Assembly: GCF_005543295.1 (NCBI RefSeq)
Contig: NZ_SRSG01000059.1
Span: 137,247-201,246, forward strand
From: Halalkalirubrum salinum
GTDB lineage: Archaea > Halobacteriota > Halobacteria > Halobacteriales > Haloferacaceae
Length of the DNA: 64,000 bases
Direction: 5' to 3'
Part shown: positions 1 to 64,000 of the stretch, in pieces
How the letters are laid out: each line of letters opens with the position of its first letter
How positions within the stretch are numbered: the stretch's first letter is position 1
Made by a program: the position numbers and the translations under genes
The notes under the pieces: model-generated
What the model was told of the DNA's origin: nothing
Databases searched by the model: none
The model's input: the letters and a program-made list of their open reading frames with translations, nothing else

Positions 1-747
1 TTCTTCGATGGTCGTTCGCTGCGACAACAGCCGTTCGATGTCGGAGAGCTCATCCGACAGGGCGGTGGCGATCGGGTCCTCACGGGAGAGTCCCTCGAAT
101 GGTAGCCCTTCGGCGACTCGCTGGGCGATCGCCTCTCGAAGCAGCCGGTTCAGTCCCGTGCGCTGGACGCGAACCCGGCCGTCCCACACTTCGCGGTTGA
201 CGAGTTTCCAGCTTGGCCGCCACTCCGCGGACGTGAGCTTGAGGTACGGCCCAAGATCGATCCAGAACTGATCGCTCTCGCGGGCGCGAGTCGTGTCGAC
301 TTCGCCACGCTGTCTCCCGGCTCCTTCGTGGCTTCGATCGGGCGTCACTGCCGCTGAGAGGTCGAGTTCGGCCAACAGGCGATCCCGGTCGAGACGGTCG
401 GTATCGGTGCTGCGGAGGTCATCGTCTCCGGCCGCGAGATCAGCTTCGAGCCGCTCGATCGCGGTTTTGGCCTCTGCTTGGGCGTACTTGTCGATCGCCG
501 GGCTCGAATCGACGAGCGAGACGAGGATGCGGGCGATCGGGTACGACAGCAGCTCCTGTGTTTCGGTCCAGTCCTCTGGCGTCTCGGAGGCTGCCGTGCC
601 CTCGAGCAGCGCGCGTTTGACCCGCTCGTGGGCGCGATCGACGGCCGGATCTGCGGAGTTGACGAGCGTGCCGAGATCGACATCGGCCGATCGAACCGCC
701 TCCCGAGCCGCCTCGAAGAACGGGTAGCGGGCGAAGAGCGGGCGCAT
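1..747 (-). CDS. priL: DNA primase large subunit PriL (C-terminus cut off by window edge)
   Basis: Reading leftward from the ATG at 745-747, an uninterrupted frame gives 249 residues beginning MRPLFARYPFFEAAREAV and leaves the window still open. This N-terminus, with the following helix-rich region (for example SYPIARILVSLVDSSPAIDKY), matches haloarchaeal PriL. PriL is the non-catalytic subunit of the archaeal primase that binds PriS and helps start and count RNA primers. The family is about 350-360 residues, so the C-terminal iron-sulfur domain lies outside. The next gene is divergent, with about 120 bp between the starts. The identification rests on the N-terminal half only. Confidence 0.82.
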   Translation of the reverse strand, partial: MRPLFARYPFFEAAREAVRSADVDLGTLVNSADPAVDRAHERVKRALLEGTAASETPEDWTETQELLSYPIARILVSLVDSSPAIDKYAQAEAKTAIERLEADLAAGDDDLRSTDTDRLDRDRLLAELDLSAAVTPDRSHEGAGRQRGEVDTTRARESDQFWIDLGPYLKLTSAEWRPSWKLVNREVWDGRVRVQRTGLNRLLREAIAQRVAEGLPFEGLSREDPIATALSDELSDIERLLSQRTTIEE

Positions 748-870
748 GTACGCACATCTGCGGGGGACTCGAATAAGCCCGACGGTCCGTCTCGGATACC
801 TCCGAGCGGTTCGTTGCCGGTCGACGCTGAACCGGACAACTCTTTAGAACCGGACGAATAGGGGCGTATC

Positions 871-1461
871 GTGCCGCGCTTTCAGTACCCTTGCCCTGGC
901 TGTCGGACGACAAACAGCCTCCACGACGCCGACTGTCGCTTCGAGGGGACGCCGTGGCCCGAGATCGAGAAGGCCTACACGGACATTATTGCCGTGCTCA
1001 CGACCGGTGAGTGTACGGAATCGACGCTGCGATCCACGACCCACGGCGACTGGAGCGACAGACATACCGGCGCGCTCGAGACGCTCAAGCGCGATCGACG
1101 CGTCGACCAGGACGACGACGGGACGCTCCGGCTGTTGACTGCCGCTGAGTACAAAGAGCTCGTTTCGGAGCCGACGATCGAACCCATGCGGACGATCTAC
1201 GAACGCGGCAGCGTTCCCGGTTGTCACGACCACGCGGTCTTTGCGATGATTGCGTGGTACGAGATGGTCGGACTCTCTTGGCGAGAAACTCGCGAGAACG
1301 TGATCGACTGGCTGCATTCCAGCGGGACGTGGGCCCGCGGCGGCTTCGAAGAATCCTCTCCTGGCGAACTCGTCGACACCAAACGGCACGTCTACGAGTC
1401 CGGCTACGGGTGGAAGCAGGCCGCTCAAGAGGCGAAAGCGGTCATCGATCGATCGCGGTAA
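871..1461 (+). CDS. Conserved haloarchaeal zinc-finger protein
   Basis: 196 residues from a GTG start. The N-terminus contains a compact candidate zinc site, CPGC at residues 8-11 followed by H18 and C22 (CPGCRTTNSLHDADC). The middle (about 45-95) looks like a winged-helix fold, and the C-terminus holds Trp-rich segments (SWRETRENVIDWL, YGWKQAAQEAK). I recognise it as a protein conserved next to priL in haloarchaea, possibly the family called DUF7474, but its function is unknown. A zinc finger with a winged-helix-like middle suggests nucleic-acid binding, which is inference. The divergent arrangement with priL implies a shared promoter region at 748-870. Confidence 0.75.
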   Translation: MPRFQYPCPGCRTTNSLHDADCRFEGTPWPEIEKAYTDIIAVLTTGECTESTLRSTTHGDWSDRHTGALETLKRDRRVDQDDDGTLRLLTAAEYKELVSEPTIEPMRTIYERGSVPGCHDHAVFAMIAWYEMVGLSWRETRENVIDWLHSSGTWARGGFEESSPGELVDTKRHVYESGYGWKQAAQEAKAVIDRSR

Positions 1462-1569
1462 GAGCCCTCAGTGGTCGGGTAGGATACAAATACTTGCTGC
1501 AGGTTAGTTGTCGCGCCCTATTCGAAGTTTGGCGACCGCAGTGTCCTAAAACGATCGTCAAAACGACGA

Positions 1570-2019
1570 TCAGTTGTCGTTCTCGATGTCGATCGAACGC
1601 AACGTGGTGGAGCGATCGCCGTCATCGTAGATGAGGCTGACTGTCCCAGATGCACCAGTGGTTTTGAAGGTAACCGTGTTACCCGCGCTTAGTGATCCGT
1701 TGACCTGCCACCGTCCGTCTTCGTCAGCGACATCGTCACCGGGGTCGTCGACAGCACTGACATCACCGCTCAGCACGATGTACGCAGTCCCGTTCGAGAT
1801 CTCGTCACCGCTGCGGTGTGTGAACGTCGTCGTGTTCGCGTCGCTGTCGTGTTCGGCGTCGAACGACGCGCTCGGCGTCGTATCGCCGATTCCTTCGCCA
1901 AGCCCGATCACGAACGTCCCGATGACGGCCGCGAGGATGACGGTAATCGCAACCATCAGGATAACACCGATGACCGGCGAGACAGCTCGTTCTTCAGCGA
2001 GTAATTGTGTGAATTTCAT
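1570..2019 (-). CDS. Type IV pilin-like protein (archaeal pilin, class III signal peptide)
   Basis: 149 residues. The N-terminus [19 protein letters not shown] continues into a hydrophobic helix [21 protein letters not shown]. This is the prepilin/archaellin class III signal peptide: a short charged leader, then a hydrophobic assembly helix that a PibD-type peptidase would process before it. The remainder is an acidic, Ser/Thr-rich beta-type head with N-x-S/T sequons (NTTTF, NGTAY, NGSLS). Such pilins form surface adhesion pili. A close paralogue lies at 45178-45606 on the same strand and ends in a very similar DDGDRSTTL motif. No secretion ATPase or PilC gene lies nearby, so this is an orphan pilin. 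Confidence 0.9.
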   Translation of the reverse strand: MKFTQLLAEERAVSPVIGVILMVAITVILAAVIGTFVIGLGEGIGDTTPSASFDAEHDSDANTTTFTHRSGDEISNGTAYIVLSGDVSAVDDPGDDVADEDGRWQVNGSLSAGNTVTFKTTGASGTVSLIYDDGDRSTTLRSIDIENDN

Positions 2020-2171
2020 GATATGTACGAGAGTGGTCGACCGATTTTGGCAATTAATAACTTCTTAACCGTAATCGAGACGATCTCGTGCTGTGAATAA
2101 TAGTACTCGCTGTAGAGAGATAAATACATCGTGACGCGTGTGTACACCTGCCGACAAGCGGTAGGAGTAGA

Positions 2172-2789
2172 TTACCGATCGATATCGTAAGTATCTGCGA
2201 TCATCCGTGCTAACACGCCGTCACGGCGGAAGACGATGTGGACCGCGACAAACGCGTGATCGGCGGGTTCGAGAACGAACACTGCTCGTTCGTTGTCGTC
2301 ATCGAGGTCTGTCTCGGCTCGTTGGATGAGCGGCTCGATCGGAATCCCGCCAGTACGGATCGCGTCGATCGTCCGTCCACCCGGCCCGTCCGCGAAGACG
2401 TACAACACCCCGTTTGGCTCCGTGTCAGTGTTTTGTGTCACGATCGAGTGCATTCCCTCGCCCGCTGCCTGCGCAGTGTGCCACGCCTCGACCGCGGCCT
2501 CGTACATTCCCTCGACCACCTCAGCGTAGTAGATCCGATCGGCCCGCTCGACCGTCGCCTCGACGACCCGCGCCACGTCGCCGTCCCACTCAATTGTCGC
2601 CTCAACAATCGATCCGGCGTGCAGGTCGAGGTCCTCGATCGCGGCGGCGATCGGTGCGAGCGCGTCCTCGTTGGCGGTTTCGGGCGCGTCGATCGCGGTG
2701 ACGGCCTCCGAAAGGGAGATCAGCCGCGCGAGGGATTGATCGCGATCAACCGAGAGCACCCGGTAGCGATCGGTCGTCGTTGCGTCCAT
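2172..2789 (-). CDS. Conserved haloarchaeal protein (DUF6663-like)
   Basis: 205 residues, soluble and acidic, with no signal peptide. It begins MDATTTDRYRVLSVDRDQSLARLISL and contains WDGDVARVVEATVERADRIYYAEV and a conserved-looking GPGGRTIDAIRTGG stretch. I recognise it as a haloarchaea-restricted family, probably DUF6663, of unknown function. Its ATG lies only 2 bp after the stop of the upstream flavoprotein gene (2793-4202), so the two are almost certainly one transcript. Genetic linkage to a redox enzyme is the only functional hint. Confidence 0.72.
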   Translation of the reverse strand: MDATTTDRYRVLSVDRDQSLARLISLSEAVTAIDAPETANEDALAPIAAAIEDLDLHAGSIVEATIEWDGDVARVVEATVERADRIYYAEVVEGMYEAAVEAWHTAQAAGEGMHSIVTQNTDTEPNGVLYVFADGPGGRTIDAIRTGGIPIEPLIQRAETDLDDDNERAVFVLEPADHAFVAVHIVFRRDGVLARMIADTYDIDR

Positions 2790-2792
2790 CTG

Positions 2793-4202
2793 TTAGGCCA
2801 CCTGCGCGGCGGTTTCGCGGATTACGCTGTCGAGGATCTCCGGCAGCGTTGGGTGATACGCGCGATCCGGGAGGTCGCGGACGTCCAGGCCGAGTTCGAC
2901 GATCACCTGCATCGTCTTGGCCATCGTGTCCGCGTGGGCGTGCAGCCCTTGGTAGCCGAGTACGGTCCCCGTTTCGGCGTCAACGGTGAGCCGTGCGAGG
3001 CCGTGCGGGATGTCCTTGACTTTGAACACGCCGTCGTCTTTGGCCCACCGAGTCGCTTCCACCACCTCGTGACCAGCCGCACGAGCAGTCTCGGCGGTGT
3101 GGCCGACGCGGGCGAACGGATAGACGCTCGCTCCAGAGAACATTACGTGATGGTGGACGTTCTCGTAGGGTTCGGGTTCTGCGCCGGCCGCCATGTCGAG
3201 GATATTCTCAGCGGCTTTGTAGCCCTGTTCTTTGGCGACGTGGAGGATCGGCTCGTGGCTGTTGACGTCGCCGACCACCAAGACCCGATCGTCGTCGACC
3301 GCCTGCATCGTGTCGCGAACCCACCCTGACCGTGGATCGAGCACGGTTGGTTCGAGATTGAGCCGATCGAGATTTGGCTCTCGACCGGTGAACAAAAACA
3401 GCTGTTCGGCGTCGATCGTGTCGGCTTTTCCGTCGACTTCGACATGGAGCCGAACGCCGTCCTCGGTCGATTCGATCGCCTGCTCGTAGGTGTGTGTGCG
3501 GATGTCGATGCCGAACTCCTCGCGGTAGATCGCCATGAGTTCGTCGCCAAAGGCCGAGTCGGCCTCGTCGAGCGGGCGTGCGTCGTGTTCGACCACGGTG
3601 AGGTCCTCGACACCCGCCTCAACGAGGTACGGCGCGAGCTCGATTCCGACGTAGCCAAAGCCCATCATGATCCCTGAGTCTGGCAGGGTCGTCGCGTCGA
3701 GGACATCTGCGCTCGTCATGTACTCGACCTCGTCCATGCCCGGGAGTTCAGGGACCTTCGGAACTGAGCCGGTTGCGATGACGACGTAGTCGGGCTCGTA
3801 GGTCTCGTCGGCGACCATGACGGTTCGATCGTCGATGAACGTCGCCGGCTTGTGGATAAACTCGACGCCGTCGCGGGCGGCCATGTCATGGACGGCCCCA
3901 CGGCGGTGTTCGGCGAAGCTGAGCACCTGTTCGTCTTTCGTCTCGACGACGCTCTTGAGGTCGATCGCGTGGGGCTCACCAGTCAGTCGCTCGTCGGCGC
4001 GGGCCTGATAGCGGTGGGCTGCCGCCGACAGCACGGCCTTCGAGGGCATACAGCCGTCAAGGATACAGAGCCCACCGCCCGGATCGCCGTCGTCGACGAG
4101 CGTGAGCCGATCGATCGGTCCCTCGGGGCCGACGTGGTCGACCAACCCTTCTGCGGTTGCGACGCCGGCGCTGCCGTACGCGCCGATCACGAGAACGTGC
4201 AT
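2793..4202 (-). CDS. FAD-dependent pyridine nucleotide-disulfide oxidoreductase (dihydrolipoyl dehydrogenase / mercuric reductase-like)
   Basis: 469 residues from the ATG at 4200-4202, giving MHVLVIGAYGSAGVATAEGL, whose glycine-rich nucleotide-binding strand lies right at the N-terminus; eight upstream in-frame codons are discarded. The redox motif GGGLCILDGCMPSKA is the class I disulfide reductase CxxxxC. A second Rossmann segment (GIMMGFGYVGIELAPYL), the FAD motif VLVVGDVNSH and the dimerisation domain with HPTLPEIL follow in the usual order. The HPTxPE His-Glu pair is the family's proton relay. The substrate cannot be told: no dehydrogenase-complex genes adjoin it, so it is a stand-alone reductase rather than a clear component of an oxo-acid complex. 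Confidence 0.88.
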   Translation of the reverse strand: MHVLVIGAYGSAGVATAEGLVDHVGPEGPIDRLTLVDDGDPGGGLCILDGCMPSKAVLSAAAHRYQARADERLTGEPHAIDLKSVVETKDEQVLSFAEHRRGAVHDMAARDGVEFIHKPATFIDDRTVMVADETYEPDYVVIATGSVPKVPELPGMDEVEYMTSADVLDATTLPDSGIMMGFGYVGIELAPYLVEAGVEDLTVVEHDARPLDEADSAFGDELMAIYREEFGIDIRTHTYEQAIESTEDGVRLHVEVDGKADTIDAEQLFLFTGREPNLDRLNLEPTVLDPRSGWVRDTMQAVDDDRVLVVGDVNSHEPILHVAKEQGYKAAENILDMAAGAEPEPYENVHHHVMFSGASVYPFARVGHTAETARAAGHEVVEATRWAKDDGVFKVKDIPHGLARLTVDAETGTVLGYQGLHAHADTMAKTMQVIVELGLDVRDLPDRAYHPTLPEILDSVIRETAAQVA

Positions 4203-4297
4203 ACCACGGCTTTGCCCGAGGGCCACTTAGTTGTAGCAGACTCCGGCGGAGTCCGCCGGCAGCGGTCGGTCCGCGCTGTCTGACTGTGGGCAGTCGC

Positions 4298-6595
4298 TCA
4301 CTCTGAGCGTCGCTGATCAGCGTGCCCTGGATAGTCTCGCTCGAAGCGATCCTCGATCGCCGGCCGATCGAAGCGGATCACCGTCGGCCGCCCGTGCGGA
4401 CACTCGTAGGGATTCTCGCAGCCGTCGAGTGCCTCCAGCAGTCCGACGATCGATCCCTCGGTCAGCGACGTGTTCCCCGTCACCGACGGATGACAAGCGA
4501 GGTCCGCGAGGAGTTCGTCGGCCACATCGTCGATCGTCTCTGTGCCGCCGTCTGCGGCGGTCACCAGGGAAACAAGCACGTCTCGAAGGATCTCGGGCTC
4601 GACTGTCGCGTCGAGAATGGCTGGCACCTGTCCGACCCGGAGCCAGCGATCGTCGATCCGCTCGGCAGCGAATCCGAGTTCGGCGATCGACGCTCGGTGT
4701 TCGTCAAACAGCGCGGCCTCTCGGGCAGTGAGTTCGAGTTCGACCGGTGTCGCGAGGGCCTGGGCGGTCCCATCTGCTGCGAACGCCGCCTGGAGACGCT
4801 CGTAGTGCACCCGCTCGTCGGCGGCGTGCTGGTCGATCAACACGAGGCCGTCCTCGCTCTCGGCGACGACGTAGGTGTCGTACAGTTGCCCGAGGACGCG
4901 AAGCGACGGCAGTGCGTCATACGTTCGCGCGGCTGTCGCATCGTCGCCGTCCAGCGTCCGCTGGGTTCCCGTGTCGGCGATCGCTGCGTGTCGACTGGGA
5001 TCTGTCGTCTCATCTGGTTGTGACGCAGCGGTGTTTGTCACAGACTGAGTCGTGTCGGTCACGGACGCAGCGGTATCCGTCTCGGATGTGGTCGGAGCCG
5101 TTAGGGCCGCCGTGGATTCGGATGAGTCAGTTGTCTCTGTGGGCGATCGATCCTGCGTGGGGGCTGCGTCAGTTGATCTCGCCTGCGTCTCGTCTCGTAC
5201 AGTTTCGTCGGGGAGGGCGTCTTTTTTTGGGTTAGTCGATTTCTGTTCAGCCTGCTTTCGCTCCTCAGCCGCCTCCTCGCCGCCGAGTCCGTCGACCGTC
5301 CACGCCTGCGCGCTCTCGGGATCGATCGGTTCGGCGGTCGTACTCTGGCGATCGGCTGGTTCGGCGGTTGGGCGTTGGCGATCGGCTGGTTCGGCGGTTG
5401 GGCGTTGGCGATCGGCTGGTTCGGCGGTTGGGCGTTGGCGATCGTCCTCCTCGGGTGCCTCATTGTGATCGCGAGCGGTGTCGACGGCCGATCCGCCGAC
5501 GACTGGCTCTTCGCTGGTTGCCGGTTCAATTTCAGTCTCCGCAGGGGCCGATCGCCCGCGAGGTGCCGACGACCGTATCAACCCGGCGTCAACCAGCGAC
5601 TCGGCGACCGCAGCCTGCACGGTCTTCGAGACCGCCTCCTCCTCGTCGAAGCGGACCTCGAGCTTGCGCGGGTGGACGTTTACGTCGACAGACGCCGGCG
5701 GGACCGAGACGAAGAGGACGGCGAAGGGATACCGATCGGCGGCGAGTTGGCCGCCGTAGGCGTCAACCACGGCTTCCCGAAGCGTCGCGGCCGTCACGTA
5801 TCGATCGTTGACGAACGTCGCCAGATACTCGCGGGTGCTTCGGTTTGTCTCGGGGTGGCTGACGAGCCCGTGGATTCGTTTGATCGGTCCTGAATCGGGC
5901 GTCTCGTCGATCTCGATCATTGACTCGGCGACCGTTCGGCCGTAGACGGCCAAGATCGCCGATCGAAGATCACCGTTGCCTTCCGTCGCAAAGCGCTCGC
6001 GGCCGTCGTGTTCGAGCGCGAACGCGACATCCGGATTCGCCAGCGCGTACTGCGTCACAACGGTCTGGACGTGATCGAACTCCGTGGCGTCGCGTTTGAG
6101 GAACTTCCGTCTGGCCGGCGTGTTGTAAAACAGCTCTTCGACCTCGATCGTCGTCCCAGTCGGACAGCCGACCGGCCGCGGCTCGTCTGCGTCGCCGCCC
6201 TCGACGCGTAGCTCTGCGCCGACGGGCTGAGCTTCGGGTTTCGATCGGAGCGTGAGCTTCGAGACCGCGGCGATCGTCGACAGCGCCTCGCCGCGAAAAC
6301 CGAGGCTCGCAACGCCTGATTCGAGGTCGTCGATCGCGCGGATCTTGCTCGTCGTGTGCGGCTCGACAGCGATCGACAGCTCCGCTCGTGGAATTCCCGC
6401 CCCGTCGTCAGCGACTCTGATCCCGTCTGTACCGCCGCTCTTGACGGCGACGGAGATCCGCGACGCGCCGGCGTCGAGGCTGTTTTCGACGAGCTCTTTG
6501 ACCACCGAGGCGGGGCGCTCGACGACCTCGCCCGCAGCGATTCGCTCGACTGTCGCCTGATCCAGCGGCTCGATCGACCGGCGATCGTCGCTCAT
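4298..6595 (-). CDS. mutL: DNA mismatch repair protein MutL
   Basis: 765 residues from the ATG at 6593-6595 (MSDDRRSIEPLD); a GTG 21 bp upstream is an alternative. The GHKL ATPase motifs are clear: IAAGEVVERPASVVKELVEN, DDGAGI and GFRGEALSTI. A long acidic, low-complexity linker (about residues 340-560) includes three perfect 10-residue repeats (DRQRPTAEPA). The C-terminal dimerisation/endonuclease domain has DQHAADERVHYE, matching the metal-binding DQHAxxExxxxE of nicking MutL, plus ACHPSV and CPHGRP. MutL couples MutS mismatch recognition to strand incision. It is separated from mutS at 9643-12375 by the molybdenum-cofactor genes, and lies downstream of mocA on the same strand. Confidence 0.96.
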   Translation of the reverse strand: MSDDRRSIEPLDQATVERIAAGEVVERPASVVKELVENSLDAGASRISVAVKSGGTDGIRVADDGAGIPRAELSIAVEPHTTSKIRAIDDLESGVASLGFRGEALSTIAAVSKLTLRSKPEAQPVGAELRVEGGDADEPRPVGCPTGTTIEVEELFYNTPARRKFLKRDATEFDHVQTVVTQYALANPDVAFALEHDGRERFATEGNGDLRSAILAVYGRTVAESMIEIDETPDSGPIKRIHGLVSHPETNRSTREYLATFVNDRYVTAATLREAVVDAYGGQLAADRYPFAVLFVSVPPASVDVNVHPRKLEVRFDEEEAVSKTVQAAVAESLVDAGLIRSSAPRGRSAPAETEIEPATSEEPVVGGSAVDTARDHNEAPEEDDRQRPTAEPADRQRPTAEPADRQRPTAEPADRQSTTAEPIDPESAQAWTVDGLGGEEAAEERKQAEQKSTNPKKDALPDETVRDETQARSTDAAPTQDRSPTETTDSSESTAALTAPTTSETDTAASVTDTTQSVTNTAASQPDETTDPSRHAAIADTGTQRTLDGDDATAARTYDALPSLRVLGQLYDTYVVAESEDGLVLIDQHAADERVHYERLQAAFAADGTAQALATPVELELTAREAALFDEHRASIAELGFAAERIDDRWLRVGQVPAILDATVEPEILRDVLVSLVTAADGGTETIDDVADELLADLACHPSVTGNTSLTEGSIVGLLEALDGCENPYECPHGRPTVIRFDRPAIEDRFERDYPGHADQRRSE
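5348..5437. repeat. Three perfect 30-bp tandem repeats inside the mutL linker
   Basis: Units at 5348-5377, 5378-5407 and 5408-5437 are identical. A degenerate fourth copy lies at about 5318-5347, and the first bases of another follow from 5438. Because 30 is a multiple of 3, each unit adds ten residues (DRQRPTAEPA) to the disordered linker of MutL without changing the frame. Each unit contains the GCGATCGG motif that is over-abundant in this genome. Confidence 0.93.
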
Positions 6596-6725
6596 GGACT
6601 GACGATCGTCGCTCACGGACCGATCACCGCCGCGCGTGGGCCGTTGTTCGTCGGTATTATCATTGATTACGATTCTGGGCGGCGAGCACTTGAACACGGG
6701 TGTTCGTTTATCGGGCGCACGGGAG

Positions 6726-7391
6726 TCACACGCCCGAATCATTCGAGCGATCGTCGACATCCTCGGGTCGATCGACATCCCGACGGATTCCCGGATCGGC
6801 GACCGCGACCAGCGCGCTATTGTCGCCGCCGAGGAGGATCGCTCGCCCGCCGATGTCTCCATCGACGTCACGAAGTGCCGAAAAATGGCTTCGATCGAAG
6901 AGCACCGGGTTCCCCCGTTGGCCATCGACGGCGGGCGCGAGGGCATCTCCAGCGTCGTCGGCATAGGCAGCGACGAGCGTCTGGATCGTTTCGGGTCGAA
7001 CGAACGGCATGTCACCTAGCGCGATGACCACAGCATCGGCATCCGTGGCGGCGATCGCCTTGATCCCACGTGCGACCGATGTTGCTTGGCCGTCCGCGTA
7101 GCGATCGTTTTCGACGATCGTCACGTCAAGCCCGGCCAGCGCGGTACGGACACGATCTGCCTCGTGTCCGACCACGACAGTCACGCCGTCAAGATCGGCC
7201 GCGAGCAGGGTTTCGGCAACATGACGGACGATCGGCCGCCCGTCGACGTCTGTTACGAGCTTATTTCGATCGCCGAAGCGGCTGCTCGTTCCCGCAGCAA
7301 GGAGGAGTCCTGCAACCCGCAGCCCGTTAGTTACCGCCTCGTGGCGCGGTGGGTCGACGATCGGGAGCTCCGATCGATCCTCGTCCGTCAT
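6726..7391 (-). CDS. Molybdenum cofactor nucleotidyltransferase (MocA/MobA-like)
   Basis: 221 residues. The GT-A fold signature LLLAAGTSSRFGDRNKLVTDVDGRPIVRHV carries the NTP-binding loop. VIALGDMPFVRP is the metal/product site usually seen as GDMP in MocA-type enzymes, and GQRGNPVLF is a typical downstream motif. Members transfer CMP or GMP to molybdopterin; the MocA (CTP) type is favoured over MobA by GDMPFV and RGNPVLF. Its ATG overlaps the final TGA of the moeA frame by 4 bp (ATGA, 7388-7391), so the two genes were built for translational coupling in one molybdenum-cofactor operon. Confidence 0.85.
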   Translation of the reverse strand: MTDEDRSELPIVDPPRHEAVTNGLRVAGLLLAAGTSSRFGDRNKLVTDVDGRPIVRHVAETLLAADLDGVTVVVGHEADRVRTALAGLDVTIVENDRYADGQATSVARGIKAIAATDADAVVIALGDMPFVRPETIQTLVAAYADDAGDALAPAVDGQRGNPVLFDRSHFSALRDVDGDIGGRAILLGGDNSALVAVADPGIRRDVDRPEDVDDRSNDSGV

Positions 7392-8668
7392 CGTTCGACC
7401 ACAGGATACGGCACAACCTCAACGGAGTCGTCGGCGCTCAAGCCGCTCTCGGTCAGGACGAACCCGTCCGCCCGGGACGCGCGAGTGCTCGAAGAGAGAA
7501 CACTCGGATTGAATGTCCGATCGTACACCGACAACCCTGATCCCGTCTGTCCGAGCGGGGTCACGACCCGATTAGCCGCATCATTCGTCAGGGTTCCGTC
7601 ATTCGCGATCGTCACTGGAATCGCGTACGCGAACCCCTCGACGGGGAGTTCGACGTCGGCGTCGATCCGCGCAGACAGCTACGGGAGCGAGATATCTCCG
7701 GTAAAGATGGGACGTGCGACGAGCGTGGTGACCGCATGTGCACCGATCGGCTTGCCGGGGATCGCGAGCGCAACCGCGTCGTACTCGGGAAGATCCGCAA
7801 CCGCGATCGGCTTTCCGGGCCGGAGCTTCACTCGGTGGAACAGGACATCGCCAAGTTCCTCGAGTGCACTGATGACGTAGTCTTTCTTCCCAACGCTCGT
7901 CCCGCCGGTGGTGATCACCACGTCATAGCGATCGGCGAGGGCGGCGATGCGATCGACGACCTGGTCGCGATCGTCCGGGACACTTCCCTCGTATGTCGCC
8001 TCCCCGCCCCACGATCGGACCAGCCCGGCGAGCATCGGCGAGTCGAGATCCTGGCTGCGCCCCTCGTGGATCTCTGTACCCGTCGCGAGCACGCCTGCGG
8101 TGATCCGCGCTTTAGCTGGAACCGTCTCGCATCCGAGATCGCCGAGCAGTATCGCGTCCTTCGGGCTGAGCCGATCGCCCGCGTCGAACAGCGTCTCCCC
8201 GGCGGCGACGTTGCTCGCTTTGGCGTAGACGTATGTTCCCGGCTCGATCGCTGTGCCGGTCAACTCCCCGTCCTCGACAGTTGCCTCCTCGCGTTTGAGG
8301 ACCGCGTTTGCACCCGCCGGCAGCGGCGCGCCCGTCGCGATCGGGATCGCTTCGCCGGCCTCGATCGCGGGCGCAGTGTCCTCTGGAAAGACGTCCCCCT
8401 CGTGGACGGTCAGTGGATACGACTCGGTCGCGTCGATCGCGTACCCGTCCATCGTCGCGAAGCTCTCTGGGGGACTGTCGGCCTCGGCGACGATCGGCTC
8501 AGAGAGCGTCCGTCCAGCGATCGAATCGAGTGAGCACTCTTCGGTATCGAGGCGATCAAGGACTCGCTCGCGCAGCGCGAGTACGCGCTCGGCCCCCGCC
8601 CGCCAGGTCAGCATATCGTCGTGGCCGTGGTTAACGCCCCCCGTTGAGGATCCGTCTGACTCCGTCAT
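7388..8668 (-). pseudogene. moeA: Molybdopterin molybdenumtransferase MoeA, interrupted by an in-frame TAG
   Basis: From the ATG at 8666-8668 (MTESDGSS) the frame encodes MoeA: SFATMDGYAIDA, AIPIATGAPLPAGANAVL, GVLATGTEIHEG, ITTGGTSVGKKDYV and LRPGKPIAVA. It meets TAG at 7679-7681 just after GDISLP. Past that codon, in the same frame and without a shift, the sequence continues as a normal MoeA domain IV (about 96 residues, with VLSSSTRASRADGFVLTE and VEVVPYPVVE), ending at a TGA that overlaps the mocA start. MoeA inserts molybdate into adenylylated molybdopterin. The break could be a recent nonsense mutation, a sequencing error, read-through, or tolerated loss of domain IV. A longer N-terminus starting at 8818 is open and has coding-like third positions, but it is not needed for the family fold. 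Confidence 0.85.
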
Positions 8669-8833
8669 CGCGATCGATCGCGGCTGTACACCCCGATCGG
8701 CCTCGACCTCGGCGGCGGCTCGCCGTATCAGATTGCTCACAGCATTGTCGCAGAAGCACTCGCGGTGTCGAACGATCGTGACCCGACTCACCTCAAAACC
8801 CGTGAGGGACACATCCATGAGCGAGTGTCGATC

Positions 8834-8854
8834 GAGCCGTCGGATTGACGGCTC
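8834..8854. repeat. 8-bp inverted repeat upstream of moeA
   Basis: GAGCCGTC at 8834-8841 and GACGGCTC at 8847-8854, separated by 5 bp, form a strong hairpin between the divergent moeA and AbrB-type genes. If moeA transcription starts near the AT-rich promoter at about 8900, this hairpin is in its leader. Confidence 0.6.
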
Positions 8855-8908
8855 CGATGGCCACCATCTTGGCTGGCCGCGTCGATCAGGCAGTTAACTT
8901 TGCGAAAA

Positions 8909-8931
8909 CTATGTATATGCTATTCACATAG
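8909..8931. promoter_or_regulatory. Inverted repeat over the TATA region of the AbrB-type gene (candidate operator)
   Basis: CTATGT at 8909-8914 and ACATAG at 8926-8931 are perfect inverted arms with an 11-bp spacer containing TATATG. The AT-rich core is centred about 26 bp before the ATG at 8941, the spacing of a leaderless haloarchaeal promoter, and it can also serve as a TATA element toward moeA on the other strand. A dimeric AbrB-fold protein binding here would autoregulate and could also repress moeA. Binding is inferred; the repeat is seen. Confidence 0.6.
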
Positions 8932-8940
8932 GCTACACCA

Positions 8941-9090
8941 ATGGGAAACCTGACCGATACGAAAATCTCCGAAAAGAACCTCACGACAGTCCCCAAACCA
9001 GTGCGGAACTTCCTCGATCTCAAAGAGGGCGATCGTGTCGAATGGCACGTCGAAGACGGTCGTATCGTGGTCAAAAAACGCGAGCCGTGA
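8941..9090 (+). CDS. AbrB/MazE/SpoVT-type DNA-binding protein (49 aa)
   Basis: A short frame encodes 49 residues. TKISEKNLTTVPKPVRNFLDL, then KEGDRVEWHVEDGRIVVKK, follows the swapped-hairpin AbrB pattern: a beta strand, the T-V/I-P-K-P-V-R motif, then a beta hairpin around GDRVEW and GRIVVKK. Such proteins act as dimers, as antitoxins or as small transcription regulators. No toxin follows; the next gene is a convergent universal stress protein, so this looks like a solitary regulator. The start is supported by a TATA-like core at leaderless distance and the inverted repeat at 8909-8931. Confidence 0.85.
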   Translation: MGNLTDTKISEKNLTTVPKPVRNFLDLKEGDRVEWHVEDGRIVVKKREP

Positions 9091-9102
9091 CTCGCCGCAG
9101 AA

Positions 9103-9528
9103 TCATTTGATGACGAACACCGGAACGGACGCGTTGTCGACGACCCGATCGGAGACGCTCCCGAGGCTTTCGAGCTTCTCGCGCGGCGTTTTGCCGTGTG
9201 TCCCAATGACGATCACGTCGATGCCGTGTTCGTCGGCGTAGCGGACGATCGCCTTGTCGGGAGTTCCTTCGACGATCGCAGACTCGCTCTCGACGCCCGC
9301 CGTTTTGGCCTGGTCTTCAACCGTCGCGAGGGCGGTTTCACCCTGCTCGCGGAGGTCGCTGGCCACGTCCGTGCGGAGTTCCTCGGAGCTCGCCTGGACG
9401 ATCCGTCTGTCGAGGACGTACAGCGCGTGGATGGTTGCGTCGTTGTCTTTCGCGAGCGGAATCGCGTGTGTGAGCGTGTTTTCGACCGTTTTGCTACCAT
9501 CAGTTGGGATGAGAATTGAATCGTACAT
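9103..9528 (-). CDS. Universal stress protein (UspA family)
   Basis: 141 residues. It begins MYDSILIPTDGSKTVENTLTHA, the Usp nucleotide-fold start, and contains ALYVLD, VEGTPDKAIVRYADEH, DVIVIGTHGK and SDRVVDNASVPVFVIK. The GxHGxxxxxxxxxGS-type ATP-binding loop is GTHGKTPREKLESLGS, so nucleotide binding is likely. Usp proteins are soluble and respond to stress. It is convergent with the AbrB-type gene (stops 12 bp apart) and is followed on the same strand by nothing until the end of mutS upstream. Confidence 0.93.
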   Translation of the reverse strand: MYDSILIPTDGSKTVENTLTHAIPLAKDNDATIHALYVLDRRIVQASSEELRTDVASDLREQGETALATVEDQAKTAGVESESAIVEGTPDKAIVRYADEHGIDVIVIGTHGKTPREKLESLGSVSDRVVDNASVPVFVIK

Positions 9529-9642
9529 TGTGTGTTGTCCTTGGACCGATGAAGAATTAAATACCGGCCCCGATCGCAGACAGCCGAGAACGCGTCTGGA
9601 CGGCTGGGCCGATCGTAGCCAATCGAGAATCCTTCTACGCAG

Positions 9643-12375
9643 TCAGCCCGATCGATCCGGTGGCTCCGCCCCGGTGTCTTCGAGTGACTCCTGCCACGAC
9701 TGTACTTTCGCCATGAGTTCGATCGGAGATGTTTCGTTGACGTCGATCCCCGCCAACTCGGCCACGACAGACTCGGCTTCGGGATCGAGGCCAGCGTTGG
9801 ACTTCTTTTCGTTGCTCTCTTGTCGATCGATCTCTTGATCGTCGCCTGCAGACCCGCCGTTGGTCGCCGCGCTAGCATTCCCTGTGGTGAACTGCCCGCT
9901 TGCGAGATCGAAGACGGCCTGCACGGGTTCGCTCCCCTCACCGCCTCTGGCCTCGATCGCCTTCTCCTCGCGGAGCCGATCGAGCACGTCGCCAGCCCGA
10001 TCGACAACGGGGGCGGGCACGCCGGCGAGATCAGCCACGTGGACGCCGTAAGAGCGATCGGTCGGGCCGTCTCGGACCGTCCGCAGGAAGGTCACGTCGC
10101 CGTCGCGCTCATCGACGTCGATGTGGACGTTTTCGACCCGCGGGAGGTGTTCGGCGAGCGTCGTGAGTTCGTGGTAGTGGGTCGCAAACAGCGTCTTCGC
10201 GCGGATCTCGTTGTGGAGGTACTCGGTGGCCGCCCAGGCGATCGAGATGCCGTCGTAGGTGGCGGTCCCGCGGCCGACCTCGTCGAGAATGACGAGCGAC
10301 TCCTCGGTCGCCGAATGAAGGATGTTCGAGAGCTCCTGCATCTCGACCATGAACGTCGATCGCCCCTGGGCGAGTTCGTCAAGCGCGCCGACACGGGTGT
10401 AGATGCCGTCGACGACGCCGATCGTCGCCTCACGGGCGGGCACGAAGCTCCCTGCCTGTGCGAGCAGCGTGATGAGCGCGGCCTGTCGCATATACGTCGA
10501 CTTCCCGCTCATATTCGGCCCTGTGACGAGCAAGAGCCGGCGATCGCCGCCCAGCCGGAGATCGTTCGGGACGAACTCCGTCGTCGTCTCGACGACCGGG
10601 TGTCGCCCCGCCTCGATCTCGATCGTCCCCGGCTCCGTGAGTCTCGGTCGGGTCCAGCCGCGTTTGGCCGCGTGGGTCCCGAAAGAAGCGAGCGCGTCAA
10701 TCTCTGCGAGCGCACGCCCGACGTCCTGCAACAGCGCCGATCGATCGGCGACGCGCTCGCGAAGTTCCTCGAACAGTTCCCGTTCTAGTTCGCCTCTGAC
10801 CTCCTCGAGCCGAAGGATCTGGCGCTCGCGTTCGGCCAGTTCGTCGGTGACGAATCGTTTCGAGTTCTTCAGCGTTTTCACGTGCGTGAACGAGTCGGGC
10901 ACGTCGTCAGCTTCGGACTTGCCGACCTGGATGTAGTAGCCGTCGGTCGTGTTGCGATCGACGGTGACGTGGGTGAGGCCGTACTGGCGTTTGACACGAT
11001 CGGCCAGCCCGTCGATCCACTCTAGCGCCGCGTCGTGTTCGTCGATCAGCTCGTCGAGTTCGTCGTCGTAGCCGTACGCGAACAGTCTGCCCTGTGTGAC
11101 GGTTGCCGGTGGCTCCTCGGCGATCGCCGCCTCGAGTTCTGCGGCGAGCGCTTCGGTGGCCTGTCGATCGGGCCGGTCGACGATCGCCGAAAGCGGCGAC
11201 TCGGCGAGTTCGGTATCTGCGATATCATCGGCCAGCTGTGGGAGGATCGACAGCGTCGTTGCGACCGACGTGAGATCGCGGGCGTTGGCGCTCCCGCTTG
11301 CGGCCATGCTCGCGAGCCGTTCGAGATCGTAGCCCCCAGATAGCCGATCGCGGATTCGATCGCGGGCCAGTGCGGCGGATGCCAGTGCCTCGACGGCGTC
11401 GTGGCGACGCTGCAGCGCGGCTCGATCGCGGCTCGGCCGGGTGAGCCACTCTCGAAGCAGCCGTGTGCCAGGGGCAGTGACAGTGTGGTCGATCGTCTCG
11501 AACAGTGATCCCGATCGATCCCCGCGCATCGTCTCGACGAGCTCAAGATTTCGCTGGGTGGTCGCATCGAGGGCGACCCCAGAGTCGTCTGCGTACGCCT
11601 GCAACCGCGTCATTGACTGGGTCACCCCCACTCCGGTCGCGTCGACGTACGACAACACGGCGCCAGCGGCGGCGATCGCCACTGTTGAATCAACGCCAAT
11701 GCTGTCGAGGGTCTCCTCGCCGAAGGTCGATCGAATCGCGTGCGTCGCCCGTCCAGGGGCGAACGCGTTCGTCTCGTGCAGTGTTACTGAACTGTCGAGA
11801 TCCTCGCGAATTCGACTCAGGAAGTCGTCGTCGTTTCGCAGCCCCGGCCCGGGAAGGAGTTCGGCGGGGGCAAATCGGTATAGTTCGGCGTGGGCGTCGT
11901 CGATCGTCTCGGCTTCTGTGAGGAGAAACCGGCCAGTCGTTACGTCCGCAAATGTGAGGCCATACGGGCCGTCGGTGTTGTCGTCTCCTGTCGCAACTGT
12001 CCCAGCCGCGACAATCGCCGCGAGGTACTGTGCGGCCGCGTCAGTCGTCTCAAGCAAGGTCCCGGGTGTGACGGTTCGGACGATCTCGCGGTAGATCTCG
12101 CCGTCGTCGGTTTCGCGCTGATCGGCCACCGCAACCCGGTAGCCACGCTCGACGAGTGCTTTGAGATACGGCGTGAGCTCAGAGAGTGGCACGCCCGCCA
12201 TCGGGTACGAAGAGCCGTGTGAGGACTTCTGTGAAACCGCCAGATCGAGCACCTCCCCGACCGTTTCGGCGTCATCAGCAAAGAACTCGTAGAAATCGCC
12301 GCACTGCATCGCCAACAGGTCGGCGTCGCTGTCGGCTTTCAGCGACAGGAACTCCCCGACGATTCCGTCTGCCAT
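9643..12375 (-). CDS. mutS: DNA mismatch repair protein MutS
   Basis: 910 residues from the ATG at 12373-12375 (MADGIVGEFLSLK); upstream in-frame codons are Arg-rich and non-homologous. The mismatch-binding domain carries the Phe-x-Glu motif in MQCGDFYEFFADDA. The core/lever region, the clamp and then the ATPase domain follow: RHPVVE, Walker A TGPNMSGKSTYMRQ, STFMVEMQE, Walker B VILDEVGRGTATYDG and LFATHYHEL. The C-terminal 100 residues form an acidic, repeat-poor tail (GSAGDDQEIDRQESNEKKS). This is a canonical MutS1 partner for MutL at 4298-6595. MutS1 is rare in archaea outside halophiles and some methanogens, which is taken to reflect acquisition from bacteria. Confidence 0.97.
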   Translation of the reverse strand: MADGIVGEFLSLKADSDADLLAMQCGDFYEFFADDAETVGEVLDLAVSQKSSHGSSYPMAGVPLSELTPYLKALVERGYRVAVADQRETDDGEIYREIVRTVTPGTLLETTDAAAQYLAAIVAAGTVATGDDNTDGPYGLTFADVTTGRFLLTEAETIDDAHAELYRFAPAELLPGPGLRNDDDFLSRIREDLDSSVTLHETNAFAPGRATHAIRSTFGEETLDSIGVDSTVAIAAAGAVLSYVDATGVGVTQSMTRLQAYADDSGVALDATTQRNLELVETMRGDRSGSLFETIDHTVTAPGTRLLREWLTRPSRDRAALQRRHDAVEALASAALARDRIRDRLSGGYDLERLASMAASGSANARDLTSVATTLSILPQLADDIADTELAESPLSAIVDRPDRQATEALAAELEAAIAEEPPATVTQGRLFAYGYDDELDELIDEHDAALEWIDGLADRVKRQYGLTHVTVDRNTTDGYYIQVGKSEADDVPDSFTHVKTLKNSKRFVTDELAERERQILRLEEVRGELERELFEELRERVADRSALLQDVGRALAEIDALASFGTHAAKRGWTRPRLTEPGTIEIEAGRHPVVETTTEFVPNDLRLGGDRRLLLVTGPNMSGKSTYMRQAALITLLAQAGSFVPAREATIGVVDGIYTRVGALDELAQGRSTFMVEMQELSNILHSATEESLVILDEVGRGTATYDGISIAWAATEYLHNEIRAKTLFATHYHELTTLAEHLPRVENVHIDVDERDGDVTFLRTVRDGPTDRSYGVHVADLAGVPAPVVDRAGDVLDRLREEKAIEARGGEGSEPVQAVFDLASGQFTTGNASAATNGGSAGDDQEIDRQESNEKKSNAGLDPEAESVVAELAGIDVNETSPIELMAKVQSWQESLEDTGAEPPDRSG

Positions 12376-12518
12376 ATCCGTGGTGTACGCGCGGCCGAAT
12401 AAAACGCTGCGGGTCGGCGATCGCGCGGTGCGATCGCACCGCAGCTGTCCGGCTGATCTGTCCTGCACACCGCACCACCCACCTATATCATCGATCGCGG
12501 TCGAAATACCATCAAGAT

Positions 12519-13844
12519 ATGTTCGGAACGAGTGGTGTACGGGGACGGTTCGGCGAGGAAATCACCGCGGGGTTGGCGCTGTCGATCGGCCGCGCGCTCG
12601 TCGCCGATGGGGCCGATCGCGTCGTCATCGGACGGGATCCGCGAACGACAGGCCCGTTGCTCGCGGACGCGCTGGCGGCTGGAATCCGCGAGTGCGGCGG
12701 CGAGGTCACAGACGTGGGGATGGCGTCGACGCCGACGATCGCCCGCAGCGTCGCCTGGGCCGGTGCGGACGCGGGTGTCTCGATCACCGCCTCGCACAAC
12801 CCGCCGACGGACAACGGAATCAAACTGTGGACGCCGTCGGGGATGGCCTTCGACGCCGATCGGCGTGCCCGGATTACGGAACTCGTCGAGCGGGAGACAT
12901 TCGAGCCCGCCGCCTGGGACGCGGTCGGCGATCGCGAGTCTTTCGAGGGGGCGATCGATCGCCACGCAGCAGCGATCGCTGCGGCGGTCGATCCTGTCGA
13001 CGGGCTTCGAGTGCTCGTCGACATCGGCAACGGTGCCGGCGGCGTGACAGTCCGCGCGTTGCGGTCGATCGGCTGCACAGTCGAGACGCTCAATGAGGGT
13101 CCAGACGGCCGGTTTCCAGCACGACCAAGCGAGCCCACCGCCGAAAACTGTACGACGCTGGCGGCTGCGGTCGCCGCGACGGACGCCGATCTCGGGATTG
13201 CCCACGACGGCGACGCCGATCGGATGATGGCCGTCGACAAGACTGGCTCGTTCGTTCCCGGTGACGCCCTGTTGGCGCTGTTCGCCCGCGATGTCGCCGA
13301 CGCCGGCGATCAGGTCGCGATGCCGGTGAACACGAGCCTCGCGGTCGAGGACGCGTTGGCCGCGATCGACGCATCCGTGGTTCGCACGCGAGTCGGTGAC
13401 GTGTACGTCGCTGAAGCGGCCCGCGAGGATGGTGTGGTCTTTGGTGGTGAGCCAAGCGGCGCGTGGATCTGGCCCGCGGCGACGCTGTGTCCGGACGGGC
13501 CGTTCGCCGCCGCACAACTGGCCGCGTTCGTCGATCGTATGGGCTCGCTAGCAGATGCGGTCGGAACGATCGAACAGTACCCCATCCGGCGTGAGAGCCA
13601 TGAGACGACCGCGAAGGCCGCAGTCATGGAGACGGTGGCCGATCGCCTGACCGCAGAGTACGATTCGGTCTCAACGATCGACGGCGTTCGCGTCGAAACT
13701 GACGACGGGTGGTTCCTCGTCCGCGCCAGCGGGACCGAGCCGATCGTTCGAGTCACTGCTGAGGCACGGACCGACGACCGCGCGGACGAACTCGCGGCCG
13801 TTGGGCGATCGTACGTGACAACTGCGATCGAAGCGGAGGGCTGA
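12519..13844 (+). CDS. glmM: Phosphohexomutase (phosphoglucosamine/phosphomannomutase, GlmM-like)
   Basis: 441 residues from the ATG at 12519 (MFGTSGVRGRFGEEITAGLA). Motifs appear in family order: the active-site phosphoserine loop SITASHNPPTDNGIK, the metal-binding loop AHDGDADRMMAVD, the sugar-binding loop GGEPSGAWIW and the phosphate-binding loop RASGTEPIVR. The reaction interconverts hexose (or hexosamine) 6- and 1-phosphates. The next gene is a GlmU-like nucleotidyltransferase/acyltransferase 76 bp downstream, which favours GlcN-6-P to GlcN-1-P and so UDP-GlcNAc synthesis. Sequence alone cannot exclude phosphomannomutase activity. Confidence 0.88.
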   Translation: MFGTSGVRGRFGEEITAGLALSIGRALVADGADRVVIGRDPRTTGPLLADALAAGIRECGGEVTDVGMASTPTIARSVAWAGADAGVSITASHNPPTDNGIKLWTPSGMAFDADRRARITELVERETFEPAAWDAVGDRESFEGAIDRHAAAIAAAVDPVDGLRVLVDIGNGAGGVTVRALRSIGCTVETLNEGPDGRFPARPSEPTAENCTTLAAAVAATDADLGIAHDGDADRMMAVDKTGSFVPGDALLALFARDVADAGDQVAMPVNTSLAVEDALAAIDASVVRTRVGDVYVAEAAREDGVVFGGEPSGAWIWPAATLCPDGPFAAAQLAAFVDRMGSLADAVGTIEQYPIRRESHETTAKAAVMETVADRLTAEYDSVSTIDGVRVETDDGWFLVRASGTEPIVRVTAEARTDDRADELAAVGRSYVTTAIEAEG

Positions 13845-13920
13845 ACAGTTCGAAGCGTTCCCCGATCCAAACAGTGCGGATAGCCGAACGATATTTCCGA
13901 TCGGTCCGTGACCCACTTGT

Positions 13921-15138
13921 ATGGACGCCGTGATCATGGCCGCCGGAAAGGGAACCCGGATGCGGCCGTTGACCGAAACGCGCCCGAAGCCGCTGTTGCC
14001 TGTCGGGGGCACGACGTTGCTCGAACGCGTACTGTCACAGTGTGTCGGACTCGTCGATCGGTTTGTGCTCGTCGTTGGCTACGAGCGTGAATCGATCGAG
14101 GCGGCGATCGGCGATACCTTCGAGGGTATCCCAGTCGCGTACGTTGAACAGGCCGAGCGGCTTGGCACCGCCCACGCGATCGGCCAGACCGAAGACGTGG
14201 TTTCAGGTCCGTTTCTCGTACTCAATGGCGATGTCGTGGTCGATCGAGACGTCATCGAACAGCTCGCCGCGGCCGAGGGTCACGCGATCGCGGTGACGAC
14301 CGTCGAAGATCCCTCCTCGTACGGTGTTGTCGATACTGAAGACGACGAGGTCACGGCGCTGTACGAAAAGCCCGACGACCCGCCGTCGAACCAGATCAAC
14401 GTCGGGCTGTACGCGTTTCGACCGAGTGTGTTCGACGCGATCGACCGGACCGAATCGAGCGAACGCGGCGAGTACGAGATCACCGAGTCGATCGAACACC
14501 TCTTGACCGCCGGCGAACGCGTCGCTGCCGTCGAGTACGACGGCACGTGGCTCGACGTCGGCCGGCCGTGGGAGCTACTGGCCGCCAACGAGATCCTCTT
14601 GAGCGAACTCGGCGGATCTGGTGAGCCAGCCCAGCGCCTCGACGGCACCGTCGAGGACGGCGCGACGCTCAATGGTCCGGTGATCGTCGAGGAGGGCGCG
14701 CGAGTCCGATCGGGCGCGTACATCGATGGGCCGGTGATCGTCCAATCAGGCGCAGACGTCGGACCAAACTGCTACGTCCGCGGGGCGACCGTCGTCGGCG
14801 AAGACGTCCGGATCGGCAACGCGGTCGAGGTCAAAAACTCGATCGTGATGGCCGACACCGCGATCGGCCACCTCTCGTACGTCGGCGATTCGATCCTCGG
14901 CGAAGCCGTGAACTTCGGCGCGGGGACGATCGTCGCGAACCTCAGACACGACGGGGAGTCGGTTCGGATGACCGTCAAAGGCGATCGCGTCGACACGACC
15001 CGGCGAAAGCTCGGCGTCGTGGTCGGCGATCGAACGAAAACCGGAATCGACACCAGTCTGAACGCCGGGGTTATCCTCGGTGTCGGGGCTCGAACGGGCG
15101 TTGGCGAGGCTGTGACGCGCGATCGAGACGGCGAATAA
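13921..15138 (+). CDS. glmU: Bifunctional sugar-1-phosphate nucleotidyltransferase / acyltransferase (GlmU-like)
   Basis: 405 residues. The N-terminal pyrophosphorylase domain (about 1-235) opens MDAVIMAAGKGTRMRPLTET with RPKPLLPV, then FLVLNGDVVVD and GEYEITESIEHLL. The C-terminal half (about 245-400) is a left-handed beta-helix with hexapeptide-type repeats (NGPVIVEEGARV, DGPVIVQSGADVGPNCYV, GNAVEVKNSIVM). It continues to GEAVNFGAGTIVANLRHDG and VGDRTKTGIDTSLNAGV, which resemble the GlmU acetyltransferase acceptor region. The expected product is UDP-GlcNAc, used in surface glycan synthesis. It is co-directional with the upstream phosphohexomutase and convergent with the UDP-sugar dehydrogenase. 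Confidence 0.88.
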   Translation: MDAVIMAAGKGTRMRPLTETRPKPLLPVGGTTLLERVLSQCVGLVDRFVLVVGYERESIEAAIGDTFEGIPVAYVEQAERLGTAHAIGQTEDVVSGPFLVLNGDVVVDRDVIEQLAAAEGHAIAVTTVEDPSSYGVVDTEDDEVTALYEKPDDPPSNQINVGLYAFRPSVFDAIDRTESSERGEYEITESIEHLLTAGERVAAVEYDGTWLDVGRPWELLAANEILLSELGGSGEPAQRLDGTVEDGATLNGPVIVEEGARVRSGAYIDGPVIVQSGADVGPNCYVRGATVVGEDVRIGNAVEVKNSIVMADTAIGHLSYVGDSILGEAVNFGAGTIVANLRHDGESVRMTVKGDRVDTTRRKLGVVVGDRTKTGIDTSLNAGVILGVGARTGVGEAVTRDRDGE

Positions 15139-15182
15139 AAAGCCAAAAGCGGCTGTGCGATCCGTACAAACCCGCGGAGCCG

Positions 15183-16481
15183 TCACCAGGTCAGTCCTTC
15201 GTAGATAATCCCGTCACGGCGATCGATCGCCCGTCGACCGTCAACGACGACGGGCGTCGCCATCGTGTCGAAGGCGTCGTCGAGCGCAGCGATCTCGTCC
15301 CACTCGGTGACCACGAGCGCGGCGGCCGCGCCGTCGACAGCCGCCTCCGGGGAGTCCGCGTACTCGATGTCGGGGAACTGCTCGCGCATGCGATCGCTCG
15401 CAACCGGATCGTAGGCGACGACTGTCGCGTCGCGTTCGAGCAGTCCCTCGATGACTGGAATCGATCGAGCGTTCCGGATGTCATCGGTCCCCGGCTTAAA
15501 TGAGAGCCCGAGGACGGCGACTCGCTCGCCCGCCACGTCGACGTGCCGATCCATGAGAGAGAGAAGCTGCACCGGTTGTCGATCGTTTACTGTCACGGCC
15601 GCATCGAGCATGACTGGGTCGTACCCCTTTGCGCGGCCGGCCGCGGCGATCGCACTGACGTCTTTCAAAAAGCAAGATCCGCCCCAACCAAGCCCCGATC
15701 GGAGGAACCGCGCGCCGATCCGATCGTCCAAGCCGATTGCGTCGGCGACCTCGTAGCTGTCGACGTCGTAGGCCTTGCAGATGTTGCCGAGCTCGTTGAT
15801 GAGGCTCACCTTCGAGGCGAGGAACGCGTTGTTCGCGTACTTGATCATCTCCGCCTCTCGAATGCCCGTCTCCACGACCGCGGTATCAGCGTTGGAGGCA
15901 TCGACGAGCGGGTCGAACACCGCGTTGAGCCGATCGCCCGCGAACGCGGTGTCTGTGCCGAAGACGATTTTGTCGGGATGTCTGAAATCCTCGACCGCAG
16001 TGCCCTCTCGGAGGAATTCGGGGTTCATTGCGACCTCGAAGTCCTCCCCGCGCGTGAGGTCCCCGCCGGCTTCGACGGCCGGTGCGACGACCGTCTCTGT
16101 GGTCCCCGGGACGACAGTGCTTTTGACGACGACGAGGTGGCGATCGGACGTGGCTGCGAGCGTGGCGCCGAGGGTTTCGGCGGCCGCCTCGATGATGCTC
16201 GTGTCGTTGCTGCCGTCCTCGTTGGATGGCGTCGGCAACGCGAGGAACGTCACCTCGGTGTCCAACAGGTCCTCGTAGTCTGTCGAGGCCGTAAGCCGAT
16301 CGCCTGCGTGAGTGCTGACGAGGTCCGCAAGGCCTGGCTCGTGGATCGGCGGCGTCCCCGCGTTGAGTTGCTCGACGATCGACTCGTCGATGTCAATATT
16401 CACTACCTCGTGGCCGAGGTCGGCGAAACATGCGGCGATCGTCGTGCCGACGTAGCCGCTGCCGACGATTGACACTCGCAT
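15183..16481 (-). CDS. aglM: UDP-glucose 6-dehydrogenase family (AglM-like)
   Basis: 432 residues. The N-terminal Rossmann domain starts [26 protein letters not shown]. The hinge and active site include [30 protein letters not shown] and the catalytic-Cys segment [12 protein letters not shown], and the C-terminal UDP-binding domain has [17 protein letters not shown]. It oxidises a UDP-sugar at C6 with two NAD+, giving a uronic acid; in haloarchaea AglM makes the glucuronic acid of the N-linked glycan. It lies 5 bp downstream of the AglF-like nucleotidyltransferase, so the two probably form an operon that first makes and then oxidises UDP-glucose. Confidence 0.92.
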
Positions 16482-16486
16482 GTCGG

Positions 16487-17212
16487 TTACTCAGCAGCCG
16501 CCGCGTCGGTCAGGCGCTCTTCGGCCTCGTCGCGGTCTTCTGGGTAGCCGATGTCGAGGCGCCAGCCGTCGATCGGGATCGCGTCGATCGTCCGCCCTGA
16601 TTGGATCAGCAGATCGATCGCCTCACTGATCTCGTATTCGCCGCGGTTCGACGGCTGGACAAGGTGACATGCGTGGAAGATCGCGGGCGTAAACGTGTAG
16701 AAGCCGGTCATCACGAGGTTCGATGGCGGATCATCTGGTTTTTCGATCACGTCGGTGATCTCGCCGTACTTGTTCGTATCACAGACGCCGTAGCGGCTCG
16801 CGTCCTCCCAGTCGACTTCCTCGACGAGGAACGCCGCGTCTGCGCGATCTTCTTCCTGACGCTTGACAACGTCCGCGAGGTTGGCCTGGAAGATGTTGTC
16901 TCCGAGCATCAACATGAAGTCGTCATCGATGTACTCCTCGACGGTGAGTAACGCGTGCGCCAACCCAGACTGGTCACGCTGGTGGGCGTACGTGATCGGA
17001 ACGCCCTCGAACTCGTCGCCGTAGTGTTCGATGATGTTCTCTTTGAGGTATCCCACGACAACGACGAACTCGTCTGCGCCGAGCTCGGCAAGCTGTTCGA
17101 AACAGTGCGTAAGGATCGGCTTGCCGGCTACCTCGACCATTCCTTTCGGTTTGTCCTCGGTAAGGGGGCGGAGACGCGTCCCCTTTCCTGCGGCGAGCAC
17201 AACTGCTTTCAT
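16487..17212 (-). CDS. aglF: UTP-glucose-1-phosphate uridylyltransferase-type nucleotidyltransferase (AglF-like)
   Basis: 241 residues from the ATG at 17210-17212 ([25 protein letters not shown]), which places the NTP loop at the very N-terminus; an ATG 21 bp upstream is also open. Other motifs are [15 protein letters not shown] (metal/substrate site), [25 protein letters not shown] and [13 protein letters not shown]. The family makes NDP-hexoses; the pairing with the dehydrogenase 5 bp downstream argues for UDP-glucose. It lies divergent from the phosphoesterase at 17307, and the two promoters share about 95 bp. Confidence 0.88.
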
Positions 17213-17306
17213 TGGTACATAAACCGACACCATCGATCGGAATATATCTTTGCATGCGATCGATACGAAGCCAGTTTTGATGTACGATGCCGCCGAATAC
17301 GGACGT

Positions 17307-17810
17307 ATGAAACTTGGTATTGTCTCGGATACTCATGACAACCTCGACCTGGTCGACGCGGCAGTTTCGACCTTCCAAACGACGGGCGTCGACGTCGTCA
17401 TCCACTGCGGGGATTTCATCGCACCGTTCGCCGTTTCTCGGCTCAACACGGACGCCTTCGACGTCTACGGCGTTCGCGGAAACAACGACGGCGAGGAGTC
17501 GATCGGCCCGACGATCGACGAGTTCGGGACCTTCTGGGGCGAGTGTGGCACGGAAACGTTCGATGGGACGTCCGTGGCCGTCTATCACGGGACGAGTCCA
17601 ACCCTGACAAACGCCCTCGCCGACTGCGGCGACTACGACTTCGTCTTCCACGGTCACTCCCACGAACACGGAGCCTGGAAGCACGGCGAAACCGTTCGCG
17701 TGAACCCCGGCGGATTACCTCTGTCGTTTGCCGACGACGCGTTCCACGTGGCGATCGTCGACACCGATCGATCGGGACTCGACGCTGTCACACACCACGA
17801 ACTCCCGTAG
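17307..17810 (+). CDS. Metallophosphoesterase (YfcE/MJ0936 family)
   Basis: 167 residues from the ATG at 17307, chosen because MKLGIVSDTHDN puts the first metal motif (DxH) at residues 8-10. The remaining calcineurin-like motifs are in order: HCGDF, GVRGNNDG, YHGTSPTL and FHGHSHEHG, then VNPGGL. Short members of this family are dinuclear-metal phosphodiesterases acting on small substrates; the physiological substrate is unknown. It is convergent with the GAPDH gene (stops 37 bp apart). Confidence 0.92.
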   Translation: MKLGIVSDTHDNLDLVDAAVSTFQTTGVDVVIHCGDFIAPFAVSRLNTDAFDVYGVRGNNDGEESIGPTIDEFGTFWGECGTETFDGTSVAVYHGTSPTLTNALADCGDYDFVFHGHSHEHGAWKHGETVRVNPGGLPLSFADDAFHVAIVDTDRSGLDAVTHHELP

Positions 17811-17847
17811 CAATTCACCCGGAAAAATAGATCCGAAGTATCGCCAA

Positions 17848-18915
17848 TTAATCGTCCGCCGAGTGCGGGACAACTCGCTGTCGGATCCCCTCGAAGAGAC
17901 TCTCTAACCCGACGCCCAGTCGATCGTCAGTGATTGCCATGCTATCGGCTTGGCTCTCTCGATCGGTGATCGCACGGATCGCGTCGATGTTTTCGGGGAC
18001 GACATCAGCTTCCTGATGGATCGACTGAAAGAGATACAGGTCACGACCGTCAGTGGAGATCGAGTCCGCCCAGATGCAGTTCTCCCAGAGGTCTCCCCGC
18101 GGCCGCCCGGTGTCCATTGCGAACTCTTTGAGCTTCCCGGTGCCGTCGATTCCGGCCTCTTGGGGCACTAAAAACAGCCGCGACTCCGCAGAAAGAAGCT
18201 CGCGCACCTCCGCTGCAGACGGCTCACTTTCGAGGGTGATATTGACGCTGTGGAGGTGCATAAGCGTCGCTGGGACCTTCACGCCCAGTGTGTCGATGTT
18301 CACGTCTGGGTAGATCGTGTTCACGTCCGGGCCGTGGTGGGACGGGACGGTGATCGGGTCGGGCAGAATGTCGTTGATCGGGCCGCGATCGACCTGGCCT
18401 GGATCGCCGCCACGGCGGATGAGCGTCACTCGCGCCTTCTCGACGCCGTACGTCTCTTGCAGCGGCGCGAGCAGACGCGACAGCCCGGTTGTGTTACAGG
18501 AGACGACCCGAACCACGTCGGCGTCGATCGCATCGTCGTAGTTCGCGCGGGCGACGAAACTCGCGTCAACAGCGTCGGCGTCCTCGCCACCCTGCAAAAT
18601 TGCGGGCGTCTCGTACTGCCGATACAGTTCGCAGTTTGCCTCGCCAATCCCTGAGGGCGTGGCGTCGACGATGACGTCGCTGGCGATGATCAAGTCTTCG
18701 ACCTCGCCGGCGAGGTCGATGCCCGCCTCAGCGAATCGATCGGATCGTTCGGGAATCGCCGCATAGAGCGGGTATCCCTTCCGGACGGCCGCTTCGGCCT
18801 CGTAGTTTGGCTGGGTCTTTGCAACACCGGTGAGCGTCATGTCGGGCTGGGCACCGATTGCATCGGCGACGCGCTTACCGATCGTCCCGTACCCATTGAC
18901 GCCGACGCGTATCAT
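17848..18915 (-). CDS. gap: Type II (archaeal) glyceraldehyde-3-phosphate dehydrogenase
   Basis: 355 residues. It opens [20 protein letters not shown] (nucleotide loop), with [11 protein letters not shown] and the catalytic cysteine in [33 protein letters not shown] and [13 protein letters not shown] are typical of the archaeal class rather than the bacterial NAD enzyme. It works in glycolysis/gluconeogenesis; in haloarchaea the type II enzyme is associated with gluconeogenesis, which is family knowledge, not seen here. It is transcribed singly from the promoter side at about 18920-18970. Confidence 0.95.
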
Positions 18916-19051
18916 ATCTACTTCTCCCGTAGCCCAGGGTATAATTCTTTCGAGGATTTTGAAGAGAAATTAACTCCGCGGCGAGTAACGGATTGTCCCG
19001 TTCGCCGCGGCCTGGCTCGGCAGATCGGGGCGGCCAGCGAGGAGAACCCCT

Positions 19052-20056
19052 ATGTCGATCGCCCCAAAATCAGGAGCCATGGACGACCACGGTATCCCGT
19101 CGGCGCTTGCTTCTGCAGTCAACACCGCGATCGAGCAGTGTCTAGACCTCTCGACTGACGAGTCGTGTTTGATCGTGACCGATGACGCCCGGGAGACGAT
19201 CGGGACTGCACTCTACGCGGCTGCGGCCGACGTGACAGACGACGTGTCGATTATGCAGTATCCCCCGGGAGCACAACACGGTGAGGAGCCGCCAGCTGCC
19301 GTCGCCGCGGCGATGACCGCGGTCGATGCTTTTCTCGCACCGACGACAAAGAGTCTCAGCCACACCCGCGCTCGCGGGAACGCAACCGACGCAGGGGCTC
19401 GTGGATCGACCCTCCCTGGAATTACTGAGGCGGTGTTCACAACCGGGCTGGACGCTGACTACGAGGCGATCGCCGCCGAGTGTGCTGACCTCCTTGCGAC
19501 GATCGGCGACGCCTCCGAGATCAGGGTGACGTCTCCGCAGGGCACCGATATCACGTTCGAGCCGGGCGATCGCGAGTGGCTCTCTGACACTGGATTAGTT
19601 CACGAGCCCGGTGACTTCTCGAACCTCCCGGCCGGCGAGGTCTTCATTAGCCCCGAAACAGCGACGGGCCGCTATGTCGTCGACGGGACGATGATGCCCT
19701 ACGGCCGGCTCGATCCTGACCAGACGCTGTCGTTCGAGGTCGAAGACGGCTACGTGACCGAGGTGTCCGACGACGAGGTTCGATCACAGATCGAAACCGC
19801 CGCCGAGACGGTCGGTCGGGACGCGTACAACCTCGCTGAGTTGGGAATCGGGACCAACGTCGGTGTGACCGACCTCGTCGGGTCTGTGTTACTTGACGAG
19901 AAAGCCGCCGGTACCGTGCACATCGCGATCGGCGATGACGCTGGGATCGGCGGCGACACCGACGCCCCGCTGCACCTCGACGGCATTTTGACTGACCCGA
20001 CGGTGTACGCCGACGGGGAGCCGATCGAGCTACCGTCACCGTCGCCAGCAGAATAA
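19052..20056 (+). CDS. Aminopeptidase-like protein (M29 / leucyl aminopeptidase-related)
   Basis: 334 residues. GGAG at 19041-19044, 7 nt before this ATG, supports the start; another ATG lies at 19079. The architecture fits the M29-type fold: an N-terminal alpha/beta domain and a C-terminal half with GDFSNLPAGEVFISPET, VDGTMMPYG, NLAELGIGTN and a late GTVHIAIGDD metal-site-like segment. The E-N-P-A-G/E-V-F metal motif of M29 is recognisable as NLPAGEVFISP. Identification as a peptidase is by motif only. The stop codon lies inside the first copy of a 34-bp tandem repeat. Confidence 0.78.
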   Translation: MSIAPKSGAMDDHGIPSALASAVNTAIEQCLDLSTDESCLIVTDDARETIGTALYAAAADVTDDVSIMQYPPGAQHGEEPPAAVAAAMTAVDAFLAPTTKSLSHTRARGNATDAGARGSTLPGITEAVFTTGLDADYEAIAAECADLLATIGDASEIRVTSPQGTDITFEPGDREWLSDTGLVHEPGDFSNLPAGEVFISPETATGRYVVDGTMMPYGRLDPDQTLSFEVEDGYVTEVSDDEVRSQIETAAETVGRDAYNLAELGIGTNVGVTDLVGSVLLDEKAAGTVHIAIGDDAGIGGDTDAPLHLDGILTDPTVYADGEPIELPSPSPAE

Positions 20057-20143
20057 CCAGCTCGCCACCGTGACACCAAGACACAGATAACCAGCTCGCC
20101 ACCGTGACACCAAGACACAGATAATCAGCTCGCCACCGAGACA
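20053..20143. repeat. 34-bp tandem repeat, two and a half copies
   Basis: Copies begin at 20053, 20087 and 20121. The first two are identical over 34 bp; the third diverges after about 20 bp. The first copy contains the TAA stop of the preceding gene. There are no spacers, so it is not a CRISPR. Nothing else is visible between 20057 and 20204. Confidence 0.92.
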
Positions 20144-20204
20144 ACGGCACGCACAGAGTCCGCACAAGCGCGCTTTTTTACGCGTTCGCCGGATAGACGG
20201 CCGC

Positions 20205-20861
20205 ATGAGCGAGATTCACGCCGGCGATCGGATTACCGTCGCCTGTCCGGCCTGTTCGCCGGACGAACCTGTTATCCACGAGGTCCTCAAACCGGGTGGG
20301 ACAGTGACTGTCAGGTGTATTGACTGCCACCACGTCCACAAGACACAGATCGAGACCACGGCCGACATCGAGGTTGCCGTCGTCGTCTCTCAGGGCGAGG
20401 AGTCATTTCACACGCAACTTGAGGCCGATCCGGACGAGACGATCGAGGCCGGCGACGAGTTCATTGTCGATACCGATGAGGCGATCCACCAGGTTCGGGT
20501 GACGTCGATCGAGATCGGCGACGATCGCCGGACGGAGCACGCGACAATGAGCGAGGTCAACACCGTGTGGACTCGCGTGGTCGACAACGTGAGTGTCAAC
20601 GTGACGCTGCACCCAAAAGACGGCAACCGAGATCAAACACGGAGTCTCACGATCCAGGTGCCTGGTGACTACGAGTTCCGTATCGGCGAGACCGAGTCCT
20701 TCGGCGAGGAGGAGTTCGAAATTGAGGGAATCTACGTCCGAAGAGAGGTTGAGGGATACCGATTTGACAAACTCGATCACGAGGGTGATATGGTGTTTGC
20801 GAAAGACATCAAACGGATCTACGCGCGCGACGAGACGACAACCGCGTGGTCCGCGTGGTAG
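20205..20861 (+). CDS. HVO_0476-family zinc-finger protein
   Basis: 218 residues. The N-terminal zinc-ribbon-like domain has CPACSPDEPVIHEV with CxxC at about residues 14-17, and a second cysteine pair with histidines, CIDCHHVH, at about 38-45. The remainder is a conserved beta-rich domain ending in VFAKDIKRIYARDE. I recognise it as the archaeal HVO_0476 family; its function is not established, and the ribbon suggests RNA, DNA or ribosome association. It is followed 74 bp later by the isoaspartyl methyltransferase gene on the same strand. Confidence 0.85.
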   Translation: MSEIHAGDRITVACPACSPDEPVIHEVLKPGGTVTVRCIDCHHVHKTQIETTADIEVAVVVSQGEESFHTQLEADPDETIEAGDEFIVDTDEAIHQVRVTSIEIGDDRRTEHATMSEVNTVWTRVVDNVSVNVTLHPKDGNRDQTRSLTIQVPGDYEFRIGETESFGEEEFEIEGIYVRREVEGYRFDKLDHEGDMVFAKDIKRIYARDETTTAWSAW

Positions 20862-20935
20862 CGACGGATACGGTACCACGTCGCGGGGCGCTCGGGAGCG
20901 TGCAGTTGATTAGCCTCGATCGCTGAGTGCCTCCA

Positions 20936-21688
20936 ATGGATCGTTCGACCCTCCGGGAGGACATGATCGACAGCCTCGAATACGGGCTGGAGCAACCGCT
21001 CTCGGGTGCGGTGTTGACCGCGCTTCGATCGGTCCCCCGTGAGGCGTTCGTCCCTGAGTCGCCGTACCAAAACCGCAGCAGCGAGGTTGCGGGTACCCGC
21101 GTGCTCGCCCCCGGAACGGTTGCGGCGCTGTTCGAACCGCTGTCGCTGACGCAGGGCTGTTCGGTCCTCATCGTCGGTGCAGGCGTGGGGTACACCGCCG
21201 CAATCGCCGCCGAACTGGCCGGCGAAACCGCTGTCCACGCGATCGACATAGATCGATCGCTCGTCCACCGCGCGCGAACGAACCTCGCAGACGCCGGCTA
21301 CGATGGCGTCCTCGTCGATCGAGCGGACGGGGCGAACGGACTCGCCCACTACGCGCCGTTCGATCGCATCCTGATCGAGGCGGCGGTGGTCCGTCCCCCG
21401 ACCGCGCTCCAATCGCAACTGGCTCCCGGCGGACGGATCGTGTTTCCGAAGGGGACTGGTGCCGGCGAGCAGCCGATCGTCGCGATGGAGGCCAATGCTG
21501 ACGGCAGCCTCCGATCTGTTGGGGAGTTTGCCACCGGACAGTTCCGACCACTGCTCGCCGCGAGCGAACGATCGAAGAGCCGCCCACGAAATCGGATGCA
21601 CCGCGAAGACGCTGAGTTTGCCGAACAGGGCTATTTTGCAAAACACGGCTGGGAACACGAGTGGATCGACTGGGACGATCGGCTGTAA
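20936..21688 (+). CDS. pcm: Protein-L-isoaspartate O-methyltransferase family
   Basis: 250 residues from the ATG at 20936 (a GTG lies 9 bp upstream). MIDSLEYGLEQPLSGAVLTALRSVPREAFVP is the family's substrate-binding start. The SAM motif I is VLIVGAGVGYTAAIAAELAG, followed by VHAIDIDRSLVHRAR, FDRILIEAAVVRPP and LAPGGRIVFP. The usual GTxxSQP motif that precedes the SAM site is replaced by GTRVLAPGTVAALF, so repair activity on isoaspartate is less certain than the fold. The C-terminal 60 residues are longer than in bacterial PCM, as in haloarchaeal relatives. Confidence 0.85.
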   Translation: MDRSTLREDMIDSLEYGLEQPLSGAVLTALRSVPREAFVPESPYQNRSSEVAGTRVLAPGTVAALFEPLSLTQGCSVLIVGAGVGYTAAIAAELAGETAVHAIDIDRSLVHRARTNLADAGYDGVLVDRADGANGLAHYAPFDRILIEAAVVRPPTALQSQLAPGGRIVFPKGTGAGEQPIVAMEANADGSLRSVGEFATGQFRPLLAASERSKSRPRNRMHREDAEFAEQGYFAKHGWEHEWIDWDDRL

Positions 21689-21709
21689 CCGGCCGATCAA
21701 AGCAGTTAG

Positions 21710-22003
21710 ATGCCCACAACGCGTATGTTTGCTGTGTCCGAACGTCAAGGATCTGTCGGGGCCGAGGAGGGTGTCAGGGCAGACCCTGAACCTAAACCTG
21801 AATCTGAGATGGAGAGCGACGGAGAGGGGAATGAGTCGATCGATCCTGAGTCGATCGACCTCGAGGAGCTGTCGATCAAAGAGCGGATCGTGCTCGCGAC
21901 CATTCAGCGCCCGACAACGGCGTTTGTGTTGGTGTTGTTGCTGTTGATCGCGTTCACGTTTTTGATCGCGTTTTTGATGTACGTGGCGTTCGCCGTGACG
22001 TGA
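21710..22003 (+). CDS. Small single-pass membrane protein, function unknown
   Basis: 97 residues. The N-terminal 60 are acidic and disordered-looking (EEGVRADPEPKPESEMESDGEGNESID). A short amphipathic stretch LEELSIKERIVLATIQRPTT and one transmembrane helix (about residues 71-96) close the protein. It follows pcm by 21 bp on the same strand and may be co-transcribed. A start at the ATG at 21725 is also possible. I recognise no family. Confidence 0.62.
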   Translation: MPTTRMFAVSERQGSVGAEEGVRADPEPKPESEMESDGEGNESIDPESIDLEELSIKERIVLATIQRPTTAFVLVLLLLIAFTFLIAFLMYVAFAVT

Positions 22004-22016
22004 CAGATGGTCCCAG

Positions 22017-22523
22017 CTACGCGTCGTTGGGATGAGTCAATTCGTAATCGCTCGCCCAATTGATTGCGGGGTGGTCGATCTTCTGAATAGTTGCCTCCTC
22101 GATCGGAATCCAATACAGTGTCTCTGTCGGTGGATACCGAACCAGAAACACGTCGATACGACCGGTATATGGCTTTTCGTGGTAGTCTCCGTTCTTAGTG
22201 GTCTGTGAGTGGGTATTGAATCTGATAGTGTGTTCTTTGTTTTGCCAGGCGGTCTTGCACTGAACTCGGTATAATTGGTCGCCATCGTCAGCGATCAGGT
22301 CGTACGGATCGTTATCACCGAAAGGGACTGATACGCTGTATCCTAGTTCGATCAACGTGGTGAGTGCTTTGGCTTCAGTCTCATCGCCAACATCTTTGCT
22401 GTTTCCAGTCGACGGGAGCGTCGTCACGGTAAATTCATGCAGGGCCCAATCAGTCAAAAATCGATCTCTTGGCTGCGTTCGACAATGCTTGATATAAAAT
22501 TGCATGAATTGATGAAGCGCCAT
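22017..22523 (-). CDS. PD-(D/E)XK nuclease-fold protein (group I intron-associated endonuclease type, PDDEXK_5-like)
   Basis: Up to 168 residues. The recognisable domain begins HEFTVTTLPSTGNSKDVGDETEAKALTTLIELGYSVSVPFGDNDPYDL and continues DGDQLYRVQCKTAW, then TIRFNTHSQTTKNGDYHEKPYTGRIDVFLVRYP. The catalytic triad is visible as E of GDETEA, D of PYDL and the QxK form of the last motif (VQCK). No standard start stands directly before HEFTV, where the codon is CTG. The available ATG at 22521-22523 lies within a 27-bp direct repeat and encodes MALHQF, resembling the later ALHEF, so the 5' end appears rearranged. The substrate is unknown; this family occurs in small haloarchaeal islands. Confidence 0.72.
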   Translation of the reverse strand: MALHQFMQFYIKHCRTQPRDRFLTDWALHEFTVTTLPSTGNSKDVGDETEAKALTTLIELGYSVSVPFGDNDPYDLIADDGDQLYRVQCKTAWQNKEHTIRFNTHSQTTKNGDYHEKPYTGRIDVFLVRYPPTETLYWIPIEEATIQKIDHPAINWASDYELTHPNDA

Positions 22524-22563
22524 ATCCGTATTCCTGGGCTGCGTTCGACAATGCTTGATATAA
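22471..22563. repeat. 27-bp direct repeat at the 5' end of the nuclease gene
   Basis: Positions 22471-22497 and 22537-22563 are identical (starting GGCTGCGTTCGACAATGCTT) and are separated by 39 bp. The copies flank the only ATG codons of the nuclease frame. They suggest a local tandem duplication or an insertion/excision footprint next to the tRNA-Asp genes. Confidence 0.85.
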
Positions 22564-22578
22564 TATGTTCGAGACGAA

Positions 22579-22625
22579 ATTTGAACCTCGGTCGCTCGGC
22601 TTGCGCCTCGCTCCCTGGTTCAAAT
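22579..22625. repeat. T-arm-like inverted repeat downstream of the tRNA-Asp pair
   Basis: ATTTGAACC at 22579-22587 and GGTTCAAAT at 22617-22625 are perfect inverted arms around a GC-rich 29-bp centre. GGTTCAAAT is the T-arm sequence of haloarchaeal tRNAs. No complete tRNA can be folded here. Such sequences are commonly left beside tRNA genes by integration events, so I read it as an attachment-site remnant. Confidence 0.5.
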
Positions 22626-22703
22626 CCCTTAGAAACCGATTTCCGATCACAGGATACTCACGGTCAGCGTGCTGACCGCTCGTGTGAGTGGAGATCGGAA
22701 AAA

Positions 22704-22776
22704 CGCCCGAGGCGGGATTTGAACCCGCGTCACAACCGTGACAGGGTTGTATGATGGGCCACTACACCACCCGGGC
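22704..22776 (-). tRNA. tRNA-Asp (GTC), copy 2 in transcription order
   Basis: The 73-nt minus-strand sequence starts GCCCGGGTGGTGTAGTGG. The acceptor arms pair over 7 bp (GCCCGGG with CTCGGGC), the anticodon loop is CTGTCAC (anticodon GTC), the T arm is GCGGGTTCAAATCCCGC and the discriminator is G. CCA is not encoded. It is identical to the copy at 22788-22860. Confidence 0.97.
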
Positions 22777-22787
22777 AATAAAGACAG

Positions 22788-22860
22788 CGCCCGAGGCGGG
22801 ATTTGAACCCGCGTCACAACCGTGACAGGGTTGTATGATGGGCCACTACACCACCCGGGC
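22788..22860 (-). tRNA. tRNA-Asp (GTC), copy 1 in transcription order
   Basis: Identical in all 73 nt to the tRNA-Asp at 22704-22776, with anticodon GTC in the loop CTGTCAC. The copies are 11 bp apart and probably processed from one precursor. A tandem pair fits the high aspartate demand of an acidic halophile proteome. Confidence 0.97.
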
Positions 22861-22953
22861 ACGCTGTCTTATCGCATCCTATCGTATCCGGGAGGTACAA
22901 ATAAGGCTTACCATCCGACGGCAGCGTGCGGATCGCTCCCGACCCAGCCGTTC

Positions 22954-22973
22954 GCAAAGGTTTTTATTAACTC
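22954..22973 (+). promoter_or_regulatory. Promoter of the RNA polymerase operon (BRE + TATA)
   Basis: A purine-rich BRE-like GCAAAGG (22954-22960) is followed by TTTTTATTAA (22961-22970), the clearest TATA element between the divergent tRNA-Asp genes and rpoH. The start of transcription would fall near 22990, giving a leader of about 130 nt. A weaker AT-rich element (GATTAAATGG, about 23044-23053) could be a second promoter inside the leader. Confidence 0.6.
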
Positions 22974-22987
22974 TCCACGTGAGTACA

Positions 22988-23090
22988 GCTATCACGATCG
23001 CACCGTGGTCCGAGAGCGCCGCTGCCCAGCGACGCTTGACAAAGATTAAATGGACGGGTCCAATAGGGACCTGTAGTATCTCGTGATAGC
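22988..23090 (+). promoter_or_regulatory. Candidate structured leader: 10-bp inverted repeat framing the rpo 5' UTR
   Basis: GCTATCACGA at 22988-22997 and TCGTGATAGC at 23081-23090 are perfect reverse complements. The first arm coincides with the predicted transcript start and the second lies 28 bp before the rpoH ATG. Between them is a smaller GGTCC-AATAG-GGACC hairpin (about 23057-23071). As RNA the arms could close an approximately 103-nt domain at the extreme 5' end of the polymerase mRNA. Confidence 0.45.
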
Positions 23091-23117
23091 CGTTTCTTCC
23101 CCCAGCCAAACGCACTC

Positions 23118-23348
23118 ATGGTAGACGTAAGCCAACACGAACTAGTACCGGAACACATCCTGCTCGACGATGACTCGGAAGTCGAGGAGGTGCTCGAGGA
23201 GTACAACATCAAACGAACCGATCTCCCGAAGATCAAACGCAACGATCCGGCGCTGCCCGACGAGGCCGAACCGGGCGATGTGATCAAGATCGTTCGGGAC
23301 TCACGAACCACCGACACCGCGATCGTCTATCGGTTGGTGGTACGATGA
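23118..23348 (+). CDS. rpoH: DNA-directed RNA polymerase subunit H (Rpo5)
   Basis: 76 residues. [40 protein letters not shown] and [23 protein letters not shown] are the conserved body of archaeal RpoH, homologous to the C-terminal domain of eukaryotic RPB5. It is the first gene of the polymerase operon; its TGA overlaps the rpoB2 ATG (ATGA), so translation is coupled. Confidence 0.97.
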
Positions 23349-24913
23349 ACCGACAGGATCGCCGCGTCGTCTCCCGAGAGTTCTTCTCGGACGATCGGCT
23401 CGCCGAACACCACTTCCGCTCGTTCAACAACTTCCTGAACCGCGGCATGCAGGAGGTCGTCGACGAGAAAGCGACGATCGACACCGATATCGGCGACAAA
23501 GAGGGCCAAGAGCCCGTCTACGTCGAACTCGGCGACGTCAGAATCCTGACGCCCCGGGTCCGAGAGGCCGACGGCTCCGAAGAACTCCTGTACCCACAGG
23601 AGGCCCGCCTGCGCAACATCACCTACGCTGCGCCGGTGTTCATGGAGATGTCGATTATCCGCGGCGGCGAAGAGGAACCCGAGACCGTCGTCGACTCGAC
23701 GGAGACCAAGGTCGGCCGGATGCCGATCATGGTCGGCTCGGACAACTGTAACATCACCGGTTTCTCGGACGAAGAGCTGATCGAGATCGGCGAAGATCCC
23801 GTCGATCCCGGCGGCTACTTCATCGTCAACGGCTCCGAGCGGGTGTTGATGACGAGCGAGGACCTCGCACCGAACAAGATTCTCGCGGAGTACGACACGA
23901 AGTACGGCGACGAGATTCAGGTCGCCAAAACGTTCAGCCAGCGCCGCGGCTACCGCGCGCTGGTGCTTTGCGAGCGGAACCGAAGCGGGCTGCTTGAGGT
24001 CTCGTTCCCCTCGGTCTCCGGCAGTGTCGACTTCGTCACGCTCGTTCGCGCGCTCGGGCTCGAATCCGACGAGGAGATCGTCCACCGGGTTTCGGACGAC
24101 CCCGAGATCGTGAAGTTCATGCTGGAGAACCTAGAGGAGGCCGACGTCCAGACCGAAGAGGAGGCGATCGAGAAACTCGGCAAGCGCGTCGCCTCCGGAC
24201 AGGGCAAAAACTACCAGCTCAAGCGGGCAAACTACGTGATCGATCGGTACCTCCTGCCACACCTCCACGAAGAGGGTGTCGAAGAGGAAGACGTCCGGAT
24301 CAACAAGTCGTTTTACCTCTGTCGGATGGCCGAGGCGTGTTTCGAACTCGCGCTCAACCGCCGCGAATCCGACGACAAGGACCACTACGCGAACAAGCGC
24401 CTGAAGGTCTCCGGCGATCTCATGAAGGACCTGTTCCGGACGGCGCTGAACAAGCTCTCTCGGGACGTCAAATACCAGCTCGAACGAGCAACGATGCGGA
24501 ACCGTCAGCTGACGGTCAATACGGTTGTACGTTCGGACGTGCTGACAGAGCGGCTCGAACATCCGATCGCGACGGGCAACTGGGTCGGCGGCCGCTCTGG
24601 AGTCTCTCAGCTGGTCGATCGAACAGACTACATGGGCGTACTGAGCCACCTTCGGCGGCTGCGATCGCCACTGTCGCGATCGCAACCGCACTTTGAGGCG
24701 CGTGACCTGCACGCGACACAGTGGGGTCGGATCTGTCCATCTGAGACGCCCGAAGGACCGAACTGTGGACTGGTGAAGAACTTCGCGCAGGCGATGGAAC
24801 TGAGCCAGAATATCGAGGACGAACAGGCGCTCAAACGAGAGCTCGCGTCGATGGGTGTCGAGGGGATTCCCGGCATCGAAGGCGTGAACCGAACGACACC
24901 GGCGGACGACTAA
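23345..24913 (+). CDS. rpoB2: RNA polymerase subunit B'' (Rpo2N)
   Basis: 522 residues, the N-terminal half of the beta-type subunit. Conserved stretches include RFEIDTDIG-like [11 protein letters not shown] at the start, [50 protein letters not shown] and, at the end, [31 protein letters not shown], which forms part of the fork/rifampicin-type region. The B''/B' split is characteristic of haloarchaea and some methanogens. It overlaps rpoH by 4 bp and is 3 bp from rpoB1. Confidence 0.97.
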
Positions 24914-24916
24914 CAC

Positions 24917-26743
24917 ATGGCGCAAGCACGAGAAGCGAAAGTATACGTTAACGGTAGCTTGGTTGGGACACACCCTGACCCCGAACAGCTCGCAAACCAG
25001 ATTCGAGAGGCCCGACGGCGCGGAGACGTCTCCGAGATGGTCAACGTCTCAGTGAAAGAGCGCACCCGTGAGGTCATTGTCAACGCTGACGCGGGGCGGG
25101 CACGTCGCCCGCTGATCGTCGTCGAGAACGGCGAGCCGCTCCTCGGCGACGAGGAGATCGCAGCGGTCGAGGCCGACGAACTGTCGTTCGAGGATCTCGT
25201 CGATCGCGGCTATGTCGAGTTCATCGACGCCGAAGAAGAAGAGGACATCTACGTAGGCGTCGACGAGGACGAACTCACCGACGACCACACGCACCTCGAG
25301 ATTGACCCACAGCTGATCTTCGGGATCGGCGCAGGGATGATTCCATACCCCGAGCACAACGCCTCGCCGCGGATTACGATGGGTGCAGGGATGATGAAGC
25401 AGTCACTCGGGCTGCCGTCGGCAAACTACCGGATCCGTCCGGATACCCGTCAGCATCTCATGCACTACCCGCAGCTGGCGATGGTCAAAACGCAGACGAC
25501 AGAACAGATCAACTTCGACGAGCGCCCGGCCGCACAGAACTTTACCGTCGCAGTCATGTCCTACGAGGGGTTCAACATCGAGGATGCGCTCGTCATGAAC
25601 AAAGGCTCCGTGGAGCGTGCGCTCGCGCGATCGCACTTCTTCCGAACCTACGAGGGCGAAGAACGACGCTATCCGGGCGGTCAGGAAGACCGATTCGAGA
25701 TCCCGGATCAAGACGTTCGCGGCGCGCGCGGCGAAGACGCGTACACGCATCTCGATGAAGATGGGCTCGTAAACCCCGAGACGGTCGTTGACGAGAACTC
25801 CGTGCTGCTCGGAAAGACGAGTCCGCCGCGGTTCCTCGAAGAACCAGACGACATGGGCGGGCTCTCTCCGCAGAAGCGCCGGGAGACGTCCGTGACGATG
25901 CGATCGGGCGAAGACGGCGTCGTCGACACAGTGACGCTCATGGAGGGCGAGGACGGTTCGAAGCTCTCGAAAGTGAAGGTCCGCGACGAGCGGATTCCAG
26001 AGCTGGGCGACAAGTTCGCGTCCCGACACGGTCAAAAGGGCGTTGTCGGTCACCTTGCACCACAGGAGGACATGCCGTTTACCGAAGACGGCGTCGTTCC
26101 CGACTTGGTCATCAATCCCCACGCCCTGCCGTCGCGGATGACGGTCGGCCACGTGTTGGAGATGCTCGGTGGGAAGGTCGGCGCACTCGAAGGTCGGCGT
26201 GTCGACGGGACGCCGTTCCAGGGCGAAAACGAGGATGAGCTTCGCGGCGCACTCGAAGAACACGGGTACAAATCCTCTGGCAAGGAGATCATGTACTCGG
26301 GTGTGACCGGCGAGAAGATCGAGGCCGAGATTTTTGTGGGGATCATTTTCTACCACAAGCTGTACCACATGGTCTCGAACAAGCTCCACGCGCGATCGCG
26401 CGGGCCGGTGCAGGTCCTGACGCGACAGCCGACCGAAGGCCGAGCCCGCGAGGGTGGCCTCCGTGTGGGCGAGATGGAGCGGGAGGTGTTGATCGGCCAC
26501 GGTGCGGCGATGGCGCTGAAAGAGCGGCTGCTGGACTCCTCTGACCGCGAGGAAGTGTACATCTCTGCAGATACTGGTATGGTCGCCGTCGAGGACAGAG
26601 AGCAGCGCCGGATCTACGACCCCGTGACCGGCGACGAGGACAACATCCACAAGATCGAGGTCAGCTACGCGTTCAAGCTGCTGTTGGACGAGATGAAGGC
26701 ACTCGGGATTCGACCGACACTCGAACTCGTGGACGCGGTCTAA
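24917..26743 (+). CDS. rpoB1: RNA polymerase subunit B' (Rpo2C)
   Basis: 608 residues, the C-terminal half of the second-largest subunit. Signatures are [26 protein letters not shown], the nucleotide-contacting [43 protein letters not shown], and the C-terminal anchor and clamp region [29 protein letters not shown]. Together with B'' it forms the catalytic cleft. It starts 3 bp after rpoB2. Confidence 0.98.
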
Positions 26744-26759
26744 CTGGAGGAACCCACAT

Positions 26760-29684
26760 ATGTCAATGCAATCACCAAAAGAAATCGGCGGGATCAGCTT
26801 CGGGCTGATGGACCCCGAGACGTATCGAGACATGTCCGCGACGAAGGTCATTACCGCGGATACCTACGACGACGACGGTTATCCGATCGACATGGGCCTC
26901 ATGGACCCGCGGCTGGGTGTTATCGACCCCGGCTTGGAGTGTCGGACGTGCGGGCGACATTCAGGCTCGTGTAACGGGCACTTCGGCCACATCGAGCTGG
27001 CCGCACCCGTTATCCACGTCGGATTCACGAAACTCATTCGCCGGCTACTGCGGGCGACGTGTCGCAACTGCGGGCGGCTCACGATGTCCGAGGAGGCCAA
27101 AGAAGAGTTCCGCGATCGGCTCATCCGTGCTGAAGAAATCAACGAAGACCCCGACGACGTGCTGAAAGCTGCCGTCCGACAGGCGCGGAAGTCTTCGACG
27201 TGTCCGAACTGTGGCGAGCCGCAGGCGGACATCAAACACGAGAAGCCGACGACTTACTACGAAGTCCAGAACGTCCTCTCAGGCGAGTACTCCGAGCTGA
27301 TCGCCGAGGCGATGCAGCCCGATCCCGACGACGAGGACGACGTTGGGATGGCTCCCCAAGAGCTGGCTGAGGAGGCTGATCTCTCCTTGCAACGGGTCAA
27401 CGAGATCCTCGCCGGCGAGTTCCGGCCACGAAAGGAAGATCGTCGCTCTCTCGAGAAGGCGCTCGGGATTGATCTGACTGAAGAGGACATGAACAAGCTC
27501 ATGCCCTCGGACATTCGCGATTGGTTCGAAGACATCCCTGATGAGGACATCGAGGTTCTCGGGATCGATTCAGAGAAATCGCGTCCAGAGTGGATTATTC
27601 TCACCGTCTTGCCGGTCCCACCGGTGACGACACGGCCATCGATCACCCTCGACAACGGCCAGCGATCCGAGGACGACCTGACGCACAAACTGGTCGATAT
27701 CATTCGGATCAATCAGCGATTCATGGAGAACCGCGAGGCCGGTGCGCCGCAACTGATTATCGAGGACCTCTGGGAGCTGTTGCAGTACCACGTCACGACG
27801 TTCATCGACAACGAGATTTCGGGTACACCGCCCGCGCGTCACCGATCGGGTCGGCCGCTAAAGACCCTCAGCCAGCGCTTGAAAGGCAAGGAAGGCCGGT
27901 TCCGCGGCTCGCTGTCGGGGAAACGCGTCAACTTCTCCGCGCGGACTGTAATCAGTCCGGACCCGACGTTGAGTCTCAACGAGGTCGGGATTCCAGACCG
28001 TGTCGCTACGGAGATGACGATCACGATCAACGTCACCGATCGGAATATCGAGGAGGCCAGACAGTACGTTAGCAACGGTCCCGACCGGCACCCGGGATCG
28101 AACTATGTCAAACGTCCTGATGGCCGTCGCCTGAAGGTCACTCAAAAGAACTGTGAAGAGCTGGCGACGAAAGTCGAAGCCGGCTGGGAGGTCAACCGCC
28201 ACCTGGTCGACGGAGATATTGTGATCTTCAACCGCCAGCCGTCGCTGCACCGGATGAGTATCATGGCCCACGAGGTCGTCGTGATGCCGTACAAGACGTT
28301 CCGGCTCAACACCGTCGTCTGTCCGCCGTACAACGCTGACTTCGACGGCGACGAGATGAACCTCCACGCCCTGCAGACTGAGGAGGCCCGCGCGGAGGCA
28401 CGCGTGCTCATGCGCGTTCAAGAGCAGATCCTTAGCCCGCGATTCGGCGAGAACATTATTGGGGCAATCCAGGACCACATTTCGGGAACGTATCTGTTGA
28501 CCCACGAGAACCCCGAGTTCTCCGAGACGCAGGCGCTTGACTTGCTTCGGGCAACCCGAGTCGACGAACTGCCTGGCGCTGACGGCACCGACGAGGTGGG
28601 CGAACCCTACTGGACGGGACGGACGATCTTTTCGCTCCTGTTGCCGGAGGATCTTCACCTCGAGTTCACCTCCTCGGCGGGCGATACAGTGCTCATCGAG
28701 AACGGCACGCTCGTCTCAGGGACGATCGACGAGGACGCCGTCGGCGCGTTCGGCGGTGAGATCGTCGACACACTCGTCAAGAACTACTCGGAGCGACGGG
28801 CCCGGATCTTTGTCAACGAGATCGCCTCGCTCGCGATGCGTGCGATCATGCACTTTGGGTTCTCGATCGGGATCGACGACGAGTCGATTCCGCCGGCGGC
28901 CGACGAACAGGTCGACGAAGCGATCGCGAACGCTTACGAACGGATCGAGGGGCTCATCGAGACGTACCGCAACGGCGAACTCGAATCGCTGCCGGGACGA
29001 ACGGTCGATGAGACGCTGGAGATGAAGATCATGCAGACGCTCGGAAAGGCTCGTGACTCCGCCGGCGAGATCGCGGAAGACCACTTCACCGAGGACAACC
29101 CAGCGGTCGTGATGGCCCGATCGGGCGCGCGTGGGTCGATGTTGAACCTCACGCAGATGGCTGGCTGTGTCGGCCAGCAGGCGGTTCGCGGCGAGCGAAT
29201 CAACCGTGGGTACGAGGATCGGACCCTCGCACACTACCAGGCGGACGATCTCTCCGCGGAGGCACACGGCTTCGTGGAGAATTCCTATCGTGGCGGGTTG
29301 ACGCCGCGGGAGTTCTTCTTCCACGCGATGGGTGGCCGCGAGGGGCTTGTCGACACGGCGGTCCGGACCTCGAAGTCCGGGTACCTCCAGCGGCGGCTCA
29401 TCAACGCGCTGTCGGAACTGGAAGCACAGTACGACGGCACCGTCCGGGACACCTCCGGGACGGTTGTCCAGTTCGAGTACGGTGAGGACGGCACCTCGCC
29501 GGTTCGGGTGTCTTCGTCGGCCGATCACGAGATCGACGTCGAGGGGATCGCCGATCGGATCGTCGAGGCGGAGTTCGACTCCGACGCGGAAAAGGAGGCA
29601 TTCCTCGGCCGCCAGGAGCCGCCGACGAACCTCTCAGAGTATGCTGAGCCGCGCGGCTACGAGGAGGTGGAATCCGATGACTGA
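26760..29684 (+). CDS. rpoA1: RNA polymerase subunit A' (Rpo1N)
   Basis: 974 residues. Zinc-binding cysteines occur in [22 protein letters not shown] and [33 protein letters not shown] is the switch/lid region, and the active-site magnesium loop is [14 protein letters not shown], the NADFDGD catalytic signature. [20 protein letters not shown] and [35 protein letters not shown] form the bridge helix and its flank. About 100 residues longer than typical archaeal A' because of an acidic insert at about 165-270 resembling a helix-turn-helix ([20 protein letters not shown]). Its TGA overlaps the rpoA2 ATG by 8 bp. Confidence 0.97.
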
Positions 29685-32376
29685 GTACGAATACGTCACT
29701 GCCGACATTGAAGCGATCGTCGAAGATGCTGACCTGCCGCGACGGCTGAAAGATCGCGTCTACGAGGTCATCGACGAACGCGGCGGTGTCACGACAGAGC
29801 AAGCCGACGAGATCGCGCGGGCGGTGTCCTCACAGTACAACGATACGCGGGTCGACGCACTCGATCCGGTCGGAACGGTGTCGGCGCAGTCGATCGGTGA
29901 ACCCGGAACGCAGATGTCGATTCCGTACGACGAGAAGGTAATCGTCCGGCAAAACGGGGATACAGCTGTTACTGAAATTGGCCCATTTGTCGACGGAATT
30001 CTGGCAGGAACAGAGACCCGATCGATCGAAGATCACGAGGTCGGTCTCGCACCAACTGGTGTAGAAGTTCTGAGTCTCCGCGAGGATGAAAAGACCGACT
30101 GGAAACCAGTCGAAGAAGTGAGCCGACACGAAACACCAGACGAATTACTCGAAATCGGCCTCGAGTCGGGTCGGACGATTAGAGCGACCAAGTCGCACTC
30201 GTTTGTTACCCGTGAGGAGAATCGGGTCGTTCCAGTTTCCGGTGACGATCTCAATGCTGGTGATTGGTTGCCTGTTATTGGATCCTACGATACTACTGAA
30301 CCGACAACAGAGATCGATCTCCGATCGGCCCTCCCAAGTGATTCGTACTGGTTTACGTCCACACTGACAGACGGCGGTGTCGACGCTGTTCCTGGTGGAT
30401 CCGACCAACTTCGAAATAAGCGTCAGGCACTGTCTGAGGGTACACTGAAGACGGATTACGTGTATCCGAAAGGAGGCACAGTTGGTCTTCCACAGTCCTT
30501 CCCGCTTGATGAAGAGACTGGATTCTTTGTTGGTGCTTGGCTCGCGGAGGGGAACTGTACAGAGTACTATACGTCGATCTCCAACATCGATCCCGAATAT
30601 CAGGACCGAATTCGAGCATTTGGCGATCGGTTCGACCTGAGTCGGAACGAGTACGAGAACACAAGCGGATTCTCGACCGGATACGATATTCGGCTCAACG
30701 GGACTGTGCTCGCGGACGTCCTTCGTTCGATCGCGACAAAAGACGGGCAGAAAGTCGTCCCGTCAGTTGCATTTGGAGCAACAGATGAGTTCGTTTCTGG
30801 CCTGCTCGCAGGGTACTTCGGTGGAGATGGAAATATATCAAAAAGTGCAATTCGGGCGAGTTCGACGTCTGAACAGTTGATTCACGGGATCTCCTTACTC
30901 CTTGCACGGTTTGATGTGTACGCAACCCTCGGCTCACAGGATAATTCGACGACACTGCGTATCCCGAAAAAGTACGCTCCGACGTTTGCTGAACACGTGC
31001 CAGTAGTTGGTGACCGTGGCGACCAACTAAGAGTACTTGTAGAGTCCGTTGATCCAGATGCTGCGGACAGCACGGACCAGATACCGAACTTCGGAAACGT
31101 CTTACGAGAAGTTGCAGACGCAGCTGGAATCCCCAAGAGACAGATCAACAGCGCCACGAAGCGCCAGCGCATTGGTCGCCGAAGACTTGAGCGGCTCGCC
31201 GATCGCGTTGAGAGTGAGGAAGCCGTAGATGGATTAGATGCGATGGATGCCATCGAACAAGCGATCGCTGGAGATGTTGTCTGGGAGCGCATCGAATCGA
31301 TCGATCGCGTCGAGAGTGACCACCCGTACGTCTACGACTTCTCCGTCGAGGGCTTAGAGACATTCACGACTGCCCAGGGTGTTGTCACACACAATACGAT
31401 GAACACCTTCCACTACGCGGGTGTCGCCGAGATCGACGTGACCCAGGGCCTACCGCGGCTCATTGAGTTGGTCGACGCGCGGAAGACGCCGGACACGCCG
31501 ATGATGACCGTCTACCTCGAAGACGAGTACGCGATCGATCGCGAGCGGGCTCACGAGGTCGTCTGGTCGATTGAATCGACGAAAATTCTCGCGCTGGGTG
31601 ACGTCTCGACGAACGTCGCCGATATGGTCGTTCGGGTCGATCTCAACGAGGACACCCTTCTTGAGCGGTGGCCGACAGTTGACGATGCGGGCGTTGTTGC
31701 GTCCGAGATCGCCGAGACGATCGAGGATGCACTTGGGGTAGACACTCGTCGCAGCGGGACGGCAATCGAGTTCGGCCCGAGCGAGCCGAGCTACCGCGAA
31801 CTCCTCCAGCTCGTCGAACAGCTCCGAGATGTCGTGTTCAAAGGCATCGAGGAGGTCACGCGCGTCGTGATCCGCAAAGAGCAACTCGACGACGGCACAG
31901 AAGAGTTCGTGCTGTACACCGAGGGATCGGCGTTCGGCGACGTGCTCGCGATCGAGGGCGTCGACGCCTCCCGGACGACGTGTAACAACATCCACGAGAT
32001 CCACAAGAATCTCGGAATCGAGGCAGCCCGCGAAGCCATTATTAACGAGACTGTCAACACGCTCGAAGAGCAGGGGCTTGACGACGTGAACGTCAGACAC
32101 ATGATGCTCGTCGCAGATATCATGACCAACCGCGGGACGATCGAGTCGATCGGTCGTCACGGCATCTCCGGATCGAAGGATTCGGTGCTCGCGCGGGCGG
32201 CGTTCGAGGTGACGGTGAACCACCTCCTGTCGGCGGCGATCCACGGCAAGGCCGACAGACTCGACGGCGTCATCGAGAATGTGATCGTCGGCAAGCCGGT
32301 GTCGATCGGGACTGGCGACGTGAAGCTCCGGATGGGCTCGATCAGCACCGACGGCGGCAAGCCTGCAGACGACTGA
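29677..32376 (+). CDS. rpoA2: RNA polymerase subunit A'' (Rpo1C) precursor with intein
   Basis: 899-residue precursor from the ATG at 29677, which overlaps the end of rpoA1. The exteins are residues 1-80 (ending [18 protein letters not shown]) and 574-899 (starting [25 protein letters not shown]); ligated they give a 406-residue A'' of normal length. The insertion falls in the trigger-loop region, the most conserved stretch of the subunit. Extein 2 also has [22 protein letters not shown] and [37 protein letters not shown]. Polymerase activity requires splicing. Confidence 0.97.
29917..31395 (+). mobile_element. Intein with LAGLIDADG homing endonuclease inside RpoA''
   Basis: 493 residues spliced out between M80 and T574 of the precursor. 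The N-terminal residue is Ser ([10 protein letters not shown]), block B is visible as [11 protein letters not shown], and the C-terminal blocks F and G are [25 protein letters not shown], ending His-Asn before Thr as the first C-extein residue. The dodecapeptides of a DOD endonuclease are [13 protein letters not shown] (about residues 200-212) and [19 protein letters not shown], each with its acidic catalytic residue. The base composition looks less GC-rich than that of the exteins, consistent with horizontal spread by homing. Both splicing and homing domains appear complete. Confidence 0.95.
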
Positions 32377-32795
32377 TGCGAGTCACGCTTTCGGACGAGG
32401 CGATGCGGTTCATCGGGCTGTTCGATCAAGAGACCGGCGTCAGCCCCCGTGATTGTCTCGTCGAGAGCGATCGACTCGTGTTCGTGATCCCTGCCGGCGA
32501 GATGGCCGACGCGATCGGTCCCGGCGGCAAGACCGTCAAACGCTTCGAGCGGAAGGTCAGTCGCTCGATCGAACTCGTCGAAGACGCGGACACCCGCGAG
32601 GCGTTCATCGAGAGCGCGCTCGCACCCGCCGCGGTTCGCGGCATGACGATCTCAGAACAGAACGGGAACGTCGCGTTCGTTGAGGTTCCAGAGGCCGATC
32701 GGGGCGTTGCGATCGGTCGAGACGGGCGTAATATCGAAACTGCACGGCGACTCGCACGACGTCACTACGATATCGACGACATTCAGCTAACGTGA
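32376..32795 (+). CDS. nusA: NusA-like transcription factor (archaeal NusA, KH domains only)
   Basis: 139 residues. Two KH-type segments are visible, VIPAGEMADAIGPGGKTVKRFERKV (GxxG = GPGG) and EADRGVAIGRDGRNIETARRLARRHY (GRDG). Unlike bacterial NusA it lacks the S1 and N-terminal domains, as usual in archaea. The start shares one base with the rpoA2 stop (TGATG), so it is co-translated with the polymerase genes. A 227-bp gap with its own promoter separates it from rps12. Confidence 0.95.
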   Translation: MRVTLSDEAMRFIGLFDQETGVSPRDCLVESDRLVFVIPAGEMADAIGPGGKTVKRFERKVSRSIELVEDADTREAFIESALAPAAVRGMTISEQNGNVAFVEVPEADRGVAIGRDGRNIETARRLARRHYDIDDIQLT

Positions 32796-32990
32796 ACCAC
32801 GACGCGATTGAGAACGCGCGCACAACAGACCTGTGAGCTGAAACGACGACGTTTCTGGTCTCGAACGCGGCTCTTGTCGGCACTCGATCGGTCCACGCGG
32901 AATTCTTGTGTTACCGAAACGGACTCAGATCGCCGTAGCGCACCCTAAGAAGCGATCTCGACACGTTTTGGTGGATTCAAAAAGGGAGGC

Positions 32991-32998
32991 TTAAGTAG
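32991..32998 (+). promoter_or_regulatory. TATA box of the S12-S7 transcript
   Basis: TTAAGTAG is centred about 28 bp before the rps12 ATG at 33023 and preceded by a purine-rich AAAAAGGGAGG stretch. This is leaderless spacing, so rps12-rps7 can be transcribed independently of the polymerase genes. Confidence 0.55.
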
Positions 32999-33022
32999 CT
33001 CGGTCGGAAACGCGTAGGTACT

Positions 33023-33451
33023 ATGGCAAACGGCAAATACGCCGCCCGTAAGCTCAAACAGGACCGCCAGAAGCGTCGGTGGTCAGATTCGGAGTACGCT
33101 CGCCGAGAGCGTGGGCTCAAAAAGAAGTCAGATCCCCTCGAAGGTGCACCACAGGGCCGCGGTATCGTCCTCGAAAAAGTCGGTATCGAGGCGAAACAGC
33201 CCAACTCGGCGATTCGAAAGTGCGTTCGGGTCCAGCTGATCAAAAACGGCAAGCAGGTCACCGCGTTCTGTCCCGGTGACGGCGCGATTAGCTTCATCGA
33301 CGAACACGACGAAGTGACGATCGCCGGGATCGGCGGCGCGAAGGGTCGCGCAATGGGCGACCTCTCGGGAGTGAACTATAAGGTCGAGAAAGTCAACGGT
33401 GTCTCGATGATCGAACTCGTCCGTGGGAACGCCGAGAAGCCGGTGAGATAA
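33023..33451 (+). CDS. rps12: 30S ribosomal protein S12 (uS12)
   Basis: 142 residues, the archaeal length. The decoding-centre loop is [20 protein letters not shown]; further conserved parts are [22 protein letters not shown] and [16 protein letters not shown]. Part of the classic str-type cluster. The stop (33449-33451) is directly followed by the rps7 ATG at 33453. Confidence 0.98.
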
Positions 33452-33452
33452 G

Positions 33453-34076
33453 ATGGCAGAAAGCGAAGCTCCCGAGCCAGAACCCGAAGCCGACGAAGAA
33501 TCCGAGGAGACCGCCTCCTCGAACGCACTGTTATTCGACGTCTGGGACGTCTCAGAGATCGAGTACACGGATCCGAGCACCAAACGGTACCTGAACGTGA
33601 CGCCGATCGCACACACGATGGGCCGACACGCCAACAAGCAGTTCGAGAAGTCCGAGATCTCGGTCGTCGAGCGGCTTATCAACCGGCTGATGCAAAGCGA
33701 GGATAACTCCGGGAAGAAACAGAAGGCCGTCGGAATCGTCCACGACGCTTTCGAGACGGTCCACGAGCGGACCGAAGAGAACCCTGTCCAAGTGCTCGTT
33801 CGGGCGGTCGAAAACGCCGCACCGCGAGAGGAGACCGTTCGGCTGAAATACGGTGGAATCTCGGTGCCGAAGGCAGTCGACGTGGCCCCCCAGCGTCGCG
33901 TCGACCAGGCGCTGAAGTTCCTCGCGGACGGAACCGCGAGTGCGAGCTACAAAACAACGACGAGCGCGAGCGACGCGCTGGCTCAACAGATCATTGGCGC
34001 GGCAGACTACGACGTGCAGGCGTACGCGATCGCCCAGAGGGAAGAGCGCGAGCGCGTTGCCGCTGCAGCCCGCTAA
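33453..34076 (+). CDS. rps7: 30S ribosomal protein S7 (uS7)
   Basis: 207 residues, with the usual haloarchaeal acidic N-terminal extension (about 25 residues). The body shows VERLINRLM, NPVQVLVRAVENAAPREETVRLKYGGISVPKAVDVAPQRRVDQAL and DYDVQAYAIAQREERERVAAAAR. It binds the 3' domain of 16S rRNA. The start is 1 bp after rps12, so co-translated. Confidence 0.98.
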   Translation: MAESEAPEPEPEADEESEETASSNALLFDVWDVSEIEYTDPSTKRYLNVTPIAHTMGRHANKQFEKSEISVVERLINRLMQSEDNSGKKQKAVGIVHDAFETVHERTEENPVQVLVRAVENAAPREETVRLKYGGISVPKAVDVAPQRRVDQALKFLADGTASASYKTTTSASDALAQQIIGAADYDVQAYAIAQREERERVAAAAR

Positions 34077-34090
34077 CGTCGCAGATTCTA

Positions 34091-34114
34091 TTCTCTTTGT
34101 CTTTTTGTCTTTTT
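34091..34114 (+). terminator. T-rich terminator after rps7
   Basis: TTCTCTTTGTCTTTTTGTCTTTTTG contains three runs of T within 40 bp of the rps7 stop, the oligo-T form of archaeal termination signals. It lies between convergent genes. Confidence 0.6.
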
Positions 34115-34121
34115 GCTCCGA

Positions 34122-34871
34122 TCAGTCAGCAGCGACGCCAGTCGCGTACTCGCGGGTCACATCTACGAGCGACTTCCGGTACTCGCTTTCTGTCGGGTCG
34201 TCACCGAGCGATCGGAACCGTCGTTTGAACGCCGAGACATCAACGGATGGCGCGTCGTCAGCGGCAGCGTGAGCGAGGTCGTACAGCCGGTGGGAGCGAT
34301 CGACGACGCTGTGGCGCTCGACGAGCGCAAGCGCGAATGCGGCATTGACGGCGGTGATTTCGGGATCTGATCCCGGCGTTTCTGGCGTCGAATCTGGACG
34401 TGGTCCCGGACGTGGTCGGTCAGCGACAGCGGCGGCGAGCTGCGATTCGAGGAAGCAGACGAGCTTCGTTGCTGGCGCAAGCGAGAGGGTGATGTCGTCA
34501 GCGTAGATGTCTTTCATATGGTTTGCGATCTGGTAGCAGTGGGTAAGTTTGCGGCGTTCGATCGACTCGCCAGTCAATCCCAAAAACAGCGCCTCTTCCA
34601 CCGATTGGATGTGGGAGGGGTGTTCCTCCTCGTAACGGGCCATGTGGGCGTACTCGTGTAAGGCGAGTTCACGCGCCATGACGCTCGTTGCGGCCTGTCT
34701 GGAGATATTCAGGACGTGCCGATCGGGGTAGTGAGCTGCCCACGTGCGGACGTCGGGATCCTCTCGGATACGGACGTGCACTGGAAGTTGTAGATCGCGT
34801 TCTGTAGTAAGCAGGTCCGCCGCACTGAGAAACGGATCTGGCGGCACCTGCCCCAACACTCGGACATCCAT
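34122..34871 (-). CDS. DUF5781-like protein with HExxH motif (putative metalloprotease fold)
   Basis: 249 residues from the ATG at 34869-34871 ([20 protein letters not shown]); the open frame extends 34 codons upstream but that part is not protein-like. A zinc-protease-type motif, [16 protein letters not shown], occurs at about residues 95-110, followed about 15 residues later by [13 protein letters not shown], whose glutamates could complete a gluzincin site. The rest is helical. I believe this is DUF5781, a haloarchaeal family of unknown function. No signal peptide is present, so it would act in the cytoplasm. Divergent from fusA, with about 200 bp between the starts. Confidence 0.75.
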
Positions 34872-35074
34872 GTGTATTAGTATCATGGATTGTGGACGTA
34901 TTATTCTTCCGTGAGACCAGCTTGCGGCAACGTGTCGGGGAATGGAGTGCGATCGTGTGCGACCTTGTTGCACACATATCTGGGAGAAATCCGGGTGTAT
35001 CCCGCGTATTCGGCCGAATCAAAGAACGGAGAAACACTATCCTTTTGACCCTCCTGCCGGTAAAGGACTGTATA

Positions 35075-37255
35075 ATGGGCCGACGAAAGAAGATTGTACA
35101 AGAGTGTGAGAAGCTGATGGACAACCCGGAGAATATCCGGAACATTGCCATCGCTGCTCACGTCGACCACGGCAAAACGACGCTTTCGGACAACCTCCTC
35201 GCCGGGGCGGGCATGATTTCGGACGACACCGCGGGTCAACAGCTCGCGATGGATACGAAAGAGGACGAACAAGAGCGTGGGATCACGATCGACGCAGCGA
35301 ATGTGTCGATGACCCACGAGTGGGAGGACACAAACCACCTTATCAACCTCATCGACACGCCGGGTCACGTTGACTTCGGCGGTGACGTGACTCGCGCAAT
35401 GCGGGCGGTCGACGGGGCACTTGTTGTTGTTGACGCTGTCGAGGGCGCGATGCCACAGACCGAGACTGTCGTTCGACAGGCACTTCGGGAAGGTGTCAAG
35501 CCGGCACTGTTCATCAACAAGGTCGATCGACTCATCAACGAACTCCAAGAGGGTCCCGAAGAGATGCAACAGCGGCTCCTCGACGTCATCCGCGACGTGA
35601 ATGAGCTCATCCGCGGGATGACAGAGGAGAAAGACTACGACTGGACGGTCTCCGTCGAAGACGGCACCGTCGCCTTCGGGTCCGCCCTGTACAAGTGGGG
35701 CGTCTCGATGCCGTCGATGCAAGAGACCGGGATCTCCTTCGGCGAAGTCATCGAGATGGAACAAAATGACCAGCGCCAGGAGCTCCACGAGGCGACGCCG
35801 CTGTCGGACGTCGTCCTCGACATGGTCGCCGAGCATTTCCCGAATCCGCTCGACGCTCAGCCACGCCGGATCCCAACGATCTGGCGCGGCGACAGCGAAA
35901 GCGAGTTGGCCGAATCGATGCGGCTCGTCGACGATGACGGAGAAGTCGTCTTTATGTCAACAGATATCTCAATGGACCCTCACGCCGGCGAAATCGCGAC
36001 CGGGCGGCTCTTTTCGGGCACGATCGAGAAAGGCCAGGAGCTGTACGTCTCTGGGACCGCAGGCAAAAACCGCGTCCAGTCGGTTGGGATCTTCATGGGC
36101 GGTGAGCGCGAGGAGGTCGAGCGCGTTCCCGCCGGTAACATCGCCGCAGTGACCGGGCTGCGAGACGCGATCGCCGGCTCGACGGTCTCATCCGTGGAGA
36201 TGACGCCGTTCGAGTCGATCGAGCACATCTCCGAGCCGGTCATCACCAAAAGCGTCGAGGCGACGAAGATGGACGACCTGCCGAAGCTCATCGAGATTCT
36301 CCAGCAGGTCGCAAAGGAGGATCCAACGATCCGGATCGAGATCAACGAGGATACCGGCGAGCACCTGATCAGCGGACAGGGCGAGCTCCACCTGGAGGTC
36401 ATCACCCAGCGAATCCGTGACAACCAGGGCATTCCGGTCCACACCGGCGAACCGATCGTCGTCTACCGCGAACAACCTCAACAGCAGTCCCGCGAGGTCG
36501 AGGGTGTCTCGCCAAACCGCCACAACAAGTTCTACATCACGGCGGAGCCGCTGAGCCAGGATATCGTCGACGAGATCAAACTCGGGAACGTCTCGATGGA
36601 CATGCCCGAACTCGAACGACGTGAAGCGCTCCAGGAGGCCGGCATGGACAAAGACACCTCCCAGAATGTCGAGCACATGTTCAAGACGAACATTCTCATC
36701 GACGACACGAAGGGGATTCAGCACCTCAACGAGACGATGGAACTCGTCATCGAGGGACTCGAAGAAGCCCTCGACAACGGCCCGTTGGCCGCCGAGCCGG
36801 TCCAGGGTGCGTTGCTTCGGCTGCACGACGCTCGGCTGCACGAGGACACGATCCACCGTGGGCCCGCACAGGTGATCCCCGCGGTTCGAGACGCCGTGCA
36901 CCGATCGCTCATCGACGCGAAGATCAAGCTGCTCGAGCCGATTCAGAACGTCCGGATCGACGTTCCGTCCGAGTACATGGGATCGGCCTCTGGCGAGATT
37001 CAGGGTCGACGCGGTCGCGTCGACGACATGTACCAGGAGGGTGATTTGATGGTGATCGAAGGAATCGCCCCGGTCGAAGAGATGATCGGGTTCTCCTCAG
37101 ACGTCCGCTCTGCGACTGAGGGCCGTGCGTCCTGGAACACCGAGAACGCCGGATTCCGTGTCATGTCCGATAACCTCCAGATTGACAAGATCACCGAAAT
37201 CAGAGAGCGCAAGGGCATGAAGCTCGAGCTGCCGCCGTCGGTCGACTACATCTGA
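35075..37255 (+). CDS. fusA: Translation elongation factor EF-2
   Basis: 726 residues from the ATG at 35075 ([15 protein letters not shown]), selected because the family starts just before the G1 motif. GTPase motifs: [16 protein letters not shown] (G1), RGITIDAA (G2), [10 protein letters not shown] (G3), FINKVDR (G4). Domain IV holds the diphthamide loop [16 protein letters not shown], where the His of HRG is modified. It moves tRNA and mRNA during translocation. It is separated from rps7 by the convergent DUF5781 gene, so the str operon is interrupted here. Confidence 0.98.
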
Positions 37256-37377
37256 GCGCCCGCACTCACAGCGATCGATCGGTGCGTTGGCCCTGCCTGC
37301 CAATTGGTGTCGCATTTTTTAACACGATTCGCCTTCGACGAAGTCTTATAGCCAACGGAAATATACATCCATAGTAC

Positions 37378-37485
37378 ATGTGGAGGCAGCTACGACCCGC
37401 CACCCGACGTATCGAGCCGGAGCTCTCACGCGACGCGTCGGGATCCACAACACCGCCGCGATTGCCAACGGAGGGACACCGATGA
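37378..37485 (+). CDS. Candidate 35-codon upstream ORF/leader overlapping the ACT-domain gene
   Basis: ATG at 37378 opens a 35-residue frame (MWRQLRPATRRIEPELSRDA...) whose TGA overlaps the downstream ATG at 37482 in an ATGA junction. A TATA-like CTTATAG lies about 32 bp upstream (about 37343-37349) and would give an almost leaderless transcript. The peptide is Arg/Pro/Thr-rich and basic, unlike the acidic host proteome, so translation is uncertain; the alternative is that the ACT-domain protein starts at GTG 37380 in another frame. Confidence 0.3.
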   Translation: MWRQLRPATRRIEPELSRDASGSTTPPRLPTEGHR

Positions 37486-38015
37486 CCGCGACGGATCGAA
37501 CCGAGACTCAGACCCACACCGTTCGCCTCGAACTCGTCGACGAGCCGGGTGAACTGCTACGAGCACTCAAACCCATCTCCGAGAACGGTGGGAACCTCAT
37601 GTCGATCTACCACGAACGGGGGAACCTCACCCCACGGGGACACATTCCGGTTGAGATCGACTTCTCGTGTGCGCCCCACCAGTTCGAGACGATCGTCGAT
37701 GCCCTGCGTGGGGAGGGCGTGAACGTGATCCAGGCAGGGACCGAGCGGTACGACGAGGAGCTCACAGTGTTGCTCGTCGGCCATCTCGTCGACACCGATC
37801 TCTCGGATACTTTACAAAAGATCGAAGCCTGCGCGAACGCGTCGCTGAAAGACCTCTCGTTGTCTGCCCCGAAGGGGACCGAGGAGGCCTCGAGCGCGCT
37901 GTTACGGTTGGCCGCTCGATCGGGAACCACCGAAGAGACGCTGTCGACGCTTCGGTCGATCGCTGACGGGAAAGACCTGCACGTGGTTGAACCGCTCACG
38001 GAGGGGAGCCGATGA
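37482..38015 (+). CDS. ACT-domain amino-acid-binding protein
   Basis: 177 residues from the ATG at 37482; GGAGGGA lies about 6-12 nt upstream. An N-terminal ACT domain is seen as HTVRLELVDEPGELLRALKPISENGGNLMSIYHERG with the hallmark Gly-Asn (GGNL). A second ligand-binding-like half follows (ELTVLLVGHLVDTDLSDTLQKIEACANASLKDL). Its stop overlaps the start of homoserine dehydrogenase by 4 bp, so the protein is probably an allosteric sensor of threonine/methionine/isoleucine pathway end products, acting on or with that enzyme; this is inferred from linkage. Confidence 0.85.
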   Translation: MTATDRTETQTHTVRLELVDEPGELLRALKPISENGGNLMSIYHERGNLTPRGHIPVEIDFSCAPHQFETIVDALRGEGVNVIQAGTERYDEELTVLLVGHLVDTDLSDTLQKIEACANASLKDLSLSAPKGTEEASSALLRLAARSGTTEETLSTLRSIADGKDLHVVEPLTEGSR

Positions 38016-38965
38016 CCGGTCGGCTCGCGGTGATTGGCGCTGGCGCAGTCGGGCGCTCGGTCGTCGAACTTGCCGGTGAGTACGGCTACTCGGTGACCGC
38101 AGTCGCTGATTCTTCGAGTGCGGCGATCGACAGTGAGGGGCTTGACGCCGAGGCTGTGCTCGACCGGAAAGATGAAACAGGGAGCGTTGGGAATGAGACG
38201 CCTGAGGCGGCGTTGGACGCAGCATACGACGTTCTCATCGAGGCGACACCGACAACGCTCGGGGACGCCGAACCCGGGTTTTCACACGTCGAGGCGGCGC
38301 TCGAACGCGATCGTCACGCCGTGTTGGCAAATAAAGGCCCTGTCGCAGAGCGCTACGGTGACCTCATGGATCTCGTCGATGCCAGTGAGGGCGATATTCG
38401 GTTTGAAGCGACAGTCGGGGGCGCGATTCCGGCGCTCTCGACGATCGAAGACGTTGGTGCGACGAATATCACGGCCGCACGCGGTGTGCTCAACGGAACC
38501 GCGAACTTCATTCTCACCCGGATGGCCGCAGAGGGACTCGATTATGAGCACGTCCTCGCGGAAGCCCAGGATCTGGGCGTCGCGGAAGCTGATCCGACCT
38601 TCGACGTCGAAGGGACAGACGCCGCGCTCAAGTGTGTTATCCTGGCGAACGTGTTGGGCCAGGGCGATCGGGAGTTCACGCTCTCGGATGCGACTGTCGA
38701 GGGGATCACGAACGTCCCCGGCAGCGCGCTTGAGTTGGCCGCGGAGTCCGGCCGGACTGTCCGGCTTGTTGGTGAAGCTTCTCCGGGGGCAGTCCGTGTC
38801 GGGCCGCGGCTGATCCCCGAAAACGGGACGCTCGCGGTGAGTGGAACCCAAAATATCGTCCAACTTGAAACCGAACACGCCGGACAGCTGAACATCAGCG
38901 GTCGCGGTGCGGGCGGTCCAGAAACCGCAACGGCGGTGCTTTCTGACGTCGGTCGGCTGTTTTGA
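38012..38965 (+). CDS. hom: Homoserine dehydrogenase (no regulatory domain)
   Basis: 317 residues. The nucleotide loop is RLAVIGAGAVGRSVVELAGEYG, then IEATPTTLGDAEPG and ANKGPVA. The catalytic region is FEATVGGAIPALSTI, NGTANFILTRM and AEADPTFDVEGTDAALKCVILANVL, where the Asp and Lys of EGTDAALK are catalytic. It reduces aspartate semialdehyde to homoserine. The C-terminal ACT domain of bacterial Hom is absent, and an ACT-domain protein is encoded immediately upstream with a 4-bp overlap, so the regulatory domain is supplied in trans or has been split off. Confidence 0.95.
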   Translation: MTGRLAVIGAGAVGRSVVELAGEYGYSVTAVADSSSAAIDSEGLDAEAVLDRKDETGSVGNETPEAALDAAYDVLIEATPTTLGDAEPGFSHVEAALERDRHAVLANKGPVAERYGDLMDLVDASEGDIRFEATVGGAIPALSTIEDVGATNITAARGVLNGTANFILTRMAAEGLDYEHVLAEAQDLGVAEADPTFDVEGTDAALKCVILANVLGQGDREFTLSDATVEGITNVPGSALELAAESGRTVRLVGEASPGAVRVGPRLIPENGTLAVSGTQNIVQLETEHAGQLNISGRGAGGPETATAVLSDVGRLF

Positions 38966-38990
38966 GTCTACAGAGAAAGCAGGCAGAGTG

Positions 38991-39010
38991 CCTCGGGGCT
39001 TGACCCCGAG
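38991..39010 (+). repeat. Hairpin copy 1 of the TnpB-element right-end motif
   Basis: CCTCGGGGCTTGACCCCGAG folds into an 8-bp GC stem (CTCGGGG with CCCCGAG). The same 20 bases occur at 39322-39341. It begins 25 bp after the hom stop, so it could also act as that gene's terminator hairpin. Confidence 0.75.
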
Positions 39011-39089
39011 AGTGAATGCCGTCACAATATTAAACAATTTAAGAGATTCGAGCTATAATACACTGACAACGACCAGAAACAAACATCTC

Positions 39090-39350
39090 AAAGTATGAAC
39101 TAGATGACCTCTAGTTCTTTGCTGGTCGTTGGTTTGGAATTGCGACTCCTCTCAAAACCGTCCATTGGGCGTGAGACGGGAGTTGTCGGGTCGTGGTGGA
39201 GCGACCGACTCCCACGGACACATCGGCGTGTTCGAGTGTTAATTCCAGCCGACTCCAACCGGAGAAGGTCGGGAGGAATTAAATTCGCCTGCGGGTGCGG
39301 TGCAAACCCAAGACGGTGAAACCTCGGGGCTTGACCCCGAGGTACTTCAC
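39090..39350 (+). mobile_element. Relic of an IS200/IS605-family (IS1341-type, TnpB) element: 3' end without transposase
   Basis: The stretch ends with the hairpin CCTCGGGGCTTGACCCCGAG (39322-39341) followed by GTACTTCAC, which I associate with the right end of haloarchaeal tnpB elements, where the guide (omega/reRNA) scaffold ends. One frame before it reads VVVERPTPTDTSACSS, resembling a TnpB C-terminal tail, then stops. No zinc finger or RuvC motif remains. The left side has AACTAG/CTAGTT inverted arms (about 39097-39115). The element sits between hom and tuf. Assignment is from pattern memory, and the boundaries are approximate. The remaining 39351-39542 holds only the tuf promoter region (GGTTTTAGGG near 39485). 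Confidence 0.5.
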
Positions 39351-39542
39351 GAGGTTGGGTTGCGGTGTTGTCACTGTCTCGAATCGCGGTCAGAACAGAC
39401 TCCGCGTCGTGTGTCACCCCCGCATGCGACAACAGTCCACAAACCGCAAGACGGCGAGCGGGTGATCGAGGGGTCGTATCGAAATGGTTTTAGGGTAAAC
39501 AGCCGAAAGATCCCCACAGAGCGCCTTAGCGCGTGACATACC

Positions 39543-40805
39543 ATGAGTGACAAACCACACCAGAACTTGGCCATTATCGGCCACGTTGACCACGGCAAGA
39601 GTACGCTCGTGGGCCGACTCCTCTTCGAGACAGGATCGGTCCCCGAGCACGTAATTGAACAGCACCGCGAAGAAGCCGAAGAGAAGGGCAAAGGCGGCTT
39701 CGAGTTCGCGTACGTGATGGACAACCTGGCGGAAGAGCGAGAGCGCGGTGTCACGATCGACATCGCCCACCAGGAATTCGACACGGATACATACTACTTC
39801 ACGATCGTCGACTGTCCGGGCCACCGTGACTTCGTGAAGAACATGATCACGGGCGCCTCCCAGGCAGACAACGCGGTCCTCGTCGTCGCCGCAGACGACG
39901 GTGTCGCGCCGCAGACCCGCGAGCACGTGTTCCTGGCACGGACGCTCGGAATCAACGAACTCATCATCGGCGTCAACAAGATGGACCTCGTCGACTACAG
40001 CGAGGACACCTTCGAAGACGTCAAAGAGGAGGTCAACCAGCTCCTCAAGCAGGTTCGGTTTAGCGACGAGACCACCTTCATCCCGATCTCGGCATTCGAG
40101 GGCGACAACATCTCCGAAGCATCCGAGAGCACGGGCTGGTACGACGGCCCAACTCTCTTGGAAGCACTCAATGACCTGCCAGAGGTCGAGCCGCCGACGG
40201 ACGCGCCGCTTCGGCTGCCGATTCAGGACGTCTACACGATCTCCGGTATTGGGACCGTCCCTGTCGGACGAATCGAGACTGGGACGATGAGCCCCGGTGA
40301 CAACGTCTCCTTCCAGCCGTCGGACGTCGGCGGCGAGGTCAAGACAGTCGAGATGCACCACGAAGAGGTCCCGCAGGCCGGCCCCGGCGACAACGTCGGA
40401 TTCAATGTCCGTGGGATCGGCAAGGACGACATCCGTCGCGGTGACGTCTGTGGTCCCGCCGACGACCCGCCAAAGGTCGCCGAGACCTTCACGGCCCAGC
40501 TCGTCGTGATGCAGCACCCAAGCGTCATCACCGCTGGTTACACGCCGGTCTTCCACGCGCACACCGCACAGGTTGCGTGTACGATCGAGTCGATCGATCA
40601 GAAGCTCGACCCCGCCTCCGGCGAGGTCGCCGAAGAGAATCCGGACTTCATCCAGTCCGGCGACGCCGCGATCGTCACCGTGCGACCGCAGAAACCGCTC
40701 AGCATCGAGCCGTCCAGCGAGATCCCAGAGCTCGGCAGCTTCGCTGTCCGTGACATGGGACAGACCATCGCAGCCGGCAAAGTGCTCGAAGTCAACGAGC
40801 GATAA
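39543..40805 (+). CDS. tuf: Translation elongation factor EF-1alpha
   Basis: 420 residues. GTPase motifs are [17 protein letters not shown] (G1), [13 protein letters not shown] (G2), [12 protein letters not shown] (G3) and [10 protein letters not shown] (G4); domains 2-3 include [13 protein letters not shown] and [13 protein letters not shown]. It delivers aminoacyl-tRNA. TAA is followed immediately by the rps10 ATG (TAAATG), forming a tuf-rps10 operon. Confidence 0.98.
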
Positions 40806-41114
40806 ATGCAGCAAGCACGCGTTCGCCTCGCGGGAACCAGCCCCGAGGACCTCGACAACATCTGCGACGATGTGCGCGAGATCGCCGAGAAGACAGGCGT
40901 CAGCCTGAGCGGACCGATCCCGCTGCCGACGAAGACGCTGGAGATCCCTGCGCGCAAGTCACCCGACGGCGAAGGGACCGCGACGTGGGAGCACTGGGAG
41001 ATGCGCGTTCACAAGCGTCTCGTCGACATCGACGCGGACGAACGCGCGCTCAGACAGCTCATGCGTATCCAAGTGCCAAACGACGTGAGCATCGAGATCG
41101 TCCTCGAAGACTGA
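40806..41114 (+). CDS. rps10: 30S ribosomal protein S10 (uS10)
   Basis: 102 residues. [39 protein letters not shown] is the conserved N-terminal body and [34 protein letters not shown] the C-terminus. The start directly abuts the EF-1alpha stop with no gap. A stem-loop and T-rich run follow at 41167-41202. Confidence 0.98.
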
Positions 41115-41166
41115 GATCGACTGCCGGCTGCGATCGAGTCGCGGCCACTCAGCTCACACGGCGCTA

Positions 41167-41202
41167 AGGTGTATCACACCTCGCTTCGATTTCTTTTCTT
41201 TT
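41167..41202 (+). terminator. Stem-loop plus T-rich terminator of tuf-rps10
   Basis: AGGTGT (41167-41172) and ACACCT (41176-41181) form a 6-bp hairpin with a 3-nt loop; a T-rich tract (ATTTCTTTTCTTTT, about 41189-41202) follows within 10 bp. It resembles an intrinsic terminator. Confidence 0.6.
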
Positions 41203-41324
41203 AGCTTCGGAGCGACTGCGATAGCGCTCGACGTTGGACACTCCTCGAGCATGGTCGTGTTTGGGAGACATGCAGCCGAGGCTCCCGGCGATCGCTTTTA
41301 CTGGATACACAGCCTACGTGCTGT

Positions 41325-41930
41325 ATGGCTCGCAGCCCGACGATCGAGGTGCTTGTTGTTTGTACGGTCGTCTTCGTCGTGCAATCGATACTCGGGTTGT
41401 TCAGTTCTCCGATCGCGACAGGGCTGTTCGCGCTGACCGGCCCCGTGGCGGTCAACCCGCTTTCGATCGTGACGAGCGTGTACGCCCACGCAGGGCTCGG
41501 CCACTACGTCGCGAACATGGTTGCGCTGTTGGTGTTCGGCCTGCTCGTCGAGCGGCGAACGACACGCGCCCGTTTTCACGTGTTCTTTCTCAGCGTCGGG
41601 ATGCTCGCCGGTATCGCGGAGGTGACGATCGGCGGGCTCCTCCGGGGACCCGTGGCAGTGCTCGGTGCCAGTGGCGCGATCTTCGGGCTGCTGGGGTACC
41701 TGCTCGCGGGGAATACGGTTTCGCGGACGGTGTTCCGATCGATCGAGCTGTCTGGACGCGCCCAGCTCGCGCTGTTTGCGGTTGTGGCACTGGGTGTGAC
41801 GATCGCCACGGGCCAGCCGGGGGTTGCACTCATCGCGCACTTTACCGGGTTGCTGCTCGGATTGGTCGCTGGTCGTGTTGGGCTGTTAGATGTGCGGCGA
41901 TCGGGACACAGCACCGCATACGACGGCTAA
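41325..41930 (+). CDS. Rhomboid-family intramembrane serine protease
   Basis: 201 residues, six predicted membrane segments. The catalytic Ser lies in VLGASGAIFGLLGYLL (GxSG form GASG) and the catalytic His in VALIAHFTGLLLGLVAG; the loop region HAGLGHYVANMVAL matches the HxxxxHxxxN motif of rhomboids. It would cleave membrane proteins within their transmembrane helices; substrates are unknown. A TATA-like GCTTTTAC (about 41293-41300) lies about 28 bp before the ATG, so the message is probably leaderless. Confidence 0.9.
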   Translation: MARSPTIEVLVVCTVVFVVQSILGLFSSPIATGLFALTGPVAVNPLSIVTSVYAHAGLGHYVANMVALLVFGLLVERRTTRARFHVFFLSVGMLAGIAEVTIGGLLRGPVAVLGASGAIFGLLGYLLAGNTVSRTVFRSIELSGRAQLALFAVVALGVTIATGQPGVALIAHFTGLLLGLVAGRVGLLDVRRSGHSTAYDG

Positions 41931-41971
41931 AACAGAAGCTACAAGTATTGACGTCGGCTCTATTTTTGTGA

Positions 41972-42043
41972 GGGCTCGTAGATCAGTGGCAGATCGCTTC
42001 CTTCGCAAGGAAGAGGCCCCGGGTTCAAATCCCGGCGAGTCCA
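41972..42043 (+). tRNA. tRNA-Ala (CGC)
   Basis: 72 nt starting GGGCTCGTAGATCAGTGG. Acceptor arms GGGCTCG/CGAGTCC pair over 7 bp (one G-U), the anticodon arm CTTCC-TTCGCAA-GGAAG carries CGC, the T arm is CCGGGTTCAAATCCCGG, and the discriminator is A. CCA is not encoded. Its last 16 bases are the left attachment repeat of the adjacent element. Confidence 0.97.
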
Positions 42044-42339
42044 TTCGTCTCACTTCGTTCGACTCATTCCCTCGCCAACCCTCGCGAATGCTTCGCGTTC
42101 GCTCGGTCCCGGCGAGCCCACTTTTGCCTTATCCGCTATTTTCGGGAGATTCAGATTCTCTACCGCCCACTGAGTATGTCATTACTGATTCGGTGAGAAT
42201 TCGTTACGAGTCGTGACGGGGGTCATCGCTGGCCTGGATTCGCAGTCTTCGACTCGGAGACAGTCAAAATAATCACTCGGTCAACGGGACAGACTGACAA
42301 GCACACCGAGTGGGTCGGAAGTGGTAATCTCCGAAACGC

Positions 42340-42370
42340 TTTAGATTATAGTTCGCGTACTATGAACTAT
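42340..42370 (+). promoter_or_regulatory. Leaderless promoter with operator-like inverted repeat
   Basis: TTTAGATTA (about 42340-42348) is centred about 25 bp before the ATG at 42369, so transcript and coding start probably coincide. ATAGTTC (42348-42354) and GAACTAT (42364-42370) form perfect inverted arms around 9 bp, reaching from the TATA box into the start codon. A protein bound there would block TBP/polymerase access; the encoded winged-helix protein is the obvious candidate. The preceding 42044-42339 holds the post-tRNA repeat tail and no gene. Confidence 0.6.
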
Positions 42371-42998
42371 GTCTGACGCTCCACCTATCACGTACTCACC
42401 GGACGCGGCACACACTGCTCGCCGGTTTTTTGCCTTCCAAAAATTGTTGGGAACTCCCGAACTCGCCCGGTTCTACACGGATCTGCTGATCAACTCCCCG
42501 ACGGCGGTCACCGCGGCCCGTGAGCGCCAGGGATGCTCGAAAAGCACTGCGTACAAGTATGCCAACACGCTGGCCGAGTTGGGAGTCGCAACTGAACTCG
42601 ACGAATACGAGGACGGATCGGCCCTCTGGCGTGCCGACCCTGTGAGCGGCAACTGGACGGACGAAACGACGCTCGAACTCGGTCCAGTTATCATCGCCGT
42701 CTACGGGGCCACCAGCGTCGATGATGACCTCGAACTGTTCGTTGACCGTCACGGGAAGGCAGCACTCGCCCCCGCCGTCACGGCGACAATCGACTACCTG
42801 AAAGGCAACACGACACGCCGCGGCGTCGCGGATGACCTTGACGTCCCTGCTGTAGAGGCCATCGCAGTTACACAGGCGATCGAGCGGATCATCGCCGTGG
42901 TGAAAGACCACGATCCGACGCTCGACGACGTCACGTTCGACGTAGACGTCCACGACCGGGCGATCGAGCAGGCACCGTACCAGCGCAGCGATGAGTGA
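42369..42998 (+). CDS. Winged helix-turn-helix protein (putative antitoxin/regulator of the PIN gene)
   Basis: 209 residues. A helical N-terminus (PDAAHTARRFFAFQKLLGTPELARFYTDLLINSP) leads to a winged helix: TAVTAARERQGCSKSTAYKYANTLAELGVATEL with the wing DEYEDGSALWRADP (about residues 50-90). The C-terminal half (DDLELFVDRHGKAALAPAVTATIDYLKGN onward) is helical and of unknown role, perhaps dimerisation or toxin binding. The stop overlaps the PIN-domain start by 8 bp, the arrangement of antitoxin-toxin pairs. I do not recognise a characterised homologue; antitoxin function is inferred from context. Confidence 0.8.
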   Translation: MSDAPPITYSPDAAHTARRFFAFQKLLGTPELARFYTDLLINSPTAVTAARERQGCSKSTAYKYANTLAELGVATELDEYEDGSALWRADPVSGNWTDETTLELGPVIIAVYGATSVDDDLELFVDRHGKAALAPAVTATIDYLKGNTTRRGVADDLDVPAVEAIAVTQAIERIIAVVKDHDPTLDDVTFDVDVHDRAIEQAPYQRSDE

Positions 42999-43539
42999 GC
43001 CGCATCCGTCGCCGTTTCCGACTGCGCTCATCCTCGATACGAGCTTTCTCCGGACGATCGGTGGGGCGGGAAGTGAGCCCTACCAGACGTTCGTCCAGTA
43101 CGTCCAGGCCGAAGACCGAGAGCTGTACTTGAGTAGTGGTGTCGTCGAAGAACTCACCGAACAGCGTGGCTACATCAGCGTCGATTGGGTGGACCGAGCG
43201 GACACGACGGAGTGGATCACTCTCGCAGGTGAACTCCAACTAGGGGTCCGAGTACACGATGGACCGCGTGCCGGCGAAGTCATGGATCGGGTTCACGAGC
43301 GGTTGGCAGCGTTCGAACAGACGAACCCCGACGAGCTGCGAAAGACGGACTCGGAACTGCCGGCAGTCGGGGTGATGCTTCTCGGCTCTACGCCACACGG
43401 CTCCGTCGGGATTCTGATGGACGACCGAAACGCTGAACGAGCGATCACTGGCGTCATCGAGAACTCATACTACGAAGGACGCATCCGTGTCATCGATATT
43501 TGGACGGCAATTGAATACATGGAGTCACAACTCGGGTGA
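42991..43539 (+). CDS. PIN-domain ribonuclease-like protein (putative toxin)
   Basis: 182 residues. The acidic PIN tetrad can be placed: D of ALILDTSFL (about residue 17), E of SGVVEELTEQ (about 52), D of LRKTDSELPAVGVMLLG and D of GILMDDRNAERAI. PIN toxins cleave tRNA or other RNA using Mg2+. At 182 residues it is longer than the 130-140 of VapC. It is translationally coupled to the upstream winged-helix gene, and both lie between the attachment repeats. It is therefore the probable effector of a two-gene stabilisation or defence module. Confidence 0.8.
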   Translation: MSEPHPSPFPTALILDTSFLRTIGGAGSEPYQTFVQYVQAEDRELYLSSGVVEELTEQRGYISVDWVDRADTTEWITLAGELQLGVRVHDGPRAGEVMDRVHERLAAFEQTNPDELRKTDSELPAVGVMLLGSTPHGSVGILMDDRNAERAITGVIENSYYEGRIRVIDIWTAIEYMESQLG

Positions 43540-43953
43540 GCGAGGGAACCCGAGAGAAGCATAGAATTTATCCTCCGGTGTCACTACTGTCTGTTGCATT
43601 ACCACAACGACTGGCGGACTAATCGCCTGACAGCACGGGGATTAAACGGATTTTTTGAAGTAGCGTAACGGAATCCCGGCGAGTCCACTCACTTTCTTCC
43701 GTCGCTTCGCTCCGTCAGTCGTTCGTGGACTCGCCGACCTTCGCGAAACCTCCGGTTTCGCTCAGTCCCGGCGAGTTAATTTGTCTCGCTTCGACGAGAT
43801 TCCCGTAGCTCTTGATCGATCGGTGCCTGTTCCAGTGTGGTTTCTTTGGTCTCATACTCTGCCTGAGAGTACATGCTGAGATTTACAACGAAGAGAGAAA
43901 TTCACCCATAAAAATAAGTCGTGTGTGTTGATATATTCTTCCAAGATTGATCC
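43540..43953. other. Gene-free stretch containing the right attachment site and nested tRNA-end copies
   Basis: 43540-43671 is the tail of the mini-element, 43672-43687 its right repeat. A GC-rich tail with short internal palindromes (TCGCTTCGCTCCG, CGAAACCTCCGGTTTCG) ends in a degenerate copy at 43766-43779. From about 43780 the sequence turns AT-rich and contains the promoter region of the next gene. No coding region was found. Confidence 0.6.
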
Positions 43954-44640
43954 ATGTCGTTAGGTACAAATCAACAGTTGGCAAGTGATGTTGTCTCAGC
44001 AATCAAGGAATGGACGCCATCAGAGGCTCACGGTCACGAGTCGAAGTTTCAAAACGAGTTGCAGGAGTATCTCGATTATCGACTAAACTCGGGCAGCAGC
44101 ATGATCGGTGCAAATGAGCAAATTGTAGTCGAACGTGAACACGGCAATGTCAACGGAGATGTCGTTGTCAATGGGGCCATCGGGATTGAGATGAAACGTG
44201 ACTTTTCGAACAACCAAGCCAAGAAACTACGCGGGCAAATTGAAGAATACCAGAGAGAGTACACTCATGTCATTGCTCTCGCTTGCGGTATTGAAGATAT
44301 GGACGGGTGGCGAAAATTGAAAAACGACTACGAGAATCAGCCAGGTATAGGGATGAATCCAGACGATGCCCCCGTACGGTTCATTCACAAAGCAAAATCA
44401 AACTACGGAACAGGAGACTCCGCGAGTAATTACGAGCATGCAGATGGGAGCAGTCAGGGTGGGGCAGAATTAGAAGAACTCGCTGAAGTCATTGAGGGGG
44501 GCGTGAAAGGGTATCAATCACTTACAGATGGTGGACCTATGGACTCTGGTAAAGCCGTTATAGCTGTCGCCCAGGCCGTCTTTGTTGTTGGTTTTGTTCT
44601 TGTTCTTATCGGCGTTATTTTGTTCAGTTTTGTTCTGTGA
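43954..44640 (+). CDS. Putative membrane-anchored PD-(D/E)XK nuclease
   Basis: 228 residues. The N-terminal domain fits the restriction-endonuclease-like core: E29 in a first helix (HESKFQNELQEYL), D69 in NGDVVV, then E79-x-K81 in GIEMKRDF, and a helix with Q95 (LRGQIEEYQREY) followed by the strand THVIALACG. An acidic, Ser/Gly-rich linker (about 150-195) leads to one transmembrane helix at about 200-228 that ends the protein. The D-x9-ExK spacing is typical of the fold. Codon use is more AT-rich than the surrounding core genes, and it lies just outside the tRNA-Ala element. I know no described member with this anchor; a role against incoming DNA is a hypothesis. Confidence 0.68.
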   Translation: MSLGTNQQLASDVVSAIKEWTPSEAHGHESKFQNELQEYLDYRLNSGSSMIGANEQIVVEREHGNVNGDVVVNGAIGIEMKRDFSNNQAKKLRGQIEEYQREYTHVIALACGIEDMDGWRKLKNDYENQPGIGMNPDDAPVRFIHKAKSNYGTGDSASNYEHADGSSQGGAELEELAEVIEGGVKGYQSLTDGGPMDSGKAVIAVAQAVFVVGFVLVLIGVILFSFVL

Positions 44641-45177
44641 ATAGCCCATCCTGTTTAACTCTACTGAGACGCTGAGTAACTGATATGCATCGTGTTCGAG
44701 CAGGGAGATATATTTAATATGAGGATATGCTGAAATACTCATTTTTTGACACATACTTCGTACCGCATACGGAGGGTAATTCCAGCAACAAAAAAGCAAA
44801 TTACGGCAGCGATCGAGGTGATTGAGAGTGTAGATTTATATCAAAATGGGTGTCTGTTACCCCGAGATGACGGGTTTCACCGATCGCCCATCCATCGAGA
44901 GATAAAATAGGGACGTAACGAATCAAGATTTGGCTTAGTGACGAGTGAAAGCGGGTTCTTGATCGGTGAGTGCGATTGTTAGAGCCGTCCTTACGACGAT
45001 CTGCTGCATCGATCGTTCTTCATGCAACTCTTACTCATTTGATTAAATCAAAAGAAATCTTGAGTAGGTATGCGGTGATCTCGATCCGACGACAATCCAG
45101 CAGTTCAACACGTCAGTACTTGGAACTCGATATCGGATATCGATCGAAAGTAGATATCAATAGCGTAAGTATGTTAT
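44641..45177. other. AT-rich stretch with no supportable gene
   Basis: No frame longer than about 60 codons looks coding. A minus-strand stretch near 44750-44830 could encode a membrane-like segment (ITSIAAVICFFVAGI) but has no start codon. Two pairs of GATATCGAT-type AT-rich palindromes occur near 45130-45150. I read it as degraded island DNA plus the downstream region of the pilin gene. Confidence 0.5.
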
Positions 45178-45606
45178 TTATTCGGATTCTCCGCTTGCCA
45201 GTGTGGTCGACCGATCTCCATCGTCGAACACCAATGAGACCGTTTCACCGGAGCTAACGTTACCCACTCTTAGTGATTCTCCCGCTGTTAGTTTTTCATT
45301 GATTTGTACTCGGCCGTCAACGTCGGTAGCATTAATGCCGTTAATGTCGCTCTCAGAAACGTCCCCAACAATGTATGACTGATTAACCGGGATAGAATCG
45401 CCACTTCTGTGAGTGAAGGTAATATTATCTCCTTCTGGTTCCACATCAAACGATGCCTGCGGCGTTGTATCCCCAACCCCATCACCGAGTCCGATCACGA
45501 AGGTCCCGATCACCGCAGCCAAAATTACGGTGATCGCCACCATGAGTATGACTCCTATGACGGGTGAAACGGCGCGTTCCTCTGTGAGTAACGTTTTGAT
45601 TGTCAT
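45178..45606 (-). CDS. Type IV pilin-like protein, paralogue
   Basis: 142 residues from the ATG at 45604-45606 ([27 protein letters not shown]); 24 further upstream codons are open but would displace the class III signal peptide. The leader and hydrophobic helix are nearly identical to those of the pilin at 1570-2019, and the C-terminus keeps [16 protein letters not shown]. The middle has diverged ([19 protein letters not shown] against [20 protein letters not shown]). It is also more AT-rich, so it probably arrived with or evolved inside the accessory region. The product would be a minor or alternative pilus subunit. Confidence 0.9.
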
Positions 45607-45943
45607 GATTGCTCCGTATCGACAGTGCACCAGTAGGAAGCACCCAACCCACACCGAGGGTGCCTCCGGGCAAGTCACCTGCCGTTATCCGTGAACATCC
45701 TGGACACGTATATAAAATATCGCCTCAAATTATCATGTATGAAACCTACAGTATATAAAACCGCTCTTTATCCCCAATTTAGAGCCGATCGCGACGACCG
45801 ACGTTCTGTGCCCGTCCAGTCATATTATCTGATATGTTCCGTCTCTTAATAATTGATGTGAGTCACAACACAACGAAATTCTTTTTCTAGAGAAAGTTAT
45901 CTTCGAAAATAGCCGTGCCTCGTTCGCTGTGGGAGCGTCGAGA

Positions 45944-46951
45944 CTAGCTGCTGTAGCCCTTCGACTCGCTGTCGATCGGGCCAGCGAAAGTGCGATACAG
46001 GAATCTGAAGTACCAAAGCACCAGCAATAAGACGGGAAGCCCGAGGATCGTGGTCAGGTTGAGCGCAAGCGGAGAGACAACAACGGCATCGATGGTGAGC
46101 CCGCTTTCGGGATAGATCGTCGGGTAGAGGAGGGTGCCGACAAGCCCGACTAAGAGAAACGAGAGCCCGACGGTCGATCCGAACCAGAGCCGGTGTCGAC
46201 CCTGTCTGGCGGCGACAATCCCACCGATCCCGAAAACGACGCTGGCAAGAACGACAGCGATCGCCGGCAGTGTCCACAAGAGGGCTCGAACGTTCGAGGG
46301 GTTGAGCCAGGAGACAACTATCAGCAAAAGGACAACGCCGCCGAGATAGGCAGCCGTCGACGCAGTGCCGTATCGAACCATTGTGTCGGCCAGTGAGCCG
46401 CTCGTTTTGGCCGCCAGAAAGGCTGCTCCGCTGGTCAGACAGAGCGCAACGAGGCCGACGCCGGTGAGCAGACTCGGAAGGCTGACCACCGACGTTCCGA
46501 AGATCCAACTGCCGACCAGTGTACCGAGAAGCAACGGGGTGACGGTGCTGCCGAAGACGAACAGCTGATCACACCGTCGGCGCCACGCAGGGTCCTCACG
46601 CTGTTCGCGGAGCTCAGGCGCGATACCGCGAAAGAGCAGTGCCATCACGATCGCGATCGCAAGCAGGTAGTGCTCGCTCAACAGCCGCGAGTAGACCGCC
46701 GGAAACGCTGCCAAGAGGGTCGTCCCAAAGGCGACAATCCAGACCTCGTTCGCGTCCCAGATCGGCCCAAATGCCGACAGCAGTGTTTCGCGATCGTGCT
46801 CGTCACGGGTGGCATACAGCATGCCGATCCCGAAGTCCATCCCGTCGAGGGCGACGTACATCGCCAGTGTGAACATGACGACGCCGAACCAGACGGTCGG
46901 CAGCGACTCGATGAGATACGAGTCGACCGGAATCAGCAGGGGACTAGTCAT
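45944..46951 (-). CDS. cydB: Cytochrome bd-type quinol oxidase subunit II
   Basis: 335 residues, eight or more membrane helices. PTVWFGVVMFTLAMYVALDGMDFGIGML is the family's first helix signature, and IWDANEVWIVAFGTTLLAAFPAVYS is the conserved second segment. It pairs with CydA in a membrane oxidase that reduces O2 to water with quinol as donor. The ATG overlaps the end of cydA by 8 bp, so it is co-translated. Stop codon is TAG. Confidence 0.95.
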   Translation of the reverse strand: MTSPLLIPVDSYLIESLPTVWFGVVMFTLAMYVALDGMDFGIGMLYATRDEHDRETLLSAFGPIWDANEVWIVAFGTTLLAAFPAVYSRLLSEHYLLAIAIVMALLFRGIAPELREQREDPAWRRRCDQLFVFGSTVTPLLLGTLVGSWIFGTSVVSLPSLLTGVGLVALCLTSGAAFLAAKTSGSLADTMVRYGTASTAAYLGGVVLLLIVVSWLNPSNVRALLWTLPAIAVVLASVVFGIGGIVAARQGRHRLWFGSTVGLSFLLVGLVGTLLYPTIYPESGLTIDAVVVSPLALNLTTILGLPVLLLVLWYFRFLYRTFAGPIDSESKGYSS

Positions 46952-48401
46952 CGCCGCCCACCCAGGGGAGCTGCGGTCGATCAGACTCCGCAGGCGTTCG
47001 GACTCCCATCCGTTCGAGTTCGGCCTCGATCAGCCACTTGAGAACGAAACCGAACGCCGTCAACAAGGCGAGATAGAGGACGACAAACGCGAGGAGCGTA
47101 CCCGTCGCTTCGGTGCCCGTCAGCGTGGTCGATACTGCATCGTTGGTCTTGAGGACATCCTGAATAACCCAGGGCTGTCGACCGATTTCAGTGACGTACC
47201 AGCCAGTTAGCAGGGCGATAAAACCCAACGGGCTTGCCAGCATCATCGCCTGAAGGTACCGGGTACTCTCGTGGAGTCTGCCCTGTCGAAGCAAGTACCC
47301 ACCCCAGAGAGCAAGGCCAATGAACAGGAACCCGAGTCCGACCATTACGCGGAACGACCAGAAGACAAGTGCGACAGGTGGATTGTCGTCGTACTCGTGT
47401 AAGCCAATAACCTCGGCTTGGAAATCACCCCCACTGGCGAGAAAGGAGCCCAAAGCAGGGAGACTGATCGTAAAGAGGTTGTCCGTCCGCGGATCTGTGA
47501 GTGCGTCAACGCTTTTCGGCACGGCAATCAGATGGAGATCAGCCTGACCGGTATCGTAGTGAGCTTCCATGGCGGCGAACTTCTGTGGCTGGGTGTCGGC
47601 GACGTGTCGACCGTAGGCGTCTCCGTGGATCGCCTGAAACGGCGCAGTGATCAAAAGCAGGACGACCGCCATTTTGAGGGCGGTATTCCACGCCTTCGAC
47701 GTGCGGTTGTGCCAGACGAAGTAGGCAGCGATGCCGGCGACGACCAGCGTCACTGAGATCACTGACGCGTTGATCATGTGGACGTACATCCACGGCATCC
47801 GCGGGGTGAAAAACGCCGCTATCGGGTCCGTGAGCGTGGCAATCTCCATTCCGTTGCGATCGATAAGCTCGAAGCCCTGTGGCGTCTGCATCCACGCGTT
47901 GACGACGAGAATCCAAAATCCAGAGAGCCATGCTCCAAAGCCGGTTAGCACTGCTGAAAGGATGTAGGTCCGATCGGAAACCCGCTCGCGACCGAATAGC
48001 AAGACACCGAGGAAGACAGCCTCGAGAAAGAAGGCCATCTTGGCCTCAAACGCTAAGGGTCCGCCGATTAGCTCACCGGCGACCTCAGAGAACACCGGGA
48101 AGTTCGTCCCGAACTGGAAACTCATCGGGATTCCCGTTACCGTCCCCATCACGAAACCGACAGCAAACACCCTGACCCAGAACTCCCGAAGGCTGGTGTA
48201 GGCTGCCGCGTCGCTTGTGACATCTTTCCAGGTGAAGTAGATAATAAACGGCGCCAGTCCGATCGAGAGCGCCGCAAAGATGATGTGTACAGTAATCGTC
48301 CAGCCGAACTGCGCTCTGCTTGCCAGTTCGGGAGATAACAGTAGACTGGTTTCTACGAGTTGGACCCCACCGCTCAGTACAGCGTTGGATGCGGCTATCA
48401 T
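46944..48401 (-). CDS. cydA: Cytochrome bd-type quinol oxidase subunit I
   Basis: 485 residues, about nine helices. SRAQFGWTITVHIIFAALSIGLAPF carries the His ligand of the high-spin haems. The Q-loop begins after the fifth helix, and the hallmark GWYVTEIGRQPWVIQDVLKT is present. The MPWMYVHMINASVIS segment carries further haem ligands. The Q-loop is short, as in non-enterobacterial enzymes. Probably expressed at low O2; the promoter lies in the AT-rich region at 48402-48744. Confidence 0.96.
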   Translation of the reverse strand: MIAASNAVLSGGVQLVETSLLLSPELASRAQFGWTITVHIIFAALSIGLAPFIIYFTWKDVTSDAAAYTSLREFWVRVFAVGFVMGTVTGIPMSFQFGTNFPVFSEVAGELIGGPLAFEAKMAFFLEAVFLGVLLFGRERVSDRTYILSAVLTGFGAWLSGFWILVVNAWMQTPQGFELIDRNGMEIATLTDPIAAFFTPRMPWMYVHMINASVISVTLVVAGIAAYFVWHNRTSKAWNTALKMAVVLLLITAPFQAIHGDAYGRHVADTQPQKFAAMEAHYDTGQADLHLIAVPKSVDALTDPRTDNLFTISLPALGSFLASGGDFQAEVIGLHEYDDNPPVALVFWSFRVMVGLGFLFIGLALWGGYLLRQGRLHESTRYLQAMMLASPLGFIALLTGWYVTEIGRQPWVIQDVLKTNDAVSTTLTGTEATGTLLAFVVLYLALLTAFGFVLKWLIEAELERMGVRTPAESDRPQLPWVGGDD

Positions 48402-48744
48402 ACGCTCTTGTCCCCGTAAAACAAGGCAGTGAGCTATCTATACAGTTGTGGTATGATAGTGAAATTCTAGTGTGAGAAATAAGCTATTTGCTGGTGTATT
48501 TTTGATACTCATACCAAATATAAGTGTTAATATTGTTTATTATATACTATAGCCCGTTGCACGTCTTCAAAATTAGTGCGAATCTACCCCCTATTTCGCT
48601 GCTTTTGCAGTACAAACCCCGACATTAGAGTACATATATGTCCGCTGGGGCCCAGCTAATAATGAAGATGCAATAGGCTATACTATACTGGTACCAATGT
48701 TCTGGTCCGATTATACCCCGCACATCTGTCGATCGACAGCTGTG
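48402..48744. other. AT-rich regulatory region upstream of cydAB, no gene
   Basis: TGGTATGA (48449-48456) and TCATACCA (48509-48516) are perfect inverted arms separated by 52 bp, located 48-115 bp upstream of the cydA start. TATA-like sequences are abundant (ATATAAGTG, TATATACTATAG), so a precise promoter cannot be picked. No coding frame was found. Confidence 0.5.
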
Positions 48745-49698
48745 TCACCGACAGAAGCCAGTCTTTGCAACCGCGGCGACGGCCTCGGCAACAGATCCCG
48801 GCTGGAGACCAAGTTCGTCGTCAGAAACCGATTCGAGGTAATCGATCGCTGCAGCCTTCTCAGGCACTACGTCTGGGTGTTCGACAGCGAAGTGGACCAA
48901 CGCGATGTGTCCATAGGTATTCACGACCTCGTGGGAGTCTTCGAGAAGATCGAAAAGCCGCATTGAGGTCCGTGGGAACCGTTGGGGATCTTCGCCGAGG
49001 AGGTTTCCGGCGGCGATCGCTGCCGCCGTCCGGACGCGTGGCTCGCTCGCAGTGGCCGAACGAGCGATCGAGCGGTCTCCCTGGCTCACGCGCTCGGTGT
49101 CTCGAGACCCAACCTCTGCGAGCAGCGAGAGTGCACTGACCCGCAGGTTGGAACTCGGGCTATCGAGCCGTGAGAGCGCAGGATCAATTCCTTTTGTCGC
49201 AGCCTGCTCGTTTACTGTCGCCATCTGTGCGAGCGATCGGAGCCCAACGAACGCCAGCTCCGGATCATCCGACCGAGCGACGGTCCGAAACCCCTCACTC
49301 CACACCACGAGCTCCCGGGGGCAACGAATCCCGATCCACTCGATCGTGTCGCTGGCCCGACGGTGGACTGACCGGTCGAGAGATCCACTTTCCAACAGCA
49401 CGAGCAGATCGCCGATCCGATCACCGGCTGCCGCCACATCAGTGAACACGAGATCGTACACTCGAGCAACGTATTCAGCCGACGACAGCGGTTCTGGATC
49501 CTCAGTAGACTCGTCGTCGAATCCACGGTCCGCGCGGACGTCTGTTTGAGTCGATCGATATACAGAGGGATCTGCTGGCTGTAGGTCGGTAACAGCATCG
49601 ATCGACGGGACGCAGACAGATGACTGATCGGTGGCGTGGCCCGGTCTGATGTGAGAGCGCTCGTCGTGGTTTGAGGAGCCCGGGTTCGGTGCAACCAT
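48745..49698 (-). CDS. HEAT-repeat-like protein
   Basis: 317 residues. The N-terminal 80 are acidic and disordered-looking. From about residue 85 there are repeated helix pairs (VYDLVFTDVAAAGDRIGDLLVLLES, RRASDTIEWIGIRCPRELVVW, ELAFVGLRSLAQMATVNEQAATKG, NLRVSALSLLAEVGSRDTERVSQG, VRTAAAIAAGNLLGED), the periodicity of HEAT/ARM solenoids. These usually mediate protein contacts. No catalytic motif. It is isolated, between the cyd and ABC operons on the same strand. Ends with a Cys-Arg tail (KTGFCR). Confidence 0.7.
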   Translation of the reverse strand: MVAPNPGSSNHDERSHIRPGHATDQSSVCVPSIDAVTDLQPADPSVYRSTQTDVRADRGFDDESTEDPEPLSSAEYVARVYDLVFTDVAAAGDRIGDLLVLLESGSLDRSVHRRASDTIEWIGIRCPRELVVWSEGFRTVARSDDPELAFVGLRSLAQMATVNEQAATKGIDPALSRLDSPSSNLRVSALSLLAEVGSRDTERVSQGDRSIARSATASEPRVRTAAAIAAGNLLGEDPQRFPRTSMRLFDLLEDSHEVVNTYGHIALVHFAVEHPDVVPEKAAAIDYLESVSDDELGLQPGSVAEAVAAVAKTGFCR

Positions 49699-49781
49699 TA
49701 TACGAAAACACCCATGATGTATGAGCTATCCAAACCACGGAAATTAAACTTTTGTCAGACAGTATCGAATCTGAGAATCAG

Positions 49782-50951
49782 CTAGCCACGTAGTGCCTCG
49801 ACAGGTCGAAGCGTTGCAGCCTTGTACGCCGGGTATGCGCCAGAAATAAGACAGATGAGAACACCGAACGCGAACGCACCAAGCAGGTACAGACCGTTTG
49901 AGGCGACGAACACCACATCGAAGCCGATCGGTGAGATGAATACGAGTCCGATCGCTGCCAGTCCTGCCAGGACCGCCCCAAAAAAGCCACCAACGACACC
50001 GAGGAGCGCGGCTTCGGCCAACAGCACTCTGAGCACGTCGGCTTTGTGAACCCCGACAGCCCGGAGTACGCCGATCTCTTGTTTTCGCTCGTTTGTGCTC
50101 ATCAGCATAACATTGAAAATACTCACACCGGCGACGACAAGTGAAATACCGGCGATGCCGAGGAGGAACCGGTTCAACAGCGAGAAGAACTCGTCGATCG
50201 TCGCAAGCAAACTCGAGAGCTCAAACACAGAGACTCGTTCTTCACGGGCGTTGAGCTGTGTTCGAATTCGATCGGCGATGGCCGTCGCTGCGGCTCCGGA
50301 ATCAGCCTGAACGACGACTTGATCGTACGTCCGTCCGCCAATCGCAGATTCAGGAAGGACGACCGCGTTGTTCGGCGAGACCGGCGAGATTTGCTCTTCG
50401 GATTCGAGGATCGCGATTACCCGATAGCGTGCGCCGGCAACCTCAATTGCGCTGCCAACGTCGAGATTGAGCTCATCGGCAACAGCTGCGCCAACGATCG
50501 CACCCTGTCTATGGCGGTCGGGGATTGTCCCTGCAGCAGCAGTAAAGAGTATACCTGGCGTATCAGTCCCGTAGACCTGTCCAAGCGTTTGGCCGCCGCT
50601 GGCGCTGATGAGGGCGTTGTCCGTTCGAAGCGCAACCGCACTCCCATCCCCCCCTGTCGCGCGAGCGATCGCATCGACATCTCGAACGGTGAGGCTGTTC
50701 GTGCCAGTATCTTCGTTCGGGGTGACAATTACTTGATCACCGATCCCGCCGAGTTCTGCATCTGCAGACAAAGCGAGGACGTTTCCAAAAATTCCGAGCG
50801 ATGCAATGGCGAACACACCAATGAGCACACCAAGGGCAGCCAGAGCAGTTCGAATCCGGTTGCGCCCCAGGTTTCGCACGGCCATTCTGATCGCCGGAAT
50901 CGATCGATCGAGTTGCCGGCGAAGCCTTGTACGCAGAAGTTCACTTGTCAC
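49782..50951 (-). CDS. MacB/FtsX-type ABC transporter permease
   Basis: 389 residues. The fold is the MacB topology: one N-terminal helix ([23 protein letters not shown]), a large external domain (about 60-255), and three C-terminal helices beginning [39 protein letters not shown], with [24 protein letters not shown] at the end. This class is mechanically coupled to its ATPase rather than being a channel. It overlaps the ATPase gene by 11 bp and completes a three-gene operon. Confidence 0.92.
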
Positions 50952-51660
50952 GAGAGATCACCCCGTCGATGAGTTCGATCGTCCGATCGGCGTATTCGCT
51001 CACCAACTCGTCGTGGGTGACGGCGATCACGCTCACGCCGCCATCGCAAATATGGCGAAACTCTTCGAGAATTGTGGCACCTGTATCGCGATCGAGGTTC
51101 CCCGTCGGCTCGTCCGCGAGGACAATTTCGGGCTCGTTGATGAGCGATCGCGCGATCGCGACCCGCTGTTTTTGTCCTCCTGAGAGCTCATTCGGGGTGT
51201 GGTCGGTTCGATCTGCGAGCCCAACCCGTGAGAGCAGCTCGATCGCTCGATCAGTCGCATCGCGATCACGATCGAACATCGTCGGCATAGTAACATTTTC
51301 CATGGCTGTGAGCGTTTCCAGGAGGTGAAAATCCTGAAATACAAAGCCGATTGACGCTTTTCTGGCACGGGTTCGTTCACGGTCGGAGAGCTCGGTCACG
51401 TCACGACCCCGCAGACGAACAGTGCCACGTGTTGGTGTGTCAAGTAGCCCGAGAAGATTCAACATCGTGCTCTTGCCGCTCCCGCTTGGTCCGACGATCG
51501 AGACGAACTCTCCAGTCTGGACCGTTAGATCGACACCAGACAGCGCCTCAACTGTCTCGCCGCCGGTTTCGTACCGTTTGACGACCGACTCGAGTGCGAT
51601 CGCTTGTCGTCTCAGTTCGGGAGCAGGCGACGGTGAGCCAAGCGGACTGGTTTGGTTCAT
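50941..51660 (-). CDS. LolD/MacB-type ABC transporter ATP-binding protein
   Basis: 239 residues. Walker A is GPSGSGKST, the signature [14 protein letters not shown], Walker [13 protein letters not shown], and the H-loop VIAVTHD. The TGNLD after Walker B is typical of the LolD/MacB/FtsE branch. The start overlaps the stop of the CARDB-type gene and the stop overlaps the permease start, so all three proteins are translationally coupled. Confidence 0.95.
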
Positions 51661-53243
51661 TGGCGGCGGTACACGATCGCGGTGACTCCGATGAGAACCG
51701 CCCCGAGTATCGAAATCACGGCTAGCCCAGCGACTGGAATACTCGATCCAAAGACCGCTCCACGAGAGGCACCTCCGTCGGACGCGCCGCCACGAGCGTG
51801 CGCATCATCATATGGAAGTGCAAACTGTTCGGTTCGGGTCTCACCGTCAACGCGGAAGGTCACCTCAACCGGCACAGTCGTCGCGTTGGCACCGTCGACA
51901 GTCGCGGTGAGATCGAACGGCGCAAACTCACCGGGTTCGAGCGTCCCGACAAAGTAGTCTCGCTGTGGGTACGTCGGTGCGACGTGTTCGGTCTCGTTGA
52001 TTGTGACGACAACGCCGGAGACGGTTCCGCCCGCTGGATTCCCGAGGTTGCCAGTCAGCGTAAGTGTATCCTCGGATCGCTGTATGTCTGCGCCAGTAAG
52101 TGTCACGTCGCCAGCATCAGGGCGGTGGTCGTACTGAAGTACCGTCTCGTGGGAGCGGTCGCCCGTCTCGTATGTGGTATTGAACTGTACCGTCCCGGCT
52201 GGGACGCGGCTCAGATCAACCGTCGTGGTCGCCGACTCACCGGGGGCGAGCGGACCCTGAACAGTTACTCTGGGGAGTTCCTCGCCATCAACAGTTGGCG
52301 TCACGACGACCGCTTCGGCAGGGGCATTTCCGAAGTTCGTCACTGTCAGACGGACGCCTCCCATCGACTCACTCTCATCAGTATCGTCATCGTTATTCCC
52401 GCCCTGCCCCCCGAGGAGCCCATCCAGGCCGGCGATCCCACCGTCGGGCGATACGCTCACCCCGTCGTTCGAGGTGGCTTCGTCACTCGAGGCTACAGCG
52501 GCACTGACACCGAGATCAGCCACGAGAGGCTCAGCGGTATAATCGACGGGCCGATCGACGGTTGCTGTTGCACCGCTCGAGGTGGTGTAGGTAACCGAAA
52601 TTTGGGCCGTCTCATTGCTGGCACTGCGTGGAACGACTGTCATCGATCGTTCGGCTGTTTCGCCAGGGGCAAGCGAGGCGATCGATCGCTGATCGGTCAC
52701 CGCCTCTAGGTTCGCTCCAGAGACCGAGAGAACGACGTTTCTGAGCGGTTCGTTCGTCGGATTGCTCACATTCAGTGCGAGTGTGGTTTCGGTCCCCGCA
52801 ACGGTTTCAACAGGATCAACGTCAACGAGCGGTGGCGCCTGTTCGACGACAATCGAGAGCGGACGAGTCGCGGTCGTTGTGTCACCGTCCTCGTCAGTGG
52901 TTTCAGCAACGACGCGGAGCGATCGCTCGCCAGACTCTTCGAACGTGGTTGTCACCGGAACGGTGAGGCTGCCGCCTGGACTGAGCGAACCAAGCGAATC
53001 CGCACTCGCGAGTTCGTCGCCGTCGGTCGTTTCAATCCGAACTGAATCGAGTTCCACGGCGGTCTGGCTCGCACCGTCGAGCGCGACCGTCACGTCGATC
53101 GTTGTCGGCTCACCGGTAACGACCGTCTCGGTCGTGGGTGTCGCCTCAGTGACTGTGAGCCGTGCGTCTGGAACGGCTGTCGCGACCGCGATCGCCGATG
53201 TTGCGAACAGCACGAGAACCGCTAGGAGGACCAATCGTCGCAT
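51657..53243 (-). CDS. Secreted CARDB/COG1361-type S-layer-like protein with membrane anchor
   Basis: 528 residues from the ATG at 53241-53243 (MRRLVLLAVLVLFATSAIAVATAV), a Sec-type signal peptide. The body is a series of beta-sandwich domains of the CARDB type (PVETVAGTETTLALNVSNPTNEPLRNVVLSVSG; VRLTVTNFGNAPAEAVVVTPTVDG; LGNPAGGTVSGVVVTINE) with an acidic GGQGGNNDDDTDESES linker at about 275-290. A C-terminal helix ([28 protein letters not shown]) anchors it outside the membrane. Overlap with the ATPase gene by 4 bp implies it is the external partner of the MacB-type transporter; the cargo is unknown. Confidence 0.85.
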   Translation of the reverse strand: MRRLVLLAVLVLFATSAIAVATAVPDARLTVTEATPTTETVVTGEPTTIDVTVALDGASQTAVELDSVRIETTDGDELASADSLGSLSPGGSLTVPVTTTFEESGERSLRVVAETTDEDGDTTTATRPLSIVVEQAPPLVDVDPVETVAGTETTLALNVSNPTNEPLRNVVLSVSGANLEAVTDQRSIASLAPGETAERSMTVVPRSASNETAQISVTYTTSSGATATVDRPVDYTAEPLVADLGVSAAVASSDEATSNDGVSVSPDGGIAGLDGLLGGQGGNNDDDTDESESMGGVRLTVTNFGNAPAEAVVVTPTVDGEELPRVTVQGPLAPGESATTTVDLSRVPAGTVQFNTTYETGDRSHETVLQYDHRPDAGDVTLTGADIQRSEDTLTLTGNLGNPAGGTVSGVVVTINETEHVAPTYPQRDYFVGTLEPGEFAPFDLTATVDGANATTVPVEVTFRVDGETRTEQFALPYDDAHARGGASDGGASRGAVFGSSIPVAGLAVISILGAVLIGVTAIVYRRQ

Positions 53244-53318
53244 CAAGTATTGTAGGGGACACACACGCATATGCGTGTCGCAGGCAGCCACCGACCATAG
53301 TCGTGCAAAGCTGGCGTC

Positions 53319-54617
53319 TCAGACCTCGTGTGTCGCTTCTTCGGGATCGTCGACAACCTCGATCCCACGGTTGTTCACCGCGTATGGATCGAGGCCGACC
53401 TCCTGGAGGTATTGTTTGTAGAGCCGTTCAGCGGTCTCGCCGTCTTTTTGTTTGTCGGAAGCGCGATCGGCCAGTTCGATAAGGTTCTCGGGGACATCGT
53501 TCTCGTGGACGATCCAGTGGTTGACGAGGTCCGAGAGCCGCCGGATCGGACTGGTGAAGTGCCCGTAGATGTCGAAGTTCAGCGCGTGGTGGCCGCCGAA
53601 GGGGTCGTTCATGTACTTCGCCCGCGGCATCACCTTGAGCACGGCGCGTTGGATTTTACTGAGCGATCGGCCGGGTGACTCTTCGAGTGCGGCGTTGACC
53701 GCCTTTCGTGGATCGTCCCACGACGCCCCCGGAATCGAGACGCCATCGAGTTCCTGGATCTCTCTGAGCGCTTTGTTCCACTGGTCCGGGGTCGGCTGGG
53801 GGTGGACGCGGTACATCGCCTCGACGCCGCGGTTCCACATCAGCTCGTGGGTGACCGCCTTGTTCGCCTTCAGCATGCACTCCTCGACGATCGTGTGCGC
53901 GCGATCGCGCGAGGGATTCAATACTAGCGAGCCGTCGGCCTTCCGCTGTTCGTGCATCTGGTCGGCCAACTCGTAGACGAGCGCACACTCGGCGGCAAGT
54001 GGCTCGCCCTCGGCGTCGATCCGGGCTTCGGTTTCGCTGTACGTGAGCCGCTCGTCGCTGTGGATGACTGATTTGTAGATGTCGAGTTCCTCGAACGACA
54101 GCGTCTCTTTGTCGATCTCCATCTCGACGGTGTGCGCGAGTCGATCCTCGTTCGGAACGAGAGAGCAGACCGTCTCGGCGAGCACCGGTGGCAGCATATG
54201 CACCGTGTACGACGGTAGGTACACCGTGTTACATCGCTTGACTGCCTCCGCCCACATGTCTGAGTCCGGGTGGACGTAGTGGCTCACGTCGGCGATGTGC
54301 ACCCACAGCGTGTAGGTCTCTTCGTGTTCGGCGATGCTGATCGCGTCGTCGAAGTCCTGGGCGTCAATCGGATCGGTCGTCCACGTGGTGAGGTCTCTCA
54401 GATCCGCGCGATCGTCGAGTTCGGCGTCGATCTCGGCGGTCACGTCCTCGGTTCGCTTTCGAGCCTCGACCAGTACGTCGGAGGGGAATGAATCGCGGAT
54501 CTCGAACTCCTCGAAGAGTTCCTCGCGTTTGGCCTCGAGGCGCTCGGCCATCTCCTCGGTGATTTTCACGGGGCCCTGGCCCTCGGCCGTGCCGGCGTAG
54601 GCCTGTTCGTCAGTCAT
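53319..54617 (-). CDS. rnr: Ribonuclease R / RNase II-family exoribonuclease
   Basis: 432 residues from the ATG at 54615-54617 (MTDEQAYAGTAEGQG); a longer Arg-rich upstream frame is discarded. The RNB domain shows the metal-binding cluster TTDPIDAQDFDDAISI (Asp residues for Mg2+), then LWVHIADVSHYV, the RCNTVYLP segment, EECMLKANKAV, and the C-terminal HFTSPIRRLSDLVNHW. It degrades RNA 3' to 5'. The cold-shock and S1 RNA-binding domains of bacterial RNase R are missing, which is the haloarchaeal form. Divergent orientation from nothing; it lies downstream of the GIDE-like gene. Confidence 0.93.
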   Translation of the reverse strand: MTDEQAYAGTAEGQGPVKITEEMAERLEAKREELFEEFEIRDSFPSDVLVEARKRTEDVTAEIDAELDDRADLRDLTTWTTDPIDAQDFDDAISIAEHEETYTLWVHIADVSHYVHPDSDMWAEAVKRCNTVYLPSYTVHMLPPVLAETVCSLVPNEDRLAHTVEMEIDKETLSFEELDIYKSVIHSDERLTYSETEARIDAEGEPLAAECALVYELADQMHEQRKADGSLVLNPSRDRAHTIVEECMLKANKAVTHELMWNRGVEAMYRVHPQPTPDQWNKALREIQELDGVSIPGASWDDPRKAVNAALEESPGRSLSKIQRAVLKVMPRAKYMNDPFGGHHALNFDIYGHFTSPIRRLSDLVNHWIVHENDVPENLIELADRASDKQKDGETAERLYKQYLQEVGLDPYAVNNRGIEVVDDPEEATHEV

Positions 54618-54681
54618 ACCGCTTACAACGAGGGTCGGGTAAAAAGGCGTGTCGGGGCGAGTGCCCTGGCAATTTGACGGC

Positions 54682-55497
54682 TCAAACGGGCAGCAACGCG
54701 ACCCAATACTGGCCACCGATGACCCACCCGATCGCGATCGTAACCATGCCGATCGCGATCGGCACGAGCGACATACCGAACAGCCGAAGCGCGGTGCGGC
54801 GGACTGATGTATCAGAGACGACAAACGGCGAGCCGTCGAGAATTGCCGCCTTCGCCTCGCCGATCCCCGCGTCTGGATTCGGGCTCGTCGCGCCGACGAC
54901 GGTGGCCTCGTCGCCGGCCAGAAGGTGTCGCTGGGTATACCGGCGGCGACGACCGGTTCCGATCTCGATCGGGCCGATCGACAGCGACGTCTCCTCGGAA
55001 TCCACATCGTCGGTGTGTTCGATGAAGCGCTGGATCGGGTCGGGTGGGGTCTCTCCGCCGTCAACGACGAGACGGTAATCGCGGGCCAACGAGTACCGCG
55101 CGGCTGTCGGATCGATTCGGACGTCCGCGCTGCCAGCGTCGACGACGAATGGTACCCCTGCGGCTCCCTCGTCGATCGTTACCCACGATCGGGTTTTGCC
55201 CTGCTGTCGGCGCTCTTCGACCTCGTACTCGACGACCAGCGTTTCGTCGTCGGTGAACGGTGCTGGAAGCGTCTCGTCTACTGGACGAACAGGGCCCTGA
55301 ACGCAGACGCGGGACTCGTCGTCGGCGATCGAGAGCCCGTCAGTCGGCCGCAAACGAAGGATACGGATCGCGGTCACCGAATGGGAGAGTCCGTAGACGA
55401 TCAACGCCGCGCCGACCAACGCGAGGAGGCCGAAGACGACTGCAACAGACGGGATGGTACCGAAGTGTGCAGCGGTGGTCTCAAGCGGGGGGTGCAT
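54682..55497 (-). CDS. GIDE-domain-like membrane protein
   Basis: 271 residues from the ATG at 55495-55497 (MHPPLETTAAHFG). One N-terminal membrane helix (VAVVFGLLALVGAALIVYGL) is followed by a cytoplasmic beta-rich domain with LVVEYEVEERRQQGKTRSWVTIDEGAAGVPFVVDAG, RRYTQRHLLAGDEATVVG, and a C-terminal pair of helices (LRLFGMSLVPIAIGMVTIAIGWVIGGQYWVALL). The organisation resembles the archaeal relatives of the GIDE domain of mitochondrial E3 ligase MUL1/MAPL, but no RING is present. The function in archaea is unknown. Confidence 0.7.
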   Translation of the reverse strand: MHPPLETTAAHFGTIPSVAVVFGLLALVGAALIVYGLSHSVTAIRILRLRPTDGLSIADDESRVCVQGPVRPVDETLPAPFTDDETLVVEYEVEERRQQGKTRSWVTIDEGAAGVPFVVDAGSADVRIDPTAARYSLARDYRLVVDGGETPPDPIQRFIEHTDDVDSEETSLSIGPIEIGTGRRRRYTQRHLLAGDEATVVGATSPNPDAGIGEAKAAILDGSPFVVSDTSVRRTALRLFGMSLVPIAIGMVTIAIGWVIGGQYWVALLPV

Positions 55498-55674
55498 GTG
55501 CGCGCCGTCGTAACCGATCGGTGAAAACGTTGGGATCAGTGTCACGACACACACCTAGACAAACCGATAAATATGTATCGAGTCCTCCGGACGAGTAATA
55601 GCGGTATGTACGTGTCTGTGTCGGTATTTTTCGCTCATAGTTAGCTTTGTTTTAATCTGTTTCAACAGTATATT

Positions 55675-56982
55675 ATGAACATTCTGTTGATTGTCTTGGA
55701 TTCTGTCCGGGCAAAAAACTGTTCACTGTACGGCCATCGACGAGAGACAACTCCCGAACTCGAAGCCTTAGCGGCCGAAGCGACGGTGTACGACCACGCT
55801 AGAGCGCCCTCAAACTGGACGCTACCATGTCACGTCTCGATGTTCACAGGGTTGGAGACACACGTCCACGAGGTAACGGTTCATCACCGTCTCAATCCGG
55901 GGCATACGGTGTTTGAATGGCTGGCAAATGAGGGCTACAAAACCGGATTGTTCACCGAGAACGGGTTTCTGGCGTCTCACGAAGTCGGACTCAAAAATGC
56001 GTTTGAAACAGTCGAGACGATCCCAGAGAATGCCCATGATCGCTACCTGACCGGCAAAATCAACGACGGCCCAAACGGCTACTACTACGCCGATCGGTTC
56101 CTCTCATGGGCGGAAGATCGTGGTAAGCCGTGGGCAGCGTGTCTCAATCTCATGGACGGCCATCGACCGTTCGAGCCCGCACCGCCATACGACCACTGGG
56201 GCGATCAGCGTGCCCGAAGACTCCAACAAGAGCTCGACCTCCGGTGGGAGCCGACATTCCACGGTGGTGACCGCCCGTACTGGCAGCTCAACGGGCTCGA
56301 ATCGTTGTACGATGGAGCAATCAGGCAGGCTGATGCGATCGTTGGCTACGTGACAGAGCACCTTCGCGAGCAGGGCATGTTGGAAGAGACCCTGTTGGTT
56401 GTCTGTGGCGACCACGGCGACGGGTTTGGTGAAGACGGCTACCTCCCCGGCGAGCCGCCAGCTGTCTCACACATCGTTCCGATGCACGAATCCTTGCTAC
56501 ACGTCCCGCTCATTGTACGGCATCCAGGCGGCAATGGTGGTGATCGAATCAGTAAACCAGCTGCACTCACTCGATTCCCAACAGTGGTACGGGCAGCCAT
56601 TGACGGTGGCCGGGCGTCGTTTGTCCCCGAACACCTAGTCGTCTCAACAAAGCTACCCGTGACTGCAGATCTCAAACGCCAGTTCGAAGCTGCCAGCGAA
56701 GCGCCCGAGCCGCTGTTTGCACCGAGCCGTGCGGTTTACGACACCGTTGGCAGCGTAGTTCGCAAACGGTACCATCACGGAGACGCCGCAGGGACACTAT
56801 TGACGCCGAGTGCAAACGCAAGCGTTGTCGATCGGATCGATAGGGATTCGGAAACGCTCACTCACACGGCGATCGATGAGGTGTTCAACAGATTCGAACC
56901 ACAGGAGGTTCGATCGCCAAGACCAGACGACGAACTGCAGACAGAAACCAAAGAACAGCTTCGAGCGCTCGGATACTACTAG
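55675..56982 (+). CDS. Sulfatase-fold (alkaline phosphatase superfamily) hydrolase
   Basis: 435 residues. MNILLIVLDSVRAKNCSLYGHRRETTPELEALAAEA carries the N-terminal metal Asp, and VVCGDHGDGFGED provides the second metal cluster. The nucleophile region reads SNWTLPCHVSMFTGLETH: at the position of the Cys/Ser in CxPSR sulfatases this protein has Thr, with Cys three residues on, so formylglycine activation is unlikely. It may instead be a phosphoryl- or sulfo-transferase/hydrolase with Thr as nucleophile. No membrane helix or signal is seen. The N-terminus sits right after an AT-rich promoter (TATATT, about 55670). TAG stop. Confidence 0.85.
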   Translation: MNILLIVLDSVRAKNCSLYGHRRETTPELEALAAEATVYDHARAPSNWTLPCHVSMFTGLETHVHEVTVHHRLNPGHTVFEWLANEGYKTGLFTENGFLASHEVGLKNAFETVETIPENAHDRYLTGKINDGPNGYYYADRFLSWAEDRGKPWAACLNLMDGHRPFEPAPPYDHWGDQRARRLQQELDLRWEPTFHGGDRPYWQLNGLESLYDGAIRQADAIVGYVTEHLREQGMLEETLLVVCGDHGDGFGEDGYLPGEPPAVSHIVPMHESLLHVPLIVRHPGGNGGDRISKPAALTRFPTVVRAAIDGGRASFVPEHLVVSTKLPVTADLKRQFEAASEAPEPLFAPSRAVYDTVGSVVRKRYHHGDAAGTLLTPSANASVVDRIDRDSETLTHTAIDEVFNRFEPQEVRSPRPDDELQTETKEQLRALGYY

Positions 56983-56994
56983 TTTGGCATCGGG

Positions 56995-57291
56995 TTAGGA
57001 CTCTTCGATCGGGCCGTACTCCTCTTCCATGCGGTCGACGTACCGGCGCAAAAACTCCGCTTGGCTGAGTCCGTCAGCTTCGATCTCACAAATGAGCGCT
57101 TCGAGTTCGGTTCGCGGCTGGTGGGAGATGTCCTTGAAACACGGCTTACAGAGGTACTCGAACGCCTTGTCGTGTCGTTCCCACCGATTTCCCTCCTTGT
57201 CGTACTCGCGTGCATCCGCTCGCGGCACCGAGTCTCCACAGGCGATACAGACGACGGTGTTTTTGTCCCGGCCTCCGCGGGAGCCCCACAT
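56995..57291 (-). CDS. Small zinc-ribbon-like protein (DUF7562-like)
   Basis: 98 residues from the ATG at 57289-57291 (MWGSRGGRDKNTVVCIACGD). Two cysteine pairs, CIAC and CKPC (in YLCKPCFKD), with basic residues between them (EYDKEGNRWERHDKAFEYL) form a zinc-ribbon. The C-terminal half is helical (RTELEALICEIEADGLSQAEFLRRYVDRMEEEYG). I believe it is DUF7562, haloarchaea-specific, of unknown function. Divergent from the PUA-domain gene, with about 100 bp between the starts. Confidence 0.75.
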   Translation of the reverse strand: MWGSRGGRDKNTVVCIACGDSVPRADAREYDKEGNRWERHDKAFEYLCKPCFKDISHQPRTELEALICEIEADGLSQAEFLRRYVDRMEEEYGPIEES

Positions 57292-57393
57292 GCGACCCAC
57301 TTCGTGGGCATTCGACTTAGCGTTTATCCGTGCGCTGGACGCACCCGACTGAAGAACGCGCGTTTTATTCGGCTCTCGATCGATGACTCGCAT

Positions 57394-57873
57394 ATGGAAG
57401 TCAAATCCCGCCACCATCTACGAAGCGACGCGATCGCGAAGCTACAGGACGCTGTCGACTCAGGACTCGGCGTCTCGATCGACGGCGATAGCTTCGAGCT
57501 CGTCGAGCTTGCAGATGCCGCGTTCGACATCGTCCTTGTGGATGGAGAGCCGTTCGTGTTTTACACTGACGACGAGCCGTTTTTGACCGTCCGCGGCGCG
57601 AACGAACACCCACCCGAATCCGGCATCGTCACCGTCGACGCTGGCGCAATCTCGTTTGTCTCCAACGGCGCCGACGTGATGCGACCGGGCATCACCGACG
57701 CCGACGAGTCGATCGAGGCGGGCGACCTCGTGGCGATCGCAGAGGAAACACACGGGAAGGTGTTGGCGATCGGCCGCGCACTCGTTGACGGCGATGAGAT
57801 GGTCGGTGACTCCGGAAAAGTCATCGAGTCGATTCACCACGTGGGCGACGAACTATACGACCTCTCGATCTAA
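57394..57873 (+). CDS. PUA-domain RNA-binding protein
   Basis: 159 residues from the ATG at 57394 (MEVKSRHHLRSDAIAKLQDAVDSGLG). The N-terminal half matches the pre-PUA domain of archaeal MCTS1-like proteins. The PUA domain is EPFLTVRGANEHPPESGIVTVDAGAISFVSNGADVMRPGITDADESIEAGDLVAIAEETHGKVLAIGRALVDG, with the MRPGI and GKVLAIG strands. Homologues bind tRNA/rRNA and participate in translation re-initiation in eukaryotes; the archaeal role is open. Confidence 0.9.
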   Translation: MEVKSRHHLRSDAIAKLQDAVDSGLGVSIDGDSFELVELADAAFDIVLVDGEPFVFYTDDEPFLTVRGANEHPPESGIVTVDAGAISFVSNGADVMRPGITDADESIEAGDLVAIAEETHGKVLAIGRALVDGDEMVGDSGKVIESIHHVGDELYDLSI

Positions 57874-57905
57874 CCGCGAAGTGGCTGCTGCAGGCATGCA
57901 GGGGA

Positions 57906-58616
57906 CTACTCGGCAGCGTCGATGTCGTCGTCCTCGTAGGCGTCGGCGTACTTTTCGACGGTGGTTTCATAGCCGCGCAGCGCGGCCTCGTAGGTCGTCC
58001 GCAGGTCGTCGATCGGTGTTTCGGTCGCGTCGACACGAAGATCGTTGTAGAACCGCGAGTAGGCAAACTCCTCAGTCGAGGCGACCTGCAGCGCAGCGCT
58101 CTGAATCGGGAGGTCTTCGCGCTTATCGCCGCCCTCGGCGTGGCCCGTCGCGAGCGCATCGATGAGCCGTGAGGCAAGCGGTTCCTCGCCAAATGCGGTG
58201 GATTCGTAGGCCGCAGCGGTCTGTTCGATGACCGCTTCGCCGGTGAGAAGGTTCCCGGCGACAGTGTAGTTCTCACCGGTCGTGTGTCCGTACCAGTCTT
58301 TGCACGCATCGCCGGAGAACGCGAACGTCGTCTCGGCGTCCACGCCGTGGAGTTGGCGGTTCTCACGGCCCGAATCCGCATTCAACAGCGCCTCGAGGGC
58401 GTCGTCGATCGCAAGCCCATCGGCGAGATACTGTTGGCCTTTTCGACCGAGTTCGACGTTGACGAGACTCTGCGTGGCGATCGCGCCGTCTTCGGAGGCG
58501 AACGGACAGAGCGTTCCAACGCCGGGAAGCCGAGTTGTCACCGCGACGCCGAACCGAAGCTGAGAGTCGCCGTCGTCGTCCGTGTAGGGTTCTCGAACGC
58601 AGATGCTGAAGGTCAT
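57906..58616 (-). CDS. DUF1028-family protein (Ntn-hydrolase-like fold)
   Basis: 236 residues. MTFSICVREPYTDDDGDSQLRFGVAVTTRLPGVGTLCPFASEDGAIATQSLVNVELGRKGQQYLADGLAIDDALEAL is the DUF1028 pattern (TFSIVAxD, G.GAVATQ, .GL.A..AL). The GHTTGENYTVAGNLLTGEAVIEQTAAAYE segment (family: N..AGN.L) follows. The fold is related to Ntn hydrolases, but activity is not established. It is convergent with the PUA gene (stops about 30 bp apart). Confidence 0.88.
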   Translation of the reverse strand: MTFSICVREPYTDDDGDSQLRFGVAVTTRLPGVGTLCPFASEDGAIATQSLVNVELGRKGQQYLADGLAIDDALEALLNADSGRENRQLHGVDAETTFAFSGDACKDWYGHTTGENYTVAGNLLTGEAVIEQTAAAYESTAFGEEPLASRLIDALATGHAEGGDKREDLPIQSAALQVASTEEFAYSRFYNDLRVDATETPIDDLRTTYEAALRGYETTVEKYADAYEDDDIDAAE

Positions 58617-58776
58617 GGGCGGTATTTCTCGGGCAGTGACAAAAAGTCCGGTGTGGCGGCCCGATCGGCCGGAACCTAGCGTCCGGATGCGCGCAGTGCA
58701 CCACGAGGTGAACGGTCGGGGGGTTACAATGTCCGTCTGACGTAAGAACTAACCTCCGAGCCTCGTTGTAGCGTGT

Positions 58777-59130
58777 ATGGGCATCATGAGCAAGATCCTT
58801 GGCGGCGGTGGGGAGCGATCGACAGAGGACTACGTCGAACTGGACATGGATGATTTCGATGCGGCGAGCGCCGGCCCCGGACTCAGCGTTCGGATCGCCG
58901 AGATCAGCGACAAACAAGACGTAATTGCGATCAAAGACGCGGTGTACGACGGCGATCTCGTCATCGCAGACATCACCCGCCACAGTACAAGCGATCGAAC
59001 GGTCGAACACATCATCGACGAACTCCGGCAGGTGGCTGACGAGGTCGACGGCGATATCGTCCAGAAAGGCGACGATCAATTGATTATCACGCCGACCGGA
59101 ATCAGCGTCTCGCGACAAAAACTGAACTAA
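58777..59130 (+). CDS. sepF: Cell division protein SepF
   Basis: 117 residues. MGIMSKILGGGGERSTEDYVELD provides a short amphipathic membrane-targeting N-terminus. The SepF fold follows (VRIAEISDKQDVIAIKDAVYDGDLVIADITRHSTSDRTVEHIIDELRQVADEVDGDIVQKGDDQLIITPTGISVSRQ). In haloarchaea SepF anchors FtsZ2-type rings to the membrane and is essential for division. Transcribed alone; convergent with the PrsW-like gene. Confidence 0.93.
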   Translation: MGIMSKILGGGGERSTEDYVELDMDDFDAASAGPGLSVRIAEISDKQDVIAIKDAVYDGDLVIADITRHSTSDRTVEHIIDELRQVADEVDGDIVQKGDDQLIITPTGISVSRQKLN

Positions 59131-59167
59131 TTGGTGACACCCAGCGGTGGTCCGGCCCGATCGACGA

Positions 59168-60190
59168 CTACCGCTCGAACTCGGTGAGGTCCGGAGAGCG
59201 ATCGGCGTCGATCTCATCGTGGACCTCGTGGTAGGTCTGCTGGTAGCGCCACAATTTTCGAAACAACACCAGCCCGAAGATACCCATGAATAGCCCGACG
59301 TAGGCGACGAAGGAGGCGAACTCCGGGATTCCCGTTAGACCGCGGATGACCGCAGAGCCGATTCCGACTGTCGAGTTGTACGTCGCGTGGATCACTGCGG
59401 CGATGAGCAATCCTTTCAGAATAATTGGTCCGCGGTTTTCGGGGTTGAACTTTGCGAGCCCGAGATAGTACCCCGCAAACGCCGAGTAGACGACGTGACC
59501 CGGACCAGCGAGCGCGCGGATCGCGGCGATCTCCCCGCCAGCAGTAAAGGCGCTGATCCCGAGGGAAAGATCTGCCAACATCCCAGATTCCTGGAGGTTC
59601 TGGACAATATACAAGAGATTCTCAATAAATGCGAATCCAAGACCGGCGATCGCGCCGTACACCGCGCCGTCGAGGACGGAGTCGAACCGGGCGTCGTTGT
59701 ACGCGTACAGCCGAACCGCGAGCAACTTCACAGTCTCCTCGCCGGGGCCGACGATTAAGAAGAAAAACAGTATTAGTCCAACGAAGCCGAGCGGTTCAAA
59801 AAAGCCTCGGAGCTCAGTGTTGACGATCGCCGCGAACGTCGCCGTCAAAATAGACAGCAGAAACGTCGCAACGAGAAGCGAAAGTGGTTCTCGTGCGGTC
59901 ACGTCCGAGTAGTAGACATATCCGGCGAGCCCAAGCGCTGGGACGACCGACAGGACGGTCAAAAGCCCCAACGCGGGGTTCAAGATGGTTCCGAGGCCGA
60001 CCGCACCGAGGATTGATAGCAAAATCAACAGCGCAATTGCGAGCACAATCGCCTTGGCACTGCGGGTCAGCAGCCAATACAGTGCCACCGAGAGTCCGTC
60101 GAGAGAGGTTCGTTCCTCCCAGGTAGCGATATCGTAGAGGTCTCGCTGTCCGTCACTGGCAGATTCGATCGGATCCCGTCGCTCAGCCAT
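59168..60190 (-). CDS. PrsW-family intramembrane metalloprotease
   Basis: 340 residues with eight or nine helices. Motif 1 is VGPGEETVKLLAVRLYAY (EExxK), motif 2 is GLGFAFIENLLYI (FxxxEN), motif 3 is GPGHVVYSAFAGYYLGLA (His), and motif 4 is AAVIHATYNSTVG (His). These are the metal and catalytic residues of the PrsW/CAAX-protease superfamily. Bacterial PrsW performs site-1 cleavage of an anti-sigma factor; the archaeal target is unknown. The N- and C-terminal tails are acidic and cytoplasmic. Confidence 0.92.
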   Translation of the reverse strand: MAERRDPIESASDGQRDLYDIATWEERTSLDGLSVALYWLLTRSAKAIVLAIALLILLSILGAVGLGTILNPALGLLTVLSVVPALGLAGYVYYSDVTAREPLSLLVATFLLSILTATFAAIVNTELRGFFEPLGFVGLILFFFLIVGPGEETVKLLAVRLYAYNDARFDSVLDGAVYGAIAGLGFAFIENLLYIVQNLQESGMLADLSLGISAFTAGGEIAAIRALAGPGHVVYSAFAGYYLGLAKFNPENRGPIILKGLLIAAVIHATYNSTVGIGSAVIRGLTGIPEFASFVAYVGLFMGIFGLVLFRKLWRYQQTYHEVHDEIDADRSPDLTEFER

Positions 60191-60277
60191 TACCGATACG
60201 TTCGGCGAGCGATTACCTAACAGTTGTCACCAGTGAACACCTAAACGACCTTGAGGCCGGAGCTACCATCTACCGGT

Positions 60278-60757
60278 ATGGCAGACGCTGAGATCGACAA
60301 GGTGGATAAGACGATCCTTCACGCCCTACAGGAGGACGCACGAAACATCTCTTCGGGAGACATCGCTGAACGGACCGGAACCTCTGACAGCACGGTTAGA
60401 AAACGGATCCAGCGGCTCGAGTCGACAGGTGTGATCAAGGGATATAGCGCGATGGTCGATTACCAGCGATCGGGCTATCCGCTCAGAATGTTGTTGTACT
60501 GTACGGCGTCGATCCCAGAGCGCGGCGGACTCGTGCCGGATATTCTCGACATCGACGGGGTCGTCTCGGTCCAGGAGTTGGTCACCGGTGAAAAAAACCT
60601 GCTCGTGACCGCAGTCGGGGAATCAGACAGTGACATCACGCCGATCGCTCAGGCGCTGTTGGAACTGGGGATTACTGTCGCCGACGAGGTGCTCGTCCGG
60701 AGCCACGAAACGCAGCCATTCAATGGGTTCGATCGTCCCAGCGAAGACCACGACTAG
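60278..60757 (+). CDS. Lrp/AsnC-family transcription regulator
   Basis: 159 residues from the ATG at 60278 (MADAEIDKVDKTILHALQEDARNISSGDIAERTGTSDSTVRKRIQRLESTGVIKGYSAMVDY), a classical AsnC-type winged helix. The C-terminal RAM/ligand domain follows (LRMLLYCTASIPERGGLVPDILDIDGVVSVQELVTGEKNLLVTAVGESDSD). It would regulate amino-acid or central metabolism genes. Its stop (TAG) overlaps that of the convergent amidohydrolase by 4 bp. Confidence 0.92.
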   Translation: MADAEIDKVDKTILHALQEDARNISSGDIAERTGTSDSTVRKRIQRLESTGVIKGYSAMVDYQRSGYPLRMLLYCTASIPERGGLVPDILDIDGVVSVQELVTGEKNLLVTAVGESDSDITPIAQALLELGITVADEVLVRSHETQPFNGFDRPSEDHD

Positions 60758-61767
60758 CACAGCACCCGTTTGACGTCTGTTCCTGTGGCCCGCCGAACGA
60801 CGGCACTGACCGGATTAACGGTGCCCGAGAGGTTGTCAGAGTCGCCATCAAGCACGGTGAGCGCCGCACGCCGACCCGGTTCGATGACACCACAGTCGAA
60901 GCCAGCGATCTCCGCGCCGGCCGTCGTCGCCATCCGAAGCACCTCTCTGTCGGTGACGTCGAACCCGGCGGCGGTGAAGGCCATCTCGCGGAACATTGAC
61001 GGCGGGTTGAGCATGACGTTGTCCGTCCCGAGCGCGACGGTCGTGTGATCGAGCAGCGCTCGAATCGGCGGCCGGCCGACGCCGAGCGTGGCGTTCGCGC
61101 GCGGGCAAACCGCGATCGGGATCGATCGATCGGCGACCACCTCGAGATGTTCGGCAGCTGCGTGGACCATGTGGACGAGGAGGTCCGGGTCCAACTCGAG
61201 CGCCGGAAAGATGTCTGTCGGGTCGGGCTCGCCCGCGTGGATCGCGAAGGGAACGCCAGCAGCGTCGCAAGCGTCCCGCTCGGTGGCGAAGTCGTCGTCG
61301 TTCGCGCCGCTGGCACCGTAACCGTCGGCAATATCGAGGACCGTGATGTCGCCGCTGCCGAGGATGAAGACGTCGAGATCGACGCCGTCTGCGGCTGCAC
61401 GGAGCGCACGGGCACCTGGCGGCCCCGACTCGCGGAAGTCGATACAACCCATCGTTCCCGTCTGTTGCATGTACCGGAGCGTCCGTCGCATGGCAGTCAC
61501 GAGTTCGTCGCGATCGGCTGCCGCGAGCGCTCGGTGTTTCACGCTGTCGGGCGGCGCAACTGCCTCCTCGAGGCCAAGCCCGACTGCGGCGTCTTTCGTT
61601 ACCGAGTCGCCAAGGTGCGTGTGGGCGTTGACGAATGCGGGGAGAATGATATCCGTTGACGCCGTCTCGGTTTCTTCGACCGCTTCGATCCGTCCGTCTT
61701 CGATCACGACACGCCCGTGGATTGGCTCGAACGATCGGCCACGGAGCACGGTTCCATCCAGTTCCAT
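60754..61767 (-). CDS. Amidohydrolase (cytosine deaminase / chlorohydrolase-type)
   Basis: 337 residues from the ATG at 61765-61767 (MELDGTVLRGRSFEPIHGRVVIEDGRI), the usual family start; an ATG at 61815 adds 16 residues and is possible. Metal motifs: AFVNAHTHLGDS (HxH), FAIHAGE (His), HMVHAA (His) and ALGTDNVMLNPPSMFREM (Asp). The order is that of the class III amidohydrolases such as SAH/MTA or cytosine deaminases. At 337 residues it is shorter than SAH deaminases (about 430). The substrate is unknown. Confidence 0.85.
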   Translation of the reverse strand: MELDGTVLRGRSFEPIHGRVVIEDGRIEAVEETETASTDIILPAFVNAHTHLGDSVTKDAAVGLGLEEAVAPPDSVKHRALAAADRDELVTAMRRTLRYMQQTGTMGCIDFRESGPPGARALRAAADGVDLDVFILGSGDITVLDIADGYGASGANDDDFATERDACDAAGVPFAIHAGEPDPTDIFPALELDPDLLVHMVHAAAEHLEVVADRSIPIAVCPRANATLGVGRPPIRALLDHTTVALGTDNVMLNPPSMFREMAFTAAGFDVTDREVLRMATTAGAEIAGFDCGVIEPGRRAALTVLDGDSDNLSGTVNPVSAVVRRATGTDVKRVLC

Positions 61768-61815
61768 GGCGTCGATCGGCACTCGATCCCGAAATACGTG
61801 TGTGTTTGGCGCCAT

Positions 61816-62124
61816 CGAACGAGATGGTAATTTCTCGGCTCCAAACGATCGACTCGTTGCCCTGCACACAACCGCGTCCCTGCGAACTGAGCGCTGACAG
61901 GTACAAATAGGATGGTTTGTCGCGATGGCTGGTGCCTGATGGTTTATGACGATGGTCAGTGTGTCCGCTGAGAACATAATGTTCTATAATGTGGTTTAAT
62001 TCGAACGTTTTGTGAATATAGTTAGATTTAATAGTGAATCTGTTCGTAAAATCGGTAGAGACGATCGATCGCGGTCGTACGTGGGCTGGACGCCCGGCGC
62101 GATCGACTATCGTCGGACCAATCG
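61816..62124. other. Intergenic region between divergent amidohydrolase and DabB genes
   Basis: The part from about 61970 to 62045 is AT-rich (AATGTTCTATAATGTGG, AGATTTAATAGTG) and probably holds the dabB promoter, which gives a leader of about 80-120 nt. No gene or repeat was recognised. Confidence 0.5.
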
Positions 62125-63627
62125 ATGACCGAGCACGAACCGAAACCGACTGTTGGACAGCTTCCGACCGTATCCACCGCGGCGTCACACGTGCCGAACG
62201 CGGTGACGACCCTCTGTTGGCTCCTGTGGATTGTGGGCCTCGGGGTCCTCGCCGCACACATCCGAGGCGGCGGCCCGTGGGAAATCCCTGGTATCGTCGT
62301 CGTGGACGGGCTCACCGCCGTCATGTGGACGGTGGTTGGGTTCTTCGCTGCGATCGTCGCGAGCTACTCGAAACGGTATCTCGCTGGTAGCCAGACGATC
62401 GAGCAGTTCTTTGCCCGGGTGTTCGCGTTTACGCTGGTCGTGATGGTCCTCGTCGCCGCCGACAGCCTGGCGCTGTTCGTGGCCGCGTGGATCGCGATGG
62501 GGCTCGTGATGGCGTCGTTGATCGGACACAACAGCAAGTGGCCGCAGGCACAGGCGGCCGCCGCACTCGCCCGGCGGTACTTTTTGGCTGGCGGCCTCTC
62601 GCTGGCTGTCGCGGTTACCGGCCTCTGGTGGTTCGGCGACATTACGTCGGTTTCGGGCGTCGAGGCGGCGATCGCGTCGCTGCCCCGACCAGGCCTCGTG
62701 GCGATCGCCACCGCACTGGTAGTGACAGCGGCGATCCAGTCTGCGCTCCTGCCGTTTCACACCTGGTTGCTCTCGTCGATGACCGCCCCAACCCCTGCGT
62801 CGGCGCTCATGCACGCGGGATTCGTCAACGCTGGCGGCATCTTGCTCGTCCGGTTCGCGCCGATCGTGGCCGCCGAACCTGCGATCATGGCGGCGATCGT
62901 GCTCGTCGGCGCGGCGAGCGCGCTGGGAGGGAAGCTCCTGAAGACCGTCACGACCGACGCGAAGCGGGCGCTTGGCTGCTCGACAGTCGGGCAGATGGGC
63001 TTTATGCTCATGCAGGTCGGGCTTGGCTTCTTCGCCGCCGCGGTGGCACACCTGATTGTCCACGGCTTCTACAAGGCCTACCAGTTCCTCTCAGCGGGGA
63101 GTGCGATCGAACATACCGCACCGAGGCCCTCCGAGGCGGCAGCCACCGAACCGCCCAAATCGACCGGACTGGGTGGATTCGTCGCGATCGCCGCGACGGG
63201 CCTCGCGGGCGGGGCGTTGTTCGCCTGGCTGACCGGCAAAGGGACGTCCCTCGACAGCGGGCTCGTGTTGACGCTGCTCGTCGTGGTGACCGTCCTGCAC
63301 GCCTCTCGGGATGTCGTCCGCTCGAGTGGCGTTCCCGCGTCGGTTCGCTACGGCGCCGTGCCGCTCGTCGCCCTGCCGGCGATCGCGGTCTACGCCGGGG
63401 TGTATCAACTCGTCTCCAGCCGGCTCGCAGCGCTCCCCGCTGTTGGCGAACCGGCATCGTTGACGGCGGTACACATCCTGATTGCGGCGGCGTTCCTCAT
63501 CGCATACATCGCTGTCGAGACCGGGGTCTACCGCCGCAGTCGCCGGCTGTACGTCGCGTTGGTGAACGCGACGCAGCCACCATCGAATACGCTGTTATTC
63601 ACCACGGAGGAATACAATGAGCAGTGA
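62125..63627 (+). CDS. dabB: Proton-conducting membrane subunit DabB (NuoL/MrpA-like)
   Basis: 500 residues, about 13-14 helices. The antiporter-like core is seen in FHTWLLSSMTAPTPASALMHAGFVNAGGILLVRFAPI and DAKRALGCSTVGQMGFMLMQVGLGFFAAAVAHLIVHGFYKAYQFLSAGS, with Lys and His residues of the NuoL/M/N proton path. It overlaps by 11 bp the start of a DUF2309/DabA protein. The DabA-DabB pair is an energy-coupled inorganic-carbon accumulation system in bacteria and archaea. It is not a complex I gene: no other nuo genes adjoin it. Confidence 0.88.
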   Translation: MTEHEPKPTVGQLPTVSTAASHVPNAVTTLCWLLWIVGLGVLAAHIRGGGPWEIPGIVVVDGLTAVMWTVVGFFAAIVASYSKRYLAGSQTIEQFFARVFAFTLVVMVLVAADSLALFVAAWIAMGLVMASLIGHNSKWPQAQAAAALARRYFLAGGLSLAVAVTGLWWFGDITSVSGVEAAIASLPRPGLVAIATALVVTAAIQSALLPFHTWLLSSMTAPTPASALMHAGFVNAGGILLVRFAPIVAAEPAIMAAIVLVGAASALGGKLLKTVTTDAKRALGCSTVGQMGFMLMQVGLGFFAAAVAHLIVHGFYKAYQFLSAGSAIEHTAPRPSEAAATEPPKSTGLGGFVAIAATGLAGGALFAWLTGKGTSLDSGLVLTLLVVVTVLHASRDVVRSSGVPASVRYGAVPLVALPAIAVYAGVYQLVSSRLAALPAVGEPASLTAVHILIAAAFLIAYIAVETGVYRRSRRLYVALVNATQPPSNTLLFTTEEYNEQ

Positions 63628-64000
63628 GCACGCGATCGACCGGAGCATCGCCGCGGCCGCTGACGCGGTCGGAACCGTCTGGCCACTCCACTCGTTCGTG
63701 ACGGCCAATCCACTGGCTGGCTTCGAGGATCGACCGTTCCACGAGGCGGTCGCAGACGCAGAATCAGTTCTTGGCGGCCGAGGGTATCCGACCGCAGCCG
63801 TCTTTGAGCAGGCCCTGGAGTCGGGAGCGATCGACCCCGATCTCCTCCGCGGACGGCTGGCCGAACACGGCTACGAGACGGATCTCGAGGCGTCACTCGA
63901 TCGTCTCGCAGACAACGAGTCGGTGGTGCCGTCTCCCGAGAAGGCGACAGCGACCGAGCGCGTGGACGCGGTCGTGACAAAGTGGCTCGCGGCGTTTCTG
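63617..64000 (+). CDS. dabA: Inorganic carbon transporter subunit DabA (DUF2309), partial
   Basis: The first 128 residues are in the window. The ATG at 63617 has GGAGG at 63606-63610, 6 nt upstream. SIAAAADAVGTVWPLHSFVTANPLAGFEDRPFHEAV is the DUF2309 start (typical WPLxxFIAxNPL). The beta-carbonic-anhydrase-like Zn site (Cys, Asp, His, Cys) lies further C-terminal and outside. DabA works with DabB, hydrating CO2 vectorially to bicarbonate; its presence in a heterotroph would supply bicarbonate for carboxylases, which is inference. Confidence 0.88.
   Translation, partial: MSSEHAIDRSIAAAADAVGTVWPLHSFVTANPLAGFEDRPFHEAVADAESVLGGRGYPTAAVFEQALESGAIDPDLLRGRLAEHGYETDLEASLDRLADNESVVPSPEKATATERVDAVVTKWLAAFL

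Follow-up and report, generated by a model that had tools for sequence, protein, structure and literature searches.

A predicted membrane-anchored PD-(D/E)XK nuclease of haloarchaea, with a putative anchor encoded either within the gene or by a tiny neighbouring open reading frame

The gene described here is located at positions 43954 to 44640, on the forward strand, of the window, i.e. the whole stretch of 64,000 nucleotides that was analysed; its open reading frame, its homologues and its predicted fold mark it as the gene of a predicted membrane-anchored PD-(D/E)XK nuclease of 228 residues. The frame, first proposed in an initial annotation made from the DNA letters, can be regarded as real: it is listed among the frames of the window with an ATG start and 228 codons, 2000 rounds of shuffling of the 1.6 kb around it produced no open frame of this length, and its closest homologue (locus L032, Halorubrum laminariae) matches it over the full length, with 71% identity. 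The GC content of the gene is 47%, compared to 60.5% for the window, in agreement with the AT-richer DNA noted in that annotation.

A tRNA-Ala gene, ending at position 42043, lies upstream; repeats of its 3'-end, at positions 42030, 43674 and 43766, bracket a module (positions 41972 to 43855) that consists of an HTH (DUF7437) gene and a PIN-like gene, the latter being labelled from its sequence, with no matching family model in Pfam or NCBIfam. In the sister genome G001, the module is found at 98% identity, but its distance to the tRNA is about 4 kb greater, with extra genes intervening, and the layout suggests that integrations may have been stacked at tRNA-Ala. The nuclease-bearing segment of the window (positions 43856 to 44877, no strand assigned) is absent from G001, where its flanks are about 47 nt apart; since G001 carries the module without the nuclease, the nuclease is not cargo of the tRNA/PIN element, and the possibility that the two form a single element was rejected. 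The initial annotation had placed the gene just past a tRNA integration site, next to a PIN module; the gene does lie beyond tRNA-Ala, but outside the HTH-PIN element that the tRNA repeats bracket. The nuclease gene adjoins a type IV pilin gene. A pair of cytochrome bd oxidase genes (window positions 45944 to 48401) is missing in G001 between the pilin and the HEAT-repeat genes, and appears to be a further indel beside the nuclease.

The encoded protein is divided into three parts, all on the forward strand: the nuclease core (residues 1-160, positions 43954 to 44433), an acidic linker (residues 161-200, positions 44434 to 44553) and a C-terminal transmembrane helix (residues 201-228, positions 44554 to 44637). 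The linker is recognised by its composition, with nine D/E residues against two K/R residues ahead of the helix, and contains a helix (residues 171-191) that is predicted with low confidence. The last 28 residues (AVIAVAQAVFVVGFVLVLIGVILFSFVL) have a Kyte-Doolittle hydropathy of 3.13, as in a strongly hydrophobic helix, and coincide with a helix of the structural model (residues 198-227). The membrane helix and the acidic linker claimed by the initial annotation are thus present, and the five core residues that it named, E29, D69, E79, K81 and Q95, are found at the positions that it gave.

The fold of the core was modelled with AlphaFold2. In the full-length model, which was built on 12 aligned sequences, the pLDDT of the core is about 90 in most blocks, and the order of its elements is alpha-beta-beta-beta-alpha-beta (H29-46, E59-61, E70-72, E76-84, H86-102, E105-113); the core modelled alone (residues 1-160) has the identical order of elements, with a pTM of 0.80. 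In this model, E29 (positions 44038 to 44040) is located on the first core helix, D69 (positions 44158 to 44160) just ahead of strand 2, E79 and K81 (E79-x-K81, positions 44188 to 44196) on strand 3, and Q95 and Y99 (Q95-xxx-Y99, positions 44236 to 44250) on the helix that follows; the modelled core therefore follows the PD-(D/E)XK plan and carries a motif of the QxxxY type.

The VIA comparison leads to the same fold: 25 of the 26 best-scoring solved structures are PD-(D/E)XK proteins, an assignment that we take from established knowledge of the matched structures, and many of them are restriction or defence nucleases. The matches include PaqCI (Z 7.3), BamHI (6.8), Can2 (6.8), LmuA (5.8), AspBHI (5.2) and Cap4 (5.2), as well as EcoT38I, BspD6I, AF1548, NucS/EndoMS, SgrAI and others, while the sole structure of another kind among the 26 is the N-terminal domain of YqgP. 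The Z-scores range from 5 to 7.3, i.e. all below 8 and below the level at which any single match is to be trusted, and it is the consistency of the matches despite these low scores that is telling, pointing to the PD-(D/E)XK fold for the modelled protein. Foldseek, run with whole and trimmed models, returned no E-value better than 0.01, hence none below 0.001; no Pfam (E up to 1), NCBIfam or PADLOC model matches the protein, and searches of PDB sequences, with the single protein and with a profile, gave nothing or chance-level matches. The comparison with Mrr-like or Hjc-like nucleases that the initial annotation had suggested gave no counterpart in Pfam or NCBIfam, where neither an Mrr nor a Holliday junction resolvase model matches the protein. 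A profile of phage proteins, PHROG 28707 ('nuclease'), is matched weakly by residues 12-110 (E 3e-4); this assignment was rejected, the match being too weak and a tblastn search of phage records having given no homologue.

The comparison of the homologues, searched for in 391 genomes of the class of the host (Halobacteria), separates a catalytic branch, present in 23 of the 391 genomes (6% of haloarchaeal genomes), from a divergent branch, present in six further genomes of the sample. Residues E29, Q33, D69, E79, K81 and Q95 are invariant in all 24 intact catalytic homologues, and Y99 is kept in 23 of the 24. With the predicted core in place and D69, E79 and K81 invariant, the nuclease fold proposed at the outset is upheld; the fold and the active site are strongly supported, and the active site appears to be under selection. 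Three copies are broken or truncated, and L046, a member of the window's own clade, has lost E79, K81 and Q95 together with the C-terminal helix. At 23 of 24 loci, the gene has a lower GC content than the DNA around it, the mean difference being 14 points, and the nuclease is the only gene in common when the loci are compared in pairs; from its presence in 6% of the genomes, its low GC content, its absence in G001, this pattern of a single shared gene and the decayed copies, we regard the nuclease gene as accessory. No homologues were found in IMG/VR (two scans), in phage records (tblastn) or in plasmids, and a viral or plasmid origin was rejected on these grounds. In genome G242, two nuclease-bearing stretches of 16.5 kb (L058 and L071), located about 61 kb apart on one contig, are 100% identical; either a large stretch was duplicated recently or the assembly has produced the second copy.

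The helix of the window protein is a less constant feature than its active site. A C-terminal helix occurs in only four catalytic sequences (the window, L032, L043 and L044), which group with L046 in a single supported clade; most other homologues are soluble proteins whose C-terminus is a Gly-rich tail with a few hydrophobic residues at its end. The expectation that homologues always keep both the ExK residues and the helix thus holds for the ExK residues and was rejected for the helix, which among the catalytic sequences is confined to these four.

At 13 of the 20 loci where the nuclease is not fused to a helix, a tiny open reading frame is found on the same strand, starting at the nuclease stop codon or within about 60 nt of it; its start often overlaps the stop codon, as TGATG or TAATG. 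The tiny frames encode 29-61 residues with one or two membrane helices: one type consists of about 30 residues with a single helix (core LPDWIVLLMLVLFLIGAAIVLYL), while the others consist of 53-61 residues with two helices. At a fourteenth unfused locus (L039), the tiny frame is present with a disrupted start codon, and at the remaining six (L034, L050, L051, L054, L055 and L056) no adjacent membrane frame is visible. A comparable downstream frame follows 4 of 383 control genes from the same loci, a count reached after a member of the family (L037) that had landed in the control set was taken out by hand; the Fisher p-value of 2e-16 is descriptive, as the criteria for the tiny frames were set after the pattern had been noticed and the loci are phylogenetically non-independent. 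Between loci, the 30-residue type has a pS of 0.78 and a pN of 0.19, an indication that the protein is translated and under selection. One query per type against the 391 genomes returned seven and four places, respectively, and all 11 adjoin the nuclease. At two loci (L035, positions 8520-8642, and L039, positions 2716-2880), the tiny frame is in the frame of the nuclease, directly past its stop codon, in a state of near-fusion.

Since most unfused homologues are followed by a separate tiny membrane frame, the best view of the window gene is that it unites in one frame a pair composed of a nuclease and its anchor. Membrane coupling of the nuclease, although not universal, is well supported by these gene layouts and by the models: the membrane tethering claimed in the initial annotation is seen as a helix or as a separate tiny frame, and neither of the two is seen at the six loci listed above. 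From the adjacency of their genes, we infer that the nuclease and the tiny protein bind each other, and the Gly-rich tail may serve as a docking peptide; the tail is also kept at loci without a downstream tiny membrane frame. Similar endings of the tail (GGGLF, GGMFDF, GDLLGF) are conserved, e.g. in L036, L049, L054 and L055.

The wider neighbourhood was surveyed through the 134 nearest neighbours of the gene at 25 homologous loci. Most of them are housekeeping genes; Pfam identifies three as phage integrases and one as a restriction enzyme of the AspBHI type, PADLOC matches are few, and in these raw counts no enrichment of the kind expected of a defence island is seen among the 134. Apart from the tiny frame, the catalytic branch has no conserved operon partner, and pairwise comparison of the loci that lack the tiny frame revealed nothing in common around them except the nuclease. 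The neighbourhood of defence genes that had been read into the window is therefore not borne out, the PIN module being an independent insertion and the 25 loci having mostly housekeeping neighbours and few PADLOC matches. A large PADLOC-scoring gene near L060 was set aside as a defence candidate, as it encodes an ATPase of SMC length and is probably a housekeeping gene.

A sister branch of the domain, found in seven genomes and homologous to the catalytic branch with an hhalign probability of 98.6% (E 1e-15), retains structural residues (e.g. W20, L36, L44, N45 and F143), while E29, Q33, E79, K81 and N86 are absent and Q95 is lost in six of the seven. The proteins of this branch have two C-terminal helices, and the GC content of their genes differs little from that of the locus around them. 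A HalX response regulator, of the two-component kind, is encoded nearby at five of the seven loci, and at L063, L067 and L068 a DUF7504 gene is located directly between the HalX regulator and the dead domain. At these three loci (L063, positions 7698-9410; L067, positions 6471-8597; L068, positions 6729-8591), the dead domain comes last, after the HalX and DUF7504 genes, and the gene ends overlap or abut. The dead domain is possibly a membrane sensor derived from a nuclease; in published work on HalX regulators in Haloferax motility, no link to this branch was found.

Three membrane-associated nuclease systems invite comparison with the window protein. SNIPE is a bacterial, membrane-bound anti-phage nuclease that cuts phage DNA during injection, is toxic once its anchor is removed, and has variable anchors among its homologues (PMC13190303). 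The window protein, with its hydrophobic C-terminal helix, would resemble it in combining a membrane anchor with a cytosolic nuclease, and resembles it in the variability of the anchor and in the proposed action on entering DNA; it differs in its parts, the helix of SNIPE being N-terminal and its domains being DUF4041 and a GIY-YIG nuclease, where the haloarchaeal family has a C-terminal helix or a tiny protein and a PD-(D/E)XK domain. No GIY-YIG domain was found in the window protein, given its PD-(D/E)XK fold and motifs and the lack of a Pfam match, and no DUF4041 domain was found with Pfam, NCBIfam or PADLOC; moreover, the function of SNIPE is experimentally proven, whereas the window nuclease is known from its sequence and a model. 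ShdA, of the Shield system, is a membrane-anchored anti-phage nuclease of the PD-(D/E)XK superfamily with an RmuC domain, whose DNA degradation and phage defence are known (PMC10270631). It shares with the window protein the superfamily and the membrane location, but has an N-terminal helix where the window protein has a C-terminal one, and no match to the RmuC domain (PF02646) was found in the latter with Pfam at E up to 1. COG4741 is an archaeal, membrane-linked PD-(D/E)XK family for which a protective role at the membrane, directed against foreign DNA, was suggested in 2005 (PMC1189080); it resembles the window protein in its small, predicted cytosolic domain with one membrane helix, but its helix is N-terminal and its core is minimal and related to YraN, while the window family has a C-terminal or separate helix and no Pfam or NCBIfam match. 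Judged by the features compared, none of the three includes the window protein. The closest analogue to our reading of a tethered nuclease is the published SNIPE model.

According to the reading that we defend, to which we grant an even chance of being correct, the window gene encodes a SNIPE-like, membrane-tethered PD-(D/E)XK DNase, the fused version of the nuclease-anchor pair, that cuts incoming DNA. The predicted, catalytically competent DNase domain would face the cytoplasm, tethered to the inner side of the membrane by the C-terminal helix, or, in most homologues, by a separate membrane protein of 29-61 residues encoded directly after the nuclease; such tethering would keep the nuclease away from the chromosome, and would let it meet viral or plasmid DNA at the entry site and cut it during or just after entry. 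The overall architecture is well supported, and the accessory status and low GC content of the gene are supported as well; the defence role is putative. No domain for the recognition of DNA or of a virus is visible in the window protein. Against this reading stand the Z-scores below 8 and the weak Foldseek E-values, the six of 20 unfused loci without a partner, the mostly housekeeping neighbours and the lack of homologues in the viral, phage and plasmid collections searched.

The same parts could be assembled differently. Membrane-active toxins are typically tiny hydrophobic proteins of this kind, with one helix or two, and the sister branch retains two helices with its catalytic residues gone; both facts would suit an abortive-infection device, in which the task of the nuclease fold would be to sense or trim foreign DNA, and that of the helix or tiny protein, as the effector, to damage the membrane once activated. 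We consider such a device unlikely, as the catalytic residues are invariant (24/24) in the branch that bears the anchors and six loci have no membrane frame next to the nuclease. The overlapping two-gene layout, the accessory, low-GC gene that moves as a single locus, and the toxicity of SNIPE without its tether (PMC13190303) would also fit a pair resembling a toxin and its antitoxin, where the tiny membrane protein neutralises the nuclease by holding it at the membrane, mainly for the persistence of the locus and not for defence; in the fused form, however, toxin and antitoxin would occupy one chain, the partner is missing at several loci, and each half survives without the other (a broken nuclease with an intact tiny frame at L070, an intact nuclease with the tiny frame gone at L056), which makes this arrangement quite improbable in our view.

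A role in DNA processing at the membrane, unrelated to defence, e.g. the trimming of DNA from uptake or mating or the repair of membrane-associated DNA, would agree with the mostly housekeeping surroundings, with a nuclease at the membrane and with the type IV pilin gene beside it in the window; it too seems improbable, given that no more than 23 of 391 genomes have the gene, that its GC content is atypical and some copies are decayed, and that G001 has the pilin gene without the nuclease. A broader form of the defence reading, which we put forward as tentative and rather doubtful, is a two-part archaeal system with an exchangeable tether, i.e. a fused helix or a separate membrane protein of 30-60 residues and of more than one kind, whose dead branch would have become a sensor of nucleic acids at the membrane, with its output going to a HalX two-component regulator.

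The use of membrane position to tell foreign from own DNA has reportedly been shown recently in bacteria, for SNIPE, Zorya and Kiwa. The new element here is the interchangeable anchor, fused helix or separate tiny membrane protein, and by analogy the pattern of nuclease and anchor may serve to protect the cell from incoming DNA. If the tethered-DNase reading is true, it would suggest that archaea use the principle of membrane position with parts different from those of bacteria: an unrelated archaeal nuclease family would have been coupled repeatedly to anchors, some of them tiny proteins that can escape gene prediction, in a compact system that is testable in halovirus hosts. For the pair of nuclease and tiny protein, the prediction is that loss of the anchor would make the enzyme toxic to its own host.

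Outside the class, the relatives are weaker, being soluble or having N-terminal helices. Taken together, the fused, separate, two-helix and N-terminal forms suggest that the membrane attachment of such domains arose in several ways. Four weak relatives from other classes of the phylum (L110, L112, L113 and L115) carry their membrane helices at the N-terminus, show a pattern resembling D..ELK..Q..DYA and come near Pfam PDDEXK_3; in three of these four, the GC content of the gene is very low relative to its locus.
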